Of a stretch of DNA of 64,000 bases, positions 1-64,000 are shown piece after piece (the first letter of the stretch is position 1; every line of letters starts with the position of its first letter). This DNA comes from Pyrinomonadaceae bacterium (lineage in GTDB: Bacteria > Acidobacteriota > Blastocatellia > Pyrinomonadales > Pyrinomonadaceae): positions 310,001 through 374,000 of the forward strand of contig JANWYH010000002.1 of assembly GCA_025054715.1 (NCBI GenBank), given 5' to 3'. The notes under the pieces were generated by a model that was not told the origin of the DNA, did no database searches, and saw only the letters and a program-made list of their open reading frames with translations. Position numbers and translations under genes: made by a program.

Positions 1-302
1 TAACTACTTTGCCTAAAACACCTAACTATTTCGAAGGTATAACAAGTTTTAATGGTGAGGTAATCCCAGTAATTAATCTAGAAAAATTCATTGAAAAGGT
101 TGATTCTGGCGAAAGTAAGTATTTTGTCGTTATCAGCGCAAACGATAATTTGCTTGCGCTAAAAGTTCGCTTTGTCTGGGATATTGTTTCTATCTCAAAC
201 TGGCGGCAAAAGGCGGATTCTATATTGATAGCAGAGTCCTCTTATAGGCAGAAAGAGCTCTTTCTAATAGATGTAGAAAAGATGGTTTCTTTATTATTAT
301 GA
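1..302 (+). CDS. CheW-like coupling protein, 5' end cut by the window
   Basis: The reading frame is open from the first base, so the start lies outside the window. The visible end reads PNYFEGITSFNGEVIPVINL, which is the typical CheW fold signature (a loop, then a strand entering the second beta barrel, as in EGVxNLRGxVxPVxDL). CheW-type proteins bridge chemoreceptors and the CheA kinase. The TGA stop overlaps the ATG of the next gene (ATGA), so it is translationally coupled to the receptor-like gene. The context (receptor-like proteins and a hybrid CheA) supports a PilI/CheW role in a Pil-Chp or Frz-like chemosensory array. A TTG at position 9 is an in-frame but unlikely start. Confidence 0.8.
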   Translation, partial: TTLPKTPNYFEGITSFNGEVIPVINLEKFIEKVDSGESKYFVVISANDNLLALKVRFVWDIVSISNWRQKADSILIAESSYRQKELFLIDVEKMVSLLL

Positions 303-1789
303 GTAGGAATCCTGCAAACTCTCTTTTGAATTCCATAAAGGGAAAAATCTGGATAGCAACCACCGCAATAGCTTTTTTTGTTTGCATATTTGGTTTTGTT
401 TCTTATCTTTTGGTTTCTTTCATTGTTAGCAACACGATTTATGCCGTTTTAATTCCTTTTGTTCTTGTTGCTATTTCCGTAATTTTTTTTGGTTGGTGGT
501 TATCGGGTGAGGTAGTGGCTCCTTTGGAGAGGTTGAATTTGGCAGCGAAAACGCTTGAGCGGAGCATAACTTCCAGTTTTCCAAGCACTTCTGGGGCGGT
601 CGAGACAGATGAAATACTCGATTCTCTAAGAAGAATAGGTTTACAAATGCAGAAGCTAGTGGTTTCTATGGAAGAAGTAATGAAGGGAAACTTGGAAAGC
701 GTTACAGTTTTAGGTTCTGCGGATAGGTTAAATCAAACCTTTCAGAGGCTTTTGAGCAGACTGGGTGAGTCAATAAGAGCTAAAAACGAGTTTGAAAGGT
801 TGAACGAGGAAATTGAAGAGCTTGCGCGTAGAATTACATCGGTTAGATTTGGAGCAGATGGAATTGAACTAGGTTTTCATACGAAAAAGATTCAGGAAAT
901 AGCAGCTAATTTTGTGATCTTATTTGATGATTATAAAAATGTCCTGCAAAAGATTGAGCGAATGGTATCAAAGGGCTATGAAGATGCTTCTGAGGTCAAG
1001 GCTACACTGATTTCTGCGATAGAAGCGAATGAAAAGGAAGCTAGACAAATACAGCAAGTGATCGGCGAGTTAAGAAAGTTTCCTAACACGATTCGCAGAA
1101 TCTCCGATGAGCTGAATCATTCGACTGAGTGGGTAAAGTTTACGGTCGAGCAAGTGAATGATAGGAGGGAGTTCATAAGAGAAAATATTGAATTGTTATC
1201 GGCAGTAATCTCGAAAGTTCAGAATTCGATTATGCAGCTTAGGCGGATGAATCAAAATTTTTTAGAAATTGACAATTTAGTAAAAGACATACAAAACGTA
1301 AGTCGCCGTATGGGAGTACTTTTCCTTTCACTTGAAGTTTCTTCTTTTGATGGCTTTGAGTTTATTGGAGAAGTGTCGGATTTAAGTCGGAAGATGGAAG
1401 GGATCTGCGAACAGGTGATGACGATTCGCCAAGCGTTTCAAAAGCATGTTGAGAACAGTTGTTCATCGCTTGAGTCGTTAGTTAAGGATGTGGAAAGAAT
1501 TAGTGAATTGATGCTTGAGGTCGAAGAAGGCATAGAAGGGCTGCAAAGAAGCGTTACGAAATTTATGGATTTGCAGGATAGAGTCATTTCATTTTCTCAG
1601 GAGCAGTTGCAACAGGTTGAAAGAGCTTTCCAAGTTCTAGTGAAAAGTACTTCTGAAGCAGAGTCCGTTTTTGAAGGGTTGAAGGAGTCTTCCGTAAAGC
1701 TTAATTACTTGCTTGAGTCAATTAAGTTACTCCAGAAGCCTTCTCCGAGAGGAAAGCTCTTCAAAGAACAAGAGGAGAATTTCCAATGA
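299..1789 (+). CDS. Membrane poly-HAMP receptor-like protein with degenerate signalling tip (PilJ/MCP-like)
   Basis: The protein has 496 residues. Two hydrophobic segments (about 17-41 and 46-67) are joined by only a few residues, so there is essentially no periplasmic sensor domain. A HAMP-like stretch follows (VVAPLERLNLAAKTLE, about 72-90), then at least two further HAMP-like repeats (around MKGNLESV and FGADGIELGF) and a long coiled coil. Near residues 345-375 the sequence MGVLFLSLEVSSFDGFEF aligns by eye with the canonical receptor tip (NLLALNAAIEAA...GF) but has lost most consensus residues. It sits between a CheW gene and a second similar gene with 4-nt overlaps. The receptor-family assignment rests on context and architecture. 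The input signal is unknown and is possibly cytoplasmic or membrane-borne. Confidence 0.65.
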   Translation: MSRNPANSLLNSIKGKIWIATTAIAFFVCIFGFVSYLLVSFIVSNTIYAVLIPFVLVAISVIFFGWWLSGEVVAPLERLNLAAKTLERSITSSFPSTSGAVETDEILDSLRRIGLQMQKLVVSMEEVMKGNLESVTVLGSADRLNQTFQRLLSRLGESIRAKNEFERLNEEIEELARRITSVRFGADGIELGFHTKKIQEIAANFVILFDDYKNVLQKIERMVSKGYEDASEVKATLISAIEANEKEARQIQQVIGELRKFPNTIRRISDELNHSTEWVKFTVEQVNDRREFIRENIELLSAVISKVQNSIMQLRRMNQNFLEIDNLVKDIQNVSRRMGVLFLSLEVSSFDGFEFIGEVSDLSRKMEGICEQVMTIRQAFQKHVENSCSSLESLVKDVERISELMLEVEEGIEGLQRSVTKFMDLQDRVISFSQEQLQQVERAFQVLVKSTSEAESVFEGLKESSVKLNYLLESIKLLQKPSPRGKLFKEQEENFQ

Positions 1790-3294
1790 CAAAGCTTCTT
1801 CATAATTTTCTGATTAGAATATCTTCGGCTGTTGCTATAGTTTTTCTGGTGCTTGGGCTTATTTTTATTTTAGTTTCGTATTTCGCCGACGAACCTAGCA
1901 GTTTTGTAGGTTTGGTAATAATGACGTTTGCCGTTTTGGTTGCCATTTTAGCTATTGTGATGGCAAACTTTGCTATCTTTAACCTTTCAAGCGAAATCAG
2001 AGAATCTGCATTTTTAGCTGAGAAGATAGCTCAAGGGGAACTTTTTTCTGATTCTGAAGAATCAGTTTCAAGCGAAGTCAAATCGGCTTTAAGGCTTGTA
2101 GAGGCTAATTTTTCCCAGAGAATGCGAGAAATAGAACGAGCGGCTTCGGGGGATTTTGACTTTGAGATAAATCTTTTTTCTGATTCGGATGTATTTGGGC
2201 AATCTCTTCAAAGGCTCATTGTGAGGCTGAAAAGTTCTGTTTTGACGAAGGAATACAAAGAAAATCTTAATAAATCAATTCAAAGTTTTCTTACGAAATC
2301 TTCTCAAATAATGAATGGAGATTACGCTGTTAAGGTTGCGGCGTTTCTTCCTGAGATGGAGCCAGCGGCGAGAGCTTTTAATTCGATGGTTTATTCGCTC
2401 AATCAGTTAATATCTCAGGTCAAGAGGATAAATGAAGAAAGCCTTTTTTCGGCTAGGCGAGTGAATGATTTATTAGAAAGATTAGATCGAGAAAATGAAC
2501 TTCAGACTGAGCAAATATCACAAACCTCCACAAAGCTTACACAAATGCTTTCGCAGGTGCAGAAGATATCTGAAATTTGTCAAAAAGTAGTGCTACTTTC
2601 TGAAAGCCTTCAAATCTTTTCTCAGAGTGCTGCAAAAACATTAGAAGAAGAAAGTAAAGTTACTAATGCCCTTCGTCGTCAAAGTCAAGAGACGGCAAAG
2701 AGATTGAAAAAACTGGGAGAGTATTCGCAAGAAGTTTATCAGCAGGTTAGCACCATGATTGAACTGAGAGACAGGGTTTCATTATTGCTCTTGAATGCAA
2801 AAATTTATTCGTCTTCGGTTCATTCTTTCGAGGCTAGAGGCATGTTCTTGATTCAAGAAATTGAAAACATATCGGAAACTTTTAATCAACTTTTCACGCA
2901 GATTCAGGCTTTAGTTCAAACAATTCAGTTAGAGGTGCAAGAGCTGATAGTTTCTATGGAAGGGGTTATACGTGCTGTTGTAACTTGTTCGACCCTTCTG
3001 GATAGAAGCGAGCGGGCTATTCAAGAGATAAACAAAAATGTTGACCAACTAAGTGAGCTTTCTTCAGAGTTTTCTATCTTGTCGGCCAATAGCGAAAGAA
3101 TTTCAGAAGATGTTGTTAAGCTGAGTGATACGATGACAAGATCAAATCGAACTTTGCAGACGAACGTAAAACAAGTTTCCGATTTCGCTAATCGCTTAAA
3201 CCGGTTTTTGAGTGAGCTTTCTAGTTTGACGGAGGACCTGAAGACATCTGAATCAGATTTTGCAGAAAGAAGAGTGCCTTCTTCAGGAGAGTGA
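1786..3294 (+). CDS. Second membrane poly-HAMP receptor-like protein with degenerate tip
   Basis: The protein has 502 residues. Two hydrophobic helices (about 9-32 and 38-62) are separated by a short acidic loop (ADEPSS), again leaving no room for a periplasmic sensor. HAMP-like repeats are visible near IAQGELF, AASGDFDFEI and IMNGDYAVKV, followed by long coiled coil. The tip region (about 325-355) reads RVSLLLLNAKIYSSS, keeping the LLLNA core of the receptor hairpin but not the IEAARAGE continuation. It resembles its upstream neighbour in layout more than in sequence, which suggests an old duplication. It overlaps both neighbours by 4 nt and probably works with the downstream CheA. No cheR or cheB is seen, so adaptation by methylation is doubtful. 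Confidence 0.65.
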   Translation: MTKLLHNFLIRISSAVAIVFLVLGLIFILVSYFADEPSSFVGLVIMTFAVLVAILAIVMANFAIFNLSSEIRESAFLAEKIAQGELFSDSEESVSSEVKSALRLVEANFSQRMREIERAASGDFDFEINLFSDSDVFGQSLQRLIVRLKSSVLTKEYKENLNKSIQSFLTKSSQIMNGDYAVKVAAFLPEMEPAARAFNSMVYSLNQLISQVKRINEESLFSARRVNDLLERLDRENELQTEQISQTSTKLTQMLSQVQKISEICQKVVLLSESLQIFSQSAAKTLEEESKVTNALRRQSQETAKRLKKLGEYSQEVYQQVSTMIELRDRVSLLLLNAKIYSSSVHSFEARGMFLIQEIENISETFNQLFTQIQALVQTIQLEVQELIVSMEGVIRAVVTCSTLLDRSERAIQEINKNVDQLSELSSEFSILSANSERISEDVVKLSDTMTRSNRTLQTNVKQVSDFANRLNRFLSELSSLTEDLKTSESDFAERRVPSSGE

Positions 3295-5876
3295 AAATGT
3301 CTTCTAAATTTTTAGAGACTTTCGTAACAGAAGCAAGGTTTTATTTGAGTAAAATTCGCTCAAGCCTTCTTTCTTACAAGCAAGATGCTGAAACGGCTCA
3401 TTTAAGGCAAGCTTTGGAACACTGCAATCAGATAAGATCGTCTGTCCCACTTGTTGATGGTTTCGATTCATTTACAGAATGGATAAACTCTCTTTACGAA
3501 AGTCTTGAAAGGATAGCTTCAGGTGCAGCTGTTTCAGAAGTAAACCAAATCGTCGAGGAGATAGAACGTTTTGAAGTCGAGATAATTGAAGGCTACTTTC
3601 AAAAGATCAGTTCTGAAGGACACTCTAAGCTGTCGGAGACAGAAAATTCCGGGATTGATGAAGAAATGCTTGAGATTTTCTCTTCTGAGGCTGAAGAGCA
3701 TTTTCAAAATATTGAGAAAAATCTAAGTCTTCTCAAGGAAAATCCTGAAAATAGCAAAGCGCTGTCTGAGATTCGTCGGAGTTTTCATACGATAAAAGGC
3801 TCAGCTGGGATAGTTGGCTTAGGAACTTTGTCAGAGATAGCTCATAAGTCTGAAGATTTGCTTGATTACTTGACGCAGAAACCGGAAAGGCTGAACGAGC
3901 AGGTTTTTCAGATCTTGTATTCGGTTCTAACTTGCATGGAAGCTTTATGTTTCGGAGAAGTTTCTACTCAAACGCGGAGAAGAGTAGAGGAACTAGAAGA
4001 GCAAATTTCTAAGGTAAAAGCTGAAGAATTGGAAAAAGTGCATATTTCTTCAGTTTTTGCTGATGATGCAGGGCTAAAAATTTCAGAAGCTCCGAAGTCG
4101 GTTATTCGTGTTTCGCTTGAGAAGCTCGATGATCTAGCAGGACTTGCTCATGAGCTTATGGTTGTTAACTCTTTTCTCGAAGATCAGATTCTCAGAATCA
4201 GGCAACAGATAGAAGAATTAAAAGAAAACTCAAATCGTTTTTCTCGTCTTAGCTCTAGGATCGAAACGGATTTCTCTTCGGTTGAAAAAGGTGTTAGGAC
4301 CGCTTTGAAGCAGGAGTTTGATGTCTTGGAATTGGATCGTTACACTGAGTTTCATCAGACTTCTTTAGAATTGGCAGAGACAGCTTCTGATACGAACACG
4401 ATTGCAAGTGAATTGATGACATTAGCAAGTGAAATAGACTACACTTTCACCGCTCATCAGAGACTTTTCAAGGAGATAACAGATAAAATTTTAAGATTGA
4501 AAATGATTCCTTTTTCAACCTTGTCGCAGCGTTTGCATCGAACCGTGCAGGTAACAGCTGCAGAAGAGGGTAAAAGCGTTGAATTTTTCATAGAAGATAA
4601 AGGTTTAGAGATCGATTCAGAAATACTCCATTCCATAGCAGAGCCGCTTTTGCATCTTTTAAGAAACGCTGTTTCTCACGGTATTGAAAAGCCTGAAGTT
4701 AGAGAATCTCTAGGTAAAAATAGGGTTGGTAGAGTTTCATTGAGCGTTTCTAAAGAAGATGCGCACATAAGTTTTACTGTTAAAGACGACGGGAGAGGAA
4801 TTGATATAGAAGAGCTTAAAAAGAGGGCTATTGAAAGGGGGATTTTGTCTAGTGAGCAAGTGGAGAAGATGAGTTTAGAAGAAGTTTTAAATTTGATATT
4901 TATACCTGGGCTTTCTACAGTTTCTAAAATTAGCGAAATTTCTGGAAGAGGAATTGGAATGGAGGTGGTTAAAGCTTGCGTTGATAGATTCAAGGGAACG
5001 ATAAAGATCAAAAGCGAGCAATCGAAAGGAACTACCTTCATTATTCGTTTGCCACTTTCTTTGAATGCAGCAAAGGTTATACCAGTTAAATTTGACGAGA
5101 AAATAATTGCCTTTCCTATAAAAATAATCAAAGGCGTAACAACAGTTTCAAGAGAAGACTTTGAAGCTGCTAAAACCTTGGAAAAGTTAAATTTGAAAAA
5201 CAAAGTCTATAAACCATTATATTTGAGTGAAGTCTTAGGATTCGTAGCGGATGAGCATAAGGAAAAGGAAATATTTGTCATTTTAGTTGAGGGACAGAAA
5301 GAAAAATATGCCTTAGCAGTTAATAAAATTTTAAAGCCAGAAGAAGTAATCATCAAGCCTCCGAAAGGATTACTTAAAAATGTTAAGTATTTGTTGGGCG
5401 CTTGCGTTTTGAGTAATGGCCAAGTTATGCCAGTTTTAGATTTAATTGGACTAGCTGAAGATTTTTCTCCAAGTAAGGAGACTACCGAGAAGCTAATAAG
5501 AAAACAAGTAACAATTATGATAATAGACGATAGCCCGAGCGTTAGAAAAGTTAACGAGAAAATAATTAGAAAAATTGGTTGGAAGGTTCTAACAGCCAAG
5601 GACGGACTAGAAGCGCTTGAAATTCTGGAAGCAGCAAGCGATGACCTTCCTGATGTGATCCTTACCGATATAGAAATGCCAAGAATGGACGGTTACGAAT
5701 TTTTAGCCGCCTTGAAGAAAAACGAAAAGTTTAGAATGATACCTGTTTTAATAATTACTTCCAGAACGAGTGAAAAACACCGACAGAAAGCCTTTGAGCT
5801 AGGCGCTTCTTCTTACATAACAAAGCCATTTGATCAAAAAATTCTGATGGAGAAAGTTAGGCAGTTGATCGAATAA
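3291..5876 (+). CDS. cheA: Hybrid CheA histidine kinase with C-terminal receiver (ChpA/FrzE-like)
   Basis: The protein has 861 residues. Domains in order: an Hpt-like helical bundle without phospho-acceptor (about 1-100), a canonical Hpt (about 125-230) with SFHTIKGSAG and His166, a dimerisation helix pair, an HSP90-type ATPase domain (about 440-590; LRNAVSHGIE as N box, DDGRGID, GRGIGMEVV), a CheW-like domain (about 590-730) and a receiver (about 740-861; DDSPSVR, Asp793 in LTDIEMPRMDG, late Lys in TKPF). The kinase should autophosphorylate His166 and can pass phosphate to its own receiver, as in ChpA of type IV pilus control or FrzE. It is the last gene of the coupled operon. Its 3' end overlaps the convergent rsmG by 20 bp. 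Confidence 0.93.
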   Translation: MKMSSKFLETFVTEARFYLSKIRSSLLSYKQDAETAHLRQALEHCNQIRSSVPLVDGFDSFTEWINSLYESLERIASGAAVSEVNQIVEEIERFEVEIIEGYFQKISSEGHSKLSETENSGIDEEMLEIFSSEAEEHFQNIEKNLSLLKENPENSKALSEIRRSFHTIKGSAGIVGLGTLSEIAHKSEDLLDYLTQKPERLNEQVFQILYSVLTCMEALCFGEVSTQTRRRVEELEEQISKVKAEELEKVHISSVFADDAGLKISEAPKSVIRVSLEKLDDLAGLAHELMVVNSFLEDQILRIRQQIEELKENSNRFSRLSSRIETDFSSVEKGVRTALKQEFDVLELDRYTEFHQTSLELAETASDTNTIASELMTLASEIDYTFTAHQRLFKEITDKILRLKMIPFSTLSQRLHRTVQVTAAEEGKSVEFFIEDKGLEIDSEILHSIAEPLLHLLRNAVSHGIEKPEVRESLGKNRVGRVSLSVSKEDAHISFTVKDDGRGIDIEELKKRAIERGILSSEQVEKMSLEEVLNLIFIPGLSTVSKISEISGRGIGMEVVKACVDRFKGTIKIKSEQSKGTTFIIRLPLSLNAAKVIPVKFDEKIIAFPIKIIKGVTTVSREDFEAAKTLEKLNLKNKVYKPLYLSEVLGFVADEHKEKEIFVILVEGQKEKYALAVNKILKPEEVIIKPPKGLLKNVKYLLGACVLSNGQVMPVLDLIGLAEDFSPSKETTEKLIRKQVTIMIIDDSPSVRKVNEKIIRKIGWKVLTAKDGLEALEILEAASDDLPDVILTDIEMPRMDGYEFLAALKKNEKFRMIPVLIITSRTSEKHRQKAFELGASSYITKPFDQKILMEKVRQLIE

Positions 5877-6480
5877 AAAAGATAAATCTTTTTTCTGATA
5901 AGGGAAGTTTTTTCCGTATGAAATTTATCTTTTGTTTTTCGAGTGCTTTTTGTAGGTTGTCGCTTCCGAAGAGAAGAAAATGACTTTCTTTGCCCCATTT
6001 TAGAAGTTTCGGAAGTTTTTGAGTAAATTTATCTAGAGCGCGACAACAGACGAATTCAGCATCAGGTTTTGTTGTGTGCTCAAAATTTTGATTGATTATA
6101 TAAGTGCGTTCGCTGAGGGAAAGCTCGTTTACTACTTTTGTCAAAAAGTCAGCTTTTTTTCTTTTCGACTCGATCAAAACTGCTTGAAGGTCAGAACGAA
6201 CGATAAGACAAGGAATTGAAGGAAGGCCGGCGCCGGCGCCAACATCAACAATTTTAGCTTTTTGTGGAAGAAACTCAGTCATAGTTAAAGATTCAAGAAT
6301 ATGTCTAACAGCAAATTCCTCTTCGCTCATAGGGGCGGTCAGGTGCAATAGAGGGTTGTGTTGAAAAACTATATCTTTATATCGGTCTAGAATAATTAGA
6401 TGTGCGTCGCTAAGTTCTATTCCAAAGAAATCTTGCTTTCTTTTTATCACTTCGACAAAGGTTAAACTCATCGTTGACAT
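5857..6480 (-). CDS. rsmG: 16S rRNA (guanine527-N7)-methyltransferase RsmG
   Basis: The protein has 207 residues, normal for the GidB/RsmG family. The N-terminal helical part (HNPLLHLTAPMSEEEFAVRH, matching the family NLT...RH motif) leads to the AdoMet-binding loop VDVGAGAGLPSIP, followed by LIESKRKKADFL. RsmG methylates G527 in the 530 loop of 16S rRNA. It is transcribed alone and is convergent with cheA, sharing 20 bp at the 3' ends. The start at 6480 has no Shine-Dalgarno sequence but has a TATTTT hexamer exactly 7 nt upstream, suggesting a leaderless mRNA. A second ATG at codon 4 is possible. Confidence 0.93.
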   Translation of the reverse strand: MSTMSLTFVEVIKRKQDFFGIELSDAHLIILDRYKDIVFQHNPLLHLTAPMSEEEFAVRHILESLTMTEFLPQKAKIVDVGAGAGLPSIPCLIVRSDLQAVLIESKRKKADFLTKVVNELSLSERTYIINQNFEHTTKPDAEFVCCRALDKFTQKLPKLLKWGKESHFLLFGSDNLQKALEKQKINFIRKKLPLSEKRFIFFIRSTA

Positions 6481-6487
6481 TTTGCTT

Positions 6488-6493
6488 AAAATA
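6488..6493 (-). promoter_or_regulatory. Putative leaderless -10 element of rsmG
   Basis: On the minus strand TATTTT ends 7 nt before the rsmG ATG and no ribosome binding site is visible between them. This spacing is the usual one for leaderless promoters, where transcription starts at the A of ATG. The same arrangement recurs upstream of rfbB, the Rad50-like gene and the Gfo/Idh gene. There is no clear -35 box. Confidence 0.4.
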
Positions 6494-6600
6494 TATTAGC
6501 TTATCAGCGGCTAACGCTTTGGAGAAAATTGAAGGAGTTGTTTGTCTTAAATTTTTTCTAGAAGTTGTTAGCAAATTTTCGAAAGGGAGAAGATAATTAG

Positions 6601-7464
6601 ATGAGGAGGATTAGCCTAGTAGCTTTTCTGTTTTTTTTGAGTGTTTTATCACAAGCTCAGAACGCACCGCGAGCTGAAGTTGAGAGGTTTTGGGTGGATT
6701 TTGATGTTTATAGAGGAGAGAAAAAAGGTGTCTTAATTCACCTGAAAATGACAGTTTATAATATGAAAGGTCGTGATACTTCCGTTCGCGTTAGATTTTT
6801 CCAAGACGATATGAAAGAAGAAAATCTTTTAATTGATAGGGATGGAAGCTATCGAGATCGTAACGGGAAGGTGGCAGCATTTAGGCGTCTTAAGATTGAC
6901 TATAATCCGGGCTACTACGAAGATCTTCAAGTTTTTGTGCCTTACGAGCAACTCGATCTTTCCCAATTTCCCGGCAAATATAGGCTGAAGATGGATGTTG
7001 ATCTTGTTTACACAGATACTGAAGAACTTATCCAACATCTGACTTTTTATGATGTTGAATATAATGAGCCTGCTATTGCACCGGTCGATAGAGTTTGGGT
7101 TGATTACAACGTTACTAAAAACGGTGTTGTAGGAATGGTTGTGCACACAAAGTTTCGAGTTATTGGCTTCAAAGACACAGATGCTTCTTTAAGAGTGCTC
7201 GTCTTTTTTGACGATAATAACCCTGTAAAAGGAAATAGTGCTAGATACCGAGCTAGTAATGGTCAGCTCGTGGTATATGTGCCAATCAAGCCTTGTTGCA
7301 CTGTGACCGATTATGATGACCTCTCTGTTTTCATTCCTTACAGTGAATTCTCTCTTTCCCCGGGTGAATACAAGTTAAAACTTGACATTGATCTCATCTA
7401 TCCTGACGACACATTAATTCAGCACATGGCTTTTCACGATTTTATTTTTACGAAAAGATGGTAA
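6601..7464 (+). CDS. Secreted protein made of two tandem copies of one beta-rich domain
   Basis: The protein has 287 residues with a signal peptide (about 1-19, ending LSQAQ). The mature part is an internal duplication. Copy 1 (about 26-155) and copy 2 (about 160-285) share the order VxxxWVDxxV, GxxxHxK, VRVxxFFDD, YRxxNGxxxxY, PxxxxxYxDLxVFxPYxE, xxPGxYxLKxDxDLxYxD and LIQHxxFxD. Similar single domains occur in various secreted or periplasmic proteins of Bacteroidota and Cyanobacteria (from memory), but I know no established function. A purine-rich GGGAGAAG lies about 12 nt before the ATG. Only 3 nt separate it from the downstream membrane acyltransferase-like gene, so the two form an operon. 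Confidence 0.75.
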   Translation: MRRISLVAFLFFLSVLSQAQNAPRAEVERFWVDFDVYRGEKKGVLIHLKMTVYNMKGRDTSVRVRFFQDDMKEENLLIDRDGSYRDRNGKVAAFRRLKIDYNPGYYEDLQVFVPYEQLDLSQFPGKYRLKMDVDLVYTDTEELIQHLTFYDVEYNEPAIAPVDRVWVDYNVTKNGVVGMVVHTKFRVIGFKDTDASLRVLVFFDDNNPVKGNSARYRASNGQLVVYVPIKPCCTVTDYDDLSVFIPYSEFSLSPGEYKLKLDIDLIYPDDTLIQHMAFHDFIFTKRW

Positions 7465-7467
7465 GTA

Positions 7468-8616
7468 ATGCAGAATCTAGAGAGATTAATTTCTCTTGAT
7501 GTTTTTCGGGGAATAACAATAGCTTCAATGGTGCTGGTAAACAATCCCGGCACTTGGTCAGCCGTTTACGAGCCGCTGAAACATGCCGAGTGGCACGGAG
7601 TTACTCCGACAGATTACATATTCCCATTTTTTCTCTTTATTGTCGGAGTAGCAATAACCTTGTCACTCGGCAAAAAAATTGAAGCGGTGGGTGTTAGTAG
7701 GAAAATTTACCTTAAAATTTTCAAAAGAGCTGCCTTGATATTTTTACTAGGGCTTTTCTTAGCTGCCTATCCTTTTTATGATTTTGCTCAAGGTGGCTGG
7801 ATAGACTTATCGAAACTAAGAATAATGGGAGTTTTGCAGAGAATAGCGGTTTGCTATCTCATAGCTTCTTTAATATTCATTCATACGAATTGGCAATGGC
7901 AAGCTTTAATTGCAGCCGCACTTTGTTTGATTTATTGGTTTTTGATGACGTTTATTCCGGTGCCGGGTTGTGTAGAAACAAGTATTGACGATAAGGCTTG
8001 TAATCTTGCCGCCTATTTAGACCGATTGATTTTAGGTGAGAATCATCTTTGGCGTCAAAGTCGTGTTTACGATCCAGAAGGTTTACTTTCTACGATTCCT
8101 GCTATCTCTACGACGCTGGCAGGAGTTTTAACGGGACACTGGATTCGGAAAAAAGAGATAGGAAACTATGAAAAGGTAGCGGGAATTTTTTTCTTTGGAG
8201 TTTTGCTTTCAGCAATAGGTTATTTTTGGGGATTCTTCTTTCCGCTTAATAAATCCTTGTGGACGAGTTCTTATGCTGTTTATACAGCTGGGCTTGCACT
8301 TTGTTTTCTCGGATTTTGTTATTACTTGGTAGAAGTTAAGAGCTCGGTTTGGTGGACAAAGCCTTTTGTAATCTTCGGTGTTAATCCGTTAATTCTTTTT
8401 GTTGGTTCTGGTTTGATGGCAAAAACTCTTCTGCTTATAAAGGTTGAAGGTGCTGATGGAAAGCCAGTAAGCCTTCAAAAATGGATCTTCGACAACTTTT
8501 TCCTACCTTTTGCCGAACCTATAAATGCTTCCTTGCTTTACGCAGTAAGTTTTATAGTTTTCTGGTTGTTTCTAATGTGGCTTCTTTATAGAAAAGGAAT
8601 TTACATAAAGGTCTAA
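7468..8616 (+). CDS. HGSNAT/NagX-like membrane acyltransferase family protein (DUF5009/DUF1624 type)
   Basis: The protein has 382 residues with about ten hydrophobic helices. It begins with the family hallmark RLISLDVFRGITIASMVLVN, followed by WHGVTPTDYIFPFFLFIVG, which is characteristic of the heparan-alpha-glucosaminide N-acetyltransferase-like family; the His in HAEWHG is in the region used for acetyl transfer. Bacterial members (NagX) are linked to amino-sugar metabolism but are mostly uncharacterised. It probably acylates a sugar across the inner membrane. It is coupled to the upstream duplicated-domain protein. Its last 4 bp overlap the convergent helicase gene. Confidence 0.85.
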   Translation: MQNLERLISLDVFRGITIASMVLVNNPGTWSAVYEPLKHAEWHGVTPTDYIFPFFLFIVGVAITLSLGKKIEAVGVSRKIYLKIFKRAALIFLLGLFLAAYPFYDFAQGGWIDLSKLRIMGVLQRIAVCYLIASLIFIHTNWQWQALIAAALCLIYWFLMTFIPVPGCVETSIDDKACNLAAYLDRLILGENHLWRQSRVYDPEGLLSTIPAISTTLAGVLTGHWIRKKEIGNYEKVAGIFFFGVLLSAIGYFWGFFFPLNKSLWTSSYAVYTAGLALCFLGFCYYLVEVKSSVWWTKPFVIFGVNPLILFVGSGLMAKTLLLIKVEGADGKPVSLQKWIFDNFFLPFAEPINASLLYAVSFIVFWLFLMWLLYRKGIYIKV

Positions 8617-10850
8617 GCCTTTTCTACGAATTTTGCGAGGATTTTTTTCTGCCCAAATCCTGGAAAATTGATAGTTAGCTTTGCATCCTTACCTTTACCG
8701 TCCTTTCTGAGAACCATTCCTCGTCCGTATCTTTTATGTAGGACATAATCTCCCGGATGGATAGATTGGCTTTCAAATGAAGATTCATCACTCGCGAATT
8801 TTATGCCTTTTTCAAGGAGAGATTTTTTGATGGCTTCAAGAAAATCATAGGTTTTAAGTTCTTGTTTATCCGTTTCCTGTTTTGATAGCCATGAAGGAAT
8901 TTCTGAAATATCCTCCAACATCGTTTTTGGAATTTCTTTTAAGAACAAAGAAGGTTCGTTTTTATATGTTTCGCGGTTGCTACGGCGTTCGGTTGCATGT
9001 GTTATGTATAGGGTTTTCATTGCACGGGTAATGGCTACATAGCAAAGGCGTCTTTCTTCTTCCATGTCTTTTTCTTGATTCATGGAGCGAAAATGAGGAA
9101 AAAGACCGTTTTCCATGCCGACGAGGAAAACCACAGGAAATTCCAAACCTTTTGCGGCGTGAATAGTCATCAAGGTAATTCTTTCGGCTTCATCGTAGCT
9201 ATCAGCGCTTGACACTAAAGATGCATTATCAACAAATTCTCTGAGTCCATTCTCTCTATCATCGTAAGAAACAGAGGCATTTAACAGTTCTTCCAGATTT
9301 TCAAGCCTTGCAAGATCGTCTGTGTCGCCCGATGAAAGTAACATCTTTTCGTATCCGGTTTCTTTTATGATCATGCTGACGGTATCAGAAACAGGTCGTG
9401 GAGAGTTTTGAAGTTTAGCGGTTTCTTTTTGCAGATATTCAATTAGGTTTTTGAAGCTTTTAAGGGCTTGTATTGATCGTTGTGGTAGCTCTTTATGAAA
9501 CTGATCTTCGCTCGTAACTAAGAGTATTGCATCCCAAAGCGTTATTTCATTTTTAATTGCAATTTGGTTTAAGTAATTCAAAGTGGCATCTCCAATCCCT
9601 CTTGGCGGGACGTTTATTATTCTTTCCAGCGATAGGCTATCAGAAGGATTTAGGATAACTTTCAAATAAGCTGTTATTTCTTTTATTTCGGCTCTTTGAT
9701 AAAAGGACAAGGCGCCTACGATACGGTATCTTAAGCCTTGTTTTCTCAGCATTTCCTCGAAAAGACGCGATTGATAGTTTGTGCGATAGAGGACAGCTAT
9801 CTTTTGATTTGGGTTTTCTTGTAGAATCTCCTTTATTCTAGTAACTACGAAGCGGGCTTCATCCTCCGCGTTTATTGCGTTAAAGTAGTAAACTTTCTCG
9901 CCTTCTTCATTTTCAGTCCATAAACGTTTTGGCTTGCGATTTTTGTTATTTTTGATGATTTCTTCAGCTACACTTAAAATGTTTTTAGTTGAACGATAAT
10001 TTTGCTCTAACTTGATTACTTTTGCTTTTGGATAGTGTTTTTCAAAATCGAGAATGTTGCGTATATCGGCATGTCGAAAAGCATAGATACTTTGATTATC
10101 GTCTCCTACTACACACACGTTATCGTGAGTTGAAGTTAAGAGTTTGATTAGCGCAAATTGCATGGGATTGGTGTCTTGGTATTCATCAATCATTATGTAT
10201 TTAAAAAAATCGCTGTATTTTTCTCGGATTGAATCGTTATACTTAAGAAGCTGAACCGTTTTAAGTAGCAAATCGTCGAAATCGAGCGCATTTGCGGCAT
10301 TTAGGCTTTTTTGGTACTTTTCTGCTACTTTTAAGATTTCGCATTTTTGATTTTGATCTATTTGGGGTGTCTCTTCTAAATATTCCTCTAGCTCAATACC
10401 GAGGTTTTTTGCGCCGGAAATATAGCGTTGCAAGACTTTAGGATTTAGTTTTTTCTCGTCTGCTCCTATAATGTTTTTGATTGCTCGAAGGCTATCGTCG
10501 GTGTCGTAAATGGTAAATTCGGAGGTGTATCCTTCTTGAAGGTGTGAAATCTCTCTTCTTAAAATTTTTGCGCATAGGGAGTGAAAGGTGGATATAAAGG
10601 GCTTAGAGATATTTCTTTGATCGAGCAACTTGAGAATTCTTTCACGCATTTCTTCTGCGGCTTTGTTAGTGAAAGTTACGGCGAGAATATTATGAGGTTT
10701 TGCCTTTCTTTCAGCTATCAAATATGCTGCACGGACTGCAATTACGCGGGTTTTCCCTGAGCCTGCTCCTGCAAGCACAAGAACGGGTCCTTCGGTGGTT
10801 GTGACAGCTTGTAGTTGCGCTTCATTTAGATTTGATAAGATATGCTTCAT
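8613..10850 (-). CDS. pcrA: UvrD/PcrA-type superfamily 1 DNA helicase
   Basis: The protein has 745 residues, the normal PcrA length. Motifs visible: Q motif LNEAQLQAV, Walker A AGAGSGKTR (Lys33), motif Ia TFTNKAAEEM, motif II DEYQDTNP, motif III VGDDNQSIYAFR, motif IV QNYRST, motif V TIHAAKGLEF and motif VI YVAITRA. The C-terminal GDYVLHKRYGRGMV...KFVEKA matches the Tudor-like RNA-polymerase-binding domain of PcrA. It is a 3'-5' ssDNA translocase in nucleotide excision repair and conflict resolution. The ATG overlaps the stop of the isochorismatase-like gene (ATGA), so it is translated from a shared mRNA. Confidence 0.96.
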   Translation of the reverse strand: MKHILSNLNEAQLQAVTTTEGPVLVLAGAGSGKTRVIAVRAAYLIAERKAKPHNILAVTFTNKAAEEMRERILKLLDQRNISKPFISTFHSLCAKILRREISHLQEGYTSEFTIYDTDDSLRAIKNIIGADEKKLNPKVLQRYISGAKNLGIELEEYLEETPQIDQNQKCEILKVAEKYQKSLNAANALDFDDLLLKTVQLLKYNDSIREKYSDFFKYIMIDEYQDTNPMQFALIKLLTSTHDNVCVVGDDNQSIYAFRHADIRNILDFEKHYPKAKVIKLEQNYRSTKNILSVAEEIIKNNKNRKPKRLWTENEEGEKVYYFNAINAEDEARFVVTRIKEILQENPNQKIAVLYRTNYQSRLFEEMLRKQGLRYRIVGALSFYQRAEIKEITAYLKVILNPSDSLSLERIINVPPRGIGDATLNYLNQIAIKNEITLWDAILLVTSEDQFHKELPQRSIQALKSFKNLIEYLQKETAKLQNSPRPVSDTVSMIIKETGYEKMLLSSGDTDDLARLENLEELLNASVSYDDRENGLREFVDNASLVSSADSYDEAERITLMTIHAAKGLEFPVVFLVGMENGLFPHFRSMNQEKDMEEERRLCYVAITRAMKTLYITHATERRSNRETYKNEPSLFLKEIPKTMLEDISEIPSWLSKQETDKQELKTYDFLEAIKKSLLEKGIKFASDESSFESQSIHPGDYVLHKRYGRGMVLRKDGKGKDAKLTINFPGFGQKKILAKFVEKA

Positions 10851-11401
10851 AGGCTTTTTACTAAAGTTTGAATTTGCTTAAAGCAAGGGTGACTCGAGGA
10901 TCTCATCATTTCGAAAAGAGCCATTTCCGCTGAAGACAATATCGCGCCGGCTTGCTTAAGCTTTTCGATTCCTATTAGCTTATTTTCCGGGTAACGACTA
11001 CTTACGCAGTCTGCGATCAGGTGGACTTGGAAACCTTTTTCAATCAAATCATGAGCAGTTTGGCTTACACAAATGTGGGTTTCAATTCCACAGACTAAGA
11101 TCTGATTTGCACCTATCGATGAAAGCTTTTCTAAAAATTCTTCTGCTCCGCAACAACTAAAAGAGGTTTTTTCATAAATGGGACAATCTTCTGGTATGAC
11201 TTTCATTATTTCTTCTACTGTGTGTCCTAGTCCTTTTGGATATTGCTCGGTTAAAAGGATTGGAACTTTTAGGATTTTGCACCCTTCAATCAAAGCAGCT
11301 ATTTGTGAGACTATCTTTGAAAAATCAGGAATTACGTGGCGGAATGCCTCTTGCATATCAACGACGACAAGCGCGCATTTTTCTTTTTGTAGAAGAGTCA
11401 T
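10847..11401 (-). CDS. Isochorismatase-like cysteine hydrolase
   Basis: The protein has 184 residues. The family triad is visible: Asp15 (VVVDMQEAF), Lys78 (YEKTSFSC) and Cys111 in ILVCGIETHICVSQTA, with the non-proline cis-peptide region before it. Members of this branch (YcaC/ISOC1-like) hydrolyse amides or small esters; the substrate cannot be told from sequence. It lies between a 55-residue membrane protein gene and pcrA, overlapping each by 4 nt, so all three genes are co-translated. The association with pcrA may be only operon packing. Confidence 0.88.
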   Translation of the reverse strand: MTLLQKEKCALVVVDMQEAFRHVIPDFSKIVSQIAALIEGCKILKVPILLTEQYPKGLGHTVEEIMKVIPEDCPIYEKTSFSCCGAEEFLEKLSSIGANQILVCGIETHICVSQTAHDLIEKGFQVHLIADCVSSRYPENKLIGIEKLKQAGAILSSAEMALFEMMRSSSHPCFKQIQTLVKSL

Positions 11402-11565
11402 TTTTCCTCAGATTCTTCGAGAGAAGCTATTTTCTTTGCTTCCTTTTCTCGTTCTTTTTGCTCATTTTTGTAGGCTCGGAAAAAGGCTACGATAGCTATG
11501 GCGCAGCCGATAAGAATCAAGACCATCATTGCGGAGATAAAATAAATTTCTGACGAGCTTTGCAT
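11398..11565 (-). CDS. Small single-pass membrane protein (55 residues), unknown
   Basis: The frame from ATG at 11565 gives 55 residues: a short polar N-terminus, one hydrophobic helix (about 8-29, IYFISAMMVLILIGCAIAIV and on), then a highly charged Lys/Glu tail (KNEQKEREKEAKK...LEESEEK). Topology by the positive-inside rule is N-out, C-in. Its TGA overlaps the ATG of the isochorismatase-like gene, and that 4-nt coupling is the best evidence that it is real. An in-frame GTG four codons earlier is an alternative start. I do not recognise the family. It could anchor or regulate the adjacent hydrolase, but this is a guess. Confidence 0.6.
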   Translation of the reverse strand: MQSSSEIYFISAMMVLILIGCAIAIVAFFRAYKNEQKEREKEAKKIASLEESEEK

Positions 11566-11590
11566 AAATCCTGTCACATCCTTAAGTCTT

Positions 11591-12613
11591 TCAGACGCCT
11601 AATCTTGCTCCGTAGTTTTTGCGGTAGTACTCTTTATAGCTTCCATCACGGACTCGCTCAAGCCAGCCTTGGTTTTCTAGATACCATTTGATGGTCTTCT
11701 TTAGACCTTCTTCCCACGAAGTTCTAGGTCGCCAGCCAATTTCTGTCTCAACCTTTTGCGGGTTTATAGCGTAGCGCCTATCGTGTCCAGGACGATCTTC
11801 TACAAATTTTATCAGGGAATAAGGTTTACCAAGCAAGTCAAGTATCGAGCGGACGACATCTATATTTCTTTTTTCATTTCTTGCTCCGATGTTGTAAACT
11901 TCGCCGCTTTTGCCTTTTAGGTAAATTTCCCAAATGGCTCGGCAATGATCTTCGACATATATCCAATCTCTAACATTTTTTCCATCGCCGTAAACAGGTA
12001 ATGGATCATCGTTCAGCGCATTTGTTATCATTAAGGGAATCAATTTTTCTGGAAATTGACGAGGACCGTAGTTGTTACCGCATCTTGTAATTATGGTGTC
12101 AATGCCAAAGGTTTTATTGGCCGCTCGAACTATCATTTCTGCAGCTGCTTTCGACGCAGCATAAGGTGAATTGGGCCTTAGTGGTGATTCTTCTGTAAAA
12201 AAGCTGTTTTCATCTTCGGGAAGTGACCCCATTACTTCATCAGTGCTTATTTGGACGAATCTTTTTACTCGCCTGTGTCTTGCTACATCGAGGAGGACTT
12301 GTGTTCCTATAACATTTGTTTTCAGGAAAACGTCTGCTGATAATATGCTTCGGTCAACATGTGATTCTGCTGCAAAGTTGAATAATGCATCTGCGTTTTC
12401 GGGCATTGCTTCAAGAACCGCTTTGCGGTCAGTTATGTCTGCGTGGATGAACTCATGTCTATTTGAGTCTATTCCTTCGAGATTTTCTAGATTTCCGGCG
12501 TAGGTTAAAGCGTCAAAGTTTATGATTTTCACATCTTTAACTTCTTCAAGTATGAGGCGGACAAACATGGAACCGATAAAACCAGCCCCACCTGTAACAA
12601 AAATTACCTTCAT
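11591..12613 (-). CDS. rfbB: dTDP-glucose 4,6-dehydratase
   Basis: The protein has 340 residues from the chosen ATG. NAD-binding TGGAGFIGS at the N-terminus, STDEVMGSLPE, catalytic YAASKAAAE (YxxxK) and NNYGPRQFPEKLIPL are hallmark RmlB motifs of the short-chain dehydrogenase superfamily. It converts dTDP-glucose to dTDP-4-keto-6-deoxyglucose for rhamnose or other deoxysugars of surface polysaccharide. The frame is open for six more codons upstream, but the ATG at 12613 starts the Rossmann strand (MKVIFVTGG) and has an extended -10 8 nt upstream, so it is preferred. The other rml genes are not in this window. Confidence 0.95.
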   Translation of the reverse strand: MKVIFVTGGAGFIGSMFVRLILEEVKDVKIINFDALTYAGNLENLEGIDSNRHEFIHADITDRKAVLEAMPENADALFNFAAESHVDRSILSADVFLKTNVIGTQVLLDVARHRRVKRFVQISTDEVMGSLPEDENSFFTEESPLRPNSPYAASKAAAEMIVRAANKTFGIDTIITRCGNNYGPRQFPEKLIPLMITNALNDDPLPVYGDGKNVRDWIYVEDHCRAIWEIYLKGKSGEVYNIGARNEKRNIDVVRSILDLLGKPYSLIKFVEDRPGHDRRYAINPQKVETEIGWRPRTSWEEGLKKTIKWYLENQGWLERVRDGSYKEYYRKNYGARLGV

Positions 12614-12621
12614 AACTTGAA

Positions 12622-12627
12622 AAAATA
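12622..12627 (-). promoter_or_regulatory. Extended -10 element of rfbB, probably leaderless
   Basis: Minus-strand TGTTATTTT (TGn plus TATTTT) ends 8 nt before the rfbB ATG at 12613, with no Shine-Dalgarno sequence in between. This favours the internal start over the longer reading frame, which would begin within or upstream of the promoter. Confidence 0.4.
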
Positions 12628-12770
12628 ACACGTTGGAAATTTATTTCAAAAGCTCGAAAATCGAAAAATTGAAAGCTGAATTTGCTTTTTTTAGTTGTGT
12701 GTGATAGCTTAACAAAAGTCTATTTCAGACGAATTTTCAAGAGCAATTCGTAGATCTTCGAGATTTTGGT

Positions 12771-12787
12771 GTCTTCATTGTGAAGAC
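12771..12787 (+). other. Perfect 7-bp hairpin in the leader of the M23 peptidase gene
   Basis: GTCTTCA and TGAAGAC flank a 3-nt loop. The hairpin ends 7 nt before the ribosome binding site (AAAAGGAG) of the following gene. There is no T-run, so it is not a terminator. It could affect mRNA stability or translation. Confidence 0.35.
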
Positions 12788-12808
12788 CCAATCAAAAGGA
12801 GAAACCTA

Positions 12809-13555
12809 ATGCACAAAAAAAGCTGTGTTTTTTTGTTCATTTATTTTTCTTCAAATGAGATACGAATAAGAAGAACAGAAGTATCAAGTCAAAAGATAAG
12901 AGGCAGCCTATCTGCATTAGCTTTTTTCTGGACTATTGTTGCATTTTTGGGACTCGGAATCTTAGGGGCTTCTTCTTCGGATATTACCTCTGCCAGAAGC
13001 GCACAAAATGCGGTTAATGTCGGTATTTTAGAGATTCAAGCTAATCTTACTAAAAACGCTGGCGGTCCGATAAAAGAGGGTGATGTGTATGTAAACGATG
13101 AAATAAAGATGGAAGAATACATATCCGATCTTTCAACAGAAAACATTCCCAATCTATGGCCTCGCGAAGATAAGATAACCAATGAATTTGGATTTAGAAG
13201 AAATCCTTTCGGTGGCAGGACTTACGAATTTCACGAAGGTATGGATATAAGCGGAGAAAGAGGGGATGACGTCTTAGCAGCAGGAGCTGGAACAGTAATA
13301 AAAGCTGGTTGGCAAGGCGGATACGGAAATATGATAGAAATTGATCACGGAAACGGTATAACTACTCGCTATGGTCATCTTTCAAAAGTGCTGGTGCAGG
13401 TAGGTGAAAACGTTTCAAAAGGGCAGCGAATAGGGCTAGTTGGTTCTACGGGTCGATCCACTGGCCCTCACCTTCATTATGAGCTTCGCATTAATGGAAA
13501 GGCAGTTGACCCGAGAAGGTTACTCCCCCCGGAAAAGGCGGAGATAGAGAGATAA
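12809..13555 (+). CDS. M23-family metalloendopeptidase, membrane anchored
   Basis: The protein has 248 residues. A short cytoplasmic N-terminus is followed by a transmembrane helix (about 34-54), a linker, and an M23/LytM domain (about 120-245) with the zinc ligands His142 and Asp146 (FHEGMDIS) and the HLH motif with His223. It should cleave peptide cross-links in peptidoglycan, or activate amidases if degenerate; all catalytic residues are present here. A good ribosome binding site (AAAGGAGAAA) precedes the ATG. It is followed by a strong terminator, so it is monocistronic. Confidence 0.9.
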   Translation: MHKKSCVFLFIYFSSNEIRIRRTEVSSQKIRGSLSALAFFWTIVAFLGLGILGASSSDITSARSAQNAVNVGILEIQANLTKNAGGPIKEGDVYVNDEIKMEEYISDLSTENIPNLWPREDKITNEFGFRRNPFGGRTYEFHEGMDISGERGDDVLAAGAGTVIKAGWQGGYGNMIEIDHGNGITTRYGHLSKVLVQVGENVSKGQRIGLVGSTGRSTGPHLHYELRINGKAVDPRRLLPPEKAEIER

Positions 13556-13580
13556 AGCTCGGTTATTTTGTTAAGAAAAG

Positions 13581-13606
13581 GCAAGCCTTTTCGGGCTTGC
13601 TTTTTT
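13581..13606 (+). terminator. Rho-independent terminator after the M23 gene
   Basis: GCAAGCC (13581-13587) and GGCTTGC (13594-13600) form a 7-bp stem with a 6-nt loop, directly followed by six T. It lies 25 nt after the M23 stop and ends that transcript before the S46 peptidase gene. Confidence 0.9.
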
Positions 13607-13667
13607 GTTTTGCGAAAAAAAGGATAAAATTTTACAAAGATTTTAATTTTGAAGAAGGGGAATTTTT

Positions 13668-15842
13668 ATGCTGAAAGTTTTGAAAGGGTTTCTGACCTTA
13701 TCGCTCTTGATAGCTTTTTTGTTCAACGGCGGATTCGTTGTTTTTGCCATTCGAGATGAGGGAATGTTTCCGCCTGATAAAATTGAAAGGCTGGATTTGA
13801 AAAAGAAGGGTTTGAAGATAAAACCTTCTGAGATTTACAATCCTGCTGGCGGTGGGCTTTCAGAAGCGGTCGTAAGGTTGAGCATTGGTTGCACGGGAGA
13901 GTTTGTCTCTCCAAAAGGCTTGATCCTAACTAATCATCACTGCGTTTTCGATGCTTTGGTTTCTGCATCTTCAGCTGAAAAGAATTACGGTAAAGATGGT
14001 TTCAAAGCTAACTCAATGGCTGAGGAAATACCAGCAAAGGGTTACAGCGTATTTGTAACGACTCGGGTTGAAGATGTTACGGCAAAGGTTTTAGTTGGCA
14101 CGGAGGGATTAAAAGGAGAAGAAAAGCAAAAGGTAATTGAATCTAACATTGAAAAGATAAGAAAAGAGGAGCAAGGAAAAAATCTTGCTGAGGGCGTAAG
14201 TATCAGGATTCAATCAATTAATAGCGGTCTTTTTTATTATCTTTATGAGACCTTTCAAATCAAAGATGTAAGGCTTGTTTACGCTCCGCCTAAGAACATA
14301 GGCTTTTTCGGCGGTGATCCTGATAACTTTGAGTGGACAAGGCACACGGGGGACTTTGGTTTTCTTCGTGCTTATGTTTCGCCAGACGGAAAGCCTGCAG
14401 AATATTCGCCGAATAACGTTCCATATCAGCCTAAGAAATATCTGACCATATCGCTTGATGGCATAAAGGAGAATGATTTCGTTTTCGTTCTAGGCTATCC
14501 AGGAAGCACGACGCGTTACAGAGAAAGTTGGGCTATCGAATATGCGGAGAAGGTAAACTTGCCGTTTTTAGTAAATTATCTGAAGGCATGGGTCAACGGA
14601 CTTAACAAAGTTGGCGAAGAATCAGAAGAAAAGAGAATCAAACTGCAAAGCGATGTCTTCAGCTTAAACAATTCCATTAAAGCGTTTGAAGGCGGAATCG
14701 TGACCTTGCGTCGAGCTGGAGTGGTTGCAAAAAGACGTGCAGAAGAAGAGAAGCTCTCGAAATGGATAAACTCCGATCCGAGCAGGCAAGCTAAATACGG
14801 ACAGTTATTGTCTGATCTTCAAAAGCTTTCAGAAGAATTTTATCGAACAGGAGCTAGAGATAGGCTTTTGAGAACCATTCCCAATCAAGCCTCAACACCT
14901 ATCTTCTCGATGATTCTTGAGGCTATATCTGCCGTTTCTGAAAATAAGAAGCTTGATGAAAGAAAAAAGAAAGAAATAGAATCCTTATTTGAGACTGCTG
15001 AGCCGATTGTTGAGCAGGAAGTCATAAGGTTCTACTTAAAATCAATAGCCGATTTGCCGTCGGATCAAAAGTTTGAAACGGCTGAGAAACTTTTTGGTAA
15101 AGGCAATTTGAAAGAGCGCCGCCTTCAGGAATCGGCTTTTGCTGAAATGATAACCAAAGAGTTTAGCTCGCCTGAAAAGGTAATTGCTATTTATTCAATG
15201 TCGCTTGATGAGTTGAGAACGAAATACCCTATCTTAACAGAGTTTTCGCTTGGGCTTATCGAAGAGCGCAAAGCTATTAGAAAACGACAGGATAAATTTT
15301 CCTCACAGATAGATGATCTTAGAGTTGCCTACCAGAAGGCTATGTCGGAAATGAAAGGCATTGAACCTTATCCTGATGCTAATTCTACTTTGCGCTTTAC
15401 TTATGGGTATGTGAAAGGCTATCAGCCAAAGGAGGCAGTTACTTATATGCCTTTTACGACCTTGAAAGGGATGATTGAAAAAGATACTGGTATTGAACCT
15501 TTCGACATGCCTGAAGGGCTTAAGAGATTACAACAGCAAAAAGACTTTGGGCGTTATGGTGTTGGCGATAGTGTTCCATTAAATTTTCTAGCCACGCTTG
15601 ATATTATAGGCGGAAACTCCGGTAGTCCTGTTCTAAATGCTGAAGGTGAGCAGATTGGAATAATTTTCGATGGAAACTATGAAGGTCTAGGAAATGATTT
15701 TTACTATGATCCGGCTTATAATCGCGCAATAGCCGTTGACATTCGCTTTGTTTTGTTTGTTACTGAGAAGTTCGCAAACGCTGGTTGGATACTAAACGAA
15801 ATGACAATAAAGCAGCGGCGAGCTGCAGGTGCCAGCAAGTAA
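13668..15842 (+). CDS. S46-family dipeptidyl-peptidase (DPP7/DPP11-like)
   Basis: The protein has 724 residues, typical for S46. Signal peptide at about 1-27, then DEGMFPPDKI. Chymotrypsin-like catalytic motifs are LTNHHCVFDA (His90/91 pair) and GGNSGSPVLN with Ser651, plus the family motif GGDPDNFEWTRHTGDFGFLR. S46 enzymes are periplasmic exopeptidases that remove dipeptides from the N-terminus of peptides, typical of Bacteroidota and other proteolytic bacteria. Whether it prefers acidic (DPP11) or hydrophobic (DPP7) residues is not decidable here. AGAAGGGGAA before the ATG is the ribosome binding site. It is convergent with the FG-GAP protein gene, 8 nt apart. Confidence 0.94.
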   Translation: MLKVLKGFLTLSLLIAFLFNGGFVVFAIRDEGMFPPDKIERLDLKKKGLKIKPSEIYNPAGGGLSEAVVRLSIGCTGEFVSPKGLILTNHHCVFDALVSASSAEKNYGKDGFKANSMAEEIPAKGYSVFVTTRVEDVTAKVLVGTEGLKGEEKQKVIESNIEKIRKEEQGKNLAEGVSIRIQSINSGLFYYLYETFQIKDVRLVYAPPKNIGFFGGDPDNFEWTRHTGDFGFLRAYVSPDGKPAEYSPNNVPYQPKKYLTISLDGIKENDFVFVLGYPGSTTRYRESWAIEYAEKVNLPFLVNYLKAWVNGLNKVGEESEEKRIKLQSDVFSLNNSIKAFEGGIVTLRRAGVVAKRRAEEEKLSKWINSDPSRQAKYGQLLSDLQKLSEEFYRTGARDRLLRTIPNQASTPIFSMILEAISAVSENKKLDERKKKEIESLFETAEPIVEQEVIRFYLKSIADLPSDQKFETAEKLFGKGNLKERRLQESAFAEMITKEFSSPEKVIAIYSMSLDELRTKYPILTEFSLGLIEERKAIRKRQDKFSSQIDDLRVAYQKAMSEMKGIEPYPDANSTLRFTYGYVKGYQPKEAVTYMPFTTLKGMIEKDTGIEPFDMPEGLKRLQQQKDFGRYGVGDSVPLNFLATLDIIGGNSGSPVLNAEGEQIGIIFDGNYEGLGNDFYYDPAYNRAIAVDIRFVLFVTEKFANAGWILNEMTIKQRRAAGASK

Positions 15843-15850
15843 AGCGATTT

Positions 15851-17266
15851 CTATTCTGAAAACAAAGTTGATTGTAAAGGTATATCGCCGCTAACTCCAA
15901 AAGTCGAGGCGGAAAAACCGTTTTGGCTTGTCAGTAAATACCAGACTCCGTTTCTATAGACGGCTAAATCGGTTTTTCCATCTGCGTCAAAATCTGACGG
16001 TGTGGGGACATCTGTTGATGCTCCGAACTGGATTCCGGTAAATCCCTGATTTGAACGCAGCAAGAACCAAGTCCCTGTAGATGGTCGAAATACAGCTATA
16101 TCGTCTCGCCCATCACCGTCATAATCAGCAGGAACAGGGCGATCAGAGCTTATTCCAAATTGCTGAACTAATAGTTGATTATTTGAACTTTGCAGAATAT
16201 ACCATGTTCCTTGAGAAGGACGAAAAACAGCTATGTCAGTTTTTCCGTCACCATCGAAATCTGCTTGAACGGGCTTATCGTTTAGAAGACCGAACTGAAT
16301 AGCACTAAATTGCCCGTCAGAGCTACGTAGGATATACCAGGTGCCTTGTGATGGTCGAAAAACCGCTACGTCTGATTTGCCATCTCCGTCAAAGTCTCCA
16401 ACGACTGGCTTATCTGTAGATGCGCCAAACTGTGTAGATGAGAGCAGTCCGTCAGAGCTTCGCAGGATATACCATCTGCCTTGTGAAGGGCGAAAGACGG
16501 TTATATCAGTTTTGCCATCACCGTCGAAATCACCTGCTACTGGTTTGTCTTCATTAGTGCCAAATTGAATAGCACTAAATTGCCCGTCAGAGCTACGCAG
16601 AATATACCAAGTGCCTTGTGATGGTCGAAAAACTGCTATATCAGACTTTGTATCGCCATCAAAATTTGCTGTAAGGGTGCCTGAAAATGAGGGGTGATTT
16701 CTTATATAGACACTATCACCGTAAGGAGTTGAGTCTCCGTTCGCGGCATTTCCTGCTGCGTAAAATCTAATGCGCCCTATTTTAGACGAAGGGGCAGTCC
16801 AGATAAAATTCCAAGATTTTGTGTCGAAGGTTGTAGGTATGCTTCCGTCGGAAGTCTGTTCTACGTATTGCCTTTGATTACCTGCAACGATTCCATTAAC
16901 TATCTGAGTTTGAGGAGGTGTTTGTGGTATGAGCGAAAAATTGCCGGCTTTTCTTCCTTGTTCGTCAATAGCTGTTATCTGGAATCCGAAGAGAACGGTT
17001 TGAGGTTGACTTAAGGTTACTGTAATCTGATAAGATTTTCCAGGAACGTAATTCGCTGGAATGTTGCTAATTAGAAGACTGCCATTACCAGAGTTTACAG
17101 TTCCTTCATGACAGGCAGTGCAATTAGCTTCGCCCGGAGCACCTGTAAATGAAGGTGGAGGTCCTGAGGAGAAAGCGTTAGTCTTCTGTGAAGATTTATA
17201 TGTGCTAAAAAAGAAGAAACTAACGGTAGCCAGAAGAAAGATCAGTTTGATATGCTTCTTTTTCAT
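15851..17266 (-). CDS. Secreted FG-GAP/VCBS repeat protein with CxxCH-containing N-terminal domain
   Basis: The protein has 471 residues from ATG 17266, chosen because AGAGGG lies 7 nt upstream and a signal peptide (MKKKHIKLIFLLATVSFFFF) starts there. Domain 1 (about 30-190) carries GAPGEANCTACHEG, the CxxCH signature of the reelin-like 'choice-of-anchor V' type domain; it might bind heme or be structural. Domain 2 is six tandem FG-GAP-like repeats of 45 residues with the calcium-type DFDGDGKTD motif and VFRPSQGTWYILRS, forming a beta-propeller or part of one. It is likely exported and surface-exposed; the partner is unknown. The last repeat has lost some consensus (DFDADGKTDLAVYRNG). Confidence 0.82.
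   Translation of the reverse strand: MKKKHIKLIFLLATVSFFFFSTYKSSQKTNAFSSGPPPSFTGAPGEANCTACHEGTVNSGNGSLLISNIPANYVPGKSYQITVTLSQPQTVLFGFQITAIDEQGRKAGNFSLIPQTPPQTQIVNGIVAGNQRQYVEQTSDGSIPTTFDTKSWNFIWTAPSSKIGRIRFYAAGNAANGDSTPYGDSVYIRNHPSFSGTLTANFDGDTKSDIAVFRPSQGTWYILRSSDGQFSAIQFGTNEDKPVAGDFDGDGKTDITVFRPSQGRWYILRSSDGLLSSTQFGASTDKPVVGDFDGDGKSDVAVFRPSQGTWYILRSSDGQFSAIQFGLLNDKPVQADFDGDGKTDIAVFRPSQGTWYILQSSNNQLLVQQFGISSDRPVPADYDGDGRDDIAVFRPSTGTWFLLRSNQGFTGIQFGASTDVPTPSDFDADGKTDLAVYRNGVWYLLTSQNGFSASTFGVSGDIPLQSTLFSE
15885..16690 (-). repeat. Six 135-bp tandem repeats encoding FG-GAP units
   Basis: The segment encoding DFDGDGK recurs every 135 bp (for example at about 16106, 16241, 16376, 16511 and 16646), equal to 45 codons. 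Units 270 bp apart (around 16297-16365 and 16567-16635) are nearly identical in DNA, more alike than adjacent units, which points to a recent two-unit duplication or gene conversion. Confidence 0.85.
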
Positions 17267-17459
17267 TTTTCGCCCTCTTTTCTGAAAGCTTTGACGCTTT
17301 AATAACGATAATAGTCTAAGAAGTTTGCATTGTGGTTTCAACATTAGGTAAACACTGTTTTTGTTGAATCAAGAAATTTCTTTATTCATGCGTGTTGGCT
17401 TAAGTTTTGTGGAAAAATGCGCTATTTTAATAATCTATACAAAGCTGAAGGAGAAAGCC

Positions 17460-18539
17460 TTGAGTAAATACACAAAACTTACGCTTCTTTCTTTGCTTGC
17501 TATATTTATTTTGTGGTTTTTCGGGCGTAATCTCGATTGGGAAGAGGTTTTACAAAGTATCAAGCGGGCAGATCTTTTCTACTTAGTGTTGTCGGTTGCG
17601 GTAATTTGTTTAGGTTATTGGTTAAGAGCTAAGCGATGGCAAGTCTTACTATCGCCTATTACAAAAACTTCTATGAAAGAACTTTTTGCCACAACTACTG
17701 TAGGATTTGCCGCAGTTTTTTTTGTAGGTCGAATGGGCGAAATTGTGCGCCCTATGTGGCTTCCTATGCGCGACAGACGCGTTCGTCCGTCAGCTGCGCT
17801 TGTGACACTTGGAGTGGAAAGGATACTTGATTTTGCTTCTCTTATCTGTTTCTTCGGTTTGAATCTTGTGTGGTTTACTCCGCCTGCGGGAAAGGAAGAA
17901 GAATTTGCTTATGTCAAAAGCATAGGCTGGGTTATATTTTTTGCTATCTTCCTAAGCATTGTTTTGTTACTCGTTTATTCAAAAGTCTCTGAGCATGTGA
18001 TTGTGGCTTTTCAGAAATTTTCAGACACCATTTTTATAAGGGGGAGAGCCAAGCAAATAGTTTTGAGTTTACTAAAACAGCTTGCTGCTTCGCTTGAGAT
18101 TTTAGATAGCAAGAAGCAGAGTTTTCTGGCTATTTTTTGGACAGTTGCATTATGGTTTTCGATTGCAATACCGACATGGTTGGTTCTGAAGGCTTTTTCG
18201 CTTCCTTTAAGTTTCGTGGATGCACTTTTCATAATGGGTTTTGCTGCTTTTAGTTCGGTAATACCTACGCCTGGCGGTGCAGCTGGGGCTTTTCATACTG
18301 CGACGGCAGGTAGTTTGGTTTTCTTAGGAATAGGTCGAGAAGAGGCTGCTGCGGTTGCTATAGTTATGCATTTAGTTTATTTTGCACCGGCCGTCTTTTT
18401 TGGATTTTATTACTTTTTGCATGGTGATTTAAGCTGGGCAAACTTCAAACAGATGCTTTCTCTTTCACAGGAGACTAAAGATGAGAAATCGGAAAGCGAC
18501 CAGGTAATTTTAGATTCAAAGTTTTCGGTGACAGATTAG
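17460..18539 (+). CDS. Lysylphosphatidylglycerol synthase TM-region / flippase-like (UPF0104) protein
   Basis: The protein has 359 residues from the TTG at 17460, preferred because GAAGGAGA lies 7 nt upstream; the longer open frame to 17361 has no ribosome binding site. There are about eight transmembrane helices. Family features seen: LRAKRWQVLLSP after the second helix, VGRMGEIVRPMWL, and the C-terminal VIPTPGGAAGAFHTATAG motif of the AglD/MprF flippase superfamily. The N-terminal WEEVLQSIKRADLFYLVLS is typical. Members move or aid transfer of lipid-linked molecules; the substrate is unknown. It is 4 nt upstream of nrdR, so it is likely co-transcribed. Confidence 0.88.
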   Translation: MSKYTKLTLLSLLAIFILWFFGRNLDWEEVLQSIKRADLFYLVLSVAVICLGYWLRAKRWQVLLSPITKTSMKELFATTTVGFAAVFFVGRMGEIVRPMWLPMRDRRVRPSAALVTLGVERILDFASLICFFGLNLVWFTPPAGKEEEFAYVKSIGWVIFFAIFLSIVLLLVYSKVSEHVIVAFQKFSDTIFIRGRAKQIVLSLLKQLAASLEILDSKKQSFLAIFWTVALWFSIAIPTWLVLKAFSLPLSFVDALFIMGFAAFSSVIPTPGGAAGAFHTATAGSLVFLGIGREEAAAVAIVMHLVYFAPAVFFGFYYFLHGDLSWANFKQMLSLSQETKDEKSESDQVILDSKFSVTD

Positions 18540-18543
18540 GTTT

Positions 18544-19017
18544 ATGAAATGTCCTTTTTGCGGCTGTAAAGAAAACAAAGTTGTAGATTCAAGAGATACT
18601 GATGAGGAAAAGGCAATAAGAAGAAGGCGCGAATGTCTTTCCTGCAAGCAGAGATTTACGACATACGAAAAAATTGAAAGAAGCTATTTTGTCATAAAAA
18701 AGGACGGCAGAAGAGAACCGTTTGATAGAGAGAAGGTAGCTAATGGACTATATCTTGCTTGCAAGAAACGCCCTGTTTCTAATGCTCAGATTGAGGCAAT
18801 AGTTGATGAAATAGAAAGGAGGGTGCAAGAAGCACAGCATAGAGAATTTCCTACCTTTGAAATAGGAAAAATTATAATAGAACGCTTAAAAAGTTTGGAT
18901 AAGGTTGCTTACGTTCGATTTGCTTCCGTTTATCTCGGGTTCGAAGACTTATCTGACTTTATAAGAATAATCGAAGAAAGCATTCAGGATTATGGAAGAA
19001 GTTACGCTAAAGAGTGA
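18544..19017 (+). CDS. nrdR: Transcriptional repressor NrdR
   Basis: The protein has 157 residues. The N-terminal zinc ribbon (CPFCGC...CLSC) is followed by KQRFTTYEKIE and an ATP-cone domain (VIKKDGRREPFDREKVANGL...VYLGF). NrdR senses ATP/dATP and represses ribonucleotide reductase genes by binding NrdR boxes. No nrd gene is in the window. It overlaps lon by 26 bp, so translation is probably coupled. Confidence 0.97.
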   Translation: MKCPFCGCKENKVVDSRDTDEEKAIRRRRECLSCKQRFTTYEKIERSYFVIKKDGRREPFDREKVANGLYLACKKRPVSNAQIEAIVDEIERRVQEAQHREFPTFEIGKIIIERLKSLDKVAYVRFASVYLGFEDLSDFIRIIEESIQDYGRSYAKE

Positions 19018-21388
19018 TTTTGTTAGTTCAAGCGAGATGCAACTTGATGTGCCCACGGAATTACCGGTTTTACCTCTGAGGGACTTGGTAATTTACCCGT
19101 TTATGATTGTTCCACTTTTTGTTTCGAGAGATTTTTCAAAGAAGGCTATAGAAGAAGCCTACGCAAAGGAGCGAATGATTTTGGTTGTTGCTCAAAGGGA
19201 TGCAGAAGTAGAAGAGCCAACTGGTAAAGACCTTTATAGGGTTGGTACTGTTGCAATTGTTATGCGCAGGATTACACTTCATGATGGCCGGATAAGAATA
19301 ATGATACAAGGAATTTTGAGAGCTCAAGTGAAGGATTTTCTTAACAGGAAAGGTTACCTTTCGGCAAGAATTAAACCGATTCCTGAAATGACTGTGACTA
19401 AAAAATCCGTTCAAGTGGAAGCTTTGATGCGTAACGTTAAGGACTTAATAGAACGTTCTGTTGCTCTCGGTAAGCAAGTGTCTGCCGAAGCTCTATCCAT
19501 AATTTCTAATCTTGATGATCCAGGAAGGCTAGCAGATTTTTCAGCTTCAAATCTCGATCTTAGGGTGCAGGATTCTCAGTTAATTTTGGAAGAGTTTGAT
19601 CCGATAGAAAGGCTAAAAAAGGTTAATGAATTTTTAAGTAAAGAAATAGAAATACTTACAGTCCAACAAGATATAAACACACAAGCTAGAGCAGACATAG
19701 ATCGTTCACAGCGCGAGTATTTTTTAAGGCAGCAGCTAAAAGCTATACAGGCTGAGTTGGGTGAAGGTAATGAGTTACACGAAGAAATTGAACAGTATCG
19801 GGAAAAGATTAAAAAAGCAAAAATGCCGATTTATGCTGAAGAAGAGGCTCTAAAACAGCTTAAGAAATTAGAGCGAATGAATCCTGACGCAGCAGAGACT
19901 GCAATTTTGAGAAATTGGCTTGACATTATGATTGAACTTCCATGGTCTGTATCATCAAAAGATAACTTGAATCTAAAAAAAGCTCAGAAAATTCTCGATG
20001 AGGATCATTACGGGCTCGAAAAAGTAAAGGAAAGAATAATCGAATATCTAGCCGTCAGAAAGCTTAAAGGAAAGCCTAAAGGTTCAATACTTTGTTTAGT
20101 CGGTCCTCCGGGCGTAGGTAAAACCTCTCTTGGTCGTTCTGTTGCTAGAGCTTTGAACAGAAAATTTGTTCGATTAAGTCTCGGTGGTGTTCATGATGAA
20201 GCCGAGATTCGGGGGCATCGTCGAACTTATGTTGGTGCAATGCCTGGAAGAATCATTCAAGCTATTCAGCAAGCCGGAACCAATAACCCGCTTATAATGC
20301 TTGACGAGATTGACAAGATAGGTTCTGACTTTCGAGGCGATCCTTCATCAGCCCTGCTTGAAGTTCTGGACCCTGAACAAAATTCTACGTTTCGAGATAA
20401 TTATCTTGGCGTGCCTTTTGATTTGTCGAATATAATTTTTATGACGACAGCTAATGTCCTCGATACGATCGAACCAGCCTTGCTAGATAGAATGGAAGTG
20501 ATTTCAATACCCGGTTATACGGAAGAAGAAAAACTAGAAATAGCTCGGCGTCATCTCTTGCCAAAACAAATTCAGGAAAACGGCCTTGAGAAGGCAGATT
20601 TGAAAATAGAGAAAAAAGCGATTTTAGCAATCATAAGTGAATATACGGAAGAAGCCGGTTTAAGACAACTTGAAAGAGAGTTTGGCAAAATATGTAGAAA
20701 AGTAGCTAAACAAAAAGCAATTCTTGAAAAAGACTTTTCTCCAGTAAAAGTTACAAAAAAGAACTTGCACGAATTCCTAGGAGCGCCGAAAGTTTTTATA
20801 GAAACGGCACTAAAAAAGAATCAAGTTGGTGTGGCGACAGGGCTTGCATGGACAGCTTACGGAGGAGACATTCTCTTTATTGAAGCCTTGAAGATGAAAG
20901 GAAAGGGAAATCTTTTCCTTACAGGTCAGCTCGGCGAGGTTATGCAGGAGTCTGCCAAAGCCGCTTATTCTTATGCTCGTGCAAAAGCAAGAGAGCTCGG
21001 TATAAGGGACAAGGATTTTGACGACTATGATATACACGTTCATATTCCGGAAGGTGCTATTCCAAAAGATGGTCCAAGTGCTGGGATCACGCTTGCAACG
21101 GCAATAGTTTCTTCTCTTTCAGGTCGCCCTGTTCGTAAGGATGTTGCAATGACCGGAGAAATAACCTTGCGTGGCAACGTTCTTCCAGTAGGTGGTATAA
21201 AGGAAAAAATGCTCGCTGCAAGAAGAGCGAAAATAAAAAAAGTGATACTTCCAGAGCAGAATAAAAAGGACCTTCAAGATTTACCAAAGGAAATACAAGA
21301 GGCTTTGGAATTTATTTTTGTTGACAGTGTCAAGCAGGTCTTTGATGTGGCTATCATAAAAAGACCTTCTAAGAAGATTCAGAAATAG
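18992..21388 (+). CDS. lon: ATP-dependent protease Lon
   Basis: The protein has 798 residues. LAN substrate-binding domain (about 20-215, [19 protein letters not shown]), helical linker, AAA+ module ([15 protein letters not shown] Walker [10 protein letters not shown] Walker B) and serine protease domain with catalytic Ser696 (KDGPSAG) and Lys739 (GGIKEK), spaced 43 apart as in E. coli Lon. It degrades misfolded and regulatory proteins in the cytosol. The ATG lies inside the nrdR coding region; [11 protein letters not shown] before the LAN domain is an ordinary short extension. The next gene has its own promoter. Confidence 0.98.
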
Positions 21389-21389
21389 T

Positions 21390-21419
21390 TTGAAACTAGA
21401 GCCTTGGAAAAGTTATAAT
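21390..21419 (+). promoter_or_regulatory. Sigma-70 promoter of the MltD-like gene
   Basis: -35 TTGAAA (21390-21395), an 18-nt spacer and -10 TATAAT (21414-21419). The predicted start is near 21426, giving a leader of about 45 nt before the ATG at 21471. It begins 2 nt after the lon stop codon. Confidence 0.65.
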
Positions 21420-21470
21420 GGAAAATCGAATAACTTTTGAAAAAAGCTTTGATTTTATCGTTTTATAATA

Positions 21471-23264
21471 ATGATGAGAAAAGCAGCCATAATTCTTTTA
21501 TTTTTAGTTTCATCCTATTCCATTTTGGCGCAAAAGCAGATATCGGGGACGACTAACGTTAGGCCGGATAATGAAGTAGAGAGCAGATTTTTAGAAATTT
21601 CGACTGAAGCAGGAAAAAGGTTCAAGCAGGCTCTATTGAGGCTTCAGAAAAATCAGCCAAGGGAAGCAAAAGAGGAATTCAACAGAGCGGTTGAAGCTTT
21701 TATCAAGTCTGGTATAAACATAAATCGTTCAAGTGGTCTATTTCAAACTTGCTATAATCAGCTGATTGAGACCATTTACAGAATTGAGTTTCCCTCGTCA
21801 ACATTCAAGCCTGACATAAAATTTTTGTCAATCACTTGCCGGTGGGACAAGGATTCGAATTCTGAAAACGATATTGATGACGCTCTAATTGCTGACATAA
21901 ATAAACTTCTTTTTTCGACTGAAAATAAAGCGACACAAAATCCGTTAGTCGAGTCAAAAAGTAACAACGGTTTAATTGCTTCTCAGAGTAAGAGAAGTGG
22001 ATTTGATGAACAGACGTTTGAGCCTTCACCCCTTGATGAACTTGCTAAGCTTGAACTTACTGCGGAAGAACAAGAGGTTGATAGCACTCAATACGAGGTT
22101 ATAAGACTTACCGCTGAAAACCGTTCACTTGGCTTCAGTTTTCAAGCTCATCCGATGATTCAGCAGTTTATAAATTACTATCAAGGCCGAGGCCGTCAAA
22201 CAATGGAAGTAGGCCTTTACCGTAGCGGTCTTTTTATCAGGCTTGCACGCCGGATTTTTAGAGAAGAGGGTTTGCCAGAAAATCTAGTTTGGCTCGGCCA
22301 AGTCGAAAGCATGTGGAAACCGACGGCTCTTTCTCATGCTTCGGCTTCTGGATTGTGGCAATTTATTCCCAGCACAGGCATAAGGTTTGGCCTTCGTCAG
22401 AATGCTTATGTTGACGAAAGGAATAGCTTTGAAGCCGCAACACGTGCTGCTGCTAGGTATCTAAAATTTCTGGTAAATCGCTACAACGGAAATTGGGAGC
22501 TAGCTCTTGCTGCATATAACTCGGGTGAAGGCAATGTTGATAGAGCAATTGCGCGAGCTGGTGTCGCAAATTTCTGGTATGCCTATCCTTATCTTCCTCG
22601 AGAAACGAGAAATTATGTTCCTAGCATTCTTGCAACAATTTTAATAGCCAACAATCCTCACAGATACGGATTTGCTCATATTAAACCAGCCCGTCCTCTT
22701 GAATATGATCTAGTTAGAGTTCCGCCTCTTACAAGTTTATCCCTTGTAGCGCAAGCATCTGATACTACGCTAGAGTACATAAGATTTCTAAATCCTGAGT
22801 TTCGCTCAACAAAAACTCCACCCGAGCCCTACATTGTAAGAGTTCCAAAAGGAAAAGCAGGTGATGTAGTAGCTGTTTTAAGGCGGTCTCGTTCTGTAAA
22901 TCAAGATAACGTAGCCGTGGTTAAAGTTCTCTCTGGCGAAACCTTAGAGGATGTTGCTCGTCGGATTGGAGTTTCGCCTGAGCAGCTAAAAGCAATCAAT
23001 GGTAATGAGATCGGAAAACAAGGAAAAATCATTGTTCCAGTCAGCAGAAGCATTCAGAAAACTACTTATCAACGTCCCTCAACTGTCCAAAGCCCTTCAA
23101 CACAAGTACAAAACAGCAAGCCTAAAATTGTGAAAGCCCGAAAAGGCGATACAATAAGGAAAATTGCGCAAAGATATGGAGTTTCAGTCGCAGAAACTGG
23201 CAAAATAAATGGAAAACTTCCTGATGTGGTGCTTCCCGAAGGAACTGAGGTGCGTCTGCCTTAA
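21471..23264 (+). CDS. MltD-like lytic murein transglycosylase with LysM domains
   Basis: The protein has 597 residues with a signal peptide (about 1-20). After an N-terminal helical region of unknown role (about 35-215) comes the SLT domain (about 265-385): Glu279 in LGQVESMWKPTALSHASASGLWQFIPSTG is the catalytic acid, and LALAAYNSGEGNVDRAI is the family signature. Two LysM-like peptidoglycan-binding repeats lie at about 480-525 (VKVLSGETLEDVARRIGVS) and 550-597 (VKARKGDTIRKIAQRYGVS). It cleaves glycan strands to 1,6-anhydromuramyl ends in the periplasm. An ATGATG doublet makes the exact start uncertain by one codon. Confidence 0.93.
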   Translation: MMRKAAIILLFLVSSYSILAQKQISGTTNVRPDNEVESRFLEISTEAGKRFKQALLRLQKNQPREAKEEFNRAVEAFIKSGININRSSGLFQTCYNQLIETIYRIEFPSSTFKPDIKFLSITCRWDKDSNSENDIDDALIADINKLLFSTENKATQNPLVESKSNNGLIASQSKRSGFDEQTFEPSPLDELAKLELTAEEQEVDSTQYEVIRLTAENRSLGFSFQAHPMIQQFINYYQGRGRQTMEVGLYRSGLFIRLARRIFREEGLPENLVWLGQVESMWKPTALSHASASGLWQFIPSTGIRFGLRQNAYVDERNSFEAATRAAARYLKFLVNRYNGNWELALAAYNSGEGNVDRAIARAGVANFWYAYPYLPRETRNYVPSILATILIANNPHRYGFAHIKPARPLEYDLVRVPPLTSLSLVAQASDTTLEYIRFLNPEFRSTKTPPEPYIVRVPKGKAGDVVAVLRRSRSVNQDNVAVVKVLSGETLEDVARRIGVSPEQLKAINGNEIGKQGKIIVPVSRSIQKTTYQRPSTVQSPSTQVQNSKPKIVKARKGDTIRKIAQRYGVSVAETGKINGKLPDVVLPEGTEVRLP

Positions 23265-23383
23265 ATAAAAGACTAGAAACAAGCTTCGGCTGGTATCTTG
23301 AAAATGCTTAACTGTCAATTTTTGGAAGGACAATACTTCATGAATGTTAGCAGCAAAAGCTTACAGCTTCTACAAAGCCCTAC

Positions 23384-23413
23384 CACTCCAATGCTTTGAC
23401 GGAGTTTGGAGTG
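23384..23413. repeat. Inverted repeat at the edge of the accessory patch
   Basis: CACTCCAA (23384-23391) and TTGGAGTG (23406-23413) are perfect 8-bp arms around a 14-nt loop. No T-run follows on either strand, so it is not an obvious terminator. It lies in a 189-bp gap between the convergent mltD-like gene and the Dam-like gene and could be a protein-binding site or a relic of insertion. Confidence 0.4.
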
Positions 23414-23453
23414 TAAATTCAGCATAAGGAGACTTAACTCTAACCTTACATTG

Positions 23454-24287
23454 TTATGTGTAGTAGTTCCTCACAATTATCTCTAGTTTGCTCTTTTTAC
23501 GCCCTGAACCTTTACAATTGATAGCTCTTATGGCTTCTACCTCCTCTATGATATAGCCTTTATACAGGTTCTTTATAAATTCAGCGTTTGAGTTGCTAAG
23601 CAAAACCTTACATCCTTTTCTGTCTAACTCTCTGAAAATGTAAGCCAGTTCTGTGTGATCCTTTTCCGTAAAGTCGTGCCTTGTGTACTTAGTAAAAGAA
23701 GAACTCCTATTAAGCGGGTAGTATGGTGGGTCAAGATAAACAAAGTCTCCACTTGTTGCCATATGACAAACTTCCTTGTAGTCAGAACAGATAATAGTTA
23801 TATCTTCAGAGTCGAGATAATATGAGACTGCCCTCAGGTTTTGTTCATCCACTATCTTTGGATTTTTGTATTTACCAAAAGGAACATTAAATTCGCCTTT
23901 TGAGTTTTCTCTGTATAAACCGTTATAGCAAGTTTTGTTTAGATATATAAACCTACTAGCTCTTTCAATACGATTAAGCTCGTTTGGTTTTAGAGACCTC
24001 ATGTAGTAGTAGTATTCTTCGCTATTATTGTGTTGTTTAAGGCTATCTATAAGCTCATACAAATTATCCCTTATTGCTAAATAAGCATTTATAAGCTCTT
24101 CGTTTATATCATTTACAATAGCCCTTTTCGGTAATAGCTCAAAAAGTAAGGCGCCACCACCAACAAAAGGTTCTATGTATCTGCGGTATGAATAGGGTGC
24201 TCTTTCTTTTATAAGCTTCAGCAGTTGTTTCTTACCACCAGCCCATTTGACGAAAGGCTTAGGCTTCAATAAAACTTCTATAAGCAT
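23454..24287 (-). CDS. dam: Dam-family DNA N6-adenine methyltransferase
   Basis: The protein has 277 residues. Class alpha amino-MTase order: motif X PFVKWAGGKKQLL, motif I YIEPFVGGGALLFEL, target-recognition region (about 70-165, FIYLNKTCYNGLYRENSKGEFNVPFG) and catalytic DPPY at 186-189. Overall resemblance is to Dam/DpnM, which methylate GATC; the recognition site is inferred, not shown. AGGA 7 nt before the ATG supports the start. No restriction enzyme of recognisable type is adjacent, so it may be an orphan methylase. It is 39 nt downstream of a frameshifted small gene, probably the same transcript. Confidence 0.92.
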   Translation of the reverse strand: MLIEVLLKPKPFVKWAGGKKQLLKLIKERAPYSYRRYIEPFVGGGALLFELLPKRAIVNDINEELINAYLAIRDNLYELIDSLKQHNNSEEYYYYMRSLKPNELNRIERASRFIYLNKTCYNGLYRENSKGEFNVPFGKYKNPKIVDEQNLRAVSYYLDSEDITIICSDYKEVCHMATSGDFVYLDPPYYPLNRSSSFTKYTRHDFTEKDHTELAYIFRELDRKGCKVLLSNSNAEFIKNLYKGYIIEEVEAIRAINCKGSGRKKSKLEIIVRNYYT

Positions 24288-24326
24288 TTTATCTTCCTGT
24301 GTGTGTAGCTATGCGAGGTTATTGGT

Positions 24327-24655
24327 TCAATTTTTTCCCCATCTTTGCAAAAGAAAGTCTATAAAATTTTTAACTTGTTCAGGGTTCATTTGCATCTTCA
24401 TAAGCATGTCCACGAACCAGTGAATATGCTTAGGTGTCCTTATTCTTGACCATCTTCTTCCTTCTTTTTGCCTATATTTATACTAAGTGTCTGTTTGCTT
24501 ATTTCTCCTTCGTATACAGCTATTGTGTAACTATCATCTATCTTAAATACATTTATAGGAATTATCTCCTTTACTTCCGCGTCTTCTTTGAGCCTTAATT
24601 TCATGCATTCTTTTAGTTTTTCTACGCTTTCGGAGTTGCATATACTCGTGTACAT
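24327..24655 (-). pseudogene. Small unknown gene split by a -1 frameshift (decayed or programmed)
   Basis: Frame 1 runs from ATG 24655 to TAA 24440 (71 residues, MYTSICNSESVEKLKECMKL at the start). Near 24470 the -1 frame is open and continues for about 48 codons to TGA 24327, encoding RIRTPKHIHWFVDMLMKMQ and an ending LLQRWGKN that looks like genuine protein. The switch can occur at GGC AAA AAG (five A), a site where -1 slippage or an indel is plausible. The joined product would be about 110 residues. The family is not recognised. It precedes the Dam-like gene by 39 nt, so it may be its former or present partner. Confidence 0.45.
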
Positions 24656-24993
24656 AGTAGAATATTGTAGCTAAAGTTTTGAAGTATCAAAGTGCTTGAT
24701 TATCAGTGCCTTGAGAACTGCTCGCGAGAGGAATTGGCAATGCTAGGAACTTTCATCAAAGCTCTGTCGCATAATCTTAACGGAATTTAAGGGCTTAGAT
24801 TGACGTAAAACTTAGTTCTATGAAGACCTTTAATCCAATTAAGGTAAGGAAACGAGAGGAGTTTTTATTATTAGGCTAATGAAGAAGTTACCTATTGCGA
24901 GGGAGATAATACCTTAAATTTCATTATTGCCTAAAGAAAAATTTTAAAATTTCGCCATCCTAAATATTTGAATTTGAAATGGAGAAAGACCGT
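24656..24993. other. Gene-poor stretch of about 340 bp
   Basis: No convincing gene, terminator or RNA was seen. All frames are interrupted by frequent stops; a 12-codon frame starting MKKLPIAR near 24880 is too short to support. The stretch separates two divergent accessory genes (the frameshifted gene and the 121-residue orphan), so it must hold their promoters. It may contain decayed sequence. Confidence 0.4.
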
Positions 24994-25359
24994 ATGGCAG
25001 AAAGTAACCAAGAAAAAATAAACCAAGAAAGTTTCATGATCCGACAGTATTTAATTGAATACTTCAGAAAAAGACTAAAAGATGAGGTAGCAACGAAGGC
25101 TTTAGAAAAGATTGAAGAAAAAATAGCGAAAAAACTGGGTTTAGAAACTTATGTTAACATCCTACTCGGAAATCTTCCCGGATCGAGCTTGTCAAAATTT
25201 ACAGTGTTTTACCTAAAAGTTCTCTTCTTTGAAGCCTATTTTACTGTCAACCCTGATATTAATCCGTACGATCCAATCAAACAACAAGATCAATACGTAG
25301 AGTATTTACTTTACACATGGGCGCGTGGAAGACCAGCGTATCGTCATTCTACTTATTGA
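24994..25359 (+). CDS. Hypothetical 121-residue protein, no recognised family
   Basis: The start is set at ATG 24994 because GGAGA lies 9 nt upstream; the ATG at 24979 overlaps that ribosome binding site. The first 50 residues are charged and helical (QEKINQESFMIRQYLIEYF...KIEEKIAKKLG). A more hydrophobic middle follows (LSKFTVFYLKVLFFEAYF), then an aromatic, proline-containing tail (NPDINPYDPIKQQDQYVEYL). There is no signal peptide or clear transmembrane span. It sits alone between the Dam patch and a Yip1-like gene, with gaps of over 100 bp on both sides. Function unknown. Confidence 0.6.
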   Translation: MAESNQEKINQESFMIRQYLIEYFRKRLKDEVATKALEKIEEKIAKKLGLETYVNILLGNLPGSSLSKFTVFYLKVLFFEAYFTVNPDINPYDPIKQQDQYVEYLLYTWARGRPAYRHSTY

Positions 25360-25517
25360 GTTTTGTAAGTAAGAAAACTTGTAAAAGACGAAAGCATCTG
25401 TAAAAATGTCTTAAAGCTAGGACTTAATAGAAGATTAATAGCTTCATTGTAAGAACAAAGATGAGCATCTCATCGTAGTATTTTAGTTATTCTGATTTAC
25501 AACTAGGAGAGATCTTT

Positions 25518-26255
25518 ATGAGTCAAGAGTTAAGCGAACTCCAATCTGTCGGTAACATTTTCTTCGAGCCCAGCAAGGCGTTTGAATGTCTTAGAGAAAG
25601 ACCTCGTTTTATATTGGCAACAATTATTCTAGCTGTTTTGAGTCTTGTTTTTTCAGTTGCGCTTTTTCAGAAAATAGGAGAAGAAAATTACCGTCGCTTT
25701 TTGAGCGAACAAAATGAAAGAAGTGCGCAATACCAAGCTCTTTCAACTGAGGAGAAGGAAAATGCATTAAATGCCCAAGTTAAATGGGTAGAGATTTTAT
25801 CATATCTGTCTCCAATTTTTACCATTGCTTACATAGCGCTTGGTGGGCTGATCGCTTTAGCTATTGGTAAGGCGATTGGTGGAGAAATGAATTATTCGCA
25901 AGGAGTTTCCCTATGGATTTATTCGGCCTTTCCACCTTCAGTCGTTTTTACGATAGCAAGCCTAATAGTCTTGTTATTTAAGCCTTCAGAACAAATTGAT
26001 CTAATAAGATTTCAATACTCTGGTCTTTTGCCGTCAAATCTCGGTTTTTTTGTAAATCCGAAGGAGATGCCTGCTTTGTCAGCTTTGTTAGGAGGCCTTG
26101 ATATATTTAGGCTCTGGGGTTGGGCTTTATTTGCTATAGGGCTTGAAAGAATGGCTCGCGTATCTTCTGGTATCGCATGGACAACTTCTGTGTTTTTGTT
26201 TGCAGCTTTCGTAGCTATCGGCGTTATTTCGGCTTTTATTTTTGGTGCTGGTTAA
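25518..26255 (+). CDS. Yip1-domain-like membrane protein
   Basis: The protein has 245 residues. A soluble start (NIFFEPSKAFECLRERPRF) is typical of bacterial Yip1/DUF1282-type proteins, followed by a first helix (about 31-50), a charged loop (55-90) and four further helices (about 95-117, 128-155, 180-205, 215-243). GGEMNYSQGVSLWIYSAFP matches the family's conserved middle motif. Role unknown; such proteins are small inner-membrane proteins of unclear function. AGGAGAGATC precedes the ATG. Confidence 0.75.
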   Translation: MSQELSELQSVGNIFFEPSKAFECLRERPRFILATIILAVLSLVFSVALFQKIGEENYRRFLSEQNERSAQYQALSTEEKENALNAQVKWVEILSYLSPIFTIAYIALGGLIALAIGKAIGGEMNYSQGVSLWIYSAFPPSVVFTIASLIVLLFKPSEQIDLIRFQYSGLLPSNLGFFVNPKEMPALSALLGGLDIFRLWGWALFAIGLERMARVSSGIAWTTSVFLFAAFVAIGVISAFIFGAG

Positions 26256-26356
26256 ATCTCGCAACAAGCTAGTATCTATGATGGCGATAGTTTTTGACTG
26301 AGGGTTTTTCTTAAACGCCGATTAGAAAGCCTAAAGGTTTTTAGTCGTCAGTAATT

Positions 26357-27619
26357 TCACTCGTATCTTAAGGCTTCGATTGGGTCGAGTTTTGCAGCTT
26401 TCCATGCGGGAAAGATGCCAAAAACGAGTCCTATTCCTACGCTTACAACAAAGCCGGCGATCGGTGCCCACCATGGAACGTAGGACGGGAAAAATATAGC
26501 AACTATAAAGGTTAGAAACCAGCCTATAATTAATCCAAGAAGACCGCCAAAACCTGTCAGCGTAGATGCTTCGATTAAAAACTGCATCAAAATGTCCATT
26601 CGTCTTGCTCCAACCGATTTACGGATTCCTATTTCACGGGTTCTTTCAGTTACGGAAACTAGCATTATGTTCATAACACCGATACCCCCTATCATTAGCC
26701 CAACAGAGGAGATCAAAATCATAGCCAAAGCAACTCCAGCCGTTATGGCTCTAAACTGCTCGATAATGCTAGATGCTGTTTCCATCGAAAAATTGTTTGG
26801 TGCGTTGAATGGAACTTTGCGGCGAATTCTCAATAAACTTTCTATTTCGTTTTTCGCCTCTTCTAACTTGCCTTCTTTTGCTACGGCAAGGATAAATAAA
26901 TCTTCAGATTTAGGTTTTATTCTTCTAGCAGCTCCTATTGGCATGTAAATTATGTTGCTTTGATCGTTGTTACCAGTACCGCCTCCGAAAAGTTGTTCTC
27001 TTTTTTGTAAAAGCCCAATAACCGTAAATGGTTTTCCGTTAATTTCAAGAGTTTTTCCTAGAGCGGATTCGTAAGGGAAGAAGGTTTGCTTTACGGTATC
27101 GCCTATTAGACACACTTCCTTGCCTTCTTCGCTCTCGTATTCGGTAAACCATCGTCCTTCTATGAGAACTTCTGTGTTGGTTTTTTCTAATTCTGGAGAA
27201 GTTCCCGTGACGTTTACTGCCACAGACTGTTTACCCGCTCTAGAAACCACAGTTTTTTCGCCAAAGAAGTCGCTCGAAACGTCTAGAAGTGGGACGGCTG
27301 TTTCCACAGATGGGAGTCTTTTTATTGCCATGACATCTTCAATCGTCAAATGCGGGCGAAGCCTTTCTTCTCTTGAAGGAAATCCTGTTCTTATGCCTAA
27401 TTCAAATTTGTATATAAAAATAGACCTCGTGCCGAAGGACTCTACTGCTCTTTTTACGGCTAGATCAATACCACTAATGATCGAAGAGATGAGCATTACT
27501 GTAATAACGCCTACGACGACGCCTACTACAGTTAAAAGCGATCTTAATTTATGGCTTCTGATTGTATCCAAAGCCATTCTCAAATTTTCCCAAAAGGCTG
27601 TCCTGAAACGTCTCAGCAT
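26357..27619 (-). CDS. MacB-type ABC transporter permease
   Basis: The protein has 420 residues. The N-terminus MALDTIRSHKLRSLLTVVGVVVGVITVMLI is the standard first helix of MacB/LolC-like permeases. A periplasmic core domain (about 45-285, MacB_PCD) follows, then the C-terminal FtsX domain with three helices (about 295-410), including IGGIGVMNIMLVSVTERTREIGIRKSVGARR and a final FPAWKAAKLDPIEALRYE. Such pairs export peptides, antibiotics or lipoproteins, or transmit force, together with a MacB ATPase and a periplasmic adaptor, neither of which is in the window. It is 5 nt downstream of a homologous permease gene. Confidence 0.92.
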   Translation of the reverse strand: MLRRFRTAFWENLRMALDTIRSHKLRSLLTVVGVVVGVITVMLISSIISGIDLAVKRAVESFGTRSIFIYKFELGIRTGFPSREERLRPHLTIEDVMAIKRLPSVETAVPLLDVSSDFFGEKTVVSRAGKQSVAVNVTGTSPELEKTNTEVLIEGRWFTEYESEEGKEVCLIGDTVKQTFFPYESALGKTLEINGKPFTVIGLLQKREQLFGGGTGNNDQSNIIYMPIGAARRIKPKSEDLFILAVAKEGKLEEAKNEIESLLRIRRKVPFNAPNNFSMETASSIIEQFRAITAGVALAMILISSVGLMIGGIGVMNIMLVSVTERTREIGIRKSVGARRMDILMQFLIEASTLTGFGGLLGLIIGWFLTFIVAIFFPSYVPWWAPIAGFVVSVGIGLVFGIFPAWKAAKLDPIEALRYE

Positions 27620-27624
27620 AAGAT

Positions 27625-28860
27625 TTACTCTGCACGCAAAGCTTCTACCGGGTCGAGTCTAGCCGCTTTCCATGCTGGGAAGAGCCCTGCTACAATCCCG
27701 ACGCCTCCTGAAACCAGAATTGCGAATATAGCTGCCCAGATCGAAATGCGAGTTTGAAATACATATTTCGTAAGAATGAAACCTGCAAGTTCAGCTAGTA
27801 TTAGACCAATCAGACCTCCTATTGCTGCTAATGTTGCTGATTCAAGAAGAAATTGCTTCAAGATGTCACTCTGACGCGCTCCAACTGACTTGCGAATGCC
27901 TATCTCCTTAGTTCTTTCTGTAACGGCAACCAGCATTATATTCATGATTACGATTGCGCCTACAACCATTGCTATTGAAGGAACGGCAAGAATGACTATT
28001 GAAATTGTTCCGAATATCTGATCCTTTAGTCCTGATATAGCTTCTGGCGTGAAAATAGCAAAATTGTCTTTTTCATCGGGTTTTAGCTTTCTTTTTATTC
28101 GCATCAGCATTCTGGCTTCTTCGACTGCATCATTGAAGACTAAATCGCTTTTTGCCGTAGCAACGAAATAAATCCCTCTGCTACCTACCAAGCCACCGAA
28201 ATTTGCTCCATAGGTTTTTATAGGAAATTGAACAAAACTGTCCTGCGGTTGACCAAAGATTGTGCCTTTTTCTGCCTGCACTCCAACGACCCTGTAAGGT
28301 ATGCCGTCTATAAAAATCTCTTGACCGACGGCAGAACCGTATGGAAAAAGCTTTCGAGCTATATCAATACCAATAAAGCAAACCCTCTGAGCATTATTGT
28401 TTTCTGATTCAGTGAAGTATCGTCCTTCGAGAATGTCTATTTTTTCAATTTCAGCTATTATTGGTTCAGCGCCATCGATTCTTACGTCTTTGAGAACTTC
28501 TTTTCCTCTTTTTACCTCTCTGATATTTGGTAGAGCCTTAGCCCCTATTTTGTCAATAAATTGTGCTCTTTCCCTAATGAATTCTAATTCGTCGAAGCTA
28601 AGCTCTTTGTTACGTCTTTGCGCTTCTGCTATTGTGTCGGCATCTTTGAAATCTTCAAAACTAAATCTTCTGATAGTAAAATTATTCGAGCCTATACCTG
28701 CTATTTTTTCATCAACGTAGGAGCTAAATCCTTGCAGGAGTGAAAGAACTATCATAAAGGCTGCAACGCCTATTATCATTCCGAGAAGGGTTAGAAAAGA
28801 TCTGAGCTTATGAGCCCAAATAGCTGAGATTGCTACCTTCATTGCTTCGTAAAAGTTCAT
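27625..28860 (-). CDS. MacB-type ABC transporter permease (tandem paralogue)
   Basis: The protein has 411 residues with the same layout as the downstream gene: AIWAHKLRSFLTLLGMIIGV helix, periplasmic core (about 45-275) and FtsX domain (VVGAIVIMNIMLVAVTERTK, GIRKSVGARQ, FPAWKAARLDPVEALRAE). The two differ clearly in the periplasmic core, so they are probably the two halves of one heterodimeric permease, or older duplicates. There is no ATPase gene next to it: the upstream neighbour on this strand is a FecR protein behind a terminator. The start at 28860 follows an A/T-rich leader without a strong ribosome binding site. Confidence 0.92.
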   Translation of the reverse strand: MNFYEAMKVAISAIWAHKLRSFLTLLGMIIGVAAFMIVLSLLQGFSSYVDEKIAGIGSNNFTIRRFSFEDFKDADTIAEAQRRNKELSFDELEFIRERAQFIDKIGAKALPNIREVKRGKEVLKDVRIDGAEPIIAEIEKIDILEGRYFTESENNNAQRVCFIGIDIARKLFPYGSAVGQEIFIDGIPYRVVGVQAEKGTIFGQPQDSFVQFPIKTYGANFGGLVGSRGIYFVATAKSDLVFNDAVEEARMLMRIKRKLKPDEKDNFAIFTPEAISGLKDQIFGTISIVILAVPSIAMVVGAIVIMNIMLVAVTERTKEIGIRKSVGARQSDILKQFLLESATLAAIGGLIGLILAELAGFILTKYVFQTRISIWAAIFAILVSGGVGIVAGLFPAWKAARLDPVEALRAE

Positions 28861-28902
28861 AGCTAAATTTTATTTTACGGAAAGATAAGCGGTCAGGTTT
28901 CC

Positions 28903-28938
28903 AAAAAAGGCTTTCAGCTCGTTTAGAGCCGAAAGCCT
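28903..28938 (-). terminator. Rho-independent terminator of the FecR-domain gene
   Basis: On the minus strand a 13-bp stem with one G-U pair (28926-28938 with 28908-28920), a 5-nt loop and a run of six T. It lies 25 nt after the FecR gene stop and separates it from the permease genes. Confidence 0.88.
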
Positions 28939-28962
28939 GAAATGATAGAGCTTGAAGCTATT

Positions 28963-30072
28963 TCAGTTATCTTTACCTTTTCTTTGAGTTTGAGAAGGAA
29001 TGATGATTGTCGGAGTTGTATCAACAGTAATCGGTGGAGCAGGAACAACCGAAGGCATAGGTGTGATGCCGGGACGGCGCACGTCAACGTCTCTGTCATC
29101 AATGTCTCTGCCAAGATCGCGCTGAACTTTTATGTAAGGAGGCACTAAAGTATTTGATGGAGTTTCATCTTTTGTTGTTGAGCCTCCCCCACTTGGAAGA
29201 TTTGTTGATCTGGGATTTCCGGTTGGAGTTGTTATTGGCGGAAGTGGAAGCCTAAGAAGCCATATATCATAAGTGTATACAAAGCCATAGGGAGATTTCC
29301 ATTCATAGCCAAAAGGAAGGAAACAATATAGTCTGAAACGTGGATCATAGATCCAGAGACCAAACGAATCATACCAATTCCAGGAACGCTGATACGAATT
29401 CAGCAAGCTTTCTTTTAGGAGTTTTCTTTCTAGACTTTCATTTATTTTCGCCAAATACTTCGACCGCTGCTTGCTCCACTGTTCAAATGCTTCTCTTTGC
29501 TCAACACTTAATTTTTCTACCTTCACTTGTCCGTTAGAGGTTATCGTAGCTTTTTGATTCTTTTCGACTTTAGTTTGCCCTACGAAGGCATGACCCTTTA
29601 TTACTTTCAGAGCTGCACTTCCATCGCTTGAAGCGTCAACTCTGTAAACACCTGTTTTTGTGAGGCGAAACTCCTTATTTGGCACATAGACGTAAACTGC
29701 GATGTCTTTAGTAGCTATAACTTCAAAAAGCGCGCTTCCTGTCCAGAGTTTTACTTTCAAGTTTTCAAAAGAAGTATTCATGAATTCTAGTTCAGAATTT
29801 GCATCTAGTCTCACGAAAGAACCAGGAGTAAGAAGAATTTCTGCTTTTGAATCTGCAGATGTTTTGATTTTTTCGCCTGCTCTGACCTTTTCAATCTCGG
29901 AAGCTAGTTTGACTTCTCCTAGAGTGTTTTCAACTGCTACTTGTCCTTCGATGTAGTTTATGTAGCCCGCTTCGGCAGAGATCTTATAGTGCAAGTTTTT
30001 GCTTCGGTCTTGTGCTAGTAAAGTCGTAAAGACGCCGAGCAACATCACTATACCGAAAAAATACTTTTTCAT
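28963..30072 (-). CDS. FecR-domain secreted protein with proline-rich C-terminus
   Basis: The protein has 369 residues. ATG 30072 is chosen because AAGGAG lies 7 nt upstream, a signal peptide begins there (MKKYFFGIVMLLGVFTTLLA) and the longer frame runs into the promoter. The FecR-like domain (about 35-185) shows VxVENTLGEVKLASEIEKVRAGEKIKT, LTPGSFVRLDANSELEF and FRLTKTGVYRVD. A basic helical segment follows (about 195-240), then a Tyr/Trp-rich part (NWYDSFGLWIYDPRFRLYCFLPFGYEWKSPYG) and a disordered Pro/Thr tail. FecR domains here are probably periplasmic scaffolds and not anti-sigma factors, as no sigma/TonB genes adjoin. Function unknown. Confidence 0.82.
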   Translation of the reverse strand: MKKYFFGIVMLLGVFTTLLAQDRSKNLHYKISAEAGYINYIEGQVAVENTLGEVKLASEIEKVRAGEKIKTSADSKAEILLTPGSFVRLDANSELEFMNTSFENLKVKLWTGSALFEVIATKDIAVYVYVPNKEFRLTKTGVYRVDASSDGSAALKVIKGHAFVGQTKVEKNQKATITSNGQVKVEKLSVEQREAFEQWSKQRSKYLAKINESLERKLLKESLLNSYQRSWNWYDSFGLWIYDPRFRLYCFLPFGYEWKSPYGFVYTYDIWLLRLPLPPITTPTGNPRSTNLPSGGGSTTKDETPSNTLVPPYIKVQRDLGRDIDDRDVDVRRPGITPMPSVVPAPPITVDTTPTIIIPSQTQRKGKDN

Positions 30073-30117
30073 TTTTTGCTCCTTTCTTTTTTGGAAAATA
30101 CAAAGTTTCACTACAAG

Positions 30118-30145
30118 CATATATTTTGCTTGGGGCATAAGTCAA
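30118..30145 (-). promoter_or_regulatory. Sigma-70 promoter of the FecR-domain gene
   Basis: Minus strand: -35 TTGACT (30145-30140), a 16-nt spacer and -10 TATATG (30123-30118). The predicted start is near 30111, about 40 nt before the ATG at 30072. It supports that start over the longer frame. Confidence 0.55.
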
Positions 30146-30164
30146 GGTTTTTTTGAAATAGTTA

Positions 30165-30617
30165 TTACCTTGTAAACTTCATTTGCTTTTTTATTTCTTT
30201 TTCAAGGTCTTTTCTTTTCAGCGTTTCGCGTTTATCGTATAGCTTCTTGCCTTTTGCTAGTCCAATTTCTAACTTTATTCGTCCGTTTTTAAGGTAAACT
30301 CTAGTAACAACCAAGGTCATACCTTTTTGAGAAGTTTCTTTTTGCAAGCGAGAGATTTCGCGTTTATGAAGCAAGAGTTTACGATCTCGGAGCGGATCGT
30401 GATTATGACGATTGCCGTGCTGATATGGAGAAATATGAGCATTTATAAGCCAAGCTTCGCCGTCTTTTATAGCAACGTAGCTATCTTTTAGTTGAATTTT
30501 TCCAGCTAGGATGCTTTTGACTTCCGTTCCCTTCAAAACTATCCCAGCCTCGTATTTATCCAGTATAAAATAGTCATGATAGGCTGAACGATTTACGAGA
30601 ATTTCTTTTTCTGCCAT
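30165..30617 (-). CDS. smpB: SsrA-binding protein SmpB
   Basis: The protein has 150 residues. Hallmarks: [20 protein letters not shown], the [25 protein letters not shown] segment and the basic C-terminal tail [20 protein letters not shown]. It binds tmRNA and brings it to stalled ribosomes. It lies 7 nt downstream of the DUF4388 gene and is probably co-transcribed with it. The tmRNA gene itself was not found in the window. Confidence 0.97.
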
Positions 30618-30624
30618 TATTCAA

Positions 30625-31353
30625 TTAATTCGCCAATCCTTCCTTTTGAGCTTTTTCAGTTTCAAGTTGAGTTAAAACGTCTAGTAAAAAGTTTGTATTA
30701 TTAGAAATTTGAATTACTACAGGAAACTCTTTTTCTGAAGTAGAAAACTCGAAAACTCCACTTGAAACCTCGATTATATCTCTAAAAGCTTGTGTGCCGT
30801 TTTTTCCATTTGCCTCTGCGTCCACTATTTTGCCTTCATTGAAATAAACGCTTCCTAGGAGCGAACTCGATTTAATGCTTAGAAGTCCTGTAAGTTTAGA
30901 GTTTTCAATCACTTGAATGGCATCGAATATGCTGATTAGGGATAAATCACCTGCTAAAGCGACACTGGTTTTTACCTGCGATCTTTCGCGTGGCTCGTTG
31001 AAAACAGGCCGCCTTGCTCGTCTTATTGCTTCAAGACCCGGAGCAACTGAAATGCGCGGGTCGAGAAGTTTTGCTTCTTGAAGCCGATCGTATGCTAGAT
31101 CAAAATCTTCTTTTGTAATGTAAAGCGATACAAGAGCGAGGCACTGTCGCGCTGCTTCTGTAAAATTTTTGCTCTTAATGCAGATTTCGCGCATTTTTTC
31201 GCGAAGAGGAATCGAACGAGGGCTTCTTTCTATAGCGTTTTTCAGTAGTTCGTAAGCCTTGTCAACAGATTGATACTTGACTAGAAAGTCTGCATCCAAC
31301 AAAACGGCTTCGATGGAAAGCTCACCGGTAAGAGAGCTTTTTTCGTCAGTCAT
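30625..31353 (-). CDS. TPR-like plus DUF4388 (PATAN-type) protein
   Basis: The protein has 242 residues. The N-terminal half (about 10-110) is helical with TPR-like repeats (ADFLVKYQSVDKAYELLKNA, AYDRLQEAKLLDP). The C-terminal half (about 130-225) is a DUF4388 domain: LAGDLSLISIFDAIQVIENS, KLTGLLSIKS, GSVYFNEGKIVDAEA and GVFEFS. DUF4388 proteins are common in Acidobacteriota, Deinococcota and Myxococcota next to chemosensory or gliding genes and are thought to mediate signalling contacts. The start is supported by GGAGG 8 nt upstream. Confidence 0.8.
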   Translation of the reverse strand: MTDEKSSLTGELSIEAVLLDADFLVKYQSVDKAYELLKNAIERSPRSIPLREKMREICIKSKNFTEAARQCLALVSLYITKEDFDLAYDRLQEAKLLDPRISVAPGLEAIRRARRPVFNEPRERSQVKTSVALAGDLSLISIFDAIQVIENSKLTGLLSIKSSSLLGSVYFNEGKIVDAEANGKNGTQAFRDIIEVSSGVFEFSTSEKEFPVVIQISNNTNFLLDVLTQLETEKAQKEGLAN

Positions 31354-31477
31354 CTTGAAAACCTCCGAGGGAGTAGGTCAAAACCACAAAGAAAAGTTAC
31401 CATATTTTTAGAAAAAAAAACAGATTTTTGCCTTGTTTTCTTAAAAGTTGTGAAACTGCGAATTTTTCTTAGCAAAA

Positions 31478-31517
31478 TTGACAAACAAGTTTTTTTGAGA
31501 TAACTTTTTGGTTATCT
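31478..31517 (+). promoter_or_regulatory. Promoter-like sequence and hairpin upstream of the TM2 gene
   Basis: TTGACA (31478-31483), a 17-nt spacer and TAACTT (31501-31506) form a fair sigma-70 match. A 7-bp inverted repeat AGATAAC / GTTATCT (31498-31504 and 31511-31517) overlaps the -10 and could be an operator or an early hairpin. A second TTGACA follows at 31517-31522. The 270-bp gap also holds a 7-bp hairpin (31600-31617) just before the TM2 start. Confidence 0.4.
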
Positions 31518-31630
31518 TGACAAATTAGATGTTTCCAAATACCGCCTGCTGAGAAATGGAAGCATCTGTAAAAAACGGCGGAATAGTAAATAGCTCAGCC
31601 CAAAGCTATTGCTTTGGTTGATTGGGGAAA

Positions 31631-31954
31631 ATGCAACCACAATATCAAGGCGGAGGTTCTCCTGATTACTGGAAGTCTCAAGGTGCTGACAAAAAATTGA
31701 TAGCTGGTATATGCGGCATTCTTCTGGGGGGACTAGGGGTTCATAAATTCGTTCTTGGTTATAAGAATGAAGGGATAATACTCCTTGCAATTTGGTTAGG
31801 CTCCTTTATTTTGTCGTTTTTCACATGCGGTTTGACAATTCCTATCACTTTTCTTGTGAGTGTTTTCGGTTTGATAGAGGGCGTCATATACTTGCTTAAA
31901 TCTGACGAGGAGTTTGTTAGAACCTATATTTACAACAAAAAACCTTGGTTATGA
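31631..31954 (+). CDS. TM2-domain membrane protein
   Basis: The protein has 107 residues from ATG 31631 (GGGGA just upstream). The TM2 domain spans about 22-85: KKLIAGICGILLGGLGVHKFVLG is the first helix with the conserved GxxGxHxFYLG-like turn, and the second helix region is SFILSFFTCGLTIPITFL, followed by GLIEGVIYLL. The tail DEEFVRTYIYNKKPW is characteristic of bacterial TM2 proteins. Function unknown. Its upstream region has a promoter-like sequence and two hairpins. It may be co-transcribed with tsaC, 22 nt downstream. Confidence 0.88.
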   Translation: MQPQYQGGGSPDYWKSQGADKKLIAGICGILLGGLGVHKFVLGYKNEGIILLAIWLGSFILSFFTCGLTIPITFLVSVFGLIEGVIYLLKSDEEFVRTYIYNKKPWL

Positions 31955-31976
31955 AAGGTTTACTCAGTAAGTTTTA

Positions 31977-32921
31977 ATGTACACTGTTTTGACTAAATCG
32001 CCTGACGAAGCTGCTGTTTTTATAAAAAAGGGCGAGGTAGTTGCTTTTCCTACGGAAACAGTTTATGGTCTTGGGGCGGATGTTTTTAATTCATCTGCCG
32101 TCTTAAAAATTTTTAAAGCGAAGAATCGTCCAGTTGATAATCCGCTAATCGTTCATATAAGTTCCTTAGAGCAAATTCCGCTGTTAGCAAAGAAAACAAA
32201 TCCTCTTGCCGAGTTATTGATTGAGAGATTTTTTCCGGGACCGTTAACCATAGTATTGCCGAAAACTGAAAAGGTGCCAACTTTAGTCACTGCTGGACTT
32301 GATACGGTCGGTATAAGAATGCCTAAGCATAATCTGGCACTCCAGTTTTTACGTGCCTGCGAAACGCCTGTTTGCGCTCCTTCAGCTAATCTTTCGGGTA
32401 AGCCATCTCCGACGGATTGGGAATCGGTCTATGAGGACTTAAATGGAAAAATTAGTTGCATTCTTCAGGGCGAGGTTACAGAAATAGGTCTAGAATCAAC
32501 TGTAGTAGATTGTTCAGAAGAAAAACCTTTAGTTTTGAGATTAGGAGCTGTTTCTGTAGAGGAGTTAAGGGAAATTGTTCCTGACATAAAAGTTCATTTA
32601 CCAAGAAGTGGAGAGTCTGTAAAAAGCCCTGGATTAAAACATAGGCATTATGCTCCCGAAGCTGAAGTTTGTTTGGTTCATTCTGTGGATGAGTTTTTGG
32701 AAGAGGCTAGTCGCAATGCTTTCATCGGCTTGACCGATCCAAAAGTCAGCTTTGGTTTGAAGAAGGTTTGTAAATCGATCGAAGAGTACGCACACGAAAT
32801 CTATGGTTTTTTTCGTCAGTGTGACCGTCTGGGCATAAGAAAAATTTATTGTGAGATTGTTCCTGAAAAAGGTATAGGAATGACTCTCATGGATAGATTA
32901 AAGAGAGCTGCTCGCAGGTAA
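31977..32921 (+). CDS. tsaC: L-threonylcarbamoyladenylate synthase (Sua5/YwlC type)
   Basis: The protein has 314 residues. The N-terminal YrdC domain (about 1-200) has GEVVAFPTETVYGLGADVF, IFKAKNRPVDNPLIVHI and the PGPLTIVL and APSANLSGKPSPT motifs. The C-terminal Sua5 extension (about 220-314) follows the SPGLKHRHYAPEA linker. It makes threonylcarbamoyl-AMP from Thr, bicarbonate and ATP for the t6A37 modification of tRNAs decoding ANN codons. It is followed by the Rad50-like gene, which has its own extended -10. Confidence 0.95.
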   Translation: MYTVLTKSPDEAAVFIKKGEVVAFPTETVYGLGADVFNSSAVLKIFKAKNRPVDNPLIVHISSLEQIPLLAKKTNPLAELLIERFFPGPLTIVLPKTEKVPTLVTAGLDTVGIRMPKHNLALQFLRACETPVCAPSANLSGKPSPTDWESVYEDLNGKISCILQGEVTEIGLESTVVDCSEEKPLVLRLGAVSVEELREIVPDIKVHLPRSGESVKSPGLKHRHYAPEAEVCLVHSVDEFLEEASRNAFIGLTDPKVSFGLKKVCKSIEEYAHEIYGFFRQCDRLGIRKIYCEIVPEKGIGMTLMDRLKRAARR

Positions 32922-32932
32922 CTTTGTTATGC

Positions 32933-32938
32933 TAAAAT
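32933..32938 (+). promoter_or_regulatory. Extended -10 of the Rad50-like gene, probably leaderless
   Basis: TGCTAAAAT (TGn plus TAAAAT) ends exactly 7 nt before the ATG at 32946. No Shine-Dalgarno sequence is present (CTGGGCT only). There is no -35 match at 16-18 nt. Confidence 0.45.
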
Positions 32939-32945
32939 CTGGGCT

Positions 32946-35609
32946 ATGATTATAAACAGAATAGAACTTGAAAATATAAAAATTCACAAAAACTTTGCAT
33001 GCGATTTTTCAAAGGGAACAATAGCTATCGTCGGTGAAAATGGAGCTGGTAAAACTACTATAGTAGAAGCGATAGGTTGGGTCTTATTTGATTATCTTGG
33101 CTACTCTCAAAAGGATTTCGTCAGTCGCGGCGAGAAAAAGGGATCGATTAGATTAAACTTTACGAGTAGTTACGATGATCGTGAGTATGTCGTAGAGCGC
33201 GATACAAATGGCAATTTCTGGCTTCTTGACGCTGAGCTAAATGTAAAGGTTGCCGTTGGTAAAAAAGAAGTTCTTCCATTATTACAAAAGCATCTAGGAA
33301 TAGAAAAAAGTGTTGATACGAGGAAGCTTTTTGAGTGTGCGATAGGAGTTCCGCAGGGTTCATTTACAAGCGACTTTTTAGCTAGCCCAGACAAGAGGAA
33401 GGACGTTTTTAATAAACTATTAAGAGTCGAGGAATATGAAAAAGCATCTGATAAACTACTTGATACCGATCGATATGCTTTAGAACAGATAAACAAAACT
33501 CAAAACGAAATTGCTTGGATCGAGGGACAGATTTCGGGTTTTGACAAGCTTCTGGAAGAAAAGAGGGTACTGGAAGATTTGCAGAAACGATTGAAAGTGG
33601 AAATATCCGAGCTTGAGGCGAAAATCTCAGAGACGGAAAAACTGATGGAATCACTAGAAGAAAAGGCAGTGCAAATTTATGAACTAGAGAAACGGTTGGA
33701 ATTACTCAAAAGTCAGGAATCTGCGATTAAAAAGATGCTAACCCAAAAAAGAGAAGAATTTACAAGAGCTAAGGAAGCGAGAGAAAGAGTAGAAAAATAC
33801 AGAGGAGATTATGAAAATTACGAAAGGATTGAGCATCAAATTTTAGATTTAAACAAGCAAATTGCCGAGCGTGACAGATTGAGAACCAAGGAGTCTGAGC
33901 TTTATGGTCAGATTTCTCGAGAAGAGACTTTACTGAAGGGATTAACTGAAAGACTTAAAGAAGTTGAGCAAAAGGTAGTAGAGATAAAAAATTTAGAGCC
34001 TCTAATTGCAGAATATGAGCAGCTCGAAGAAAAGAGAATCTTGCTTCAAAACAATTTGACTAAAGAAAGATTCGTAAGGGAAAGAAAAGAGAAGCTAGAA
34101 AACGATAGAAGAAAGTTACTCGTAGAATACAAAGAATGCCTTAGCAAAATAGAGACGATCAGAGAAAGAGTAGAAAAATTTGATGGTGATTTGGAAAGCC
34201 TAGAGACTCGATACCGTAGTATTATAAAGGAGATAGGAGGTATTAATGCGAGACTTGAGTTTAGTAAAAAGTTCAAAGAAGGAATTAAAAATAATCTTTG
34301 TCCTATATTTTCTCAAAGGTGTTTGAATTTAGCAGAAAATCAAACTCTGGATGAATTTATAAGGTTTGCTTCAGATAGTGAAGAGGAAAAAATCAAAAAA
34401 TTAGAGCTTGAAAAACAGCAAATTGAAGCGCAAAAAAGAGATTTTGAAGAAATCGAGCGTGAGCGGTTAAGGCTTAGTAGTCTCGAGGGAGAACTTTCAA
34501 AGATTGAGCAAAAAGGGCGATCAATTAAAGAAGAGATAGAAAATTTGGAATTAGAGCTAAAATCTTTGAGTTCTTCAGAAAAGGAGTTAGAAGAAGTCAA
34601 AGCAAGACTAAAGAAATTAGGGAATCCAAAAGAGCGGGTAGAAGTTCTTAAAAGGGATATAGCTCGGAAGGATGAATTAGAGCAAAAGCTATCTAAGTCG
34701 CGGCAAAACTTTGAGCATTTAAGTTACGAGCTTAAACAGGTAAAAGAGGCACTTACGAAATATTCGGAAATTGATCTGCAGCTGAAAAAGCTCAATGAGG
34801 GAAAAGAGAAATTCTCATTTGGTTATCACGAGTTTGTAAGAAACAAGGCTATTTCAGAGAATTTTGACAAGCTCAAACTTGAGGTTGAAAAACTTGAAAA
34901 GGAGGTAATACAAACGGAAAGGAGCTTATCGGAATTGGTTCATAACCTGGACTCTATAAGGCTTAGTTATGATGCTGAAATACATAGAGAAAAAAGGCTT
35001 TTTTTTGAGCAGCTTAAGAGCGAAAAGGTGAGAAAGGAAACTGAACTGAGACAAAACATAAGAAGAATAGAAGAAATCGACAAGAGTTTGGCTGAACTCG
35101 AAGAAAAAAGGAAAAAGCTTGATGAAAGCCGCAGAAAGCTCGATGAGCTAAAGAAAACATACGAGTTGATAAAGTTTACAAGAGATGTTTTAAAAAAGGC
35201 AGGGCCCGTTATTGCAGCTAACATGAGAAGACAGATTTCAACGCAAGCCTCTAGGATATTTCAAGAAATTATGGGAAGAGTAGAGTTAACGCTTGAGTGG
35301 ACTGAAGACTACGGGATAGAGATTGAAGAAAAAGGTAACAGGCGTTCATTTTCAAGTCTTTCAGGTGGTGAGCAGATGACGGCAGCTCTTTCAGTGAGGC
35401 TTGCATTGCTAGAAGAGCTTTCAGAAGTCCGTTTTGCTTTTTTCGATGAACCAACAGCACACATGGATGAAGAGCGCCGCGTAAGGCTTTCTGAGCAGAT
35501 AGAAGCAATAGCACAAACAAAACGTTATTCGCAGCTGTTCATAATCTCGCATGATGACACATTCGAGAGTAAAGTTGATAAGGTTATCCGCGTAGAAAGA
35601 TGGAGCTAA
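32946..35609 (+). CDS. Rad50/SbcC-like SMC-family ATPase
   Basis: The protein has 887 residues. An N-terminal ABC half (MIINRIELENIKIHKNF, Walker A GENGAGKTT) leads to a long antiparallel coiled coil (about 170-730). The apex at 452-459 is CPIFSQRC. The C-terminal half carries the signature SSLSGGEQMTAALSVRLAL, Walker B FAFFDEPTAHMD and the His-switch ISHDD. Rad50-type ATPases act with an Mre11/SbcD nuclease in double-strand break processing, but no nuclease gene is adjacent. The hook spacing C-x6-C differs from the canonical C-x2-C zinc hook. Its end overlaps the ferredoxin gene by 10 nt. Confidence 0.9.
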   Translation: MIINRIELENIKIHKNFACDFSKGTIAIVGENGAGKTTIVEAIGWVLFDYLGYSQKDFVSRGEKKGSIRLNFTSSYDDREYVVERDTNGNFWLLDAELNVKVAVGKKEVLPLLQKHLGIEKSVDTRKLFECAIGVPQGSFTSDFLASPDKRKDVFNKLLRVEEYEKASDKLLDTDRYALEQINKTQNEIAWIEGQISGFDKLLEEKRVLEDLQKRLKVEISELEAKISETEKLMESLEEKAVQIYELEKRLELLKSQESAIKKMLTQKREEFTRAKEARERVEKYRGDYENYERIEHQILDLNKQIAERDRLRTKESELYGQISREETLLKGLTERLKEVEQKVVEIKNLEPLIAEYEQLEEKRILLQNNLTKERFVRERKEKLENDRRKLLVEYKECLSKIETIRERVEKFDGDLESLETRYRSIIKEIGGINARLEFSKKFKEGIKNNLCPIFSQRCLNLAENQTLDEFIRFASDSEEEKIKKLELEKQQIEAQKRDFEEIERERLRLSSLEGELSKIEQKGRSIKEEIENLELELKSLSSSEKELEEVKARLKKLGNPKERVEVLKRDIARKDELEQKLSKSRQNFEHLSYELKQVKEALTKYSEIDLQLKKLNEGKEKFSFGYHEFVRNKAISENFDKLKLEVEKLEKEVIQTERSLSELVHNLDSIRLSYDAEIHREKRLFFEQLKSEKVRKETELRQNIRRIEEIDKSLAELEEKRKKLDESRRKLDELKKTYELIKFTRDVLKKAGPVIAANMRRQISTQASRIFQEIMGRVELTLEWTEDYGIEIEEKGNRRSFSSLSGGEQMTAALSVRLALLEELSEVRFAFFDEPTAHMDEERRVRLSEQIEAIAQTKRYSQLFIISHDDTFESKVDKVIRVERWS

Positions 35610-35899
35610 AGTTTGAAGACATTTTTGAGCCTTTTGAAAGACTTTTAAGAATAGAAATTTGCGGTAAAGAATTTTTTGTTCCTGAAAACAATTATTTGCT
35701 TAGATGTTTTCAATACTTAAGCCTCGAGAAAGTATCAATGGGGGAATTTTGTTGGAATGGCAGTTGTGCAAACTGCCAAGTTTGGTTGGTAACGGAAAGT
35801 GGAGAAAAACCAATTTTGAGTTGTCGAACTAAGGTCGAAGAAGGAATGAGAGTATCAAAGCTGAGCAAACAAATAGCATCTGGGCTTTTTGAAGAATAG
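35600..35899 (+). CDS. 2Fe-2S ferredoxin-like protein
   Basis: The protein has 99 residues, a plant-type ferredoxin fold. Cluster ligands are Cys51, Cys56 and Cys59 ([14 protein letters not shown]-x4-C-x2-C) and Cys75 (ILSCRT). The short N-terminal part ([20 protein letters not shown]) fits the beta-grasp fold. It overlaps the Rad50-like gene by 10 nt, so the two are co-translated. The redox partner is not evident. ridA downstream has its own promoter. Confidence 0.88.
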
Positions 35900-35910
35900 T
35901 TAAGGAGATC

Positions 35911-35938
35911 TTGACTTTCATTTCTTATCTGTTAAAAT
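35911..35938 (+). promoter_or_regulatory. Sigma-70 promoter of ridA
   Basis: -35 TTGACT (35911-35916), a 16-nt spacer and -10 TAAAAT (35933-35938). The predicted start near 35945 leaves about 17 nt to the ATG at 35962, showing that the in-frame TTG at 35911 is the -35 box and not a start codon. Confidence 0.65.
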
Positions 35939-35961
35939 CTGCTTTTTGTTTGAAGGTTAAG

Positions 35962-36342
35962 ATGGAAAGCGAAGTAATCTCTACTGATAAAGCGCCTAAA
36001 GCTATTGGTCCTTACTCTCAAGCCATAAAGTTTGGGAATATAGTTTTTTGTTCGGGTCAAATTCCAATCGATCCTTTGACAGGCGAGTTCGTGCCAGGTG
36101 GAATTGTGGAGCAAACCGAGCAGGTGCTGAAGAATCTTTCGGCTGTTCTTGAAGCTGCAGGAAGCAGTTTGCAGAAAGTAGTAAAGACTACAGTTTTTCT
36201 TGCGGATATGAATGATTTTGCTGCTATGAATGAAGTTTATGAAAGATTCTTTAGCCGAAACAAACCTGCTCGCTCAACGGTTCAGGCGGCGAGACTGCCG
36301 AAAGACGCAAGGGTTGAAATAGAATGTATAGCTTTCGTTTAA
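35962..36342 (+). CDS. ridA: RidA (YjgF/YER057c/UK114) enamine/imine deaminase
   Basis: The protein has 126 residues, standard for the family. Signatures: [28 protein letters not shown] near the N-terminus, [45 protein letters not shown] at the end. The Arg in ARST and the Glu in EIECIA are the substrate-binding residues. It hydrolyses reactive 2-aminoacrylate and similar imines. GAAGG before ATG 35962 is the ribosome binding site. It is convergent with rpmB, 5 nt apart. Confidence 0.96.
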
Positions 36343-36347
36343 TATCT

Positions 36348-36542
36348 TCATGCAGCTTTAGTGACTTTGCCGGCTTTCAAGCATCGAACACAAACCCTTT
36401 GATGTGTCGTTGCCCCAGAAGGCAGTTTTACACGCACTCTTTGAAGATTAGGATAAAATTTCCTTTTGGTTTTATTATTAGAATGAGAAACATTATGTCC
36501 AAATTGCGGGCCTTTTCCGCATATATCACAGCGTTTTGCCAT
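36348..36542 (-). CDS. rpmB: 50S ribosomal protein L28
   Basis: The protein has 64 residues from ATG 36542 ([22 protein letters not shown]), the universal L28 start; a longer frame to 36572 is not needed. Zinc-type Cys pairs CDIC and CVRC are present, so this is the C+ form. [15 protein letters not shown] is the family core. AGAGG lies about 10 nt upstream. Its neighbours are unrelated genes. Confidence 0.97.
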
Positions 36543-36640
36543 AAGCTTATTACCTCTTTTTACAAAGCTCAAAAACTTAATTTATAGCAAATGCTTTTTA
36601 GATGAGTCAAGAATAGAAACCATATTCCGAGGGGAAAAAG

Positions 36641-37765
36641 ATGAGGATAATTACTTTGTTTTTGATTTTTTTAGGGCTTTTTTTGGCTGGTTGCGGTGCT
36701 TCTGAAAAGTCAGAAGGTGGTGAAATAGCCGCAAAGGTTAATGGAAAGCCGATAAGAATGGAAGAAGTTGAGCGCTTAATAAAGGCTCAACTTCGAGGAG
36801 AAGAAAAGAAGTTATCAGAGCTTGAATTAGCCCAAGCTAGGCTTCAGGCTCTAGATGCTTTGATCCAACGTGAAGTAATGTTTCAGAAAGCACAAAAAGA
36901 AAATCTTGTACCTAGCGAAGATGAAGTGACGGCTGAGCTTAATAAACGCAAAACAGAAAGCGGTTTATCAAAGGAAGAATTTGAGAAAAGGCTAAAGGAA
37001 GCAGAAGAAAACGAAGCCTCTTTGCGTGAGTCAATAAAGAAAGAGTTAGCTATCCAAAAACTAAACGATAGAGTTACGGGAAAGATAGAGTCTCCGAAAG
37101 ATAGCGAAATACAGAAATTTTTTGAAACAAATCGAGAGCTTTTCAAAGCAAAACGAGGCGCTCAATTGGGTGTTATTGTCGTTGATCCGCAAAAGACCAG
37201 CGAACAGGATACAACAACAAACCTTGTTGAGGCGCAGCAAAAGGTGAAAGAATTGGGAGAAAGATTGCTTCGTGGTGCTGATTTCGCTACTATAGCAAGA
37301 GAAAATAGTGAAGATCCTCAAACGGCTCTTCGCAATGGAGATTGGCGCTATTTTACGGAAGATGAACTTAAGCAAACCTTCGGAAATGCAGTTGCTGAAT
37401 ACATAATGAACAAAATGCAAATCGGTGAAATCATTCCGCAAGCAATTCCATTGGAAGGAAAATTGCTCATCATTAAACTGCAGTTTAGACGAGAAAAGGA
37501 TGAAGACCAGACACTAGACACGCCTGGCGTTCGTCAGCAAATAGCTGACTTGCTTGTAAATGCTCGAAAACAGCTTCTTTTGCAAGCTTATATGACTGTG
37601 GCGATGGACGAGGCTAGAATTGAAAATTTTCTGGCTAAAAGGGTTCTGGAAAATCCTAATGAATTAAGCGGTGCTCGTCCGATGCCAATTGAGAGTCCTA
37701 CAGCTTCACCGACACCGACTGAAAATCCAAACAAAAACGAGAACAAAGGCTCAGAACAGAAGTAA
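36641..37765 (+). CDS. SurA/PpiC-type peptidyl-prolyl isomerase lipoprotein
   Basis: The protein has 374 residues. Lipoprotein signal with lipobox LAGC (Cys18). A SurA-like N-terminal chaperone domain (about 28-145, AKVNGKPIRMEEVERLI...LDALIQREVMFQKA) is followed by a parvulin domain (about 160-290) seen in KELGERLLRGADFATIARENSEDPQTALRNGDWRYFTEDEL, although the usual GG is NG here, and a helical C-terminus. A Pro/Thr/Asn tail ends the protein. It probably assists folding of outer-membrane or exported proteins from a membrane-anchored position. GAGGGGAAAAAG before the ATG is the ribosome binding site. A terminator follows. Confidence 0.9.
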   Translation: MRIITLFLIFLGLFLAGCGASEKSEGGEIAAKVNGKPIRMEEVERLIKAQLRGEEKKLSELELAQARLQALDALIQREVMFQKAQKENLVPSEDEVTAELNKRKTESGLSKEEFEKRLKEAEENEASLRESIKKELAIQKLNDRVTGKIESPKDSEIQKFFETNRELFKAKRGAQLGVIVVDPQKTSEQDTTTNLVEAQQKVKELGERLLRGADFATIARENSEDPQTALRNGDWRYFTEDELKQTFGNAVAEYIMNKMQIGEIIPQAIPLEGKLLIIKLQFRREKDEDQTLDTPGVRQQIADLLVNARKQLLLQAYMTVAMDEARIENFLAKRVLENPNELSGARPMPIESPTASPTPTENPNKNENKGSEQK

Positions 37766-37779
37766 TTTGCACGCAGAAG

Positions 37780-37810
37780 GCCACTCTCTAGTCTCTAGGG
37801 TGGCTTTTTT
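37780..37810 (+). terminator. Rho-independent terminator of the PpiC/SurA gene
   Basis: An 8-bp stem (37780-37787 with 37797-37804, one G-U pair) with a 9-nt loop and six T after it. It overlaps the last codons of the convergent lpxK, whose stop is at 37788. Confidence 0.85.
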
Positions 37811-38816
37811 GTGAAATTGTCTGAAGAATCATCGAAGTAAAATCTTCTGAAAACTTAAAAGATGTTTCCACGACGAAGTATTCTGATGATAAGTTAAGTC
37901 TTTCGAGCTTAACTGCATCCTTTGCGGTGACTAGAATCGCATCTGCTTTCTTTTTTTTAGCCAAGAAAGAGATTTTCTCTACGTCTTTAGCTGAGTATGC
38001 ATGATGATCTGGAAAAGAGATTTTGCCCGTTAGATTAAACTCATGCTTTTGTAATAGACGAAAAAAACTTTCTGGATTAGCTATTCCACAAACTGCTAGA
38101 AAATTCTGTTTAGATAAGTTTTTAGCTTCCGTTTCATTTTTTAGATTGCGGATTTTTTCGATTTCTATTTCTGCTCTAAAGATGCTTGCTGAAGGATTGA
38201 AAAGTCTAATTATTTTCTCAATTTCTACTAGCTCATTAGGTTCGACGAGATTAGTTTTTGTAAGCAAAAAAACGTCTGCTCTTTGCAAGGAAGAAAGTGG
38301 CTCACGAAGAATGCCAGCAGGTAAGAGTTTGTAATTTCCGAATGGATTGAGTGCATCAATTAGAACGATATTCAAGTCTCGGTGAACTTTGAGATGTTGA
38401 AAAGCGTCGTCTAAAAGAAAAACGTCAGGTTTCAGATTCTCAATAGCCCAGGAAGCAGCTCTTATTCGGTTAGCGTCTGCTATCACGCTTGCTTTAGTTT
38501 TTCTAGCTATTTCTAAAGGCTCGTCGCCTGCTATTTCTGCATCGGCTAAGATTTCGCCGTATTTCGACACAAGAATACTTTTTCTCGGATTTTTTCTTTT
38601 GTAACCTCTGGTAAGAACACATACCTTTAAGTTTTTTTCGCTTAAGAGCTTGCTAAAAAGAATGGTTACAGGGGTTTTTCCTGTTCCGCCTGTTGTTATA
38701 TTTCCAATGCTTATGGTTTTTAGGCCAAGGGAACGTGAGCGCAGAATACGTTTTTCATAAAGAAAAAGTCGGATTTTTAGAATCAGTAGATAAAGGTAGC
38801 TGAGCAGAGAAAGCAT
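37788..38816 (-). CDS. lpxK: Tetraacyldisaccharide 4'-kinase LpxK
   Basis: The protein has 342 residues. An N-terminal membrane helix (LSLLSYLYLLILKIRLFLYEKR) leads to ISIGNITTGGTGKTPV with the P-loop at Lys47, then VLTRGYKRK, AGDEPLEIARKT, LDDAFQHLKVHRDLNIVLIDA and the late FPDHHAYSAKDV. It phosphorylates the lipid A disaccharide precursor at the 4' position on the inner membrane. This shows that the organism makes lipid A. It is separated from the upstream atpE by a terminator, so its promoter must lie in the narrow gap or read-through occurs. Confidence 0.95.
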   Translation of the reverse strand: MLSLLSYLYLLILKIRLFLYEKRILRSRSLGLKTISIGNITTGGTGKTPVTILFSKLLSEKNLKVCVLTRGYKRKNPRKSILVSKYGEILADAEIAGDEPLEIARKTKASVIADANRIRAASWAIENLKPDVFLLDDAFQHLKVHRDLNIVLIDALNPFGNYKLLPAGILREPLSSLQRADVFLLTKTNLVEPNELVEIEKIIRLFNPSASIFRAEIEIEKIRNLKNETEAKNLSKQNFLAVCGIANPESFFRLLQKHEFNLTGKISFPDHHAYSAKDVEKISFLAKKKKADAILVTAKDAVKLERLNLSSEYFVVETSFKFSEDFTSMILQTISQKSHPRD

Positions 38817-38826
38817 GTTGGTTAAA

Positions 38827-38856
38827 AGAAAAGACAGGCATAGACCTGCCTTTTCT
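38827..38856 (-). terminator. Terminator of the atpI-atpB-atpE transcript
   Basis: A 12-bp stem with one G-U pair (38827-38838 with 38845-38856) and a 6-nt loop. On the minus strand the 3' arm ends with TTTTCT and further T, fitting a rho-independent terminator 11 nt after atpE. The A/T arms make it nearly symmetric. Confidence 0.75.
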
Positions 38857-38866
38857 TCGATTTGTC

Positions 38867-39181
38867 TTACAGTTTTGCAAAGACAATAACCAAAGCAAGC
38901 AGAACTAGAGACTCTATCAGAGCTAGTCCGATAATCATCAGCGTTCTAATGGTGCCTGATGCACTTGGGTTGCGAGCGGCTCCTTCGACAGCTCTGGAAC
39001 CGACGAGTCCTTGTCCGATTGCTCCTAGTCCTGCAGCTATTCCAAATCCGATTCCAGCTGCAAGGGCTTTGTAGGAGCCAACCGTGTTTTCATTATCGGC
39101 TGCACCTTGAGCCATTACTGACGTGGCAGTTAAAGCCAGAATAACAAACATCCAAACAATGTTCTTTAGGTATTTTTTCAT
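38867..39181 (-). CDS. atpE: ATP synthase F0 subunit c with N-terminal signal-like extension
   Basis: The protein has 104 residues. The first about 25 (MKKYLKNIVWMFVILALTATSVMAQ) look like a cleavable signal, absent from most short c-subunits but seen in some phyla. The two-helix hairpin follows: helix 1 with GIGFGIAAGLGAIGQGLVGSRAVE, loop AARNP, helix 2 with Glu90 in IGLALIESLVLLAL as the ion-binding carboxylate. Gln57 and Ser91 align with side-chain ligands of Na+-type c-rings. AGGAGAG precedes the ATG. It is the last gene of atpI-atpB-atpE, separated from atpB by an unusually long spacer with possible RNA structure. Confidence 0.95.
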   Translation of the reverse strand: MKKYLKNIVWMFVILALTATSVMAQGAADNENTVGSYKALAAGIGFGIAAGLGAIGQGLVGSRAVEGAARNPSASGTIRTLMIIGLALIESLVLLALVIVFAKL

Positions 39182-39230
39182 ATTCTTCTCTCCTTTTTGT
39201 TTGTTCGTTTTTCTCGGCTTTACTGCTTGA

Positions 39231-39319
39231 GAAAAGGTTACTTATGATGCCGTCAACTTCCGGTATGCTGTCGTGCTATCCTGGGGGACGCACCGCTCCT
39301 GAAGCGTGTTGACCTTTTC
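39231..39319 (-). promoter_or_regulatory. Candidate structured RNA element in the atpB-atpE spacer
   Basis: The 175-nt gap between atpB and atpE contains nested pairings. An outer helix has arms GAAAAG/CTTTTC (39314-39319 with 39231-39236). It is continuous on one side with GTCAAC/GTTGAC (39308-39313 with 39252-39257). Inside are CGCT/AGCG (39303-39306 with 39294-39297) and GTGC/GCAC (39290-39293 with 39273-39276), lying directly next to each other. The segment is visibly G/C-richer than its flanks. It could set atpE translation or mRNA stability, since c is needed in many copies. It matches no riboswitch consensus I can recall. Confidence 0.4.
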
Positions 39320-39356
39320 AGTATCAAATACCTTTTCTTTCTGCAGAGCCGAAAAC

Positions 39357-40214
39357 TTATGCCGCAGCGACTTCATGTGAATGAACTTCGCCTTCATGTG
39401 GTGGATGCGAAACTTCGCTTATGTAAATCATAGAAAGTAACGTGAATACTAATGTTTGAACCAGTGCTATAAAAATTGCCAAAGGTAGCAAGATCATCGG
39501 CACTAAAAATTGTGTAAATGGCGGAAACAGATTTGAAATTATAGAAGCTATTTGTTCATCGGCATACATATTTGCAAAAAGTCGTATACCAAGTGTGAAG
39601 GGACGAATCAAGTTGCTAAAGAGTTCTATCAAAAAGATAAGCGGAGCTATCCACCAAATTGGACCTGCAAGATGCCCCAGATGAGCTATAAGCCCATTTT
39701 CCTTGATGCCTATGTAATTGTAATAGACGAAAGAAGTAATGCCTAAAGCTAAAGTAACGTTTATGTTTGCCGTAGGCGACATGAAAAGTGGGAAAAGTCC
39801 CATTAAATTTGAAATCAGTATCAGGCAAGCAAAAGTTGCTACAACAGGAAAATACTTAAATCCGTGTTCGCCGATAACGTCCTTTACTAAATCTTTTAGA
39901 ACAAGAAATGACGATTCTAAAGTAAGCTGTCCGCTGGATGGATCGTCTTCGGATAACTTACCTTTTAGAATCCAAATCGTTGCAACCGTTAAAAGGCAAG
40001 CAATTATGAACATTATCGTGTACCATGGAATAGCATTTTCCGGCGAGTATGGACCAAAAACTTTTTCAGCAGATGTTCCAAAATGACTGAAAATGTATTT
40101 GTCCCAGATGGGTTTTGTGTAAGCTATCTGAAACTTATAGACTGGCTCGCCAAGGTAATAATTTACAAACTCGACTATCAATGGTGTATGATGACCACTT
40201 GCTCCTGCTAACAT
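39357..40214 (-). CDS. atpB: ATP synthase F0 subunit a
   Basis: The protein has 285 residues. After a long periplasmic N-terminus come membrane helices beginning WYTIMFIIACLLTVATIWIL, and the conserved PVVATFACLILISNLMGLFP, then LIELFSNLIRPFTLGIRLFANMYAD, which contains the essential Arg of the proton path (RLFANM), and the C-terminal LPLAIFIALVQTLVFTLLSMIYI. It forms the stator half-channels. It is immediately downstream of the atpI-like gene. F1 genes and subunit b are not in this window, so the operon is split. Confidence 0.97.
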   Translation of the reverse strand: MLAGASGHHTPLIVEFVNYYLGEPVYKFQIAYTKPIWDKYIFSHFGTSAEKVFGPYSPENAIPWYTIMFIIACLLTVATIWILKGKLSEDDPSSGQLTLESSFLVLKDLVKDVIGEHGFKYFPVVATFACLILISNLMGLFPLFMSPTANINVTLALGITSFVYYNYIGIKENGLIAHLGHLAGPIWWIAPLIFLIELFSNLIRPFTLGIRLFANMYADEQIASIISNLFPPFTQFLVPMILLPLAIFIALVQTLVFTLLSMIYISEVSHPPHEGEVHSHEVAAA

Positions 40215-40619
40215 TTATGTTCTTTCCTTTGCTGTAAAAGTTTTTATTGCTAGAGTGAATCCTTCTAAAATGATTGATGCTGGAAAAGCTAGAAAACCAA
40301 GCATCACAGCGATTATTGATATATTCTCGGAGAAATAGCTTTTCAAAAGGAAAACCAAAACTGCTACAACCAGGTATTTGAGAAGATATATGAAAGCTCC
40401 AGACAAAGAAGCTTCTTCTGCTTTTGCAGCCTTTTCAAGGATATACCTTACCGAAAAATCAAGCCAAAAGTAATTAAGAAAGGACAAGACTCCACCTATG
40501 AAAAGACCAAGCGTAAACCTGCTGTCTGCTAAAATAAAACTTAAAAAGACAGTGAAAAGCAAAATTAGAGCCGTTCTTTTTAGAAGTTTTTTGTCGCTTT
40601 CTTCTAGCTTCAGTTTCAT
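40215..40619 (-). CDS. atpI: AtpI-like small membrane protein
   Basis: The protein has 134 residues with four hydrophobic helices (about 15-30, 35-52, 72-92, 98-120). Weak similarity to the ATP synthase protein I family (LGLFIGGVLSFLNYFWLDF). AtpI is thought to help c-ring assembly or Mg2+ uptake. Its position directly before atpB is the main evidence. The ATG has no Shine-Dalgarno sequence and is only about 10 nt from a -10 element, so the mRNA may have almost no leader. Confidence 0.75.
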   Translation of the reverse strand: MKLKLEESDKKLLKRTALILLFTVFLSFILADSRFTLGLFIGGVLSFLNYFWLDFSVRYILEKAAKAEEASLSGAFIYLLKYLVVAVLVFLLKSYFSENISIIAVMLGFLAFPASIILEGFTLAIKTFTAKERT

Positions 40620-40625
40620 TGATTC

Positions 40626-40638
40626 TGATATAATAGCA
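40626..40638. promoter_or_regulatory. Overlapping divergent -10 elements between atpI and dnaG
   Basis: On the plus strand TGATATAAT (extended -10, hexamer 40629-40634) faces dnaG. On the minus strand TGCTATTAT (hexamer 40635-40630) faces atpI. The two hexamers overlap almost completely in a near-palindromic segment, the layout of a bidirectional promoter. The dnaG leader would be about 60 nt and the atpI leader only a few nt. Confidence 0.5.
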
Positions 40639-40703
40639 AAACAGCTATTTTATATTTAAAGCGCTGTAGTTTCAAATGCAAAACTTGAAGTTTCTTGATT
40701 TCC

Positions 40704-42515
40704 ATGAATTTGGAATTCCTTGTAGAGGAGATAAAAAGTAGAGCTGACATTGTCAAAGTTATAAGCCAGTATGTTCCACTTAAAAGGCGCGGTTCAAATT
40801 GGGTAGGACTTTGTCCGTTTCATCAGGAGAAAACCCCTTCCTTTTCTGTTAATCCTCAAAAGGGGTTATTTAAATGTTTTGGCTGTGGAAAGGGCGGGGA
40901 CGTATTCAGCTTCCTCATGGAAATAGAAAAAATAGAGTTTTTGGAGTCAGTCAAGAAGGTCGCAGACATCGAAGGTATACCGGTTGATTTCAACAGAGGA
41001 ATTAGTGAAAAGGATAAGAAAGCAAAGGAAGTAGAAAAAGAGAAAAAAGAAAAGATACTTCAGATTAACCTGTATGCGATGGAGTTTTGGAAGGAAAAGC
41101 TTTTTAGCAAGCAAGGTGAGCAAGCACTCGATTATCTGAAGAGAAGGGGGATATCTGAAGAAACTATTAAAGTTTTCGGAATAGGCTATGCTCCTAAAGA
41201 TTGGGAACCTCTTTTAGAGTTTATAAGACTCAAAGGTTTCGAAGAAGAAATTATAAGAGAAAGTGGGATTTTTAGTGTTAGTGAAGATGGAAATCAGACT
41301 TACGGGAGATTTCGTCATCGGATTATTTTTCCTATTTTCGATGAAGAGGGAAAGGTAGTAGCTTTTGGTGGCAGAACTCTCGTAGGTGCCGAGCCAAAAT
41401 ATCTAAACTCACCCGAAACTCCAGTATATGTAAAGAGCAAGCATCTTTATGGGCTTTTTCAGACTAAAAATCATATAAAGGAACACGGTATTGCAATTTT
41501 GGTGGAAGGTTATTTAGACTTGCTTTCGCTTTATCAGGCTGGGGTGAGGCCGGTGGTAGCGAGCTTAGGCACAGCCTTTTCTAGGGATCAAGCAAGACTT
41601 CTATTTAAATTTGCACGTAAAATAGTTGTGAATTACGATGGCGATAATGCAGGAATAAAGGCTTCGGAAAAAGCTTTGGAAGCGTTGCTAACAGCGAACG
41701 ATATTGATGTGAAAATTTTGATTTTACCCGGCGGATTAGACCCTGATGACTTCATCCGTCAGAAAGGGGTTAATGCTTATAGGGAGTGTTTCAAAAAAGC
41801 TCTTTCATTGGAGGGATTTCTGATAAAGAAGGTAGTAGCAAAACCAAATAGAGTTGATGCGCTTGAAAGTAGTCTTAGAATAATAAAGTCCATGCCTAAC
41901 AAAGTCCAAAAGCGTGAAATCTTCGATAAAATCATGCTTGCTTTGAGGATAAGAGATGTTGAACATCAAAGAGAATTGTGGGATCAGATAAAAGAAGATA
42001 ATGCTTCGATAGAAAAAATACAAAGAGCTGTTAATAAATATTTGAGGTCTGGGCTGACAGTGGCTGAAAAAAGACTTCTTGAAATTTTATATCATGATGA
42101 AAGATCACGCGAGTTAATTCTTCCAAAAATTGAAGAAGGTGATTATAATAAATTATTGACAGCACCTTTATTTAGAGCTTTTTGTATTTTGTATCGTGAA
42201 AAAGGAAGCAAATTTTCTCCGAACGAAGTTGCTTATCTTGTTTCTAAAGAGGATGAAGCGGCGAAGTTACTTCAGATGATAAGCTCTTCAAAGTTTAACT
42301 CGGAAGAGCCTGAGGAAAAGTTGATTGAAGAAGCAGGAAAGTGTTTGATAAAACTTCGCACAATGGTTCTCGAAGACAAGATACTAGAGAACAGTCGCCT
42401 GATAATGCTTGCTGAAGAATCAGGCGATCGGGAAAAGCTTGAGAAGCTTGTTCAAGAACAAATAAAGTTGAACAAGCTAATCGTTGAAATAGAAAAAGAA
42501 TTGAAGTTAATTTAA
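40704..42515 (+). CDS. dnaG: DNA primase DnaG
   Basis: The protein has 603 residues from ATG 40704 (MNLEFLVEEIKSRADIVKVI); a TTG three codons earlier is less likely. CHC2 zinc-binding domain with Cys37, His40, Cys58 and Cys61, then the core with YAPKDW and RFRHRIIFPIFDEEGKVVAFGGR, a Toprim domain (ILVEGYLDLLSLYQAGV, VVASLGTA, VNYDGDNAG, LPGGLDPDDFI) and a C-terminal helicase-binding helical domain. It makes RNA primers for replication. It is followed after 46 nt by rpoD, the common dnaG-rpoD macromolecular-synthesis order. Confidence 0.97.
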   Translation: MNLEFLVEEIKSRADIVKVISQYVPLKRRGSNWVGLCPFHQEKTPSFSVNPQKGLFKCFGCGKGGDVFSFLMEIEKIEFLESVKKVADIEGIPVDFNRGISEKDKKAKEVEKEKKEKILQINLYAMEFWKEKLFSKQGEQALDYLKRRGISEETIKVFGIGYAPKDWEPLLEFIRLKGFEEEIIRESGIFSVSEDGNQTYGRFRHRIIFPIFDEEGKVVAFGGRTLVGAEPKYLNSPETPVYVKSKHLYGLFQTKNHIKEHGIAILVEGYLDLLSLYQAGVRPVVASLGTAFSRDQARLLFKFARKIVVNYDGDNAGIKASEKALEALLTANDIDVKILILPGGLDPDDFIRQKGVNAYRECFKKALSLEGFLIKKVVAKPNRVDALESSLRIIKSMPNKVQKREIFDKIMLALRIRDVEHQRELWDQIKEDNASIEKIQRAVNKYLRSGLTVAEKRLLEILYHDERSRELILPKIEEGDYNKLLTAPLFRAFCILYREKGSKFSPNEVAYLVSKEDEAAKLLQMISSSKFNSEEPEEKLIEEAGKCLIKLRTMVLEDKILENSRLIMLAEESGDREKLEKLVQEQIKLNKLIVEIEKELKLI

Positions 42516-42561
42516 TTTTTTTGGAGAACAACGGTTTTTGTGAGTATTCTATCAAAGGTTT

Positions 42562-44292
42562 ATGGTAAAAATGAACGAATTTGACGAAAAGGAAGAATAT
42601 ATTGACAAGCTCTACGAAATCGGTAGAGGAAAAAGAAATTTTCTTAGCTACGATGACATAAATAGAGAGTTACCGGAAGAAATGGTTTCGCCTGACGAGC
42701 TGGAAGACATTTTAGCAAAGCTCGAAGGCAAAGGAATTGCGGTTTCTGATTCTGATCTCTTGGAGGAAGCTTCTGCTTTAGCTATTGACGAGGAGCTTGA
42801 GGGAGAAATAGAAGATGACCTTGATCTATCAGCAAGTGAAGCTGATAAGAATAACGATCCGGTTCGACTTTACTTAAAAGAAATGGGAGTTGTCCCGCTG
42901 CTCACTCGAGAAGGAGAAGTTGCGATTGCAAAGAGAATAGAGCGTGGACAGATAAAAACGCAAAAAGCAATTTCTCGTTCTCCGATTGCTGTTGAAGAGT
43001 TAATTAAACTAGGCGAAGATTTGAAGACAGGAAGAGTTAGCATCCGTGATACGGTCAACTTTGCAGAACAAGCTGAATTGACTGGCGAAGAAGACAAGGT
43101 AGATGAGTATTTACGTTGGACCATAGAAGGAATCGAAAGAATAAAGGAACTATACGAAAAAGCTCTGAATACACTTGTCGAACTTAGATCGGAGCAAAAA
43201 AGGGCTAAAGGAAAGACCACTAAGAAAATACTGCATCTAAGAAGGCAGATTGCAAAAATTCGACTTGGAATTGCAAGAGAAATTAAGGCTTTAGGTCTTA
43301 CGCAAACGGCTAAACAAAGATTAATAAAGGCTATTGAACAAGTCGTTAATGAGATAAAAGAAGCTGAAAAGCAAATCTCTCTAGCAGAAGAAAGGCTAGA
43401 AAGCGAGCAGAAGCTTTCCGTTCAAGAAAAGAAAGAGCTAAAGCAACAAATTCAGCAAGCTCGCAAGAAGATAGCGGAAATTGAACAAAGATACAATGTT
43501 TCTGCGCTCGAGATTAAGCGTTCACTCCAGAATATTCTGATAGGTGAAGAAGAGGCAAGTCAAGCAAAAAACGAATTAATCGAGGCAAATCTTCGACTTG
43601 TTGTTTCAATTGCTAAGAAATACACGAACCGTGGGTTACAGTTTCTCGACCTGATTCAAGAAGGTAATATAGGCTTGATGAAAGCCGTTGATAAATTTGA
43701 ATGGCGAAGGGGTTATAAGTTTTCAACCTATGCCACATGGTGGATACGTCAGGCAATTACGAGAGCGATTGCCGATCAAGCAAGAACAATAAGAATTCCT
43801 GTACATATGATAGAAACTATTAACAAATTAATAAGAACCTCACGTGCGCTTGTTCAGGAATTAGGCCGTGAACCTACTTCAGAAGAAATTGCGAAAAGAA
43901 TGGAAATACCTGTTTCCAAAGTGAGAAAGGTCTTGAAGATAGCACAAGAGCCCATAAGTTTAGAAACTCCAATAGGCGAAGAAGAGGATTCGCATCTTGG
44001 AGATTTCATTGAAGATAAAACCATAATGAGTCCTATCGAAAGTGTGACTAAGAGAAACTTAAGAGAAGTTACTGATGAAGTCTTACAAACATTAACTCCT
44101 CGCGAAGAAAAAGTTATAAAAATGCGATTTGGTCTTGGTCCTTCTGGTGCTGAACATACTTTAGAAGAAGTCGGACAACACTTTGCAGTAACTAGAGAGA
44201 GAATTAGGCAGATAGAAGCAAAGGCATTAAGAAAACTTCGCCATCCTTCAAGAGCAAGAAAACTAAAGCCCTTTATAGAGGGAAGAGAATAA
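42562..44292 (+). CDS. rpoD: Primary sigma factor RpoD (sigma-70)
   Basis: The protein has 576 residues. Region 1.1 remnant ([24 protein letters not shown]), region 1.2 ([23 protein letters not shown]), a charged non-conserved helical insert (about 190-330), region 2 ([57 protein letters not shown]), region 3 and region 4 ([12 protein letters not shown]...[27 protein letters not shown]). It should recognise TTGACA/TATAAT promoters, consistent with the promoters seen in this window. It is probably co-transcribed with dnaG. A strong terminator follows about 85 nt after the stop. Confidence 0.97.
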
Positions 44293-44376
44293 GAGTATGA
44301 GCCTGTGTAAAGGATAAAGCCTTGTAAAAACTTGTGATTTACAGCTTGAGGATTTTGCACCTATTTCTAAAACATA

Positions 44377-44413
44377 AAGACCGAGCCTGAATGAGCTCGG
44401 TCTTAAATTTTTT
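44377..44413. terminator. Strong terminator between rpoD and yqeY
   Basis: A perfect 10-bp stem AAGACCGAGC / GCTCGGTCTT (44377-44386 with 44395-44404) with an 8-nt loop, followed by a T-rich tract on the plus strand. The two genes are convergent. On the minus strand the T-run is weaker, but the hairpin could serve both. Confidence 0.88.
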
Positions 44414-44431
44414 AAATTTCAGTTAGTAGTT

Positions 44432-44899
44432 TTAAGTTGATTGTAATTTTTCTCTTGCCACTTGATTTACCAGCTTCCTATCAACGAGTTTTCCAGTTTT
44501 TGCCAGTTTTGCCAAGGCTGTTTTCATGACTGCTCCCATATCTTTAGCTGAAGAAGCTTTAGTTTCTATTATAGCTTCTTCGACAGCCTTTTGTATTTCT
44601 TCGATTGAGGCAGATTGTGGGAGATAATCTTCTATTATTTTTACTTCTGCTTCTTCCTTTTCGACTAGATCGTGTCTTCCTGCTTTCTTGTATTGTTCTA
44701 TGGATTCTTTTCTTTGCTTAATGAGTGTTTGAAGCAATTTTAAGATTTCTTCATCAGAGAGTTCCATGTCAACGGAACCTTTCTCGATTTGCCTGTTTGT
44801 TATCGCTGTTTTTATCATTCTCAAGGTGGAAGTTTTAAGCGAATCTTTCGCTTTCATCGCTGCAGTTAGATCTTTTATTATTTTCTCTTTGAGGCTCAT
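44432..44899 (-). CDS. yqeY: GatB/YqeY domain protein
   Basis: The protein has 155 residues, the usual YqeY length. MSLKEKIIKDLTAAMKAKDSLKTSTLRMIKTAI is the family start, followed by LLQTLIKQRKESIEQYKKAGR, EEAEVKIIEDYLPQ and the C-terminal GAVMKTALAKLAKTGKLVDRKLVNQVAREKL. It resembles the tail domain of GatB and may bind tRNA; the exact role is unsettled. It lies 5 nt after dacB on the same strand, so it is co-transcribed. Confidence 0.93.
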   Translation of the reverse strand: MSLKEKIIKDLTAAMKAKDSLKTSTLRMIKTAITNRQIEKGSVDMELSDEEILKLLQTLIKQRKESIEQYKKAGRHDLVEKEEAEVKIIEDYLPQSASIEEIQKAVEEAIIETKASSAKDMGAVMKTALAKLAKTGKLVDRKLVNQVAREKLQST

Positions 44900-44904
44900 G
44901 GTTT

Positions 44905-46248
44905 CTATTGATTTAGATAGATGTTACTACGGGCAAGCCTTTGAGCCATACCCATTGATGAATAGCCTAGCGGGATGGCTCCGCCAAATTCGTTTTGAAT
45001 AGCTTTTAGGTATGCGTCTTGAAGTCTTCTAAAGCTAGCCACACTTCCGCGTTGATTAAATATTACAAATAGCATTTTGCCACCGTTACGAGTTTGAATT
45101 TCACCAGCCAAGGTGCTGACGCCCCCGTCTGTATTTCCAAGTGTCCCAGTCTTACCGACTAAACTTCCGACAGTGTAAGCGTCATTAAAACGGTTCTGCA
45201 AGGTTCCTGGGTCAATCCCGGCTACTGGCATCACATCAGCGAATGTCATTCGGTATCTTGCCAGTTCTGCTTGGAGCGTCCGCAAGATTTTCATCATGGC
45301 TCTTGGTGTTACGCGATTTATGCCAAGTCCGCTAGAGCTTTGAATGTAAAACTCTTGTGGCAGAACACCTACATCTCTTTGAACAGTTGCTGTTATTGTA
45401 TAGATGCCACCGACGGCGTCACCGAGCCGTTCTGCAACCCAATTATGAGAAAAGCTCATCATGAACTTGATTATTTCTCTAAGAGGCACAGATTCATGAG
45501 TGAGAAGAAGCCGAGCGTTTGTGGGAACCTGGCTTACATGAGCTTTACCTGCAACGAAAACGCTCGGCACATAAAGCATGTTGCCACGTCCTGAATTACG
45601 TAAGTGTTGAATCCATGCCTGAGTGGCTTGTGGACTTCTTCTCGACGCGTCTAATGTTGCGAGCAGGAAATTAGCAGAAGCTTGGGCTGAGGATACAAAG
45701 TTCATTGAAAAGCGATCGGTTACAATCAAGTCACCTGTAATTTCTCTTATACCCATTTGATTCAAACCTTCCGCTATTGCTACGGCGTGTTGAAAAGCGA
45801 ACATCGGGTCTCTACCCATCACGTATAAATTTCCTTCAATACGCAAATTTTCACGATCTAGCTTTCCATCAGTAAAAACAAATGTAGGAAAGCGATATTC
45901 AGGACCAAACCACCGTAGGGCCACATAGGCAGTTGCGACTTTTACGTTGGAAGCAGGATTGAATACTACGTCTGCGTTTTGTTCTTTTACGACTCGGCCA
46001 TCCTGGGTTTCTATTAAAATTCCAGTATGCCCAGGGAATCTGATTTCTTCTGTGACGAAACTAGGAACGTCTAGGGCTTCATTCGTAGAAAAAGGTATGT
46101 TAGCAGGTGTTACGGAACCTGTCTTTTTTACGAGTGGCGTTGGAGTGGGCTGGACTTTAATCGGTTGAAGAAATGGTGGTGGACTGCTTTGAGCTATAGC
46201 AAGCTCTATAAATCCAAATAATAAAAAGAAAATCAGTGTTTTCTTCAT
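44905..46248 (-). CDS. dacB: D-alanyl-D-alanine carboxypeptidase/endopeptidase (PBP4, S13)
   Basis: The protein has 447 residues from ATG 46248, where the signal peptide starts (MKKTLIFFLLFGFIELAIAQ); the longer frame would cross the promoter. A Pro-rich linker follows. Catalytic motifs: SxxK as PASNVKVATA, SxN as FSHNWVAERLG and KTG as LVGKTGTLGNTDGG. Family features FVFTDGKLDRENLRIEGNLYVMGRDP and LPQEFYIQSSSGLGINRVTPRAM are clear. It trims peptidoglycan peptides in the periplasm. An ATG three codons upstream is a possible alternative start. It is co-transcribed with yqeY. Confidence 0.92.
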   Translation of the reverse strand: MKKTLIFFLLFGFIELAIAQSSPPPFLQPIKVQPTPTPLVKKTGSVTPANIPFSTNEALDVPSFVTEEIRFPGHTGILIETQDGRVVKEQNADVVFNPASNVKVATAYVALRWFGPEYRFPTFVFTDGKLDRENLRIEGNLYVMGRDPMFAFQHAVAIAEGLNQMGIREITGDLIVTDRFSMNFVSSAQASANFLLATLDASRRSPQATQAWIQHLRNSGRGNMLYVPSVFVAGKAHVSQVPTNARLLLTHESVPLREIIKFMMSFSHNWVAERLGDAVGGIYTITATVQRDVGVLPQEFYIQSSSGLGINRVTPRAMMKILRTLQAELARYRMTFADVMPVAGIDPGTLQNRFNDAYTVGSLVGKTGTLGNTDGGVSTLAGEIQTRNGGKMLFVIFNQRGSVASFRRLQDAYLKAIQNEFGGAIPLGYSSMGMAQRLARSNIYLNQ

Positions 46249-46317
46249 AACTCCCATCTCTCTGTAATTAGTGCTTTGCTGAGTGCCGGTAGATCTCCTT
46301 TCGGGAAAACCTGGTTT

Positions 46318-46326
46318 ATTATAACA
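46318..46326 (-). promoter_or_regulatory. Extended -10 promoter of dacB
   Basis: Minus-strand TGTTATAAT (TGn plus TATAAT, hexamer 46323-46318), a perfect consensus. The predicted start is near 46311, a leader of about 60 nt to ATG 46248. TTGCCG lies 19 nt upstream as a weak -35. Confidence 0.6.
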
Positions 46327-46474
46327 TATCAACTGTTTGATTCGGCAAATTAGATTTTCAAACTCAACACTCGAAATAGACAGATTTTAGATGAAAATTT
46401 TGCCGAGGCGGTTATGCTTACTTTTTGATTAACCTGATCTTAAGACTAGTATTATTGAAGGTTCTTCTTACCGC

Positions 46475-48754
46475 TTAACTTAGTTTTAAGTTTTTCAATC
46501 GCAAGGCATTGGCTATTACGGAAACGGAACTAAAAGTCATAGCTGCGGCGGCAATCATTGGCGAAAGCAGTATGCCAAAGAAGGGAAAGAGAGCACCGGC
46601 GGCAATCGGTATGCTTACAGAATTATAGAAAAAAGCCAAGAAAAGATTTTCGTATATGTTTTTTCTTACAGCTTTCGATAACCGATAAGCTCTAAGAACG
46701 CCTTTCAAATCAGGTTTTAAAAGTGTGACAGTAGCTGTTTCGATTGCTACGTCTGAACCGCCGGCAAAGGCTATTCCAACGTCGGCTTGCATCAACGCTG
46801 GTGCATCATTTACTCCATCACCGGCCATTGCAACAATTTTACCTTCTGATTGCAACGCTCTTATCTTCTGCGCCTTTTCTTCAGGTGCAATTTCCGCAAA
46901 TATCTTTTCAATTCCTACAGCTTTTCCTACAATCTCTGCATTCGAAGCGTTATCGCCGGTTATCATCATAACTTCGACCGAATGACTTTGAAATTCAGAG
47001 ACTATACTGCGAGCGTCATCTTTTACTTTATCTGATAAACTTATGTAGCCAATTGTTTTTCCATCTAAGCCAACTTCTACTATCGTTCCGCCTTCTTTTA
47101 ACAGTTTTTCTACCTCTTTAGTTTTTATCTGAGGGCTTTGCACGAAAACTTCCTTTCCGTTTACCTTTCCAAAAACGCCTTTTCCTGTTTTTGATTCAAA
47201 GAATTGAGCTTCGACGAGATTAATACCTTTTGATTCAGCTTCATCTACTATTGCTTTCGCTAGTGGATGCTTACTCATTTTCTCGATGCAGGCTGCATAG
47301 AAAAGTACCTCGTTTTCTGAGTAAGAATCTGTTATTGACGTGACCTTTTTAACGGTGGGTTTGCCTTCTGTCAAAGTTCCGGTTTTGTCAACAACGAGGG
47401 TATTTATTTTGCTTAGCATTTCGATTGACTGGGCGTTTTTAATAAGAATACCATTTCGGGCGGCTGTTGCAGTGCCTACCATTATTGACATAGGAACTGC
47501 AAGACCTAGAGCGCAGGGGCAGGCGATTATGAGCACTGAAACAGCCGATACAAATGCATAAGCAGGGTTTCCGAGTGCAAGCCATGTAAAACCAGATATG
47601 CCGGATGTTAGAATCACTGCTGGAACAAAATAAGCCGAGACTTTGTCTGCAAGGTTTTGAATAGGAGCTTTCGACCGGCGAGCTTCCTCTACTAGGCGGA
47701 TTATGCTAGCTAAAATAGTTTCACTTCCTACCCTTTCGGCTTTCATCTTGAAAGAATAGTTTGTATTAAGCGTTCCACCGATTACTTTGTCTCCCAGCTT
47801 TTTGTAAACAGGTATTGGTTCGCCCGTTATTATTGATTCGTCAACGTATGTTTCCCCTTCTAGAATTACGCCATCTGTGGGTATTCTTTCATTTGCTTTT
47901 ATTCTCAGAATGTCACCTACAAGTAGTTCTTCGACAGGAATTTCTCCTTCTGTGGAGTCATCGAAAATGACGGTTGCATTTTTAGGAGTGAGATTGAGCA
48001 ATTCGGAAATAGCTGATGATGTTTTCATTCTGGCTTTTATTTCAAGAAGCTGACCAAATAAAACTAGCGTTATGATTACTGAAGCCGATTCAAAGTAAAC
48101 GAAAATTTGTCCAGAATGAGGATCACGTAGTGATTCAGGAAAAATTGATGGAAATAGGACTGCTGTAAGGCTATAAAGAAAAGCTGAGCCTGTTCCAACT
48201 GCAATCAGAGTAAACATATTAGGGCTTAGGGTTTTTACCGAGTCAAAGGCTCTGATGAAGAAAGGAAAGCCACACCACAAAACAACCGGTGTTGAAAGGA
48301 GAAACTGCAGCCAGACCGAGGTTTGAGGCTCAAGTAGATGAACAGAAAACATTTCAAACATTGAGAACACTAAAATTGGTGCAGTTAACACGCTGGCAAT
48401 TATAAAGCGCTTTAACATCTCATTGTATTCAGGATTTGTTTCCACTGATTTAGTTGAATACTTTGGTTCGAGAGCCATTCCGCAGATTGGACAACTGCCA
48501 TGTCCTATCTTTATTACTTCTGGATGCATCGGACATGTATATTCCGCTTGGGAAGCATCAGGATTGTTTTCTTCTTTCAAGAATCTCGAAGGATTATGCC
48601 TAAATCGGTTATAGCATTTGATAGAACAGAAGTAGTAGGATACGTTTTCATATTCAAATAAAGCCGCAGCCTTTTCTGCAGTTACGAGCATCTTGCAGAC
48701 AGGATCAATTCTTATTTCTTCTTCAGAGAGTTTTTTTCGTGTGAGCTGTATCAT
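46475..48754 (-). CDS. copA: Copper-transporting P1B-type ATPase with YHS and heavy-metal-binding N-terminal domains
   Basis: The protein has 759 residues. A YHS domain (about 15-60, RIDPVCKMLV, FCSIKCYNRF) and a metal-binding domain (about 70-98, YTCPMHPEV and SCPICGMALEP) replace the usual HMA domains. Eight membrane helices, the CPC ion site Cys412-Pro-Cys414 (IACPCALGLAVP), phosphorylated Asp456 (DKTGTLTEGKPT), HPLAKAI, and GDGVNDAPAL follow. It exports copper or silver ions from the cytoplasm. Its ATG overlaps the stop of a cupredoxin-like lipoprotein gene (ATGA), linking the two in metal handling. Confidence 0.95.
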   Translation of the reverse strand: MIQLTRKKLSEEEIRIDPVCKMLVTAEKAAALFEYENVSYYFCSIKCYNRFRHNPSRFLKEENNPDASQAEYTCPMHPEVIKIGHGSCPICGMALEPKYSTKSVETNPEYNEMLKRFIIASVLTAPILVFSMFEMFSVHLLEPQTSVWLQFLLSTPVVLWCGFPFFIRAFDSVKTLSPNMFTLIAVGTGSAFLYSLTAVLFPSIFPESLRDPHSGQIFVYFESASVIITLVLFGQLLEIKARMKTSSAISELLNLTPKNATVIFDDSTEGEIPVEELLVGDILRIKANERIPTDGVILEGETYVDESIITGEPIPVYKKLGDKVIGGTLNTNYSFKMKAERVGSETILASIIRLVEEARRSKAPIQNLADKVSAYFVPAVILTSGISGFTWLALGNPAYAFVSAVSVLIIACPCALGLAVPMSIMVGTATAARNGILIKNAQSIEMLSKINTLVVDKTGTLTEGKPTVKKVTSITDSYSENEVLFYAACIEKMSKHPLAKAIVDEAESKGINLVEAQFFESKTGKGVFGKVNGKEVFVQSPQIKTKEVEKLLKEGGTIVEVGLDGKTIGYISLSDKVKDDARSIVSEFQSHSVEVMMITGDNASNAEIVGKAVGIEKIFAEIAPEEKAQKIRALQSEGKIVAMAGDGVNDAPALMQADVGIAFAGGSDVAIETATVTLLKPDLKGVLRAYRLSKAVRKNIYENLFLAFFYNSVSIPIAAGALFPFFGILLSPMIAAAAMTFSSVSVIANALRLKNLKLS

Positions 48755-49854
48755 TTTTCTATTTTTATTTTTCCTAAGTGTTTACCACAGGAGAAAACGA
48801 TAGTGCCTTCTTCTTCTGTTGGAATTTCAGCAATTACTGCTTCTCCAACAGGTATTTCCTTTAGCTTCAAGCCAATTTTGCTGAAGCTAATTTCGTTTCC
48901 GCAATTTTCATCACCAAATCTAACAAAAGCTAAACTTAAGGGTTTACCTTTTTTGTAAAAAATCTCTTTTGGTCTGAAACCATTATTGGTTATCAAAACT
49001 TTGAATGCCCCTTCAGGAATGCGCACATCGGAAAAGCTTATTAAGTCTTTGTCAGGTTCGACTTTTACGGTAAATGGAACAGTTATAGTTCTTCCATCAT
49101 AGGGAAATTGTGTCCAAAGCTTATAAATGCCTTCTTTTGGAAAAGTGATTTCAGCGTAAAAGCTTACTTTTTCAGATTCCGGCATGAAATCGTGGTGATT
49201 TTGGTGCTGGGCCTTTTCAGGAGCGGCGATTTCCATGTAAAGAAACTCATTTAAGTTTTCATTTACAGCCACGGTAAAGGCTTTTCCATCTATATCGATG
49301 TTTTGAATCATTTCTCGTGTTGAGGTATCAACGATTTTATACTTAAGAACAACAGTGCGTCCAGCAAGCAAAGTGCCTTCGTTTTTTATTGCAACGGTTA
49401 AACCATCTATTTGTTTTTGCAGCTTTTCGTCCGGTGTTATCTTTGATTTTGTTTCAGTGTTTCCTTCTGCTTTTATATCAAAAATTCTGGTTATTGCTTC
49501 AGCGTTTTTTGGTTTAAGAATGACATAAAGTTTATAATTTCCGCCGCTTGGGAAATAAGCTTCTGTTTTTAAAATGCCGTCTTCTGAATTTTCAAATTCT
49601 AGAGGATTGAAATAGTCTAGGTTTTCAGAGATCAGGAAAAGTTTTAAGTCTTTAGGAGAGAGTTTTACAGGATTGTCTTGATCGTTTTTTACAGAAAGCT
49701 TAAGCACAGACGGCTTTCCTGCTTCAAATTTTTCTGTAGGAGCAATTATTTCAACAGAAAAAGACTGAACTTCATTTTTTTGCATTTGAATTGAATCTTC
49801 GCTTTTACAAGAAAAAATAGAAAGTAGTAGCGTAATCAGAATGAGCTTTTTCAT
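48751..49854 (-). CDS. Lipoprotein with cupredoxin-like C-terminal domain, copper-linked
   Basis: The protein has 367 residues with a lipoprotein signal (Cys16; SIFSC is a fair lipobox). The middle holds two beta-sandwich segments (about 30-135 and 145-265) of the YtkA/FixH-like kind, with a His-rich loop QHQNHHDFMPESEK. The C-terminal 90 residues (ITNNGFRPKEIFYKKGKPLSLAFVR to FSCGKHLGKIKIEK) look like a cupredoxin-type domain with Cys residues suited to copper binding. GAGGA before the ATG is the ribosome binding site. It is translationally coupled to copA, so a periplasmic copper sink or donor is likely. The exact family is not recognised. Confidence 0.75.
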   Translation of the reverse strand: MKKLILITLLLSIFSCKSEDSIQMQKNEVQSFSVEIIAPTEKFEAGKPSVLKLSVKNDQDNPVKLSPKDLKLFLISENLDYFNPLEFENSEDGILKTEAYFPSGGNYKLYVILKPKNAEAITRIFDIKAEGNTETKSKITPDEKLQKQIDGLTVAIKNEGTLLAGRTVVLKYKIVDTSTREMIQNIDIDGKAFTVAVNENLNEFLYMEIAAPEKAQHQNHHDFMPESEKVSFYAEITFPKEGIYKLWTQFPYDGRTITVPFTVKVEPDKDLISFSDVRIPEGAFKVLITNNGFRPKEIFYKKGKPLSLAFVRFGDENCGNEISFSKIGLKLKEIPVGEAVIAEIPTEEEGTIVFSCGKHLGKIKIEK

Positions 49855-49868
49855 GTTATTTTCCTCAT

Positions 49869-51035
49869 TTAGTAGTTCTCTATGTCTTTAATGTAACCTT
49901 GGAAATTTCGTTTCATCTCTTTTAATGAATCTCCGCCGAATTTTTCACGCATAGCATTTGCCAGAACTATTGCTAACATAGCCTCGCCGATTACTCCTGC
50001 TGCTGGGACGGCTGTAACATCTGATCGTTCAAATGCTGAAGCCTTTGGCATTTTAGTATCAATATCAACCGAACGAAGTGTTTTTCTTAAAGTTGAAATA
50101 GGCTTCATGTAGCCGCGAACTCTTATTTCTTCGCCGTTTGTTATTCCGCCCTCGAGGCCTCCGGCTCGATTCGTTAGGCGTTTGAATTGACCGTTTTCAT
50201 AAAAAATTTCATCATGAACTTGCGAGCCAAACTTGCTAGCATTTTCAACTCCTTCTCCGATTTCAACAGCTTTGACAGCTTGAATTGACATGAAAGCTTG
50301 TGCTATTTGTCCGTCGAGCCTTTCTCGCCATGAGGTATGAGAACCTAAGCCAGCAGGAACTCCTTTTGCAACGACTTCGAATACTCCACCGAGAGTATCA
50401 CCTTCTTGCTTTGCTTTTTCGATTAACTTTATCATTTGCTCTTCTAAGTGCTTGTCGGCGCATCTTAAAGGCGAAGAGTCTGTGATCTGGTATATTTCTT
50501 CCCACGATTTTTGTAGGGGTTTTTCAGGAATGTTTCCAAGTTTGATAACATGAGAGCAAATCTGAATGTTAAATTCTTCAAGAAGTTGTTTTGCAATAGC
50601 TCCTACGGCAACTCTTGCTGCGGTTTCTCTGGCTGAAGCTCTTTCAAGGATGTCTCTTAAATCTTTAGTTTGAAATTTCAATCCGCCCGCAAGATCGGCA
50701 TGTCCTGGTCTTGGGCTTTTAACGGCTCTTTTCTTTTCAATGTCTTTTTCAGATTTTTCAACAGCCATTACATCTGTCCAGTGAACAAAGTCTTTATTTT
50801 CTATGAGAAGCGCAACTGGCGAACCTAAAGTTTTTCCGTGTCTCACCCCGGAGAGAATTTCAACTCGATCGCTTTCTATTTTCATTCTTGCCCCGCGTCC
50901 GTAACCTTGCTGGCGTCGCCATAGCTGGTAGTTAATCTTTTCTATGGACACCTGAAGCCCAGACGGCAAACCTTCTATTATTGCAACAAGAGCTTTGCCG
51001 TGAGACTCGCCAGCAGTTGAAAAGAAGAATTTCAT
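49869..51035 (-). CDS. aroC: Chorismate synthase
   Basis: The protein has 388 residues. [21 protein letters not shown] at the N-terminus, [59 protein letters not shown] and [24 protein letters not shown] are diagnostic. It makes chorismate from EPSP using reduced FMN. It overlaps the EamA transporter gene by 4 nt and lies two genes from a class IV aminotransferase that might use a chorismate product. Confidence 0.97.
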
Positions 51036-51925
51036 AAGCTTTCTACTCTCTCCTTTATCGTGAAATAGGGCAAAACTATTGTTAAAAAAACGCTAAGTAA
51101 AATCAGAAATCCACCTGCAATAGCTTGAGATTTTATTTCTTCGCCAAATAGGCTTCCGATGAAAACGGCAATTATCGGAGTTACAAGCGAAATCATCATC
51201 GCCTTTGTTACTTCAATTTTACGTAAGAGCCAGTAGTATAACCAGAAAGCGATTATAGAACCCATTACTGCAAGATAAAACACTGAAATAATGGAAGTCA
51301 GGTTCCAATGAAAATTCAATGGATTGCCTTCAAAAACAAAACTTAAAATCCACAGTGGTAGATGACCTATAAGCATTTGCCAGAAGGTTAGATTTGCAGG
51401 TTCTACCTCTGATAATTTTGCCTTTACTAGCACACTAGCAAGAGCCGCTCCAAAGGCACCTATTACAACAGCTAAACTCCCAAAGAAAGCCATCTCACCT
51501 TTTAACTCTAATTGCTCAAAGAATATCATCGCTGATCCTAAAATTCCTAAAGCTATAGCAAAAACCTTCGAGGTAGTTATTGATTCGTTTACAAAAAAGC
51601 GTGCTAGAATAAGACCGAAGGCAGGAATCGTGGCTTGAAGAACTGCTGCTAGCCCTGAAGTTATGTATTTCTCGCCCCAGAATAAAAGACCATAGTTAAA
51701 TGAAAATTGCAGTATTCCTGTGAAAGTAATAAACGAAAAAGTTTTTGAGTCATAGAACTCAAGATTTCTTTTCAGTCTTAAGATTGCAAAAAGAATTATG
51801 CAAGCTATGGTAAATCTTGAGGCAGCGAATCCGGCAGGAGAGAGATCATTTAGTCCAATTTTAATAAAAATCCAAGTGGTGCCCCAGATTAGACAAAGCA
51901 ATATCCAAACTACAGCAGTTGTCAT
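51032..51925 (-). CDS. EamA/DMT-family transporter
   Basis: The protein has 297 residues with ten helices in two EamA repeats (about 5-140 and 148-290). [26 protein letters not shown] is the typical first repeat start, and [21 protein letters not shown] the second repeat end. Substrates of this family include amino acids and other small metabolites; none can be named here. It is coupled to aroC by a 4-nt overlap. Confidence 0.9.
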
Positions 51926-51956
51926 AAAGGAAGATCGTAGCAGGCTAAGAAAAAAG

Positions 51957-52784
51957 TTACAATGTAGCTATTTTTTTGAGAAATTCGAGCTTGATTTGAG
52001 AAGTTTTACGACTGTCGAAATATGTATCGGAGATTCTTCTTACGGATTTTATGCCTATACCGGCAGAAGTTAGGAAAACTTCGTCTGAGGAAAGCAATTC
52101 TTCAAGGTTTGCTTCAGCCGTGTAAACTTCAAGTCCAAGCTCACGGCAAAGGTTTATAACAAAGTTTCTAGTAGTTCCGTCAAGGCAGCCCGTGTCGAGT
52201 GAAGGTGTGAAAACAGTATCGTCTGTTATCCAAAAGAGATTTGCCATGCAGGCAGAAGTAACTTCTCCTCTTTCGTTAAGTCTTACAGCTTCATCAAATC
52301 CTCCTGACCTTGCTAACTGCAAGGCTAAGAGATTTTCAAGATAATTGCAGCTTTTTATACCTTTCAGCAAAGAAGTGCTATTGACTTTCGAAGTTGATAT
52401 GTTCAAACGAAATTCTTCGGTAAGCGTTTTTGCTGTTGCAGTCGTGATCAGTACAGAAGTTTGTCTTACCTCGTTTTCTCGCCATAAGCCCTCTATTTCT
52501 TCTTCAAAAATTGTAATTCTAACGCGTCCATTTTCTATTTTGTTTTTTTCAATTAGCTTTAAGACTTCTTGTTTTAATCTTTCGCCTTCTATGGAGAATT
52601 TTATGTTTAGCTTTTCAGTCGCATTTTTGAGGCGTTGCAGGTGAAGTTCCCACTGAAAAGGTTTGCCGTTGTAAACTGCAATGGTCGTAAATGTTCCGTA
52701 GCCGTAAAGGAGAACAGAGGATACGGCTCTAATGCGAGCAGAATCTTTCGGTATTATCTCAAAATTTTTTGAAATGAAAGACAT
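51957..52784 (-). CDS. Class IV aminotransferase, PabC/IlvE-like
   Basis: The protein has 275 residues from ATG 52784; a TTG at 52790 overlaps the kinase stop and is possible. LLYGYGTFTTIAVYNG, the Lys in LKGIKSCNYLENLLALQLAR (PLP Schiff base), DEAVRLNERGEVTSACMANLFWI and TGCLDGTTRNFVI are class IV motifs. It could be aminodeoxychorismate lyase (PabC), which fits the linkage to aroC, or a branched-chain or D-amino acid aminotransferase. The PabC reading is inference from context. Confidence 0.85.
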   Translation of the reverse strand: MSFISKNFEIIPKDSARIRAVSSVLLYGYGTFTTIAVYNGKPFQWELHLQRLKNATEKLNIKFSIEGERLKQEVLKLIEKNKIENGRVRITIFEEEIEGLWRENEVRQTSVLITTATAKTLTEEFRLNISTSKVNSTSLLKGIKSCNYLENLLALQLARSGGFDEAVRLNERGEVTSACMANLFWITDDTVFTPSLDTGCLDGTTRNFVINLCRELGLEVYTAEANLEELLSSDEVFLTSAGIGIKSVRRISDTYFDSRKTSQIKLEFLKKIATL

Positions 52785-52786
52785 TC

Positions 52787-55711
52787 TCAAACGGTTATTT
52801 CCTCAGTAGTTTCAACCCTTACAGCAGGAAACTCAAGCCTAAAAGTGGTTCCTTTTCCTACTTGGCTAGAAACTTCTATTTTTCCTGCATGCTCCTGCAC
52901 AATGCCATAGGCGACTGCTAAGCCGAGTCCCGTGCCGCTTCCAACTGGTTTGGTAGTAAAGAATGGATCGTAAATCTTGCTTAAGTTTTTTTCCTCAATT
53001 CCTACACCCGTATCAGATATCTCAACAATTACCTTTTCTGATTCTCGATATGTTTTCAAAGTAATCTGTCCACCAAGGGACATTGCGTCAATTGCATTAA
53101 GAATGAGATTTGTGAAAACTTGTTGGAGTTTACCAGCACTGCCGTTTATTTCTATAGACTCTCGTGCATAGTCTTTAACTACTTCGATTTGAGATTTTCT
53201 TAACTGAGGTTCAAGAAGTTGAAGCGTATCCTCTAGGATTCGGTTTATATCAACTTTTGAAAGCTCGGATTTTCCATTTCCAGTGCGGGCAAAGTTAAGT
53301 AGGTTACTTACAATGTTTGCTGCTCTTTCGACCTGTTTTTGTATTTTTTCTAAAATTTTTCGTTTCGGATCTTCTTGGGGTGTCATCTGAAGTAGCATTT
53401 GCGTGTAGCTTGAGATTCCTGTGAGAGGAGTATTAACTTCGTGAGCCACGCCTGCCGCGAGAAGCCCGATGCTAGAAAGCTTTTCGCTTTGTTGAAGCTG
53501 CTCTTCTAGTTTTACTCTAAAGGTCACGTCTTCTAGAACAAGAATGCTGCCAGTTTGACTACCAGAGATTGAGCGAAGCGGGGCGATACCTACGTTTAGA
53601 ACAAGATTTTTGCCGTTATTCGTTTTTGCGTTTAGCTTATATCCGCGTAAAGTCTTCTGTAAATGCCAGCCTGAATCGCTTAGTAAAGATAAAATGCTCA
53701 TAAGAAAACTCTCGTCAAAAATTTCTTCTATTTTCTTGCCTACGACTTGATTACGCGGGACAGAAAACATCTCTTCAAAAGCTGAGTTACAATGGGTAGC
53801 AATGCTTTCTTCATTGACTGTGAGAATTCCAACGCTTACTGACTCAACTATCGATTCGTTGAATTCTTTAAGAACGGCTAACTCTTTGGCTCTCTGTTCT
53901 TGCTCTTGATAAAGGAGGCTGTTTTCGATGGCAACAGCTATGTAACCCGATATAGTTCTTAAAATTTCCAAATCTTCTGAGGAAAGCAAAGCTCCTTCTT
54001 TCGTTCTGCCTAATCCGATGATAGCAATCATTTTGCCACGGACAACGCAAGGCACGTAGTAATGAAGTTCTTGTCTTAAGGTGACATTTTCTTGTTCAAG
54101 CTCATCTGCTCGGACCACCCCTCTTTTTGCAGATTTTATACGAATAATCTGGCGAAAGTCTGTCGGGATAATGTACTCCTTGCTCAAATTTATTGATTTG
54201 GCAAGATAGTATCCGCTTGGAGAGTTCTCATCTTCGATAAAAACAGCTATTTTTTCAACTTCGAGAACTTGTTGCAAGCGATCAATCAGAGCATTTAGCA
54301 AAGGCTCTAATTTCGTGGTTACGGAAAGAGTTTTCCCGAAGTCAAGCAGTCCCCGCCTAAGATCGTATCTTTCGCCATAGAAGAATCTGTCAACTTTCTC
54401 TTGAAGAAAATTTTTTAGGGGTTCACTTAGCAACACAATCGCTGCCATTGCAACTACGGCAACGAAAACCCTTAATGAAATCTCTGCTGTTGAAAGATTT
54501 TCACCAAGAGTTAAGAAGATTAGCCCGAGCGCAACCGCTCCGATCATCATCGCTATCATTAGGGTCGTGATTGCATAAACTAAAGCCCGGCGAAAGACAA
54601 TATCGACGTCCATCAAGCGATAACGAACAACCGAATGGCCGAAACTTAAGGGAATAAATACTAGTGGGAGAGTGCTGATTGCAGAGGTTATAAAATCTTC
54701 TTGGAGTTCAGTTATGGACTTTACAACTTGTAAGGATAGTATAGGTATAGCAGCGCTTACAGTGCCCCATAGAATCCATTTCAAACGTTGCTTGACTAAA
54801 GGTTGTTTCGTTCGAACAAATCGCCAAAGAAGAGATATAGCTCCTAACGTGATTCCAGCAACAAAGTGATATAAAAGCAAAGAGTTAATCAAGCGAAAAA
54901 CCTCATATTTGTTTATGACTTCAACCAGCCTTTCTTTGAAAGAATCAGTAAAAGGAAGCAACAGCGACAAAGAAAATGATAGGTCTAACAAAACCAGCAA
55001 AAGAGCAGGTAAATATAATAGCTTCCAATATCTTGATTTGAAAACTTCTTTGTGAACGGGATAGCGAAGACAAAAGTGGACAAATATCGGTGGGAATAAG
55101 GCAAATGCTATATCGTCAATCAGGCTAAGTCCAAGATCTAGATCCTCACCTGTTCCAATTGGATTGTAAACATGAAAAACAAAAGCCATTAAGCAAAAGG
55201 CTACAAAATGAAGCACGAAGGGTGAGCTACTTCCTTGCTTGAAAAAAACAAAAACGGCTGTCGCCAACCAAAAGAAACCAACTAAAATTAAAAAGAAAGT
55301 CGAAGGTTTCCATCTGGGCAATGAATCAAGATTTTTCAGGTCAACAACATAATTTCTATCAGCAAAAGAGTATGAGGTTCTTTCTACCAAATAAGATAGT
55401 CTGCCTCCCTGTCCAGCTACTTCTAGAAAAAGCTGAATGTCTGAAGCATTTCTTATTTCCTCGAATTTTTCACCATCTAAACTTACGCCGAGTAGTCTAT
55501 CTCCGACGAAAATTCCCGCTCTTTGACCTGCATAACCCTGTAACACTTTTTCGGCGAAGATCCCATCAGGCTTTTGAACCCATAAGACTCCATCTGTAGG
55601 CGGCATTTTGTGTGTTACTCTTTGAAGTATATTCAAAAAAGCTCCTGTGGTCAGCAAAAGCGCTGCTAAAAGCCATGCAAGTCCCCAGTTTGTAAAAAGC
55701 GAACTTTTCAT
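52787..55711 (-). CDS. Membrane sensor histidine kinase with PDZ, GAF and PAS domains
   Basis: The protein has 974 residues. TM helix (7-27), a PDZ-like domain (about 35-105, LQGYAGQRAGIFVGDRLLGV), about nine further helices (about 138-430) of the 7TM-like receptor kind, GAF (about 450-620), PAS (about 630-735, VGILTVNEESIATHCNSAFEEMF), HisKA with His757 (GVAHEVNTPL) and HATPase (LNAIDAM, DTGVGI, GSGTGLGLAV). It autophosphorylates and would signal to a response regulator, but none is encoded nearby. It is the first gene of a six-gene minus-strand run and its stop overlaps the aminotransferase start region. Confidence 0.93.
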   Translation of the reverse strand: MKSSLFTNWGLAWLLAALLLTTGAFLNILQRVTHKMPPTDGVLWVQKPDGIFAEKVLQGYAGQRAGIFVGDRLLGVSLDGEKFEEIRNASDIQLFLEVAGQGGRLSYLVERTSYSFADRNYVVDLKNLDSLPRWKPSTFFLILVGFFWLATAVFVFFKQGSSSPFVLHFVAFCLMAFVFHVYNPIGTGEDLDLGLSLIDDIAFALFPPIFVHFCLRYPVHKEVFKSRYWKLLYLPALLLVLLDLSFSLSLLLPFTDSFKERLVEVINKYEVFRLINSLLLYHFVAGITLGAISLLWRFVRTKQPLVKQRLKWILWGTVSAAIPILSLQVVKSITELQEDFITSAISTLPLVFIPLSFGHSVVRYRLMDVDIVFRRALVYAITTLMIAMMIGAVALGLIFLTLGENLSTAEISLRVFVAVVAMAAIVLLSEPLKNFLQEKVDRFFYGERYDLRRGLLDFGKTLSVTTKLEPLLNALIDRLQQVLEVEKIAVFIEDENSPSGYYLAKSINLSKEYIIPTDFRQIIRIKSAKRGVVRADELEQENVTLRQELHYYVPCVVRGKMIAIIGLGRTKEGALLSSEDLEILRTISGYIAVAIENSLLYQEQEQRAKELAVLKEFNESIVESVSVGILTVNEESIATHCNSAFEEMFSVPRNQVVGKKIEEIFDESFLMSILSLLSDSGWHLQKTLRGYKLNAKTNNGKNLVLNVGIAPLRSISGSQTGSILVLEDVTFRVKLEEQLQQSEKLSSIGLLAAGVAHEVNTPLTGISSYTQMLLQMTPQEDPKRKILEKIQKQVERAANIVSNLLNFARTGNGKSELSKVDINRILEDTLQLLEPQLRKSQIEVVKDYARESIEINGSAGKLQQVFTNLILNAIDAMSLGGQITLKTYRESEKVIVEISDTGVGIEEKNLSKIYDPFFTTKPVGSGTGLGLAVAYGIVQEHAGKIEVSSQVGKGTTFRLEFPAVRVETTEEITV

Positions 55712-55873
55712 GCTTAAGCCACCGATCTAAAAAATCAAGCAAAAATCGTTCCACTCAGTTTAGAATTTGGAAATATTCGTAACTTTTGCAAAAGCTAAGC
55801 TTAAAAACACAAAACTTACTCTTAAGCCTCAGATGGTTTCCAAAAGATTGATCTGCTTCCAAAATTATGGAAA

Positions 55874-57439
55874 TTAGAATTTAACTGATATCCCACCGCG
55901 AAAAGCCCTGCCATGATAAGCTGTCTTTAGGTTTTCTTGTGTATGTTGTTGATCGAGAAGATTTCTAAGATCAATTACGGCTTCAGCACGAATTGGAAGA
56001 CCAAGGTTTGGCAAAGGTTGAGTTAATACAATGCTGAGATTTGGATCGTAGATGGCAAATTTTCCTTGAAATGGATCGATAGCAAAAAACTTAGCCTTTT
56101 GTGAAAGTCTTAGCACGGCATGAAGTTGCACGCCGTTTCTGAGGCGAGTCTTTAACTCTCCTATGAAAGCCTGATAGGGGGTTTCTCTTGTTTGATTAGT
56201 TTCTTTGCAGAAGATATTTGTTTTACCGAATGAGTATCCAGTTGAAGCAGTTAAAGAGTTGCTTATTTTCCGAGAGTAACTAATTAGAAAACCTCTTGTA
56301 GTTTGTGAAAATCCTGAGTTTTCAAAAAGCGGTTTTCCCTCGGTCGAATCAGAAAGGAAAGAAAGTTTAATTTCTGATCCGTTGTCAAAAGTTTTCTCTA
56401 TGGCAGATTCGAAGCGATTGTTTTTGTTGAAAAAGATTCTTTTATCTTCGGTGAAGGTAAGCGGAATGCTTACAGGTCCTTGAAAAACAGCTCTTTCTTT
56501 TCCTATCTGTATTGTTCTAGCCCATGAGTCATCGTTTACTGTGGAGAATGAGGTCTTAAACTTTGTATTTTTACTTAGCCCTAACTCAAGAGCTAGTCTA
56601 GGAGAAACATAGTTTCTAAGATTGTCGTAGTCTAAGCCTAGGATGAGAACAATGTCATCGCGTAGCTTTACTTGATCTGCTAGCTGAAACGAAATTTGAT
56701 TTAGTGAATCCCGTGGGTATATGTTTTCAAACTCTAGTTTTGTTATGGAAGAGGCAATCTTGAGCAGATTTTTGTCGTTTAGTTTGTGACTTATAGAGAG
56801 TTGGACTCTATGTGATAGTCCATCGTTAGTTTGTCCTAGTAAAAGCAAAGTGGTTTTTTGGTCAATGGGCTTGAGAGTTGCGAAATGAACTGATTTTGAG
56901 CCAGCTTGATTAAAAAACTCTACTAGAATTCTTTGGTTTGAATTCAGATCGTCTTCGAGTTTCTCTTCTAAGAATTCACTTTCTTCACCTTCTAAATTTT
57001 GGTATATTGAGCGAGTTAATGTAGCTGCGCGAATAACATATTTTGGATTGTTTTTTTCGTTTCTTTTTTCGATCAAAGTTTTTCCTGAACCGATTCTTTC
57101 GAGTTTGAAGTTATACAAAATTTCGGAAGATTTGCTTATCTTTGCTTCTACAATTTTTGAGCTGAATCCGTTGGCTACTGCAAGTATTGTATATGCACCC
57201 GGGAAAACTTTCGTAAGGAAGGTTCCATCAGAAGAAGTTTGAATTTGTTTAATTAGCTTTGAATTTGCTGCGCTAAAAATAGAAATGGCGGCACCAACTA
57301 TGGGTTTTCCAAGCTCATCTTGAACGGAGCCTTTTATTACGGCTAGCCTTCGGTTTTGTGCAAATGCGTTTGAATCAGCACTGAACCAGAGGACAACAGA
57401 GAGAAAAAGAATCATTCTTAAGGTCGATTTTCTAAGCAT
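55874..57439 (-). CDS. Carboxypeptidase-regulatory domain plus beta-barrel outer-membrane-type protein
   Basis: The protein has 521 residues with a signal peptide (about 1-27). A carboxypeptidase regulatory-like domain (about 33-115) shows IKGSVQDELGKPIVGAAISIF, SSDGTFLTKVFPGAYTILAVANGF. The remaining 400 residues are alternating beta strands ending GGISVKF with a terminal aromatic, typical of outer-membrane barrels. It lacks the TonB box and full plug of a TonB receptor, so it is shorter than the usual acidobacterial TonB-dependent proteins. Function unknown. AAGGAG lies 13 nt before the ATG, rather far. Confidence 0.75.
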   Translation of the reverse strand: MLRKSTLRMILFLSVVLWFSADSNAFAQNRRLAVIKGSVQDELGKPIVGAAISIFSAANSKLIKQIQTSSDGTFLTKVFPGAYTILAVANGFSSKIVEAKISKSSEILYNFKLERIGSGKTLIEKRNEKNNPKYVIRAATLTRSIYQNLEGEESEFLEEKLEDDLNSNQRILVEFFNQAGSKSVHFATLKPIDQKTTLLLLGQTNDGLSHRVQLSISHKLNDKNLLKIASSITKLEFENIYPRDSLNQISFQLADQVKLRDDIVLILGLDYDNLRNYVSPRLALELGLSKNTKFKTSFSTVNDDSWARTIQIGKERAVFQGPVSIPLTFTEDKRIFFNKNNRFESAIEKTFDNGSEIKLSFLSDSTEGKPLFENSGFSQTTRGFLISYSRKISNSLTASTGYSFGKTNIFCKETNQTRETPYQAFIGELKTRLRNGVQLHAVLRLSQKAKFFAIDPFQGKFAIYDPNLSIVLTQPLPNLGLPIRAEAVIDLRNLLDQQHTQENLKTAYHGRAFRGGISVKF

Positions 57440-57547
57440 TAGCTAATTTTGCTCCTTTTTAGGTTGAGCTTAGAGTTCTTTAAGTATTTTGACCCTGTTA
57501 TTCTACTCTGTCAAGTAAGGCTATCAATCGTAGGATGCCTGATTAGC

Positions 57548-57575
57548 TTGACAAAGTTTGCTTGTTGGTTAAAAT
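57548..57575 (+). promoter_or_regulatory. Consensus promoter of tRNA-Ser
   Basis: -35 TTGACA (57548-57553), a 16-nt spacer and -10 TAAAAT (57570-57575). The predicted start near 57582 leaves about 5 nt before the mature tRNA. Confidence 0.75.
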
Positions 57576-57586
57576 AGTGAATTAGC

Positions 57587-57677
57587 GGAGACGTGGCTGA
57601 GTGGTCGAAAGCGGCGGTTTGCTAAACCGTTAGGGGTCGAAAGCCCCTCACAGGTTCGAATCCTGTCGTCTCCGCCA
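57587..57677 (+). tRNA. tRNA-Ser (anticodon GCU)
   Basis: A 91-nt type II tRNA. The acceptor GGAGACG pairs with CGTCTCC, followed by discriminator G and an encoded CCA. The anticodon loop TTGCTAA has GCT at 57621-57623, reading AGC/AGU. The long variable arm pairs AGGGG... with CCCCT, and the T loop GGTTCGAATCC is standard. It has its own promoter and terminator. Confidence 0.97.
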
Positions 57678-57686
57678 CAAGATTTG

Positions 57687-57726
57687 GAAGCTACCTCTTC
57701 AGAGGAGGTAGCTTCTGTTTTTTTGC
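57687..57726 (+). terminator. Terminator after tRNA-Ser
   Basis: GAAGCTACCTC (57687-57697) and GAGGTAGCTTC (57705-57715) form an 11-bp stem with a 7-nt loop, followed by TG and eight T. It isolates the tRNA transcript from gltX. Confidence 0.92.
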
Positions 57727-57748
57727 TTTTTTTGTTACGTTTAGGATT

Positions 57749-59242
57749 ATGACGGTAAGAGTAAGATTCGCACCTAGTCCCACCGGTTATTTGCACATAG
57801 GTTCGGCAAGAACGGCTCTTTATAACTTTCTCTATGCTCGCTCAAAAGGGGGAAAATTTCTTCTTCGCATTGAGGATACTGACCAAGAACGTTCAACAGA
57901 AGAATCCGTCAAGTCAATACTAGAAGGTCTCAAGTGGCTTGGACTTGAGCCAGATGAGCCTATAGTTTTTCAATCAAAAAACAAAGAAAAGCACTTAGAA
58001 GCCGCTTTTAAACTGTTGGAAATGGGAAAAGCGTATCGCGACTTTACTCCGAAGGAGAAAACAACTGAAAACATAAAAGAGGTAGTAGCAGAAAGAGCGC
58101 GTGAGCAAAAAGATTTAAGAAGCAATCCGTATCGTGACTTATCTAAAGAGGAAAGCGATGCTAGAGCTGCCAGCGGCGAGCCTTTTGCCATAAGATTGAA
58201 AGTTCCTAGAACGGGTAAAACGAGCTTTGAAGATGCGGTATATGGTTTGCAAGAGAGAGAATTTTCTGAGATAGAAGACCTTGTTCTGGTGCGTTCTGAT
58301 GGGCATCCGCTTTATAACTTAGCGGTTGTTTGTGATGATATTGAAATGGGAATTACGAACGTAATTCGTGGGCAGGATCATTTAACGAACACACACAAAC
58401 AGATACTGATCTACGAAGCATTAGGAATTAAGCCGCCTCGTTTTGCCCATCTTCCTTTGATTCTTGCTCCTGGTGGAAAGAAACTATCCAAGCGACACCA
58501 CGGCGAGATAGTTTCTTTGACGACTTACCGTGATGCTGGTTTTTTGCCTGAAGCATTTCGGAATTTTTTGGCTCTTCTCGGTTGGTCGCCTAAGGGCAAT
58601 AAAGAGATTCTTTCCATGGAAGAGCTTATTGAAAGCTTTTCTCTCGAGGGAATTCATCGAAGTAATGCGATTTTTAATTTTGATCCGAATAATCCAAAAC
58701 GCTGGACTGATGACAAGGCAATATGGATGAACGCCGAATACTTAAGGAAAATGCCTCTTGAAAAGCTTATTCCTTACGTAAAAGAAGAGTTAAGGCAAGC
58801 GAAATTATGGCGTGAGGAATACGAAAGCGAAGAAAAAGAATGGTTTGAAAAAACGGTAAATTTGATTAGAGAGCGGTTTTTCACTTTAAAGGATTTCTCA
58901 ACTCAAGGCAGAGCGTATTTTTCGGAAGATTTTGATTTTGATCCGAAAGCTGTTGAAAAAAATCTGAAAAAACATCCCGAATTAGAAACACTATTACCTG
59001 AACTTGCCGAAAGGCTTGAGCAATTAGTGGATTTCTCTCATCAGGCTCTTGAAGATGAAATAAAAAAGTTCGCTCAAGAAAAAGGTGTGTCCTTTGGAGT
59101 TATAATGAACGGAGCTAGAACTGTGCTTACAGGTGTGCAAGTCGGTCCTTCGATGCTTGCAGTGCTTGAAACTTTAGGAAAAAAGAGGGTTGTTGCGAGA
59201 CTAAAAAGTAGACTTGCATGGCAAGCTATTCAACAAGTTTAA
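57749..59242 (+). CDS. gltX: Glutamyl-tRNA synthetase
   Basis: The protein has 497 residues. RFAPSPTGYLHIGSARTALYN contains the HIGH-type motif at His16, and KLSKR at 245-249 is the second signature. GQDHLTNTHKQILIYEALG is the class I GlxRS motif. The C-terminal helical anticodon-binding domain ends KSRLAWQAIQQV. It charges tRNA-Glu; whether it is non-discriminating is not decidable here. It is preceded by the tRNA terminator, so its promoter is in the 20-nt T-rich gap or transcription starts within it. Its 3' end overlaps the convergent GT39 gene by 17 bp. Confidence 0.97.
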   Translation: MTVRVRFAPSPTGYLHIGSARTALYNFLYARSKGGKFLLRIEDTDQERSTEESVKSILEGLKWLGLEPDEPIVFQSKNKEKHLEAAFKLLEMGKAYRDFTPKEKTTENIKEVVAERAREQKDLRSNPYRDLSKEESDARAASGEPFAIRLKVPRTGKTSFEDAVYGLQEREFSEIEDLVLVRSDGHPLYNLAVVCDDIEMGITNVIRGQDHLTNTHKQILIYEALGIKPPRFAHLPLILAPGGKKLSKRHHGEIVSLTTYRDAGFLPEAFRNFLALLGWSPKGNKEILSMEELIESFSLEGIHRSNAIFNFDPNNPKRWTDDKAIWMNAEYLRKMPLEKLIPYVKEELRQAKLWREEYESEEKEWFEKTVNLIRERFFTLKDFSTQGRAYFSEDFDFDPKAVEKNLKKHPELETLLPELAERLEQLVDFSHQALEDEIKKFAQEKGVSFGVIMNGARTVLTGVQVGPSMLAVLETLGKKRVVARLKSRLAWQAIQQV

Positions 59243-60653
59243 CAACAAAGAAAGCGTATTCGTTGTTCTCGTCTAGTTTCTCTGATTTCAGGGAAGTGTT
59301 TTCAATTAAATCGTTTTCATATCTTGGTGGCACGATTACTAAAACCTCTCTTTCGCCATTTAGACGCATAAATTGCTCTACTTCCGCAGAACCATAAAAG
59401 TATCTTTGCTTTCCGTTAGTTTCTCTTACTAATCTTCCCGCACCGTAGAATTCGAGATTATGCGAGATTGTATGAAGATTCAAAATTTTTGCATCTTTGT
59501 AACCTAATCTGTCGGCTTTTTCGATAAAATGTTTCGTAGTTTCATGTCTTAAAACATCTTCAGCGAAAAATGTTCCAAAAACTATTACTAGAAGGGCTGT
59601 TACGGAAGCCAGCGGATTTATCCAGTTAACTCTTTTTTCAAAAATGAATTTAGCTGTTAGGAAGGCTGCAGCAGGAAGTGCCGGCAGTATGTAGCCGGGT
59701 AGCTTAGAACCAGAAAAACTGAAGAATACTAATAAAGTTATCATCCATGAAAAGGCAAAGACTTCTAATTGACCTTTTTCTCGAAAATTCTTCAAAAAAT
59801 CCCAGATGGAAGCCAGAAAAAAAGGTGTCCAAGGTATTGTCATAATTGGAAGAACAAGCCAAAAAAACCAAAAAGGCTGTGGGTGAAGGTATTTGTTTGA
59901 TGTGTAGCGTTCGAAGTGATGCTGGATTATAAATTCATCGACGAACCGCCAACCGTGAAGTTGATACATAGGTAGATACCAAATTGCCATAACTAGGACA
60001 CATATTAAAATACCGAATGGAAAAGTTAAGAAAAAACTTTTAGGTGGGATTTTTCTTGCGAGAATAAAAAAAAGAAAAATCGTCCCAAAACCGATAACTA
60101 GTCCTACTAATCCTTTTGCAAGAACAGAAACTCCCATAAAAAAGTAAAAAACGAACAGGGCGATCAAGGCTTTTTCAATTTTTTCATGTTCAGAAAAATA
60201 AAAAGCAATGAAGAAGGAGCTGAGTGAAGCTGTTATTGGGAAGGTCAAGATGATGTCAAAACTCGCGCCATGAGCAAAGACTATTAAACCAATCGAAGTT
60301 GATAGAATCAGGGCTACTAGCCTTGTAAGCTTGGCATCATTAGTGGTAATTTTTACGAGAATTGATAAAGATAAAATCGTTAAAAGTCCAAAAATGGTAG
60401 AGCCCAGGCGTGCTGAAAACTCCGAAACACCAAACATTTTGTAAGAAAGCATTTGAAGCCAGTATAAAAGTGGCGGTTTTTCAAACCATTCAAATCCTCC
60501 TAAGGTCGGTGTAATAAGGTCGGATCGCTGAAACATTTCACGAGCGACTTGGGCGTAGCGGGGTTCATCAGGTCCTATTAATGGAAGGCTTAAGCCTACG
60601 AAGTAGACGGAAACGATTAAAATCGGAATGATCAATTTGGCTATTTTGTCCAT
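59226..60653 (-). CDS. ArnT/PMT-like GT39 membrane glycosyltransferase
   Basis: The protein has 475 residues with about 10-12 helices. SLPLIGPDEPRYAQVAREMFQRSDLITPTLGGFEWFEKPPLLYWL is the catalytic first periplasmic loop (conserved Asp-Glu pair). The family transfers sugars from polyprenyl phosphate donors to lipid A or proteins; ArnT adds 4-amino-arabinose to lipid A. Substrate and acceptor are unknown. It is divergent from the Gfo/Idh gene across 28 nt with overlapping promoters. Confidence 0.88.
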   Translation of the reverse strand: MDKIAKLIIPILIVSVYFVGLSLPLIGPDEPRYAQVAREMFQRSDLITPTLGGFEWFEKPPLLYWLQMLSYKMFGVSEFSARLGSTIFGLLTILSLSILVKITTNDAKLTRLVALILSTSIGLIVFAHGASFDIILTFPITASLSSFFIAFYFSEHEKIEKALIALFVFYFFMGVSVLAKGLVGLVIGFGTIFLFFILARKIPPKSFFLTFPFGILICVLVMAIWYLPMYQLHGWRFVDEFIIQHHFERYTSNKYLHPQPFWFFWLVLPIMTIPWTPFFLASIWDFLKNFREKGQLEVFAFSWMITLLVFFSFSGSKLPGYILPALPAAAFLTAKFIFEKRVNWINPLASVTALLVIVFGTFFAEDVLRHETTKHFIEKADRLGYKDAKILNLHTISHNLEFYGAGRLVRETNGKQRYFYGSAEVEQFMRLNGEREVLVIVPPRYENDLIENTSLKSEKLDENNEYAFFVVKLVE

Positions 60654-60666
60654 CTAGTCTAAAGGG

Positions 60667-60678
60667 TGTATTTTAGCA
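60667..60678. promoter_or_regulatory. Overlapping divergent -10 elements between the GT39 and Gfo/Idh genes
   Basis: On the plus strand TATTTT (60669-60674) lies exactly 7 nt before the ATG at 60682. On the minus strand TGCTAAAAT (hexamer 60675-60670) is an extended -10 for the gene starting at 60653. The hexamers share five of six positions in a 28-nt gap that holds nothing else. A possible bidirectional, partly leaderless promoter. Confidence 0.5.
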
Positions 60679-60681
60679 CTT

Positions 60682-61653
60682 ATGGCATCGTCTCAGAAGA
60701 AGCTACGTGCAGGAGTTGTTGGTGTAGGATCGTTAGGAAAGCATCATGCTAGAAATTATGCCGAAATAGCAAAACAAGGTTTTGTAGAGTTGGTGGCTGT
60801 TTGCGATATTGATTTGGAAAAAGCGAAGCAGATAGCTGATCAGTTTAACTGTAGAGCTTTTGATGAGTGGAAGCAAATGATTGAAATAGTTGACGTTGTT
60901 TCCGTTGTTACTCCGACGGAAACTCACTGTGAAATTTCGTGTGGATTTTTGGAGCGAGGCGTTAGTGTGTTGGTTGAAAAACCTATCTCTCGGACAATAG
61001 AAGAGGCAGATAAAATGGTTGAAGCTGCAAAGAGTAAGGGGGTAAAACTAATGGTTGGGCATCTTGAAAGATATAATCCAGCTATGGTTGCACTTCGCCC
61101 ACACGTAGTGAATCCACTTTATTTTGAGATTCATCGAATATCGCCTTTTCCAAATAGAAGTCTTGACGTTGACGTAGTTTTAGACGTAATGATTCACGAT
61201 TTAGACGCCGTCCAATGGTTAGTCGGCAAGGATGTCAAGGTATCAGATGTCCATGCCGTCGGAATTCCAGTTTTGAGCGATAAAATCGATGCGGCAAATG
61301 CAAGAATAGAGTTTGAGAACGGAGCAGTGGCTAACATTACGGCTTCTCGAATAGGAACTGAGAAGATAAGGAAAACCCGTTTTTATCAGCCATATTCCTA
61401 CGTAGTGCTTGATTATGCTACCAGATTTGCTTCTCTTACAAGCTTAATTTCACCAAATTCGACCGAAATAAAGATAAACCGCCTTGAGGTCGAAGACTTC
61501 GAACCTTTGCGTGCTGAAATTGAAGCCTTTCTAAATTGCGTCATTGAAGATACGGAACCGCCAATTTCGGGTGAAGATGGCAGACAGGCTCTTGTGCTTG
61601 CTCTAAAAGTCCTCGAAAAAATTGAACAACATCGAAATCGTTTAAATGTTTAG
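60682..61653 (+). CDS. Gfo/Idh/MocA-family oxidoreductase
   Basis: The protein has 323 residues. The N-terminal Rossmann domain has LRAGVVGVGSLGKHHARNY, VCDIDLEKAKQIA, and VSVLVEKPISRTIEEADKMVEAAKSKGVKLMVGHLERYNPA (catalytic Lys in EKP). The C-terminal domain has DVMIHDLDAVQWLVG. Substrate unknown; in Acidobacteriota such genes often lie among lipid A or UDP-sugar genes, so a UDP-GlcNAc 3-dehydrogenase (GnnA-like) role is possible but unproven. Its stop overlaps the serine hydrolase start by 8 nt. Confidence 0.9.
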   Translation: MASSQKKLRAGVVGVGSLGKHHARNYAEIAKQGFVELVAVCDIDLEKAKQIADQFNCRAFDEWKQMIEIVDVVSVVTPTETHCEISCGFLERGVSVLVEKPISRTIEEADKMVEAAKSKGVKLMVGHLERYNPAMVALRPHVVNPLYFEIHRISPFPNRSLDVDVVLDVMIHDLDAVQWLVGKDVKVSDVHAVGIPVLSDKIDAANARIEFENGAVANITASRIGTEKIRKTRFYQPYSYVVLDYATRFASLTSLISPNSTEIKINRLEVEDFEPLRAEIEAFLNCVIEDTEPPISGEDGRQALVLALKVLEKIEQHRNRLNV

Positions 61654-62776
61654 TAAAAGTAATAAACTATCTGGATTTTTGGAGGCAAAGATAAGTGAAG
61701 GGCTATTTCCTTCAGCTGTTTATTTAGTTGCACAGCGAGGAAAGATTAAATTTGCGGATTCTTTGGGTTACTCAGTTATCGAGCCTGAAAAAATTTCTGC
61801 TAGCTTAAAAACCATATACGATCTAGCAAGCCTTACAAAGCCTTTAGTTGTAGGACTGCTCTGTGCTCTCCTTCTTGAAAGGAATGAAATAAGGCTTGAA
61901 GATAGACTTGCAAATTACTTTTCCAAATTTGACACTGAGGATAAAAGGCAAATAACTGTTCGACATCTTTTGACTCACACTACGGGGTTTCGTTCTTGGA
62001 TGCCGTTTTATCTGCTAGCTAATTCAAGGGATGATATTTTAAGAATTATTGCAAGCGAAAAACTCGCCGCGCCCTTTGGAACAAAAGTTATCTACAGTGA
62101 TCTTAATTTTATAGTCTTAGCAAATCTTCTTGAGTTGATTTATGAAAAGCCTTTAGAGGAGATTGTTAAAAGTGAAATAATTTCACCGCTTGAGCTAGAG
62201 AGAACCTTTTTTAATCCGCCCAAACAGTTTATTAGGCGGATAGCAGCGAGTGAAAAAGGAAATCAGTATGAAAGGCAGGTCTGTCTTGAACAAGGATATT
62301 TGATTAGCCAGCAGCAAGAAGCGTTTTTTCGGAATTATGTGATTTGGGGCGAAGTTCATGACGGTAATTGTTGGTTTATGGGTGGAGTTTCGGGACATGC
62401 GGGACTTTTTTCCTGTATATTTGAAACGATGAAAATAGCACAGCAATTCTTACCAGAAGAAACCTTGATATTAAAACCTGAAACTTGTCGTCTTTTTAGA
62501 TTGGATCTTACTGAAGAGCTTAATGAGAGTCGTTCTATAAGCTTCCAGCTCGCAAAAACTAAGAATTCAGTTGCCTATGGAGTTCTTTCTTCAGGGAGTT
62601 TTGGGCACTTGGGATTTACTGGAACGAGTCTTTGGATCGATCCAAGAAGATGCGCAGTCTTTATTCTATTTACAAACAGAACGCACACGAAATGTCTGCC
62701 TTTTGCAAACATAAATCCTGTAAGGAGAAAATTTTTGGGGATGTCAGCCAAATTACTGGCATCTAGCAGCGGGTAA
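61646..62776 (+). CDS. Class C beta-lactamase-like serine hydrolase
   Basis: The protein has 376 residues. SxxK as LASLTKPLVV, YxN as IYSDLNFIVLANLLE, and late GHLGFTGTSLWIDP (HxG) match the class C/esterase EstB family (PF00144). LTHTTGFRSW is the usual LTHTSGL motif. There is no signal peptide, so it probably acts in the cytoplasm. The substrate could be an ester or amide. It overlaps the Gfo/Idh gene by 8 nt, so the two form an operon. Confidence 0.88.
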   Translation: MFSKSNKLSGFLEAKISEGLFPSAVYLVAQRGKIKFADSLGYSVIEPEKISASLKTIYDLASLTKPLVVGLLCALLLERNEIRLEDRLANYFSKFDTEDKRQITVRHLLTHTTGFRSWMPFYLLANSRDDILRIIASEKLAAPFGTKVIYSDLNFIVLANLLELIYEKPLEEIVKSEIISPLELERTFFNPPKQFIRRIAASEKGNQYERQVCLEQGYLISQQQEAFFRNYVIWGEVHDGNCWFMGGVSGHAGLFSCIFETMKIAQQFLPEETLILKPETCRLFRLDLTEELNESRSISFQLAKTKNSVAYGVLSSGSFGHLGFTGTSLWIDPRRCAVFILFTNRTHTKCLPFANINPVRRKFLGMSAKLLASSSG

Positions 62777-62837
62777 TCTACATCTACGATTAAACTATGG
62801 AAATCTTTTCGTTGGAGGGAAAAATGGGGTAAGTAAA

Positions 62838-64000
62838 GTGTGGAAAACCTTAGTTTTGTTGATAGTTTTTTTCTCACAGCCAGCACTTAGCCAGATTGCA
62901 GAGGAGCCGACGCAAAGCAACAGACGCCCACCAGTTCTGACAGGACAAAGAGAGGATAAGCAGCCTTCTGAAGTAAAGCAAGAGGAAGCCGAAAGTGGAG
63001 ACGAAGTTATAAGAATTGAAACAAACTTAGTAGTAATTCCGGTTACGGTTGTTGATCGTTATGGCAGGTTTATAAGTAATCTTCGTAAAGAGGACTTTGA
63101 AATTTTTGAAGATGATAAACCTCAAAAGATAGAGTATTTTGCGAATGTAGAGCAGCCTTTTTCGGTAATTCTTTTGCTAGATGTAAGCCCTTCAACTAGC
63201 AACAAAATCGAGGAAATAAAACAAGCCGCCGTTAACTTTATAAATTACTTGCGTTCCGAAGATCGTGTGATGATTGTTGCTTTTGACAAAGAAATAAGAG
63301 TTCTTAGTCAATTAACAAGCGATCGTTCAAAGCTTTATAGAGCTATAATGAAGGCTGATCTAGAGGAAAGCGGCACAAGTCTTTATGAAGCTGTATCTTT
63401 TGCAATAAGCAAAATTAGCGAGTTTGAAGGAAGAAAAGCTATTGTTTTATTTACGGACGGGGTTGACACGACCTCTAAACGTGCAGGGTATTATGATACA
63501 TTGCGGGAAGCAGAAGAATCTGAGGCTCTAATCTATACCATAAGATACGATACCTATCAAGATATGGCGGGAACGTATCCAGCCCCTACAGGGAGGTCTC
63601 CAACAGGGGGAAGAATTGGAATAGTAGATATTATCGGAGTAATTTTAGGAGGTATTCTGGGCGGTTCTACAAATCCGGCAGGCTCATCAGCTGAGGATTA
63701 CGAAAAAGGAAAGCGTTATTTGGGAGAATTAGCAAATGTTTCAAGTGGTAGATATTTTGAAGCTACTACGAACCTTAATTCTGCTTTTGCAAATGTAGCA
63801 GAAGAGTTAAGACGTCAATACACTCTTGGTTACTATCCTGAAAATCCTGGTCAGCCCGGTCAGAGAAAACGCATCAGAGTTCGTGTTCAACGTTCTGGTG
63901 TAGTCGTAAGAGCAAAAAATAGTTACATAGTTGGTCAAAATGCTGGTTTTGCTAAAGCCAGTGAACGGCAAAACAGGGTTCCAGATGCTCAACAAAGTCC
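62838..64000 (+). CDS. VWFA-related acidobacterial-type secreted protein, 3' end cut by the window
   Basis: The frame opens at GTG 62838 and stays open for 387 codons to the window edge. Signal peptide (WKTLVLLIVFFSQPALSQ), a charged Pro-rich linker, then IRIETNLVVIPVTVVDRYGRFISNLRKEDFEIFED, which starts the VWFA-related domain family first defined in Acidobacteria. The MIDAS Asp-x-Ser-x-Ser is LLDVSPSTS, with a second metal-site Asp in FTDGVD. After a low-complexity Gly/Thr insert come YFEATTNLNSAFANVAEELRRQYTLGYYPEN and RIRVRVQR. Function unknown; probably periplasmic or surface protein binding. GGAGGG lies 18 nt upstream and the two-codon frame ATGGGGTAA lies between. Confidence 0.85.
   Translation, partial: MWKTLVLLIVFFSQPALSQIAEEPTQSNRRPPVLTGQREDKQPSEVKQEEAESGDEVIRIETNLVVIPVTVVDRYGRFISNLRKEDFEIFEDDKPQKIEYFANVEQPFSVILLLDVSPSTSNKIEEIKQAAVNFINYLRSEDRVMIVAFDKEIRVLSQLTSDRSKLYRAIMKADLEESGTSLYEAVSFAISKISEFEGRKAIVLFTDGVDTTSKRAGYYDTLREAEESEALIYTIRYDTYQDMAGTYPAPTGRSPTGGRIGIVDIIGVILGGILGGSTNPAGSSAEDYEKGKRYLGELANVSSGRYFEATTNLNSAFANVAEELRRQYTLGYYPENPGQPGQRKRIRVRVQRSGVVVRAKNSYIVGQNAGFAKASERQNRVPDAQQS

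Follow-up and report, generated by a model that had tools for sequence, protein, structure and literature searches.

The c subunit of ATP synthase is needed in many copies per enzyme, and the stoichiometry of the a and c subunits is unequal. In the Escherichia coli unc operon, the intercistronic region before atpE boosts c-subunit translation by means of a short U-rich enhancer. The RNA element described here is likewise intercistronic and precedes atpE, but it forms a conserved fold of 75 to 95 nt. Transcripts of the Clostridium cellulolyticum c-subunit gene are processed at both the 5' and the 3' end of the gene and reach a level 3 to 5 times that of the neighboring genes, according to the available part of the source (PMC4423207). 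The setting resembles that of our element in that processing of the F-type ATPase operon leaves c-subunit mRNA above that of neighboring genes; what the same partial text describes is stem-loops at processing sites (PMC4423207), whereas our element has near-invariant internal loops and class-wide compensatory evolution, and its processing is only putative. As far as the available text of that report goes, the C. cellulolyticum gene is the closest functional precedent that we have seen.

The Na+-I riboswitch (DUF1646 motif) is, like our element, a structured RNA tied in some bacteria to ATP synthase genes, with which it is sometimes linked, and its phyla include Acidobacteria (PMC9337991, available part). 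It differs in that it is predicted to form two extended paired substructures (PMC9337991, same part), and our element has no Rfam match; Na+ sensing by the element is only a guess. Acido-1 and Acido-Lenti-1 are also conserved RNA motifs from Acidobacteria (PMC2864571, available part), but they are separate families, neither of which matches the element in Rfam scans. One relative's locus (L057) carries Acido-Lenti-1 RNA at two places within 2.5 kb before atpB (175-219, plus strand; 42-87, minus strand), one above and one below the gathering score. RNA of the mycobacterial atpB-atpE locus has served as a test substrate in a study of RNase E (PMC10641625, available part).

The window, the whole 64,000-nt stretch of DNA analyzed here, comes from a member of the Pyrinomonadaceae, which belong to the class Blastocatellia of the Acidobacteriota. 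The features of the locus are as follows.

39182..39356, minus strand: atpB-atpE spacer RNA, whole element including the outer stem and the atpE ribosome-binding site (z -4.40, 0/200 shuffles)
38867..39181, minus strand: atpE (c subunit), putative target (Pfam ATP-synt_C, 6e-13)
39357..40214, minus strand: atpB (a subunit), 5' neighbor of the spacer (Pfam ATP-synt_A, 2.5e-48)
40215..40619, minus strand: atpI-like gene, immediately 5' of atpB (Pfam ATP-synt_I, 9.5e-10)
38816-37788, minus strand: lpxK, beyond the hairpin 3' of atpE
39190..39193, minus strand: Shine-Dalgarno (SD) sequence GGAG of atpE

The 175-nt spacer (39182-39356) had been assigned to the interval between atpB and atpE in the original prediction, and Pfam assignments of the flanking genes bear this out. 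Gene order on the minus strand is atpI-like, atpB, spacer, atpE, a terminator-like hairpin, and lpxK. Two genes of the b-subunit family lie on a different contig of the genome, so the locus in the window is a short F0 cluster. We infer that the element is transcribed, probably in the atpB-atpE mRNA of an atpI-atpB-atpE unit. A promoter scan found about as many sites as expected by chance. On the minus strand of this part of the window, sites resembling terminators begin at 40415, 39802, 39655, and 38851, none of them inside 39182-39356; an intrinsic terminator or attenuator was ruled out for the window, as its spacer has no GC-rich hairpin with a U run. The terminator-like hairpin between atpE and lpxK (38836-38851) has T-rich tails on both strands.

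Read as mRNA (minus strand), the spacer has a minimum free energy (MFE) of -50.3 kcal/mol and a z score of -4.40, which none of 200 shuffles equals; the plus strand has a z score of -2.44, equaled by 3 of 200 shuffles. The claim of a structured spacer therefore holds on the transcribed strand. Its description as G/C-rich is accurate only in relative terms: G+C is 45% in the spacer, 51% in the core, and 60% in the inner part (39252-39313) versus 39% in the window, and 9% of 175-nt windows reach the spacer value. Both sets of complements that had been named, GTCAAC/GTTGAC and GAAAAGGT/ACCTTTTC, are present. The GAAAAG stem had been drawn as continuous with GTCAAC; GAAAAGG occurs in two copies on the 5' side of the spacer, and helix P1 is built from the distal one (39330-39338) in the MFE fold as well as in the comparative model, which leaves a conserved internal loop. 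Two inner stems had been placed side by side. One, GTGCGTCC..GGATAGCAC, corresponds to P3; the other, CGCTT/GAGCG, appears in the single-sequence MFE fold and is not kept by relatives, among which 53% of its cells are paired, with zero double changes (16 sequences). There, CAGG pairs with CCGG instead (93.9% of cells paired), which gives one continuous arm. What relatives conserve is thus a single long, irregular arm, and the exact multibranched topology is not confirmed. Forced on the window sequence, the conserved fold has an energy of -48.2 versus -50.3 kcal/mol, a cost of 2.1, so by the energy model both inner folds lie close together in the window.

Spacers of relatives share the core. 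An AtpB protein search gave 58 loci, those labeled L031 to L063 being titled Acidobacteria, Pyrinomonadaceae, or Blastocatellia. Script-called spacer lengths were 175 to 409 nt in loci L001 (the window) to L063 and the family loci and 135 to 660 nt in other families of the class; outgroup spacers were short (1 to 77 nt, 18 loci). We used three covariance models: R1, from 16 subtype A sequences including the window; R2, from 14 subtype B sequences; and R3, from 79 sequences. The R1 and R2 structures were written by hand, and the model then realigned the sequences to give alignment A6, which holds the 79 of 85 source sequences that matched; the sequences missed are L044, L045, L049, L063, and L106, all matched by R1, and L061, in which the element was seen by eye only. 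A joint MAFFT alignment of subtype A and B rows (A2) was discarded, P2 being apparently about 2 columns out of register, and the consensus folds that RNAalifold derived from MAFFT alignments were weak, with indels separating the two subtypes.

The conserved core spans about 75 to 95 nt, of which the window spacer is a local version. From the outside in, the comparative model consists of P1, an internal loop (NAUA/AUNAUA), P2, P4 (CNGG/CCGG), an internal loop (AG/NAUA), and the P3 hairpin. P1 is not conserved in sequence, and many subtype B members have an extra hairpin after the first NAUA. In the window, the parts lie as follows.

39240..39329, minus strand: conserved core, R1 match of 71.6 bits (window in the training set); the R3 match is 39239-39320, 32.5 bits
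39347..39355, minus strand: outermost stem, 5' strand (UUUUCGGCU), pairs with 39211-39219, 89% complementary
39211..39219, minus strand: outermost stem, 3' strand (AGCCGAGAA), pairs with 39347-39355
39330..39338, minus strand: P1, 5' strand (AGAAAAGGU), 9 bp with 39230-39238; own flanks better than foreign
39230..39238, minus strand: P1, 3' strand (ACCUUUUCU), pairs with 39330-39338
39322..39325, minus strand: outer internal loop, 5' side (GAUA); AUA in 16/16 A3 rows, less regular in subtype B (by eye)
39242..39248, minus strand: outer internal loop, 3' side (AUCAUAA; AUNAUA); U, A, and U invariant in 79/79 A6 rows
39308..39313, minus strand: P2, 5' strand (GUCAAC; GCCCGC in most subtype A relatives), compensatory changes, pairs with 39252-39257
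39252..39257, minus strand: P2, 3' strand (GUUGAC), compensatory changes
39298..39301, minus strand: P4, 5' strand (CAGG; class-wide mostly C-A/U-GG); both G in 79/79 A6 rows
39260..39263, minus strand: P4, 3' strand (CCGG); C100 and C101 in 79/79 A6 rows, G103 and G104 in 99%
39262..39268, minus strand: inner internal loop, 3' side plus flanking bases (GCAUACC); invariant at both A of AUA, A-G opposite at 39296-39297
39273..39293, minus strand: P3 hairpin (GUGCGUCC-CCCA-GGAUAGCAC), in the window fold and similar in L002 and L035

The window's own P3 hairpin falls in gapped A6 columns and is seen in the window fold, L002, and L035. Across A6, the P3 helix is paired in 99.1% of cells, with double changes in 7 of 7 pairs. 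Bases invariant in all 79 rows are the two G of CNGG, the G two positions after them, both A and both C of AUACC, and G115, U119, A121, and U122. At one P4 position (A or U opposite G), just 37 of 79 rows form the pair.

Conservation and covariation in close relatives, on the lack of either of which the original prediction was to be given up, are both strong. In A6, 90.0% of cells are paired versus 78.2% after shuffling and 26.7 to 44.1% with slid partners, and 16 of 18 pairs show double changes. The A6 alignment is fitted to the R2 structure, which inflates these counts to some degree; the slid, shuffled, and re-paired controls share that lean. On a FastTree phylogeny of AtpB covering 77 of the 79 rows (L047 and L144 left out), we counted 45 double-compensatory events versus 0 to 5 for slid partners and a mean of 4.4 (maximum, 22) for re-paired 3' columns. 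The six strongest covarying column pairs in A6 are all model pairs, and the seventh is not; the weak pairs are 16-107, which pairs in 33 of 79 rows, and 28-103, which pairs in 37 of 79. G-U cells number 209 versus 27 A-C cells, an excess that indicates an RNA read from the gene (coding) strand.

R1 matched 87 of 119 family genomes (E ≤ 1), R2 matched 79 of 162 class genomes (E ≤ 0.1), and R3 matched 130 of the 162 Blastocatellia genomes (E ≤ 0.1). The R3 count includes at least two off-site chance matches: the one in G094 has no atp genes around it and no AtpB match in the assembly, and the one in G157 is on contig 846 while its atpB is on contig 262. Among 396 genomes drawn from the phylum, R2 had 14 matches at E ≤ 0.01, all inside the class, and R3 had 37, of which 36 were within the class. 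The sole match outside it (G503; 24.1 bits, E 0.056) is on contig 30, with atpB on contig 19, and is probably due to chance. A few outgroup loci from other phyla gave no confident match with the element models. Because filters were stricter in the genome searches and R3 overlooks diverged members even within the class, restriction to the class is tentative.

Matched genomes nearly always had one match; a second, mostly weak, was found in some search in G031, G032, G033, G034, G059, and G133. This near-constant single match per genome carrying the element rules out a mobile repeat. G031, an incomplete metagenome-assembled genome, has two confident matches (C43:2377-2451 and C121:215-289), possibly from a second atpB-atpE locus or mixed strains. 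We fetched 100 match loci (L089 to L188, some repeating one place), and in 94 the element lies between atpB and atpE on the same strand. Two more (L099 and L144) have atpB before the element and a contig edge before any atpE, and four (L159, L161, L162, and L163; 23 to 27 bits) have no atp genes and are chance matches. We also examined 21 of the 32 class genomes that had no R3 match: 8 had no AtpB match (E ≤ 1e-8), 2 had atpB cut at a contig edge, and 11 had readable spacers. With filters off, R3 found the element in six of these (L189, L195, L196, L199, L200, and L207; E ≤ 0.013). Weak R3 matches lay at the right place in L206 (E 0.19) and L205 (E 1.2), and the element was visible by eye only in L192, L194, and L203, as in L061. 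Some lineages may have lost it.

At the nucleotide level, a search with the spacer in 97 relatives gave a convincing match only in a congener (G001; 89% over nt 44-123), the remaining matches being short and chance-like, and a search of plasmid records gave no match. The L061 spacer, in which R2 and R3 give no match, appears by eye to carry the inner hairpin region as a degenerate tandem duplication (GGAGC ... CUUUCCCAAAAG ... GAAUCC twice). In L051, L053, L055, L056, and L058, predicted folds show long near-perfect inverted repeats in the 5' part of the spacer, just past the atpB stop; these are perhaps intergenic repeats inserted beside the element.

The structure is real, conserved, and unmatched in Rfam 15. 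At the gathering score, no family fell on the element in the window; at E ≤ 10, the spacer matched only a microRNA model, far below threshold and on the opposite strand. Scans of relatives (10 at E ≤ 2, a further 10 at E ≤ 2, and 10 at the gathering score; 29 distinct, L058 being scanned twice) placed no family on the core. The covariance models of DUF1646/Na+-I, Acido-1, Acido-Lenti-1, and the known ribozymes gave no match on the element in the window or the 29 relatives. The remark that the spacer fits no riboswitch consensus thus survives comparison with Rfam. L203:407-737 (minus strand) has a sub-threshold match to the cspA thermoregulator (57.2 bits, threshold 78; E 4e-12), in a genome assembly of two contigs and 3.7 Mb. 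In the literature, an atpB-atpE RNA of this class was not recognized among the matches listed (titles and abstract openings). None of the looked-up terms was found in the available parts of PMC11109978, PMC8632094, and PMC6429828.

Analyses of the flanks and the SD sequence covered 76 of the 79 A6 rows; L121 was left out (mis-called atpE start, with the match outside the called spacer), and L047 and L144 have no called spacer. The 3' flank was long enough in 70 rows, and an SD sequence was recognized in 74 (none in L046 and L105). Outer-stem flanks pair better with their own partner than with that of other species (-29.3 versus -21.8 kcal/mol; p = 7e-13, n = 70), and 37% of loci are individually within the best 5%. 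In energy models of subtype A (n = 31), the probability that the atpE SD is unpaired is 0.17 for the 3' flank without the 5' part versus 0.43 for shuffled sequences (p = 4e-6); for the full RNA it is 0.41, versus 0.19 with foreign upstream sequence (p = 1.5e-6). The "other" group (n = 13) shows the effect of its own upstream sequence (0.44 versus 0.26, p = 0.003), but its SD masking does not exceed that of shuffled sequences (p = 0.25). In subtype B (n = 30), there is neither masking (p = 0.96) nor an effect of the RNA's own upstream sequence (0.42 versus 0.43, p = 0.41). The SD of the window is equally open in the full RNA and without the 5' part (0.65/0.63), as is that of its congener L002 (0.50/0.51), and no anti-SD was seen in the window's own genus. 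An SD switch as a class-wide explanation was dropped because it failed in subtype B and the window; the models support it for subtype A, and it is not a feature of the window sequence.

We propose that the spacer is a cis-acting structured RNA of the atpB-atpE mRNA, a new family of the class provisionally named atpB-atpE RNA, whose loops bind and whose arm sets atpE translation; we hold this reading tentatively, with slightly less than even confidence. The element is probably a cis-regulator of c-subunit synthesis acting by posttranscriptional control of atpE. A ligand or protein may bind in a pocket made by the two conserved loops, and formation of the arm would decide how well atpE is translated. 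In subtype A, the strand after P1 (such as GUCUUC, AUCUUC, or UCUCCUG) has two alternative predicted partners, the 5' arm and the atpE SD, and the folded arm should therefore open c-subunit translation. Since no anti-SD was seen in the window's genus, the arm there may work through a different platform, be it mRNA stability, processing, or the initiation of translation; alternatively, the switch may have been lost. The suggestion that the spacer sets a high c-subunit yield is thus supported indirectly as regards an effect on atpE, by its fixed place before atpE and by SD exposure in the subtype A models; the exact fold suggested for it is not the conserved one.

Possibly, although we find it doubtful, the element is a new class-restricted riboswitch with the c-ring gene as its sole known target, which would sense a bioenergetic signal (Na+, a nucleotide, or a membrane-energy metabolite), free the anti-SD, and tune c-subunit synthesis. 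A conserved, covarying, aptamer-like domain does lie upstream of the controlled gene in the mRNA, and a mutually exclusive platform is seen in the subtype A models and partly in the "other" group, not in the window, L002, or subtype B. Riboswitches often occupy several loci; our element is found at one locus type only, which we counted against the reading proposed above. AtpE residues, mostly Q with ES or ET in the window's family and mostly D with ET in other families of the class, may mark an ion site with two carboxylates. The signature was rejected as an argument for Na+ sensing, because Desulfovibrio-like AtpE without the RNA also has Q with ES. Nearly all AtpE sequences of the window and its relatives have a signal-peptide-like N terminus. 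A protein could occupy the loops instead: an ATP synthase subunit, ribosomal protein, or RNA-binding protein that represses or activates atpE, much as in ribosomal-protein leaders. Autoregulatory leaders likewise occur in near-single copy beside a constant target, but there is no candidate protein and the element resembles no Rfam leader family in the scans, and we regard such a site as rather improbable.

The arm might instead work without any ligand, marking or protecting a processed end so that atpE mRNA exceeds atpB mRNA (selective RNA processing and stabilization). The structure lies between genes of one complex with unequal stoichiometry, precisely where the a gene is followed by the gene of the many-copy c subunit, and the window and subtype B have no SD switch; C. 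cellulolyticum, with a c-subunit transcript 3 to 5 times its neighbors in the available part of PMC4423207, is a precedent. Protective stem-loops need stability, whereas here G-G-x-G, AUACC, and AUNAUA hardly vary among the 79 rows, and we consider this account unlikely, though worth serious attention. A compact arm with conserved internal loops between two open reading frames would also suit a self-cleaving ribozyme separating the atpB and atpE messages, but no Rfam ribozyme matches the element, and small ribozymes are scattered, unlike this single fixed locus in one class; this is very unlikely. Slightly less weight still falls on the spacer as the source of a trans-acting small RNA: a stable, conserved RNA of about 90 nt does lie within the mRNA, yet the two sides of the outer stem are coadapted and the element stays on the upstream side of atpE. 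Least credible of all is that the structure arose by chance, or that the stretch is retained for reasons at the DNA level, with no RNA function. Single-sequence folds are common in spacers, but compensatory changes, the G-U bias, and class-wide retention contradict it.

It has long been asked how bacteria obtain many c subunits per a subunit from a single mRNA, and in this class a dedicated conserved RNA is apparently fixed at that junction. Our analysis yields a defined RNA with near-invariant bases and a testable anti-SD switch before a core bioenergetic gene. Even if there is no ligand, atpB-atpE RNA would be an intraoperon stoichiometry element with compensatory evolution across the class. 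Should a ligand emerge, the RNA would rank as a riboswitch dedicated to the ATP synthase rotor, and, were that reading true, cells could adjust the supply of c subunits relative to the rest of the enzyme.
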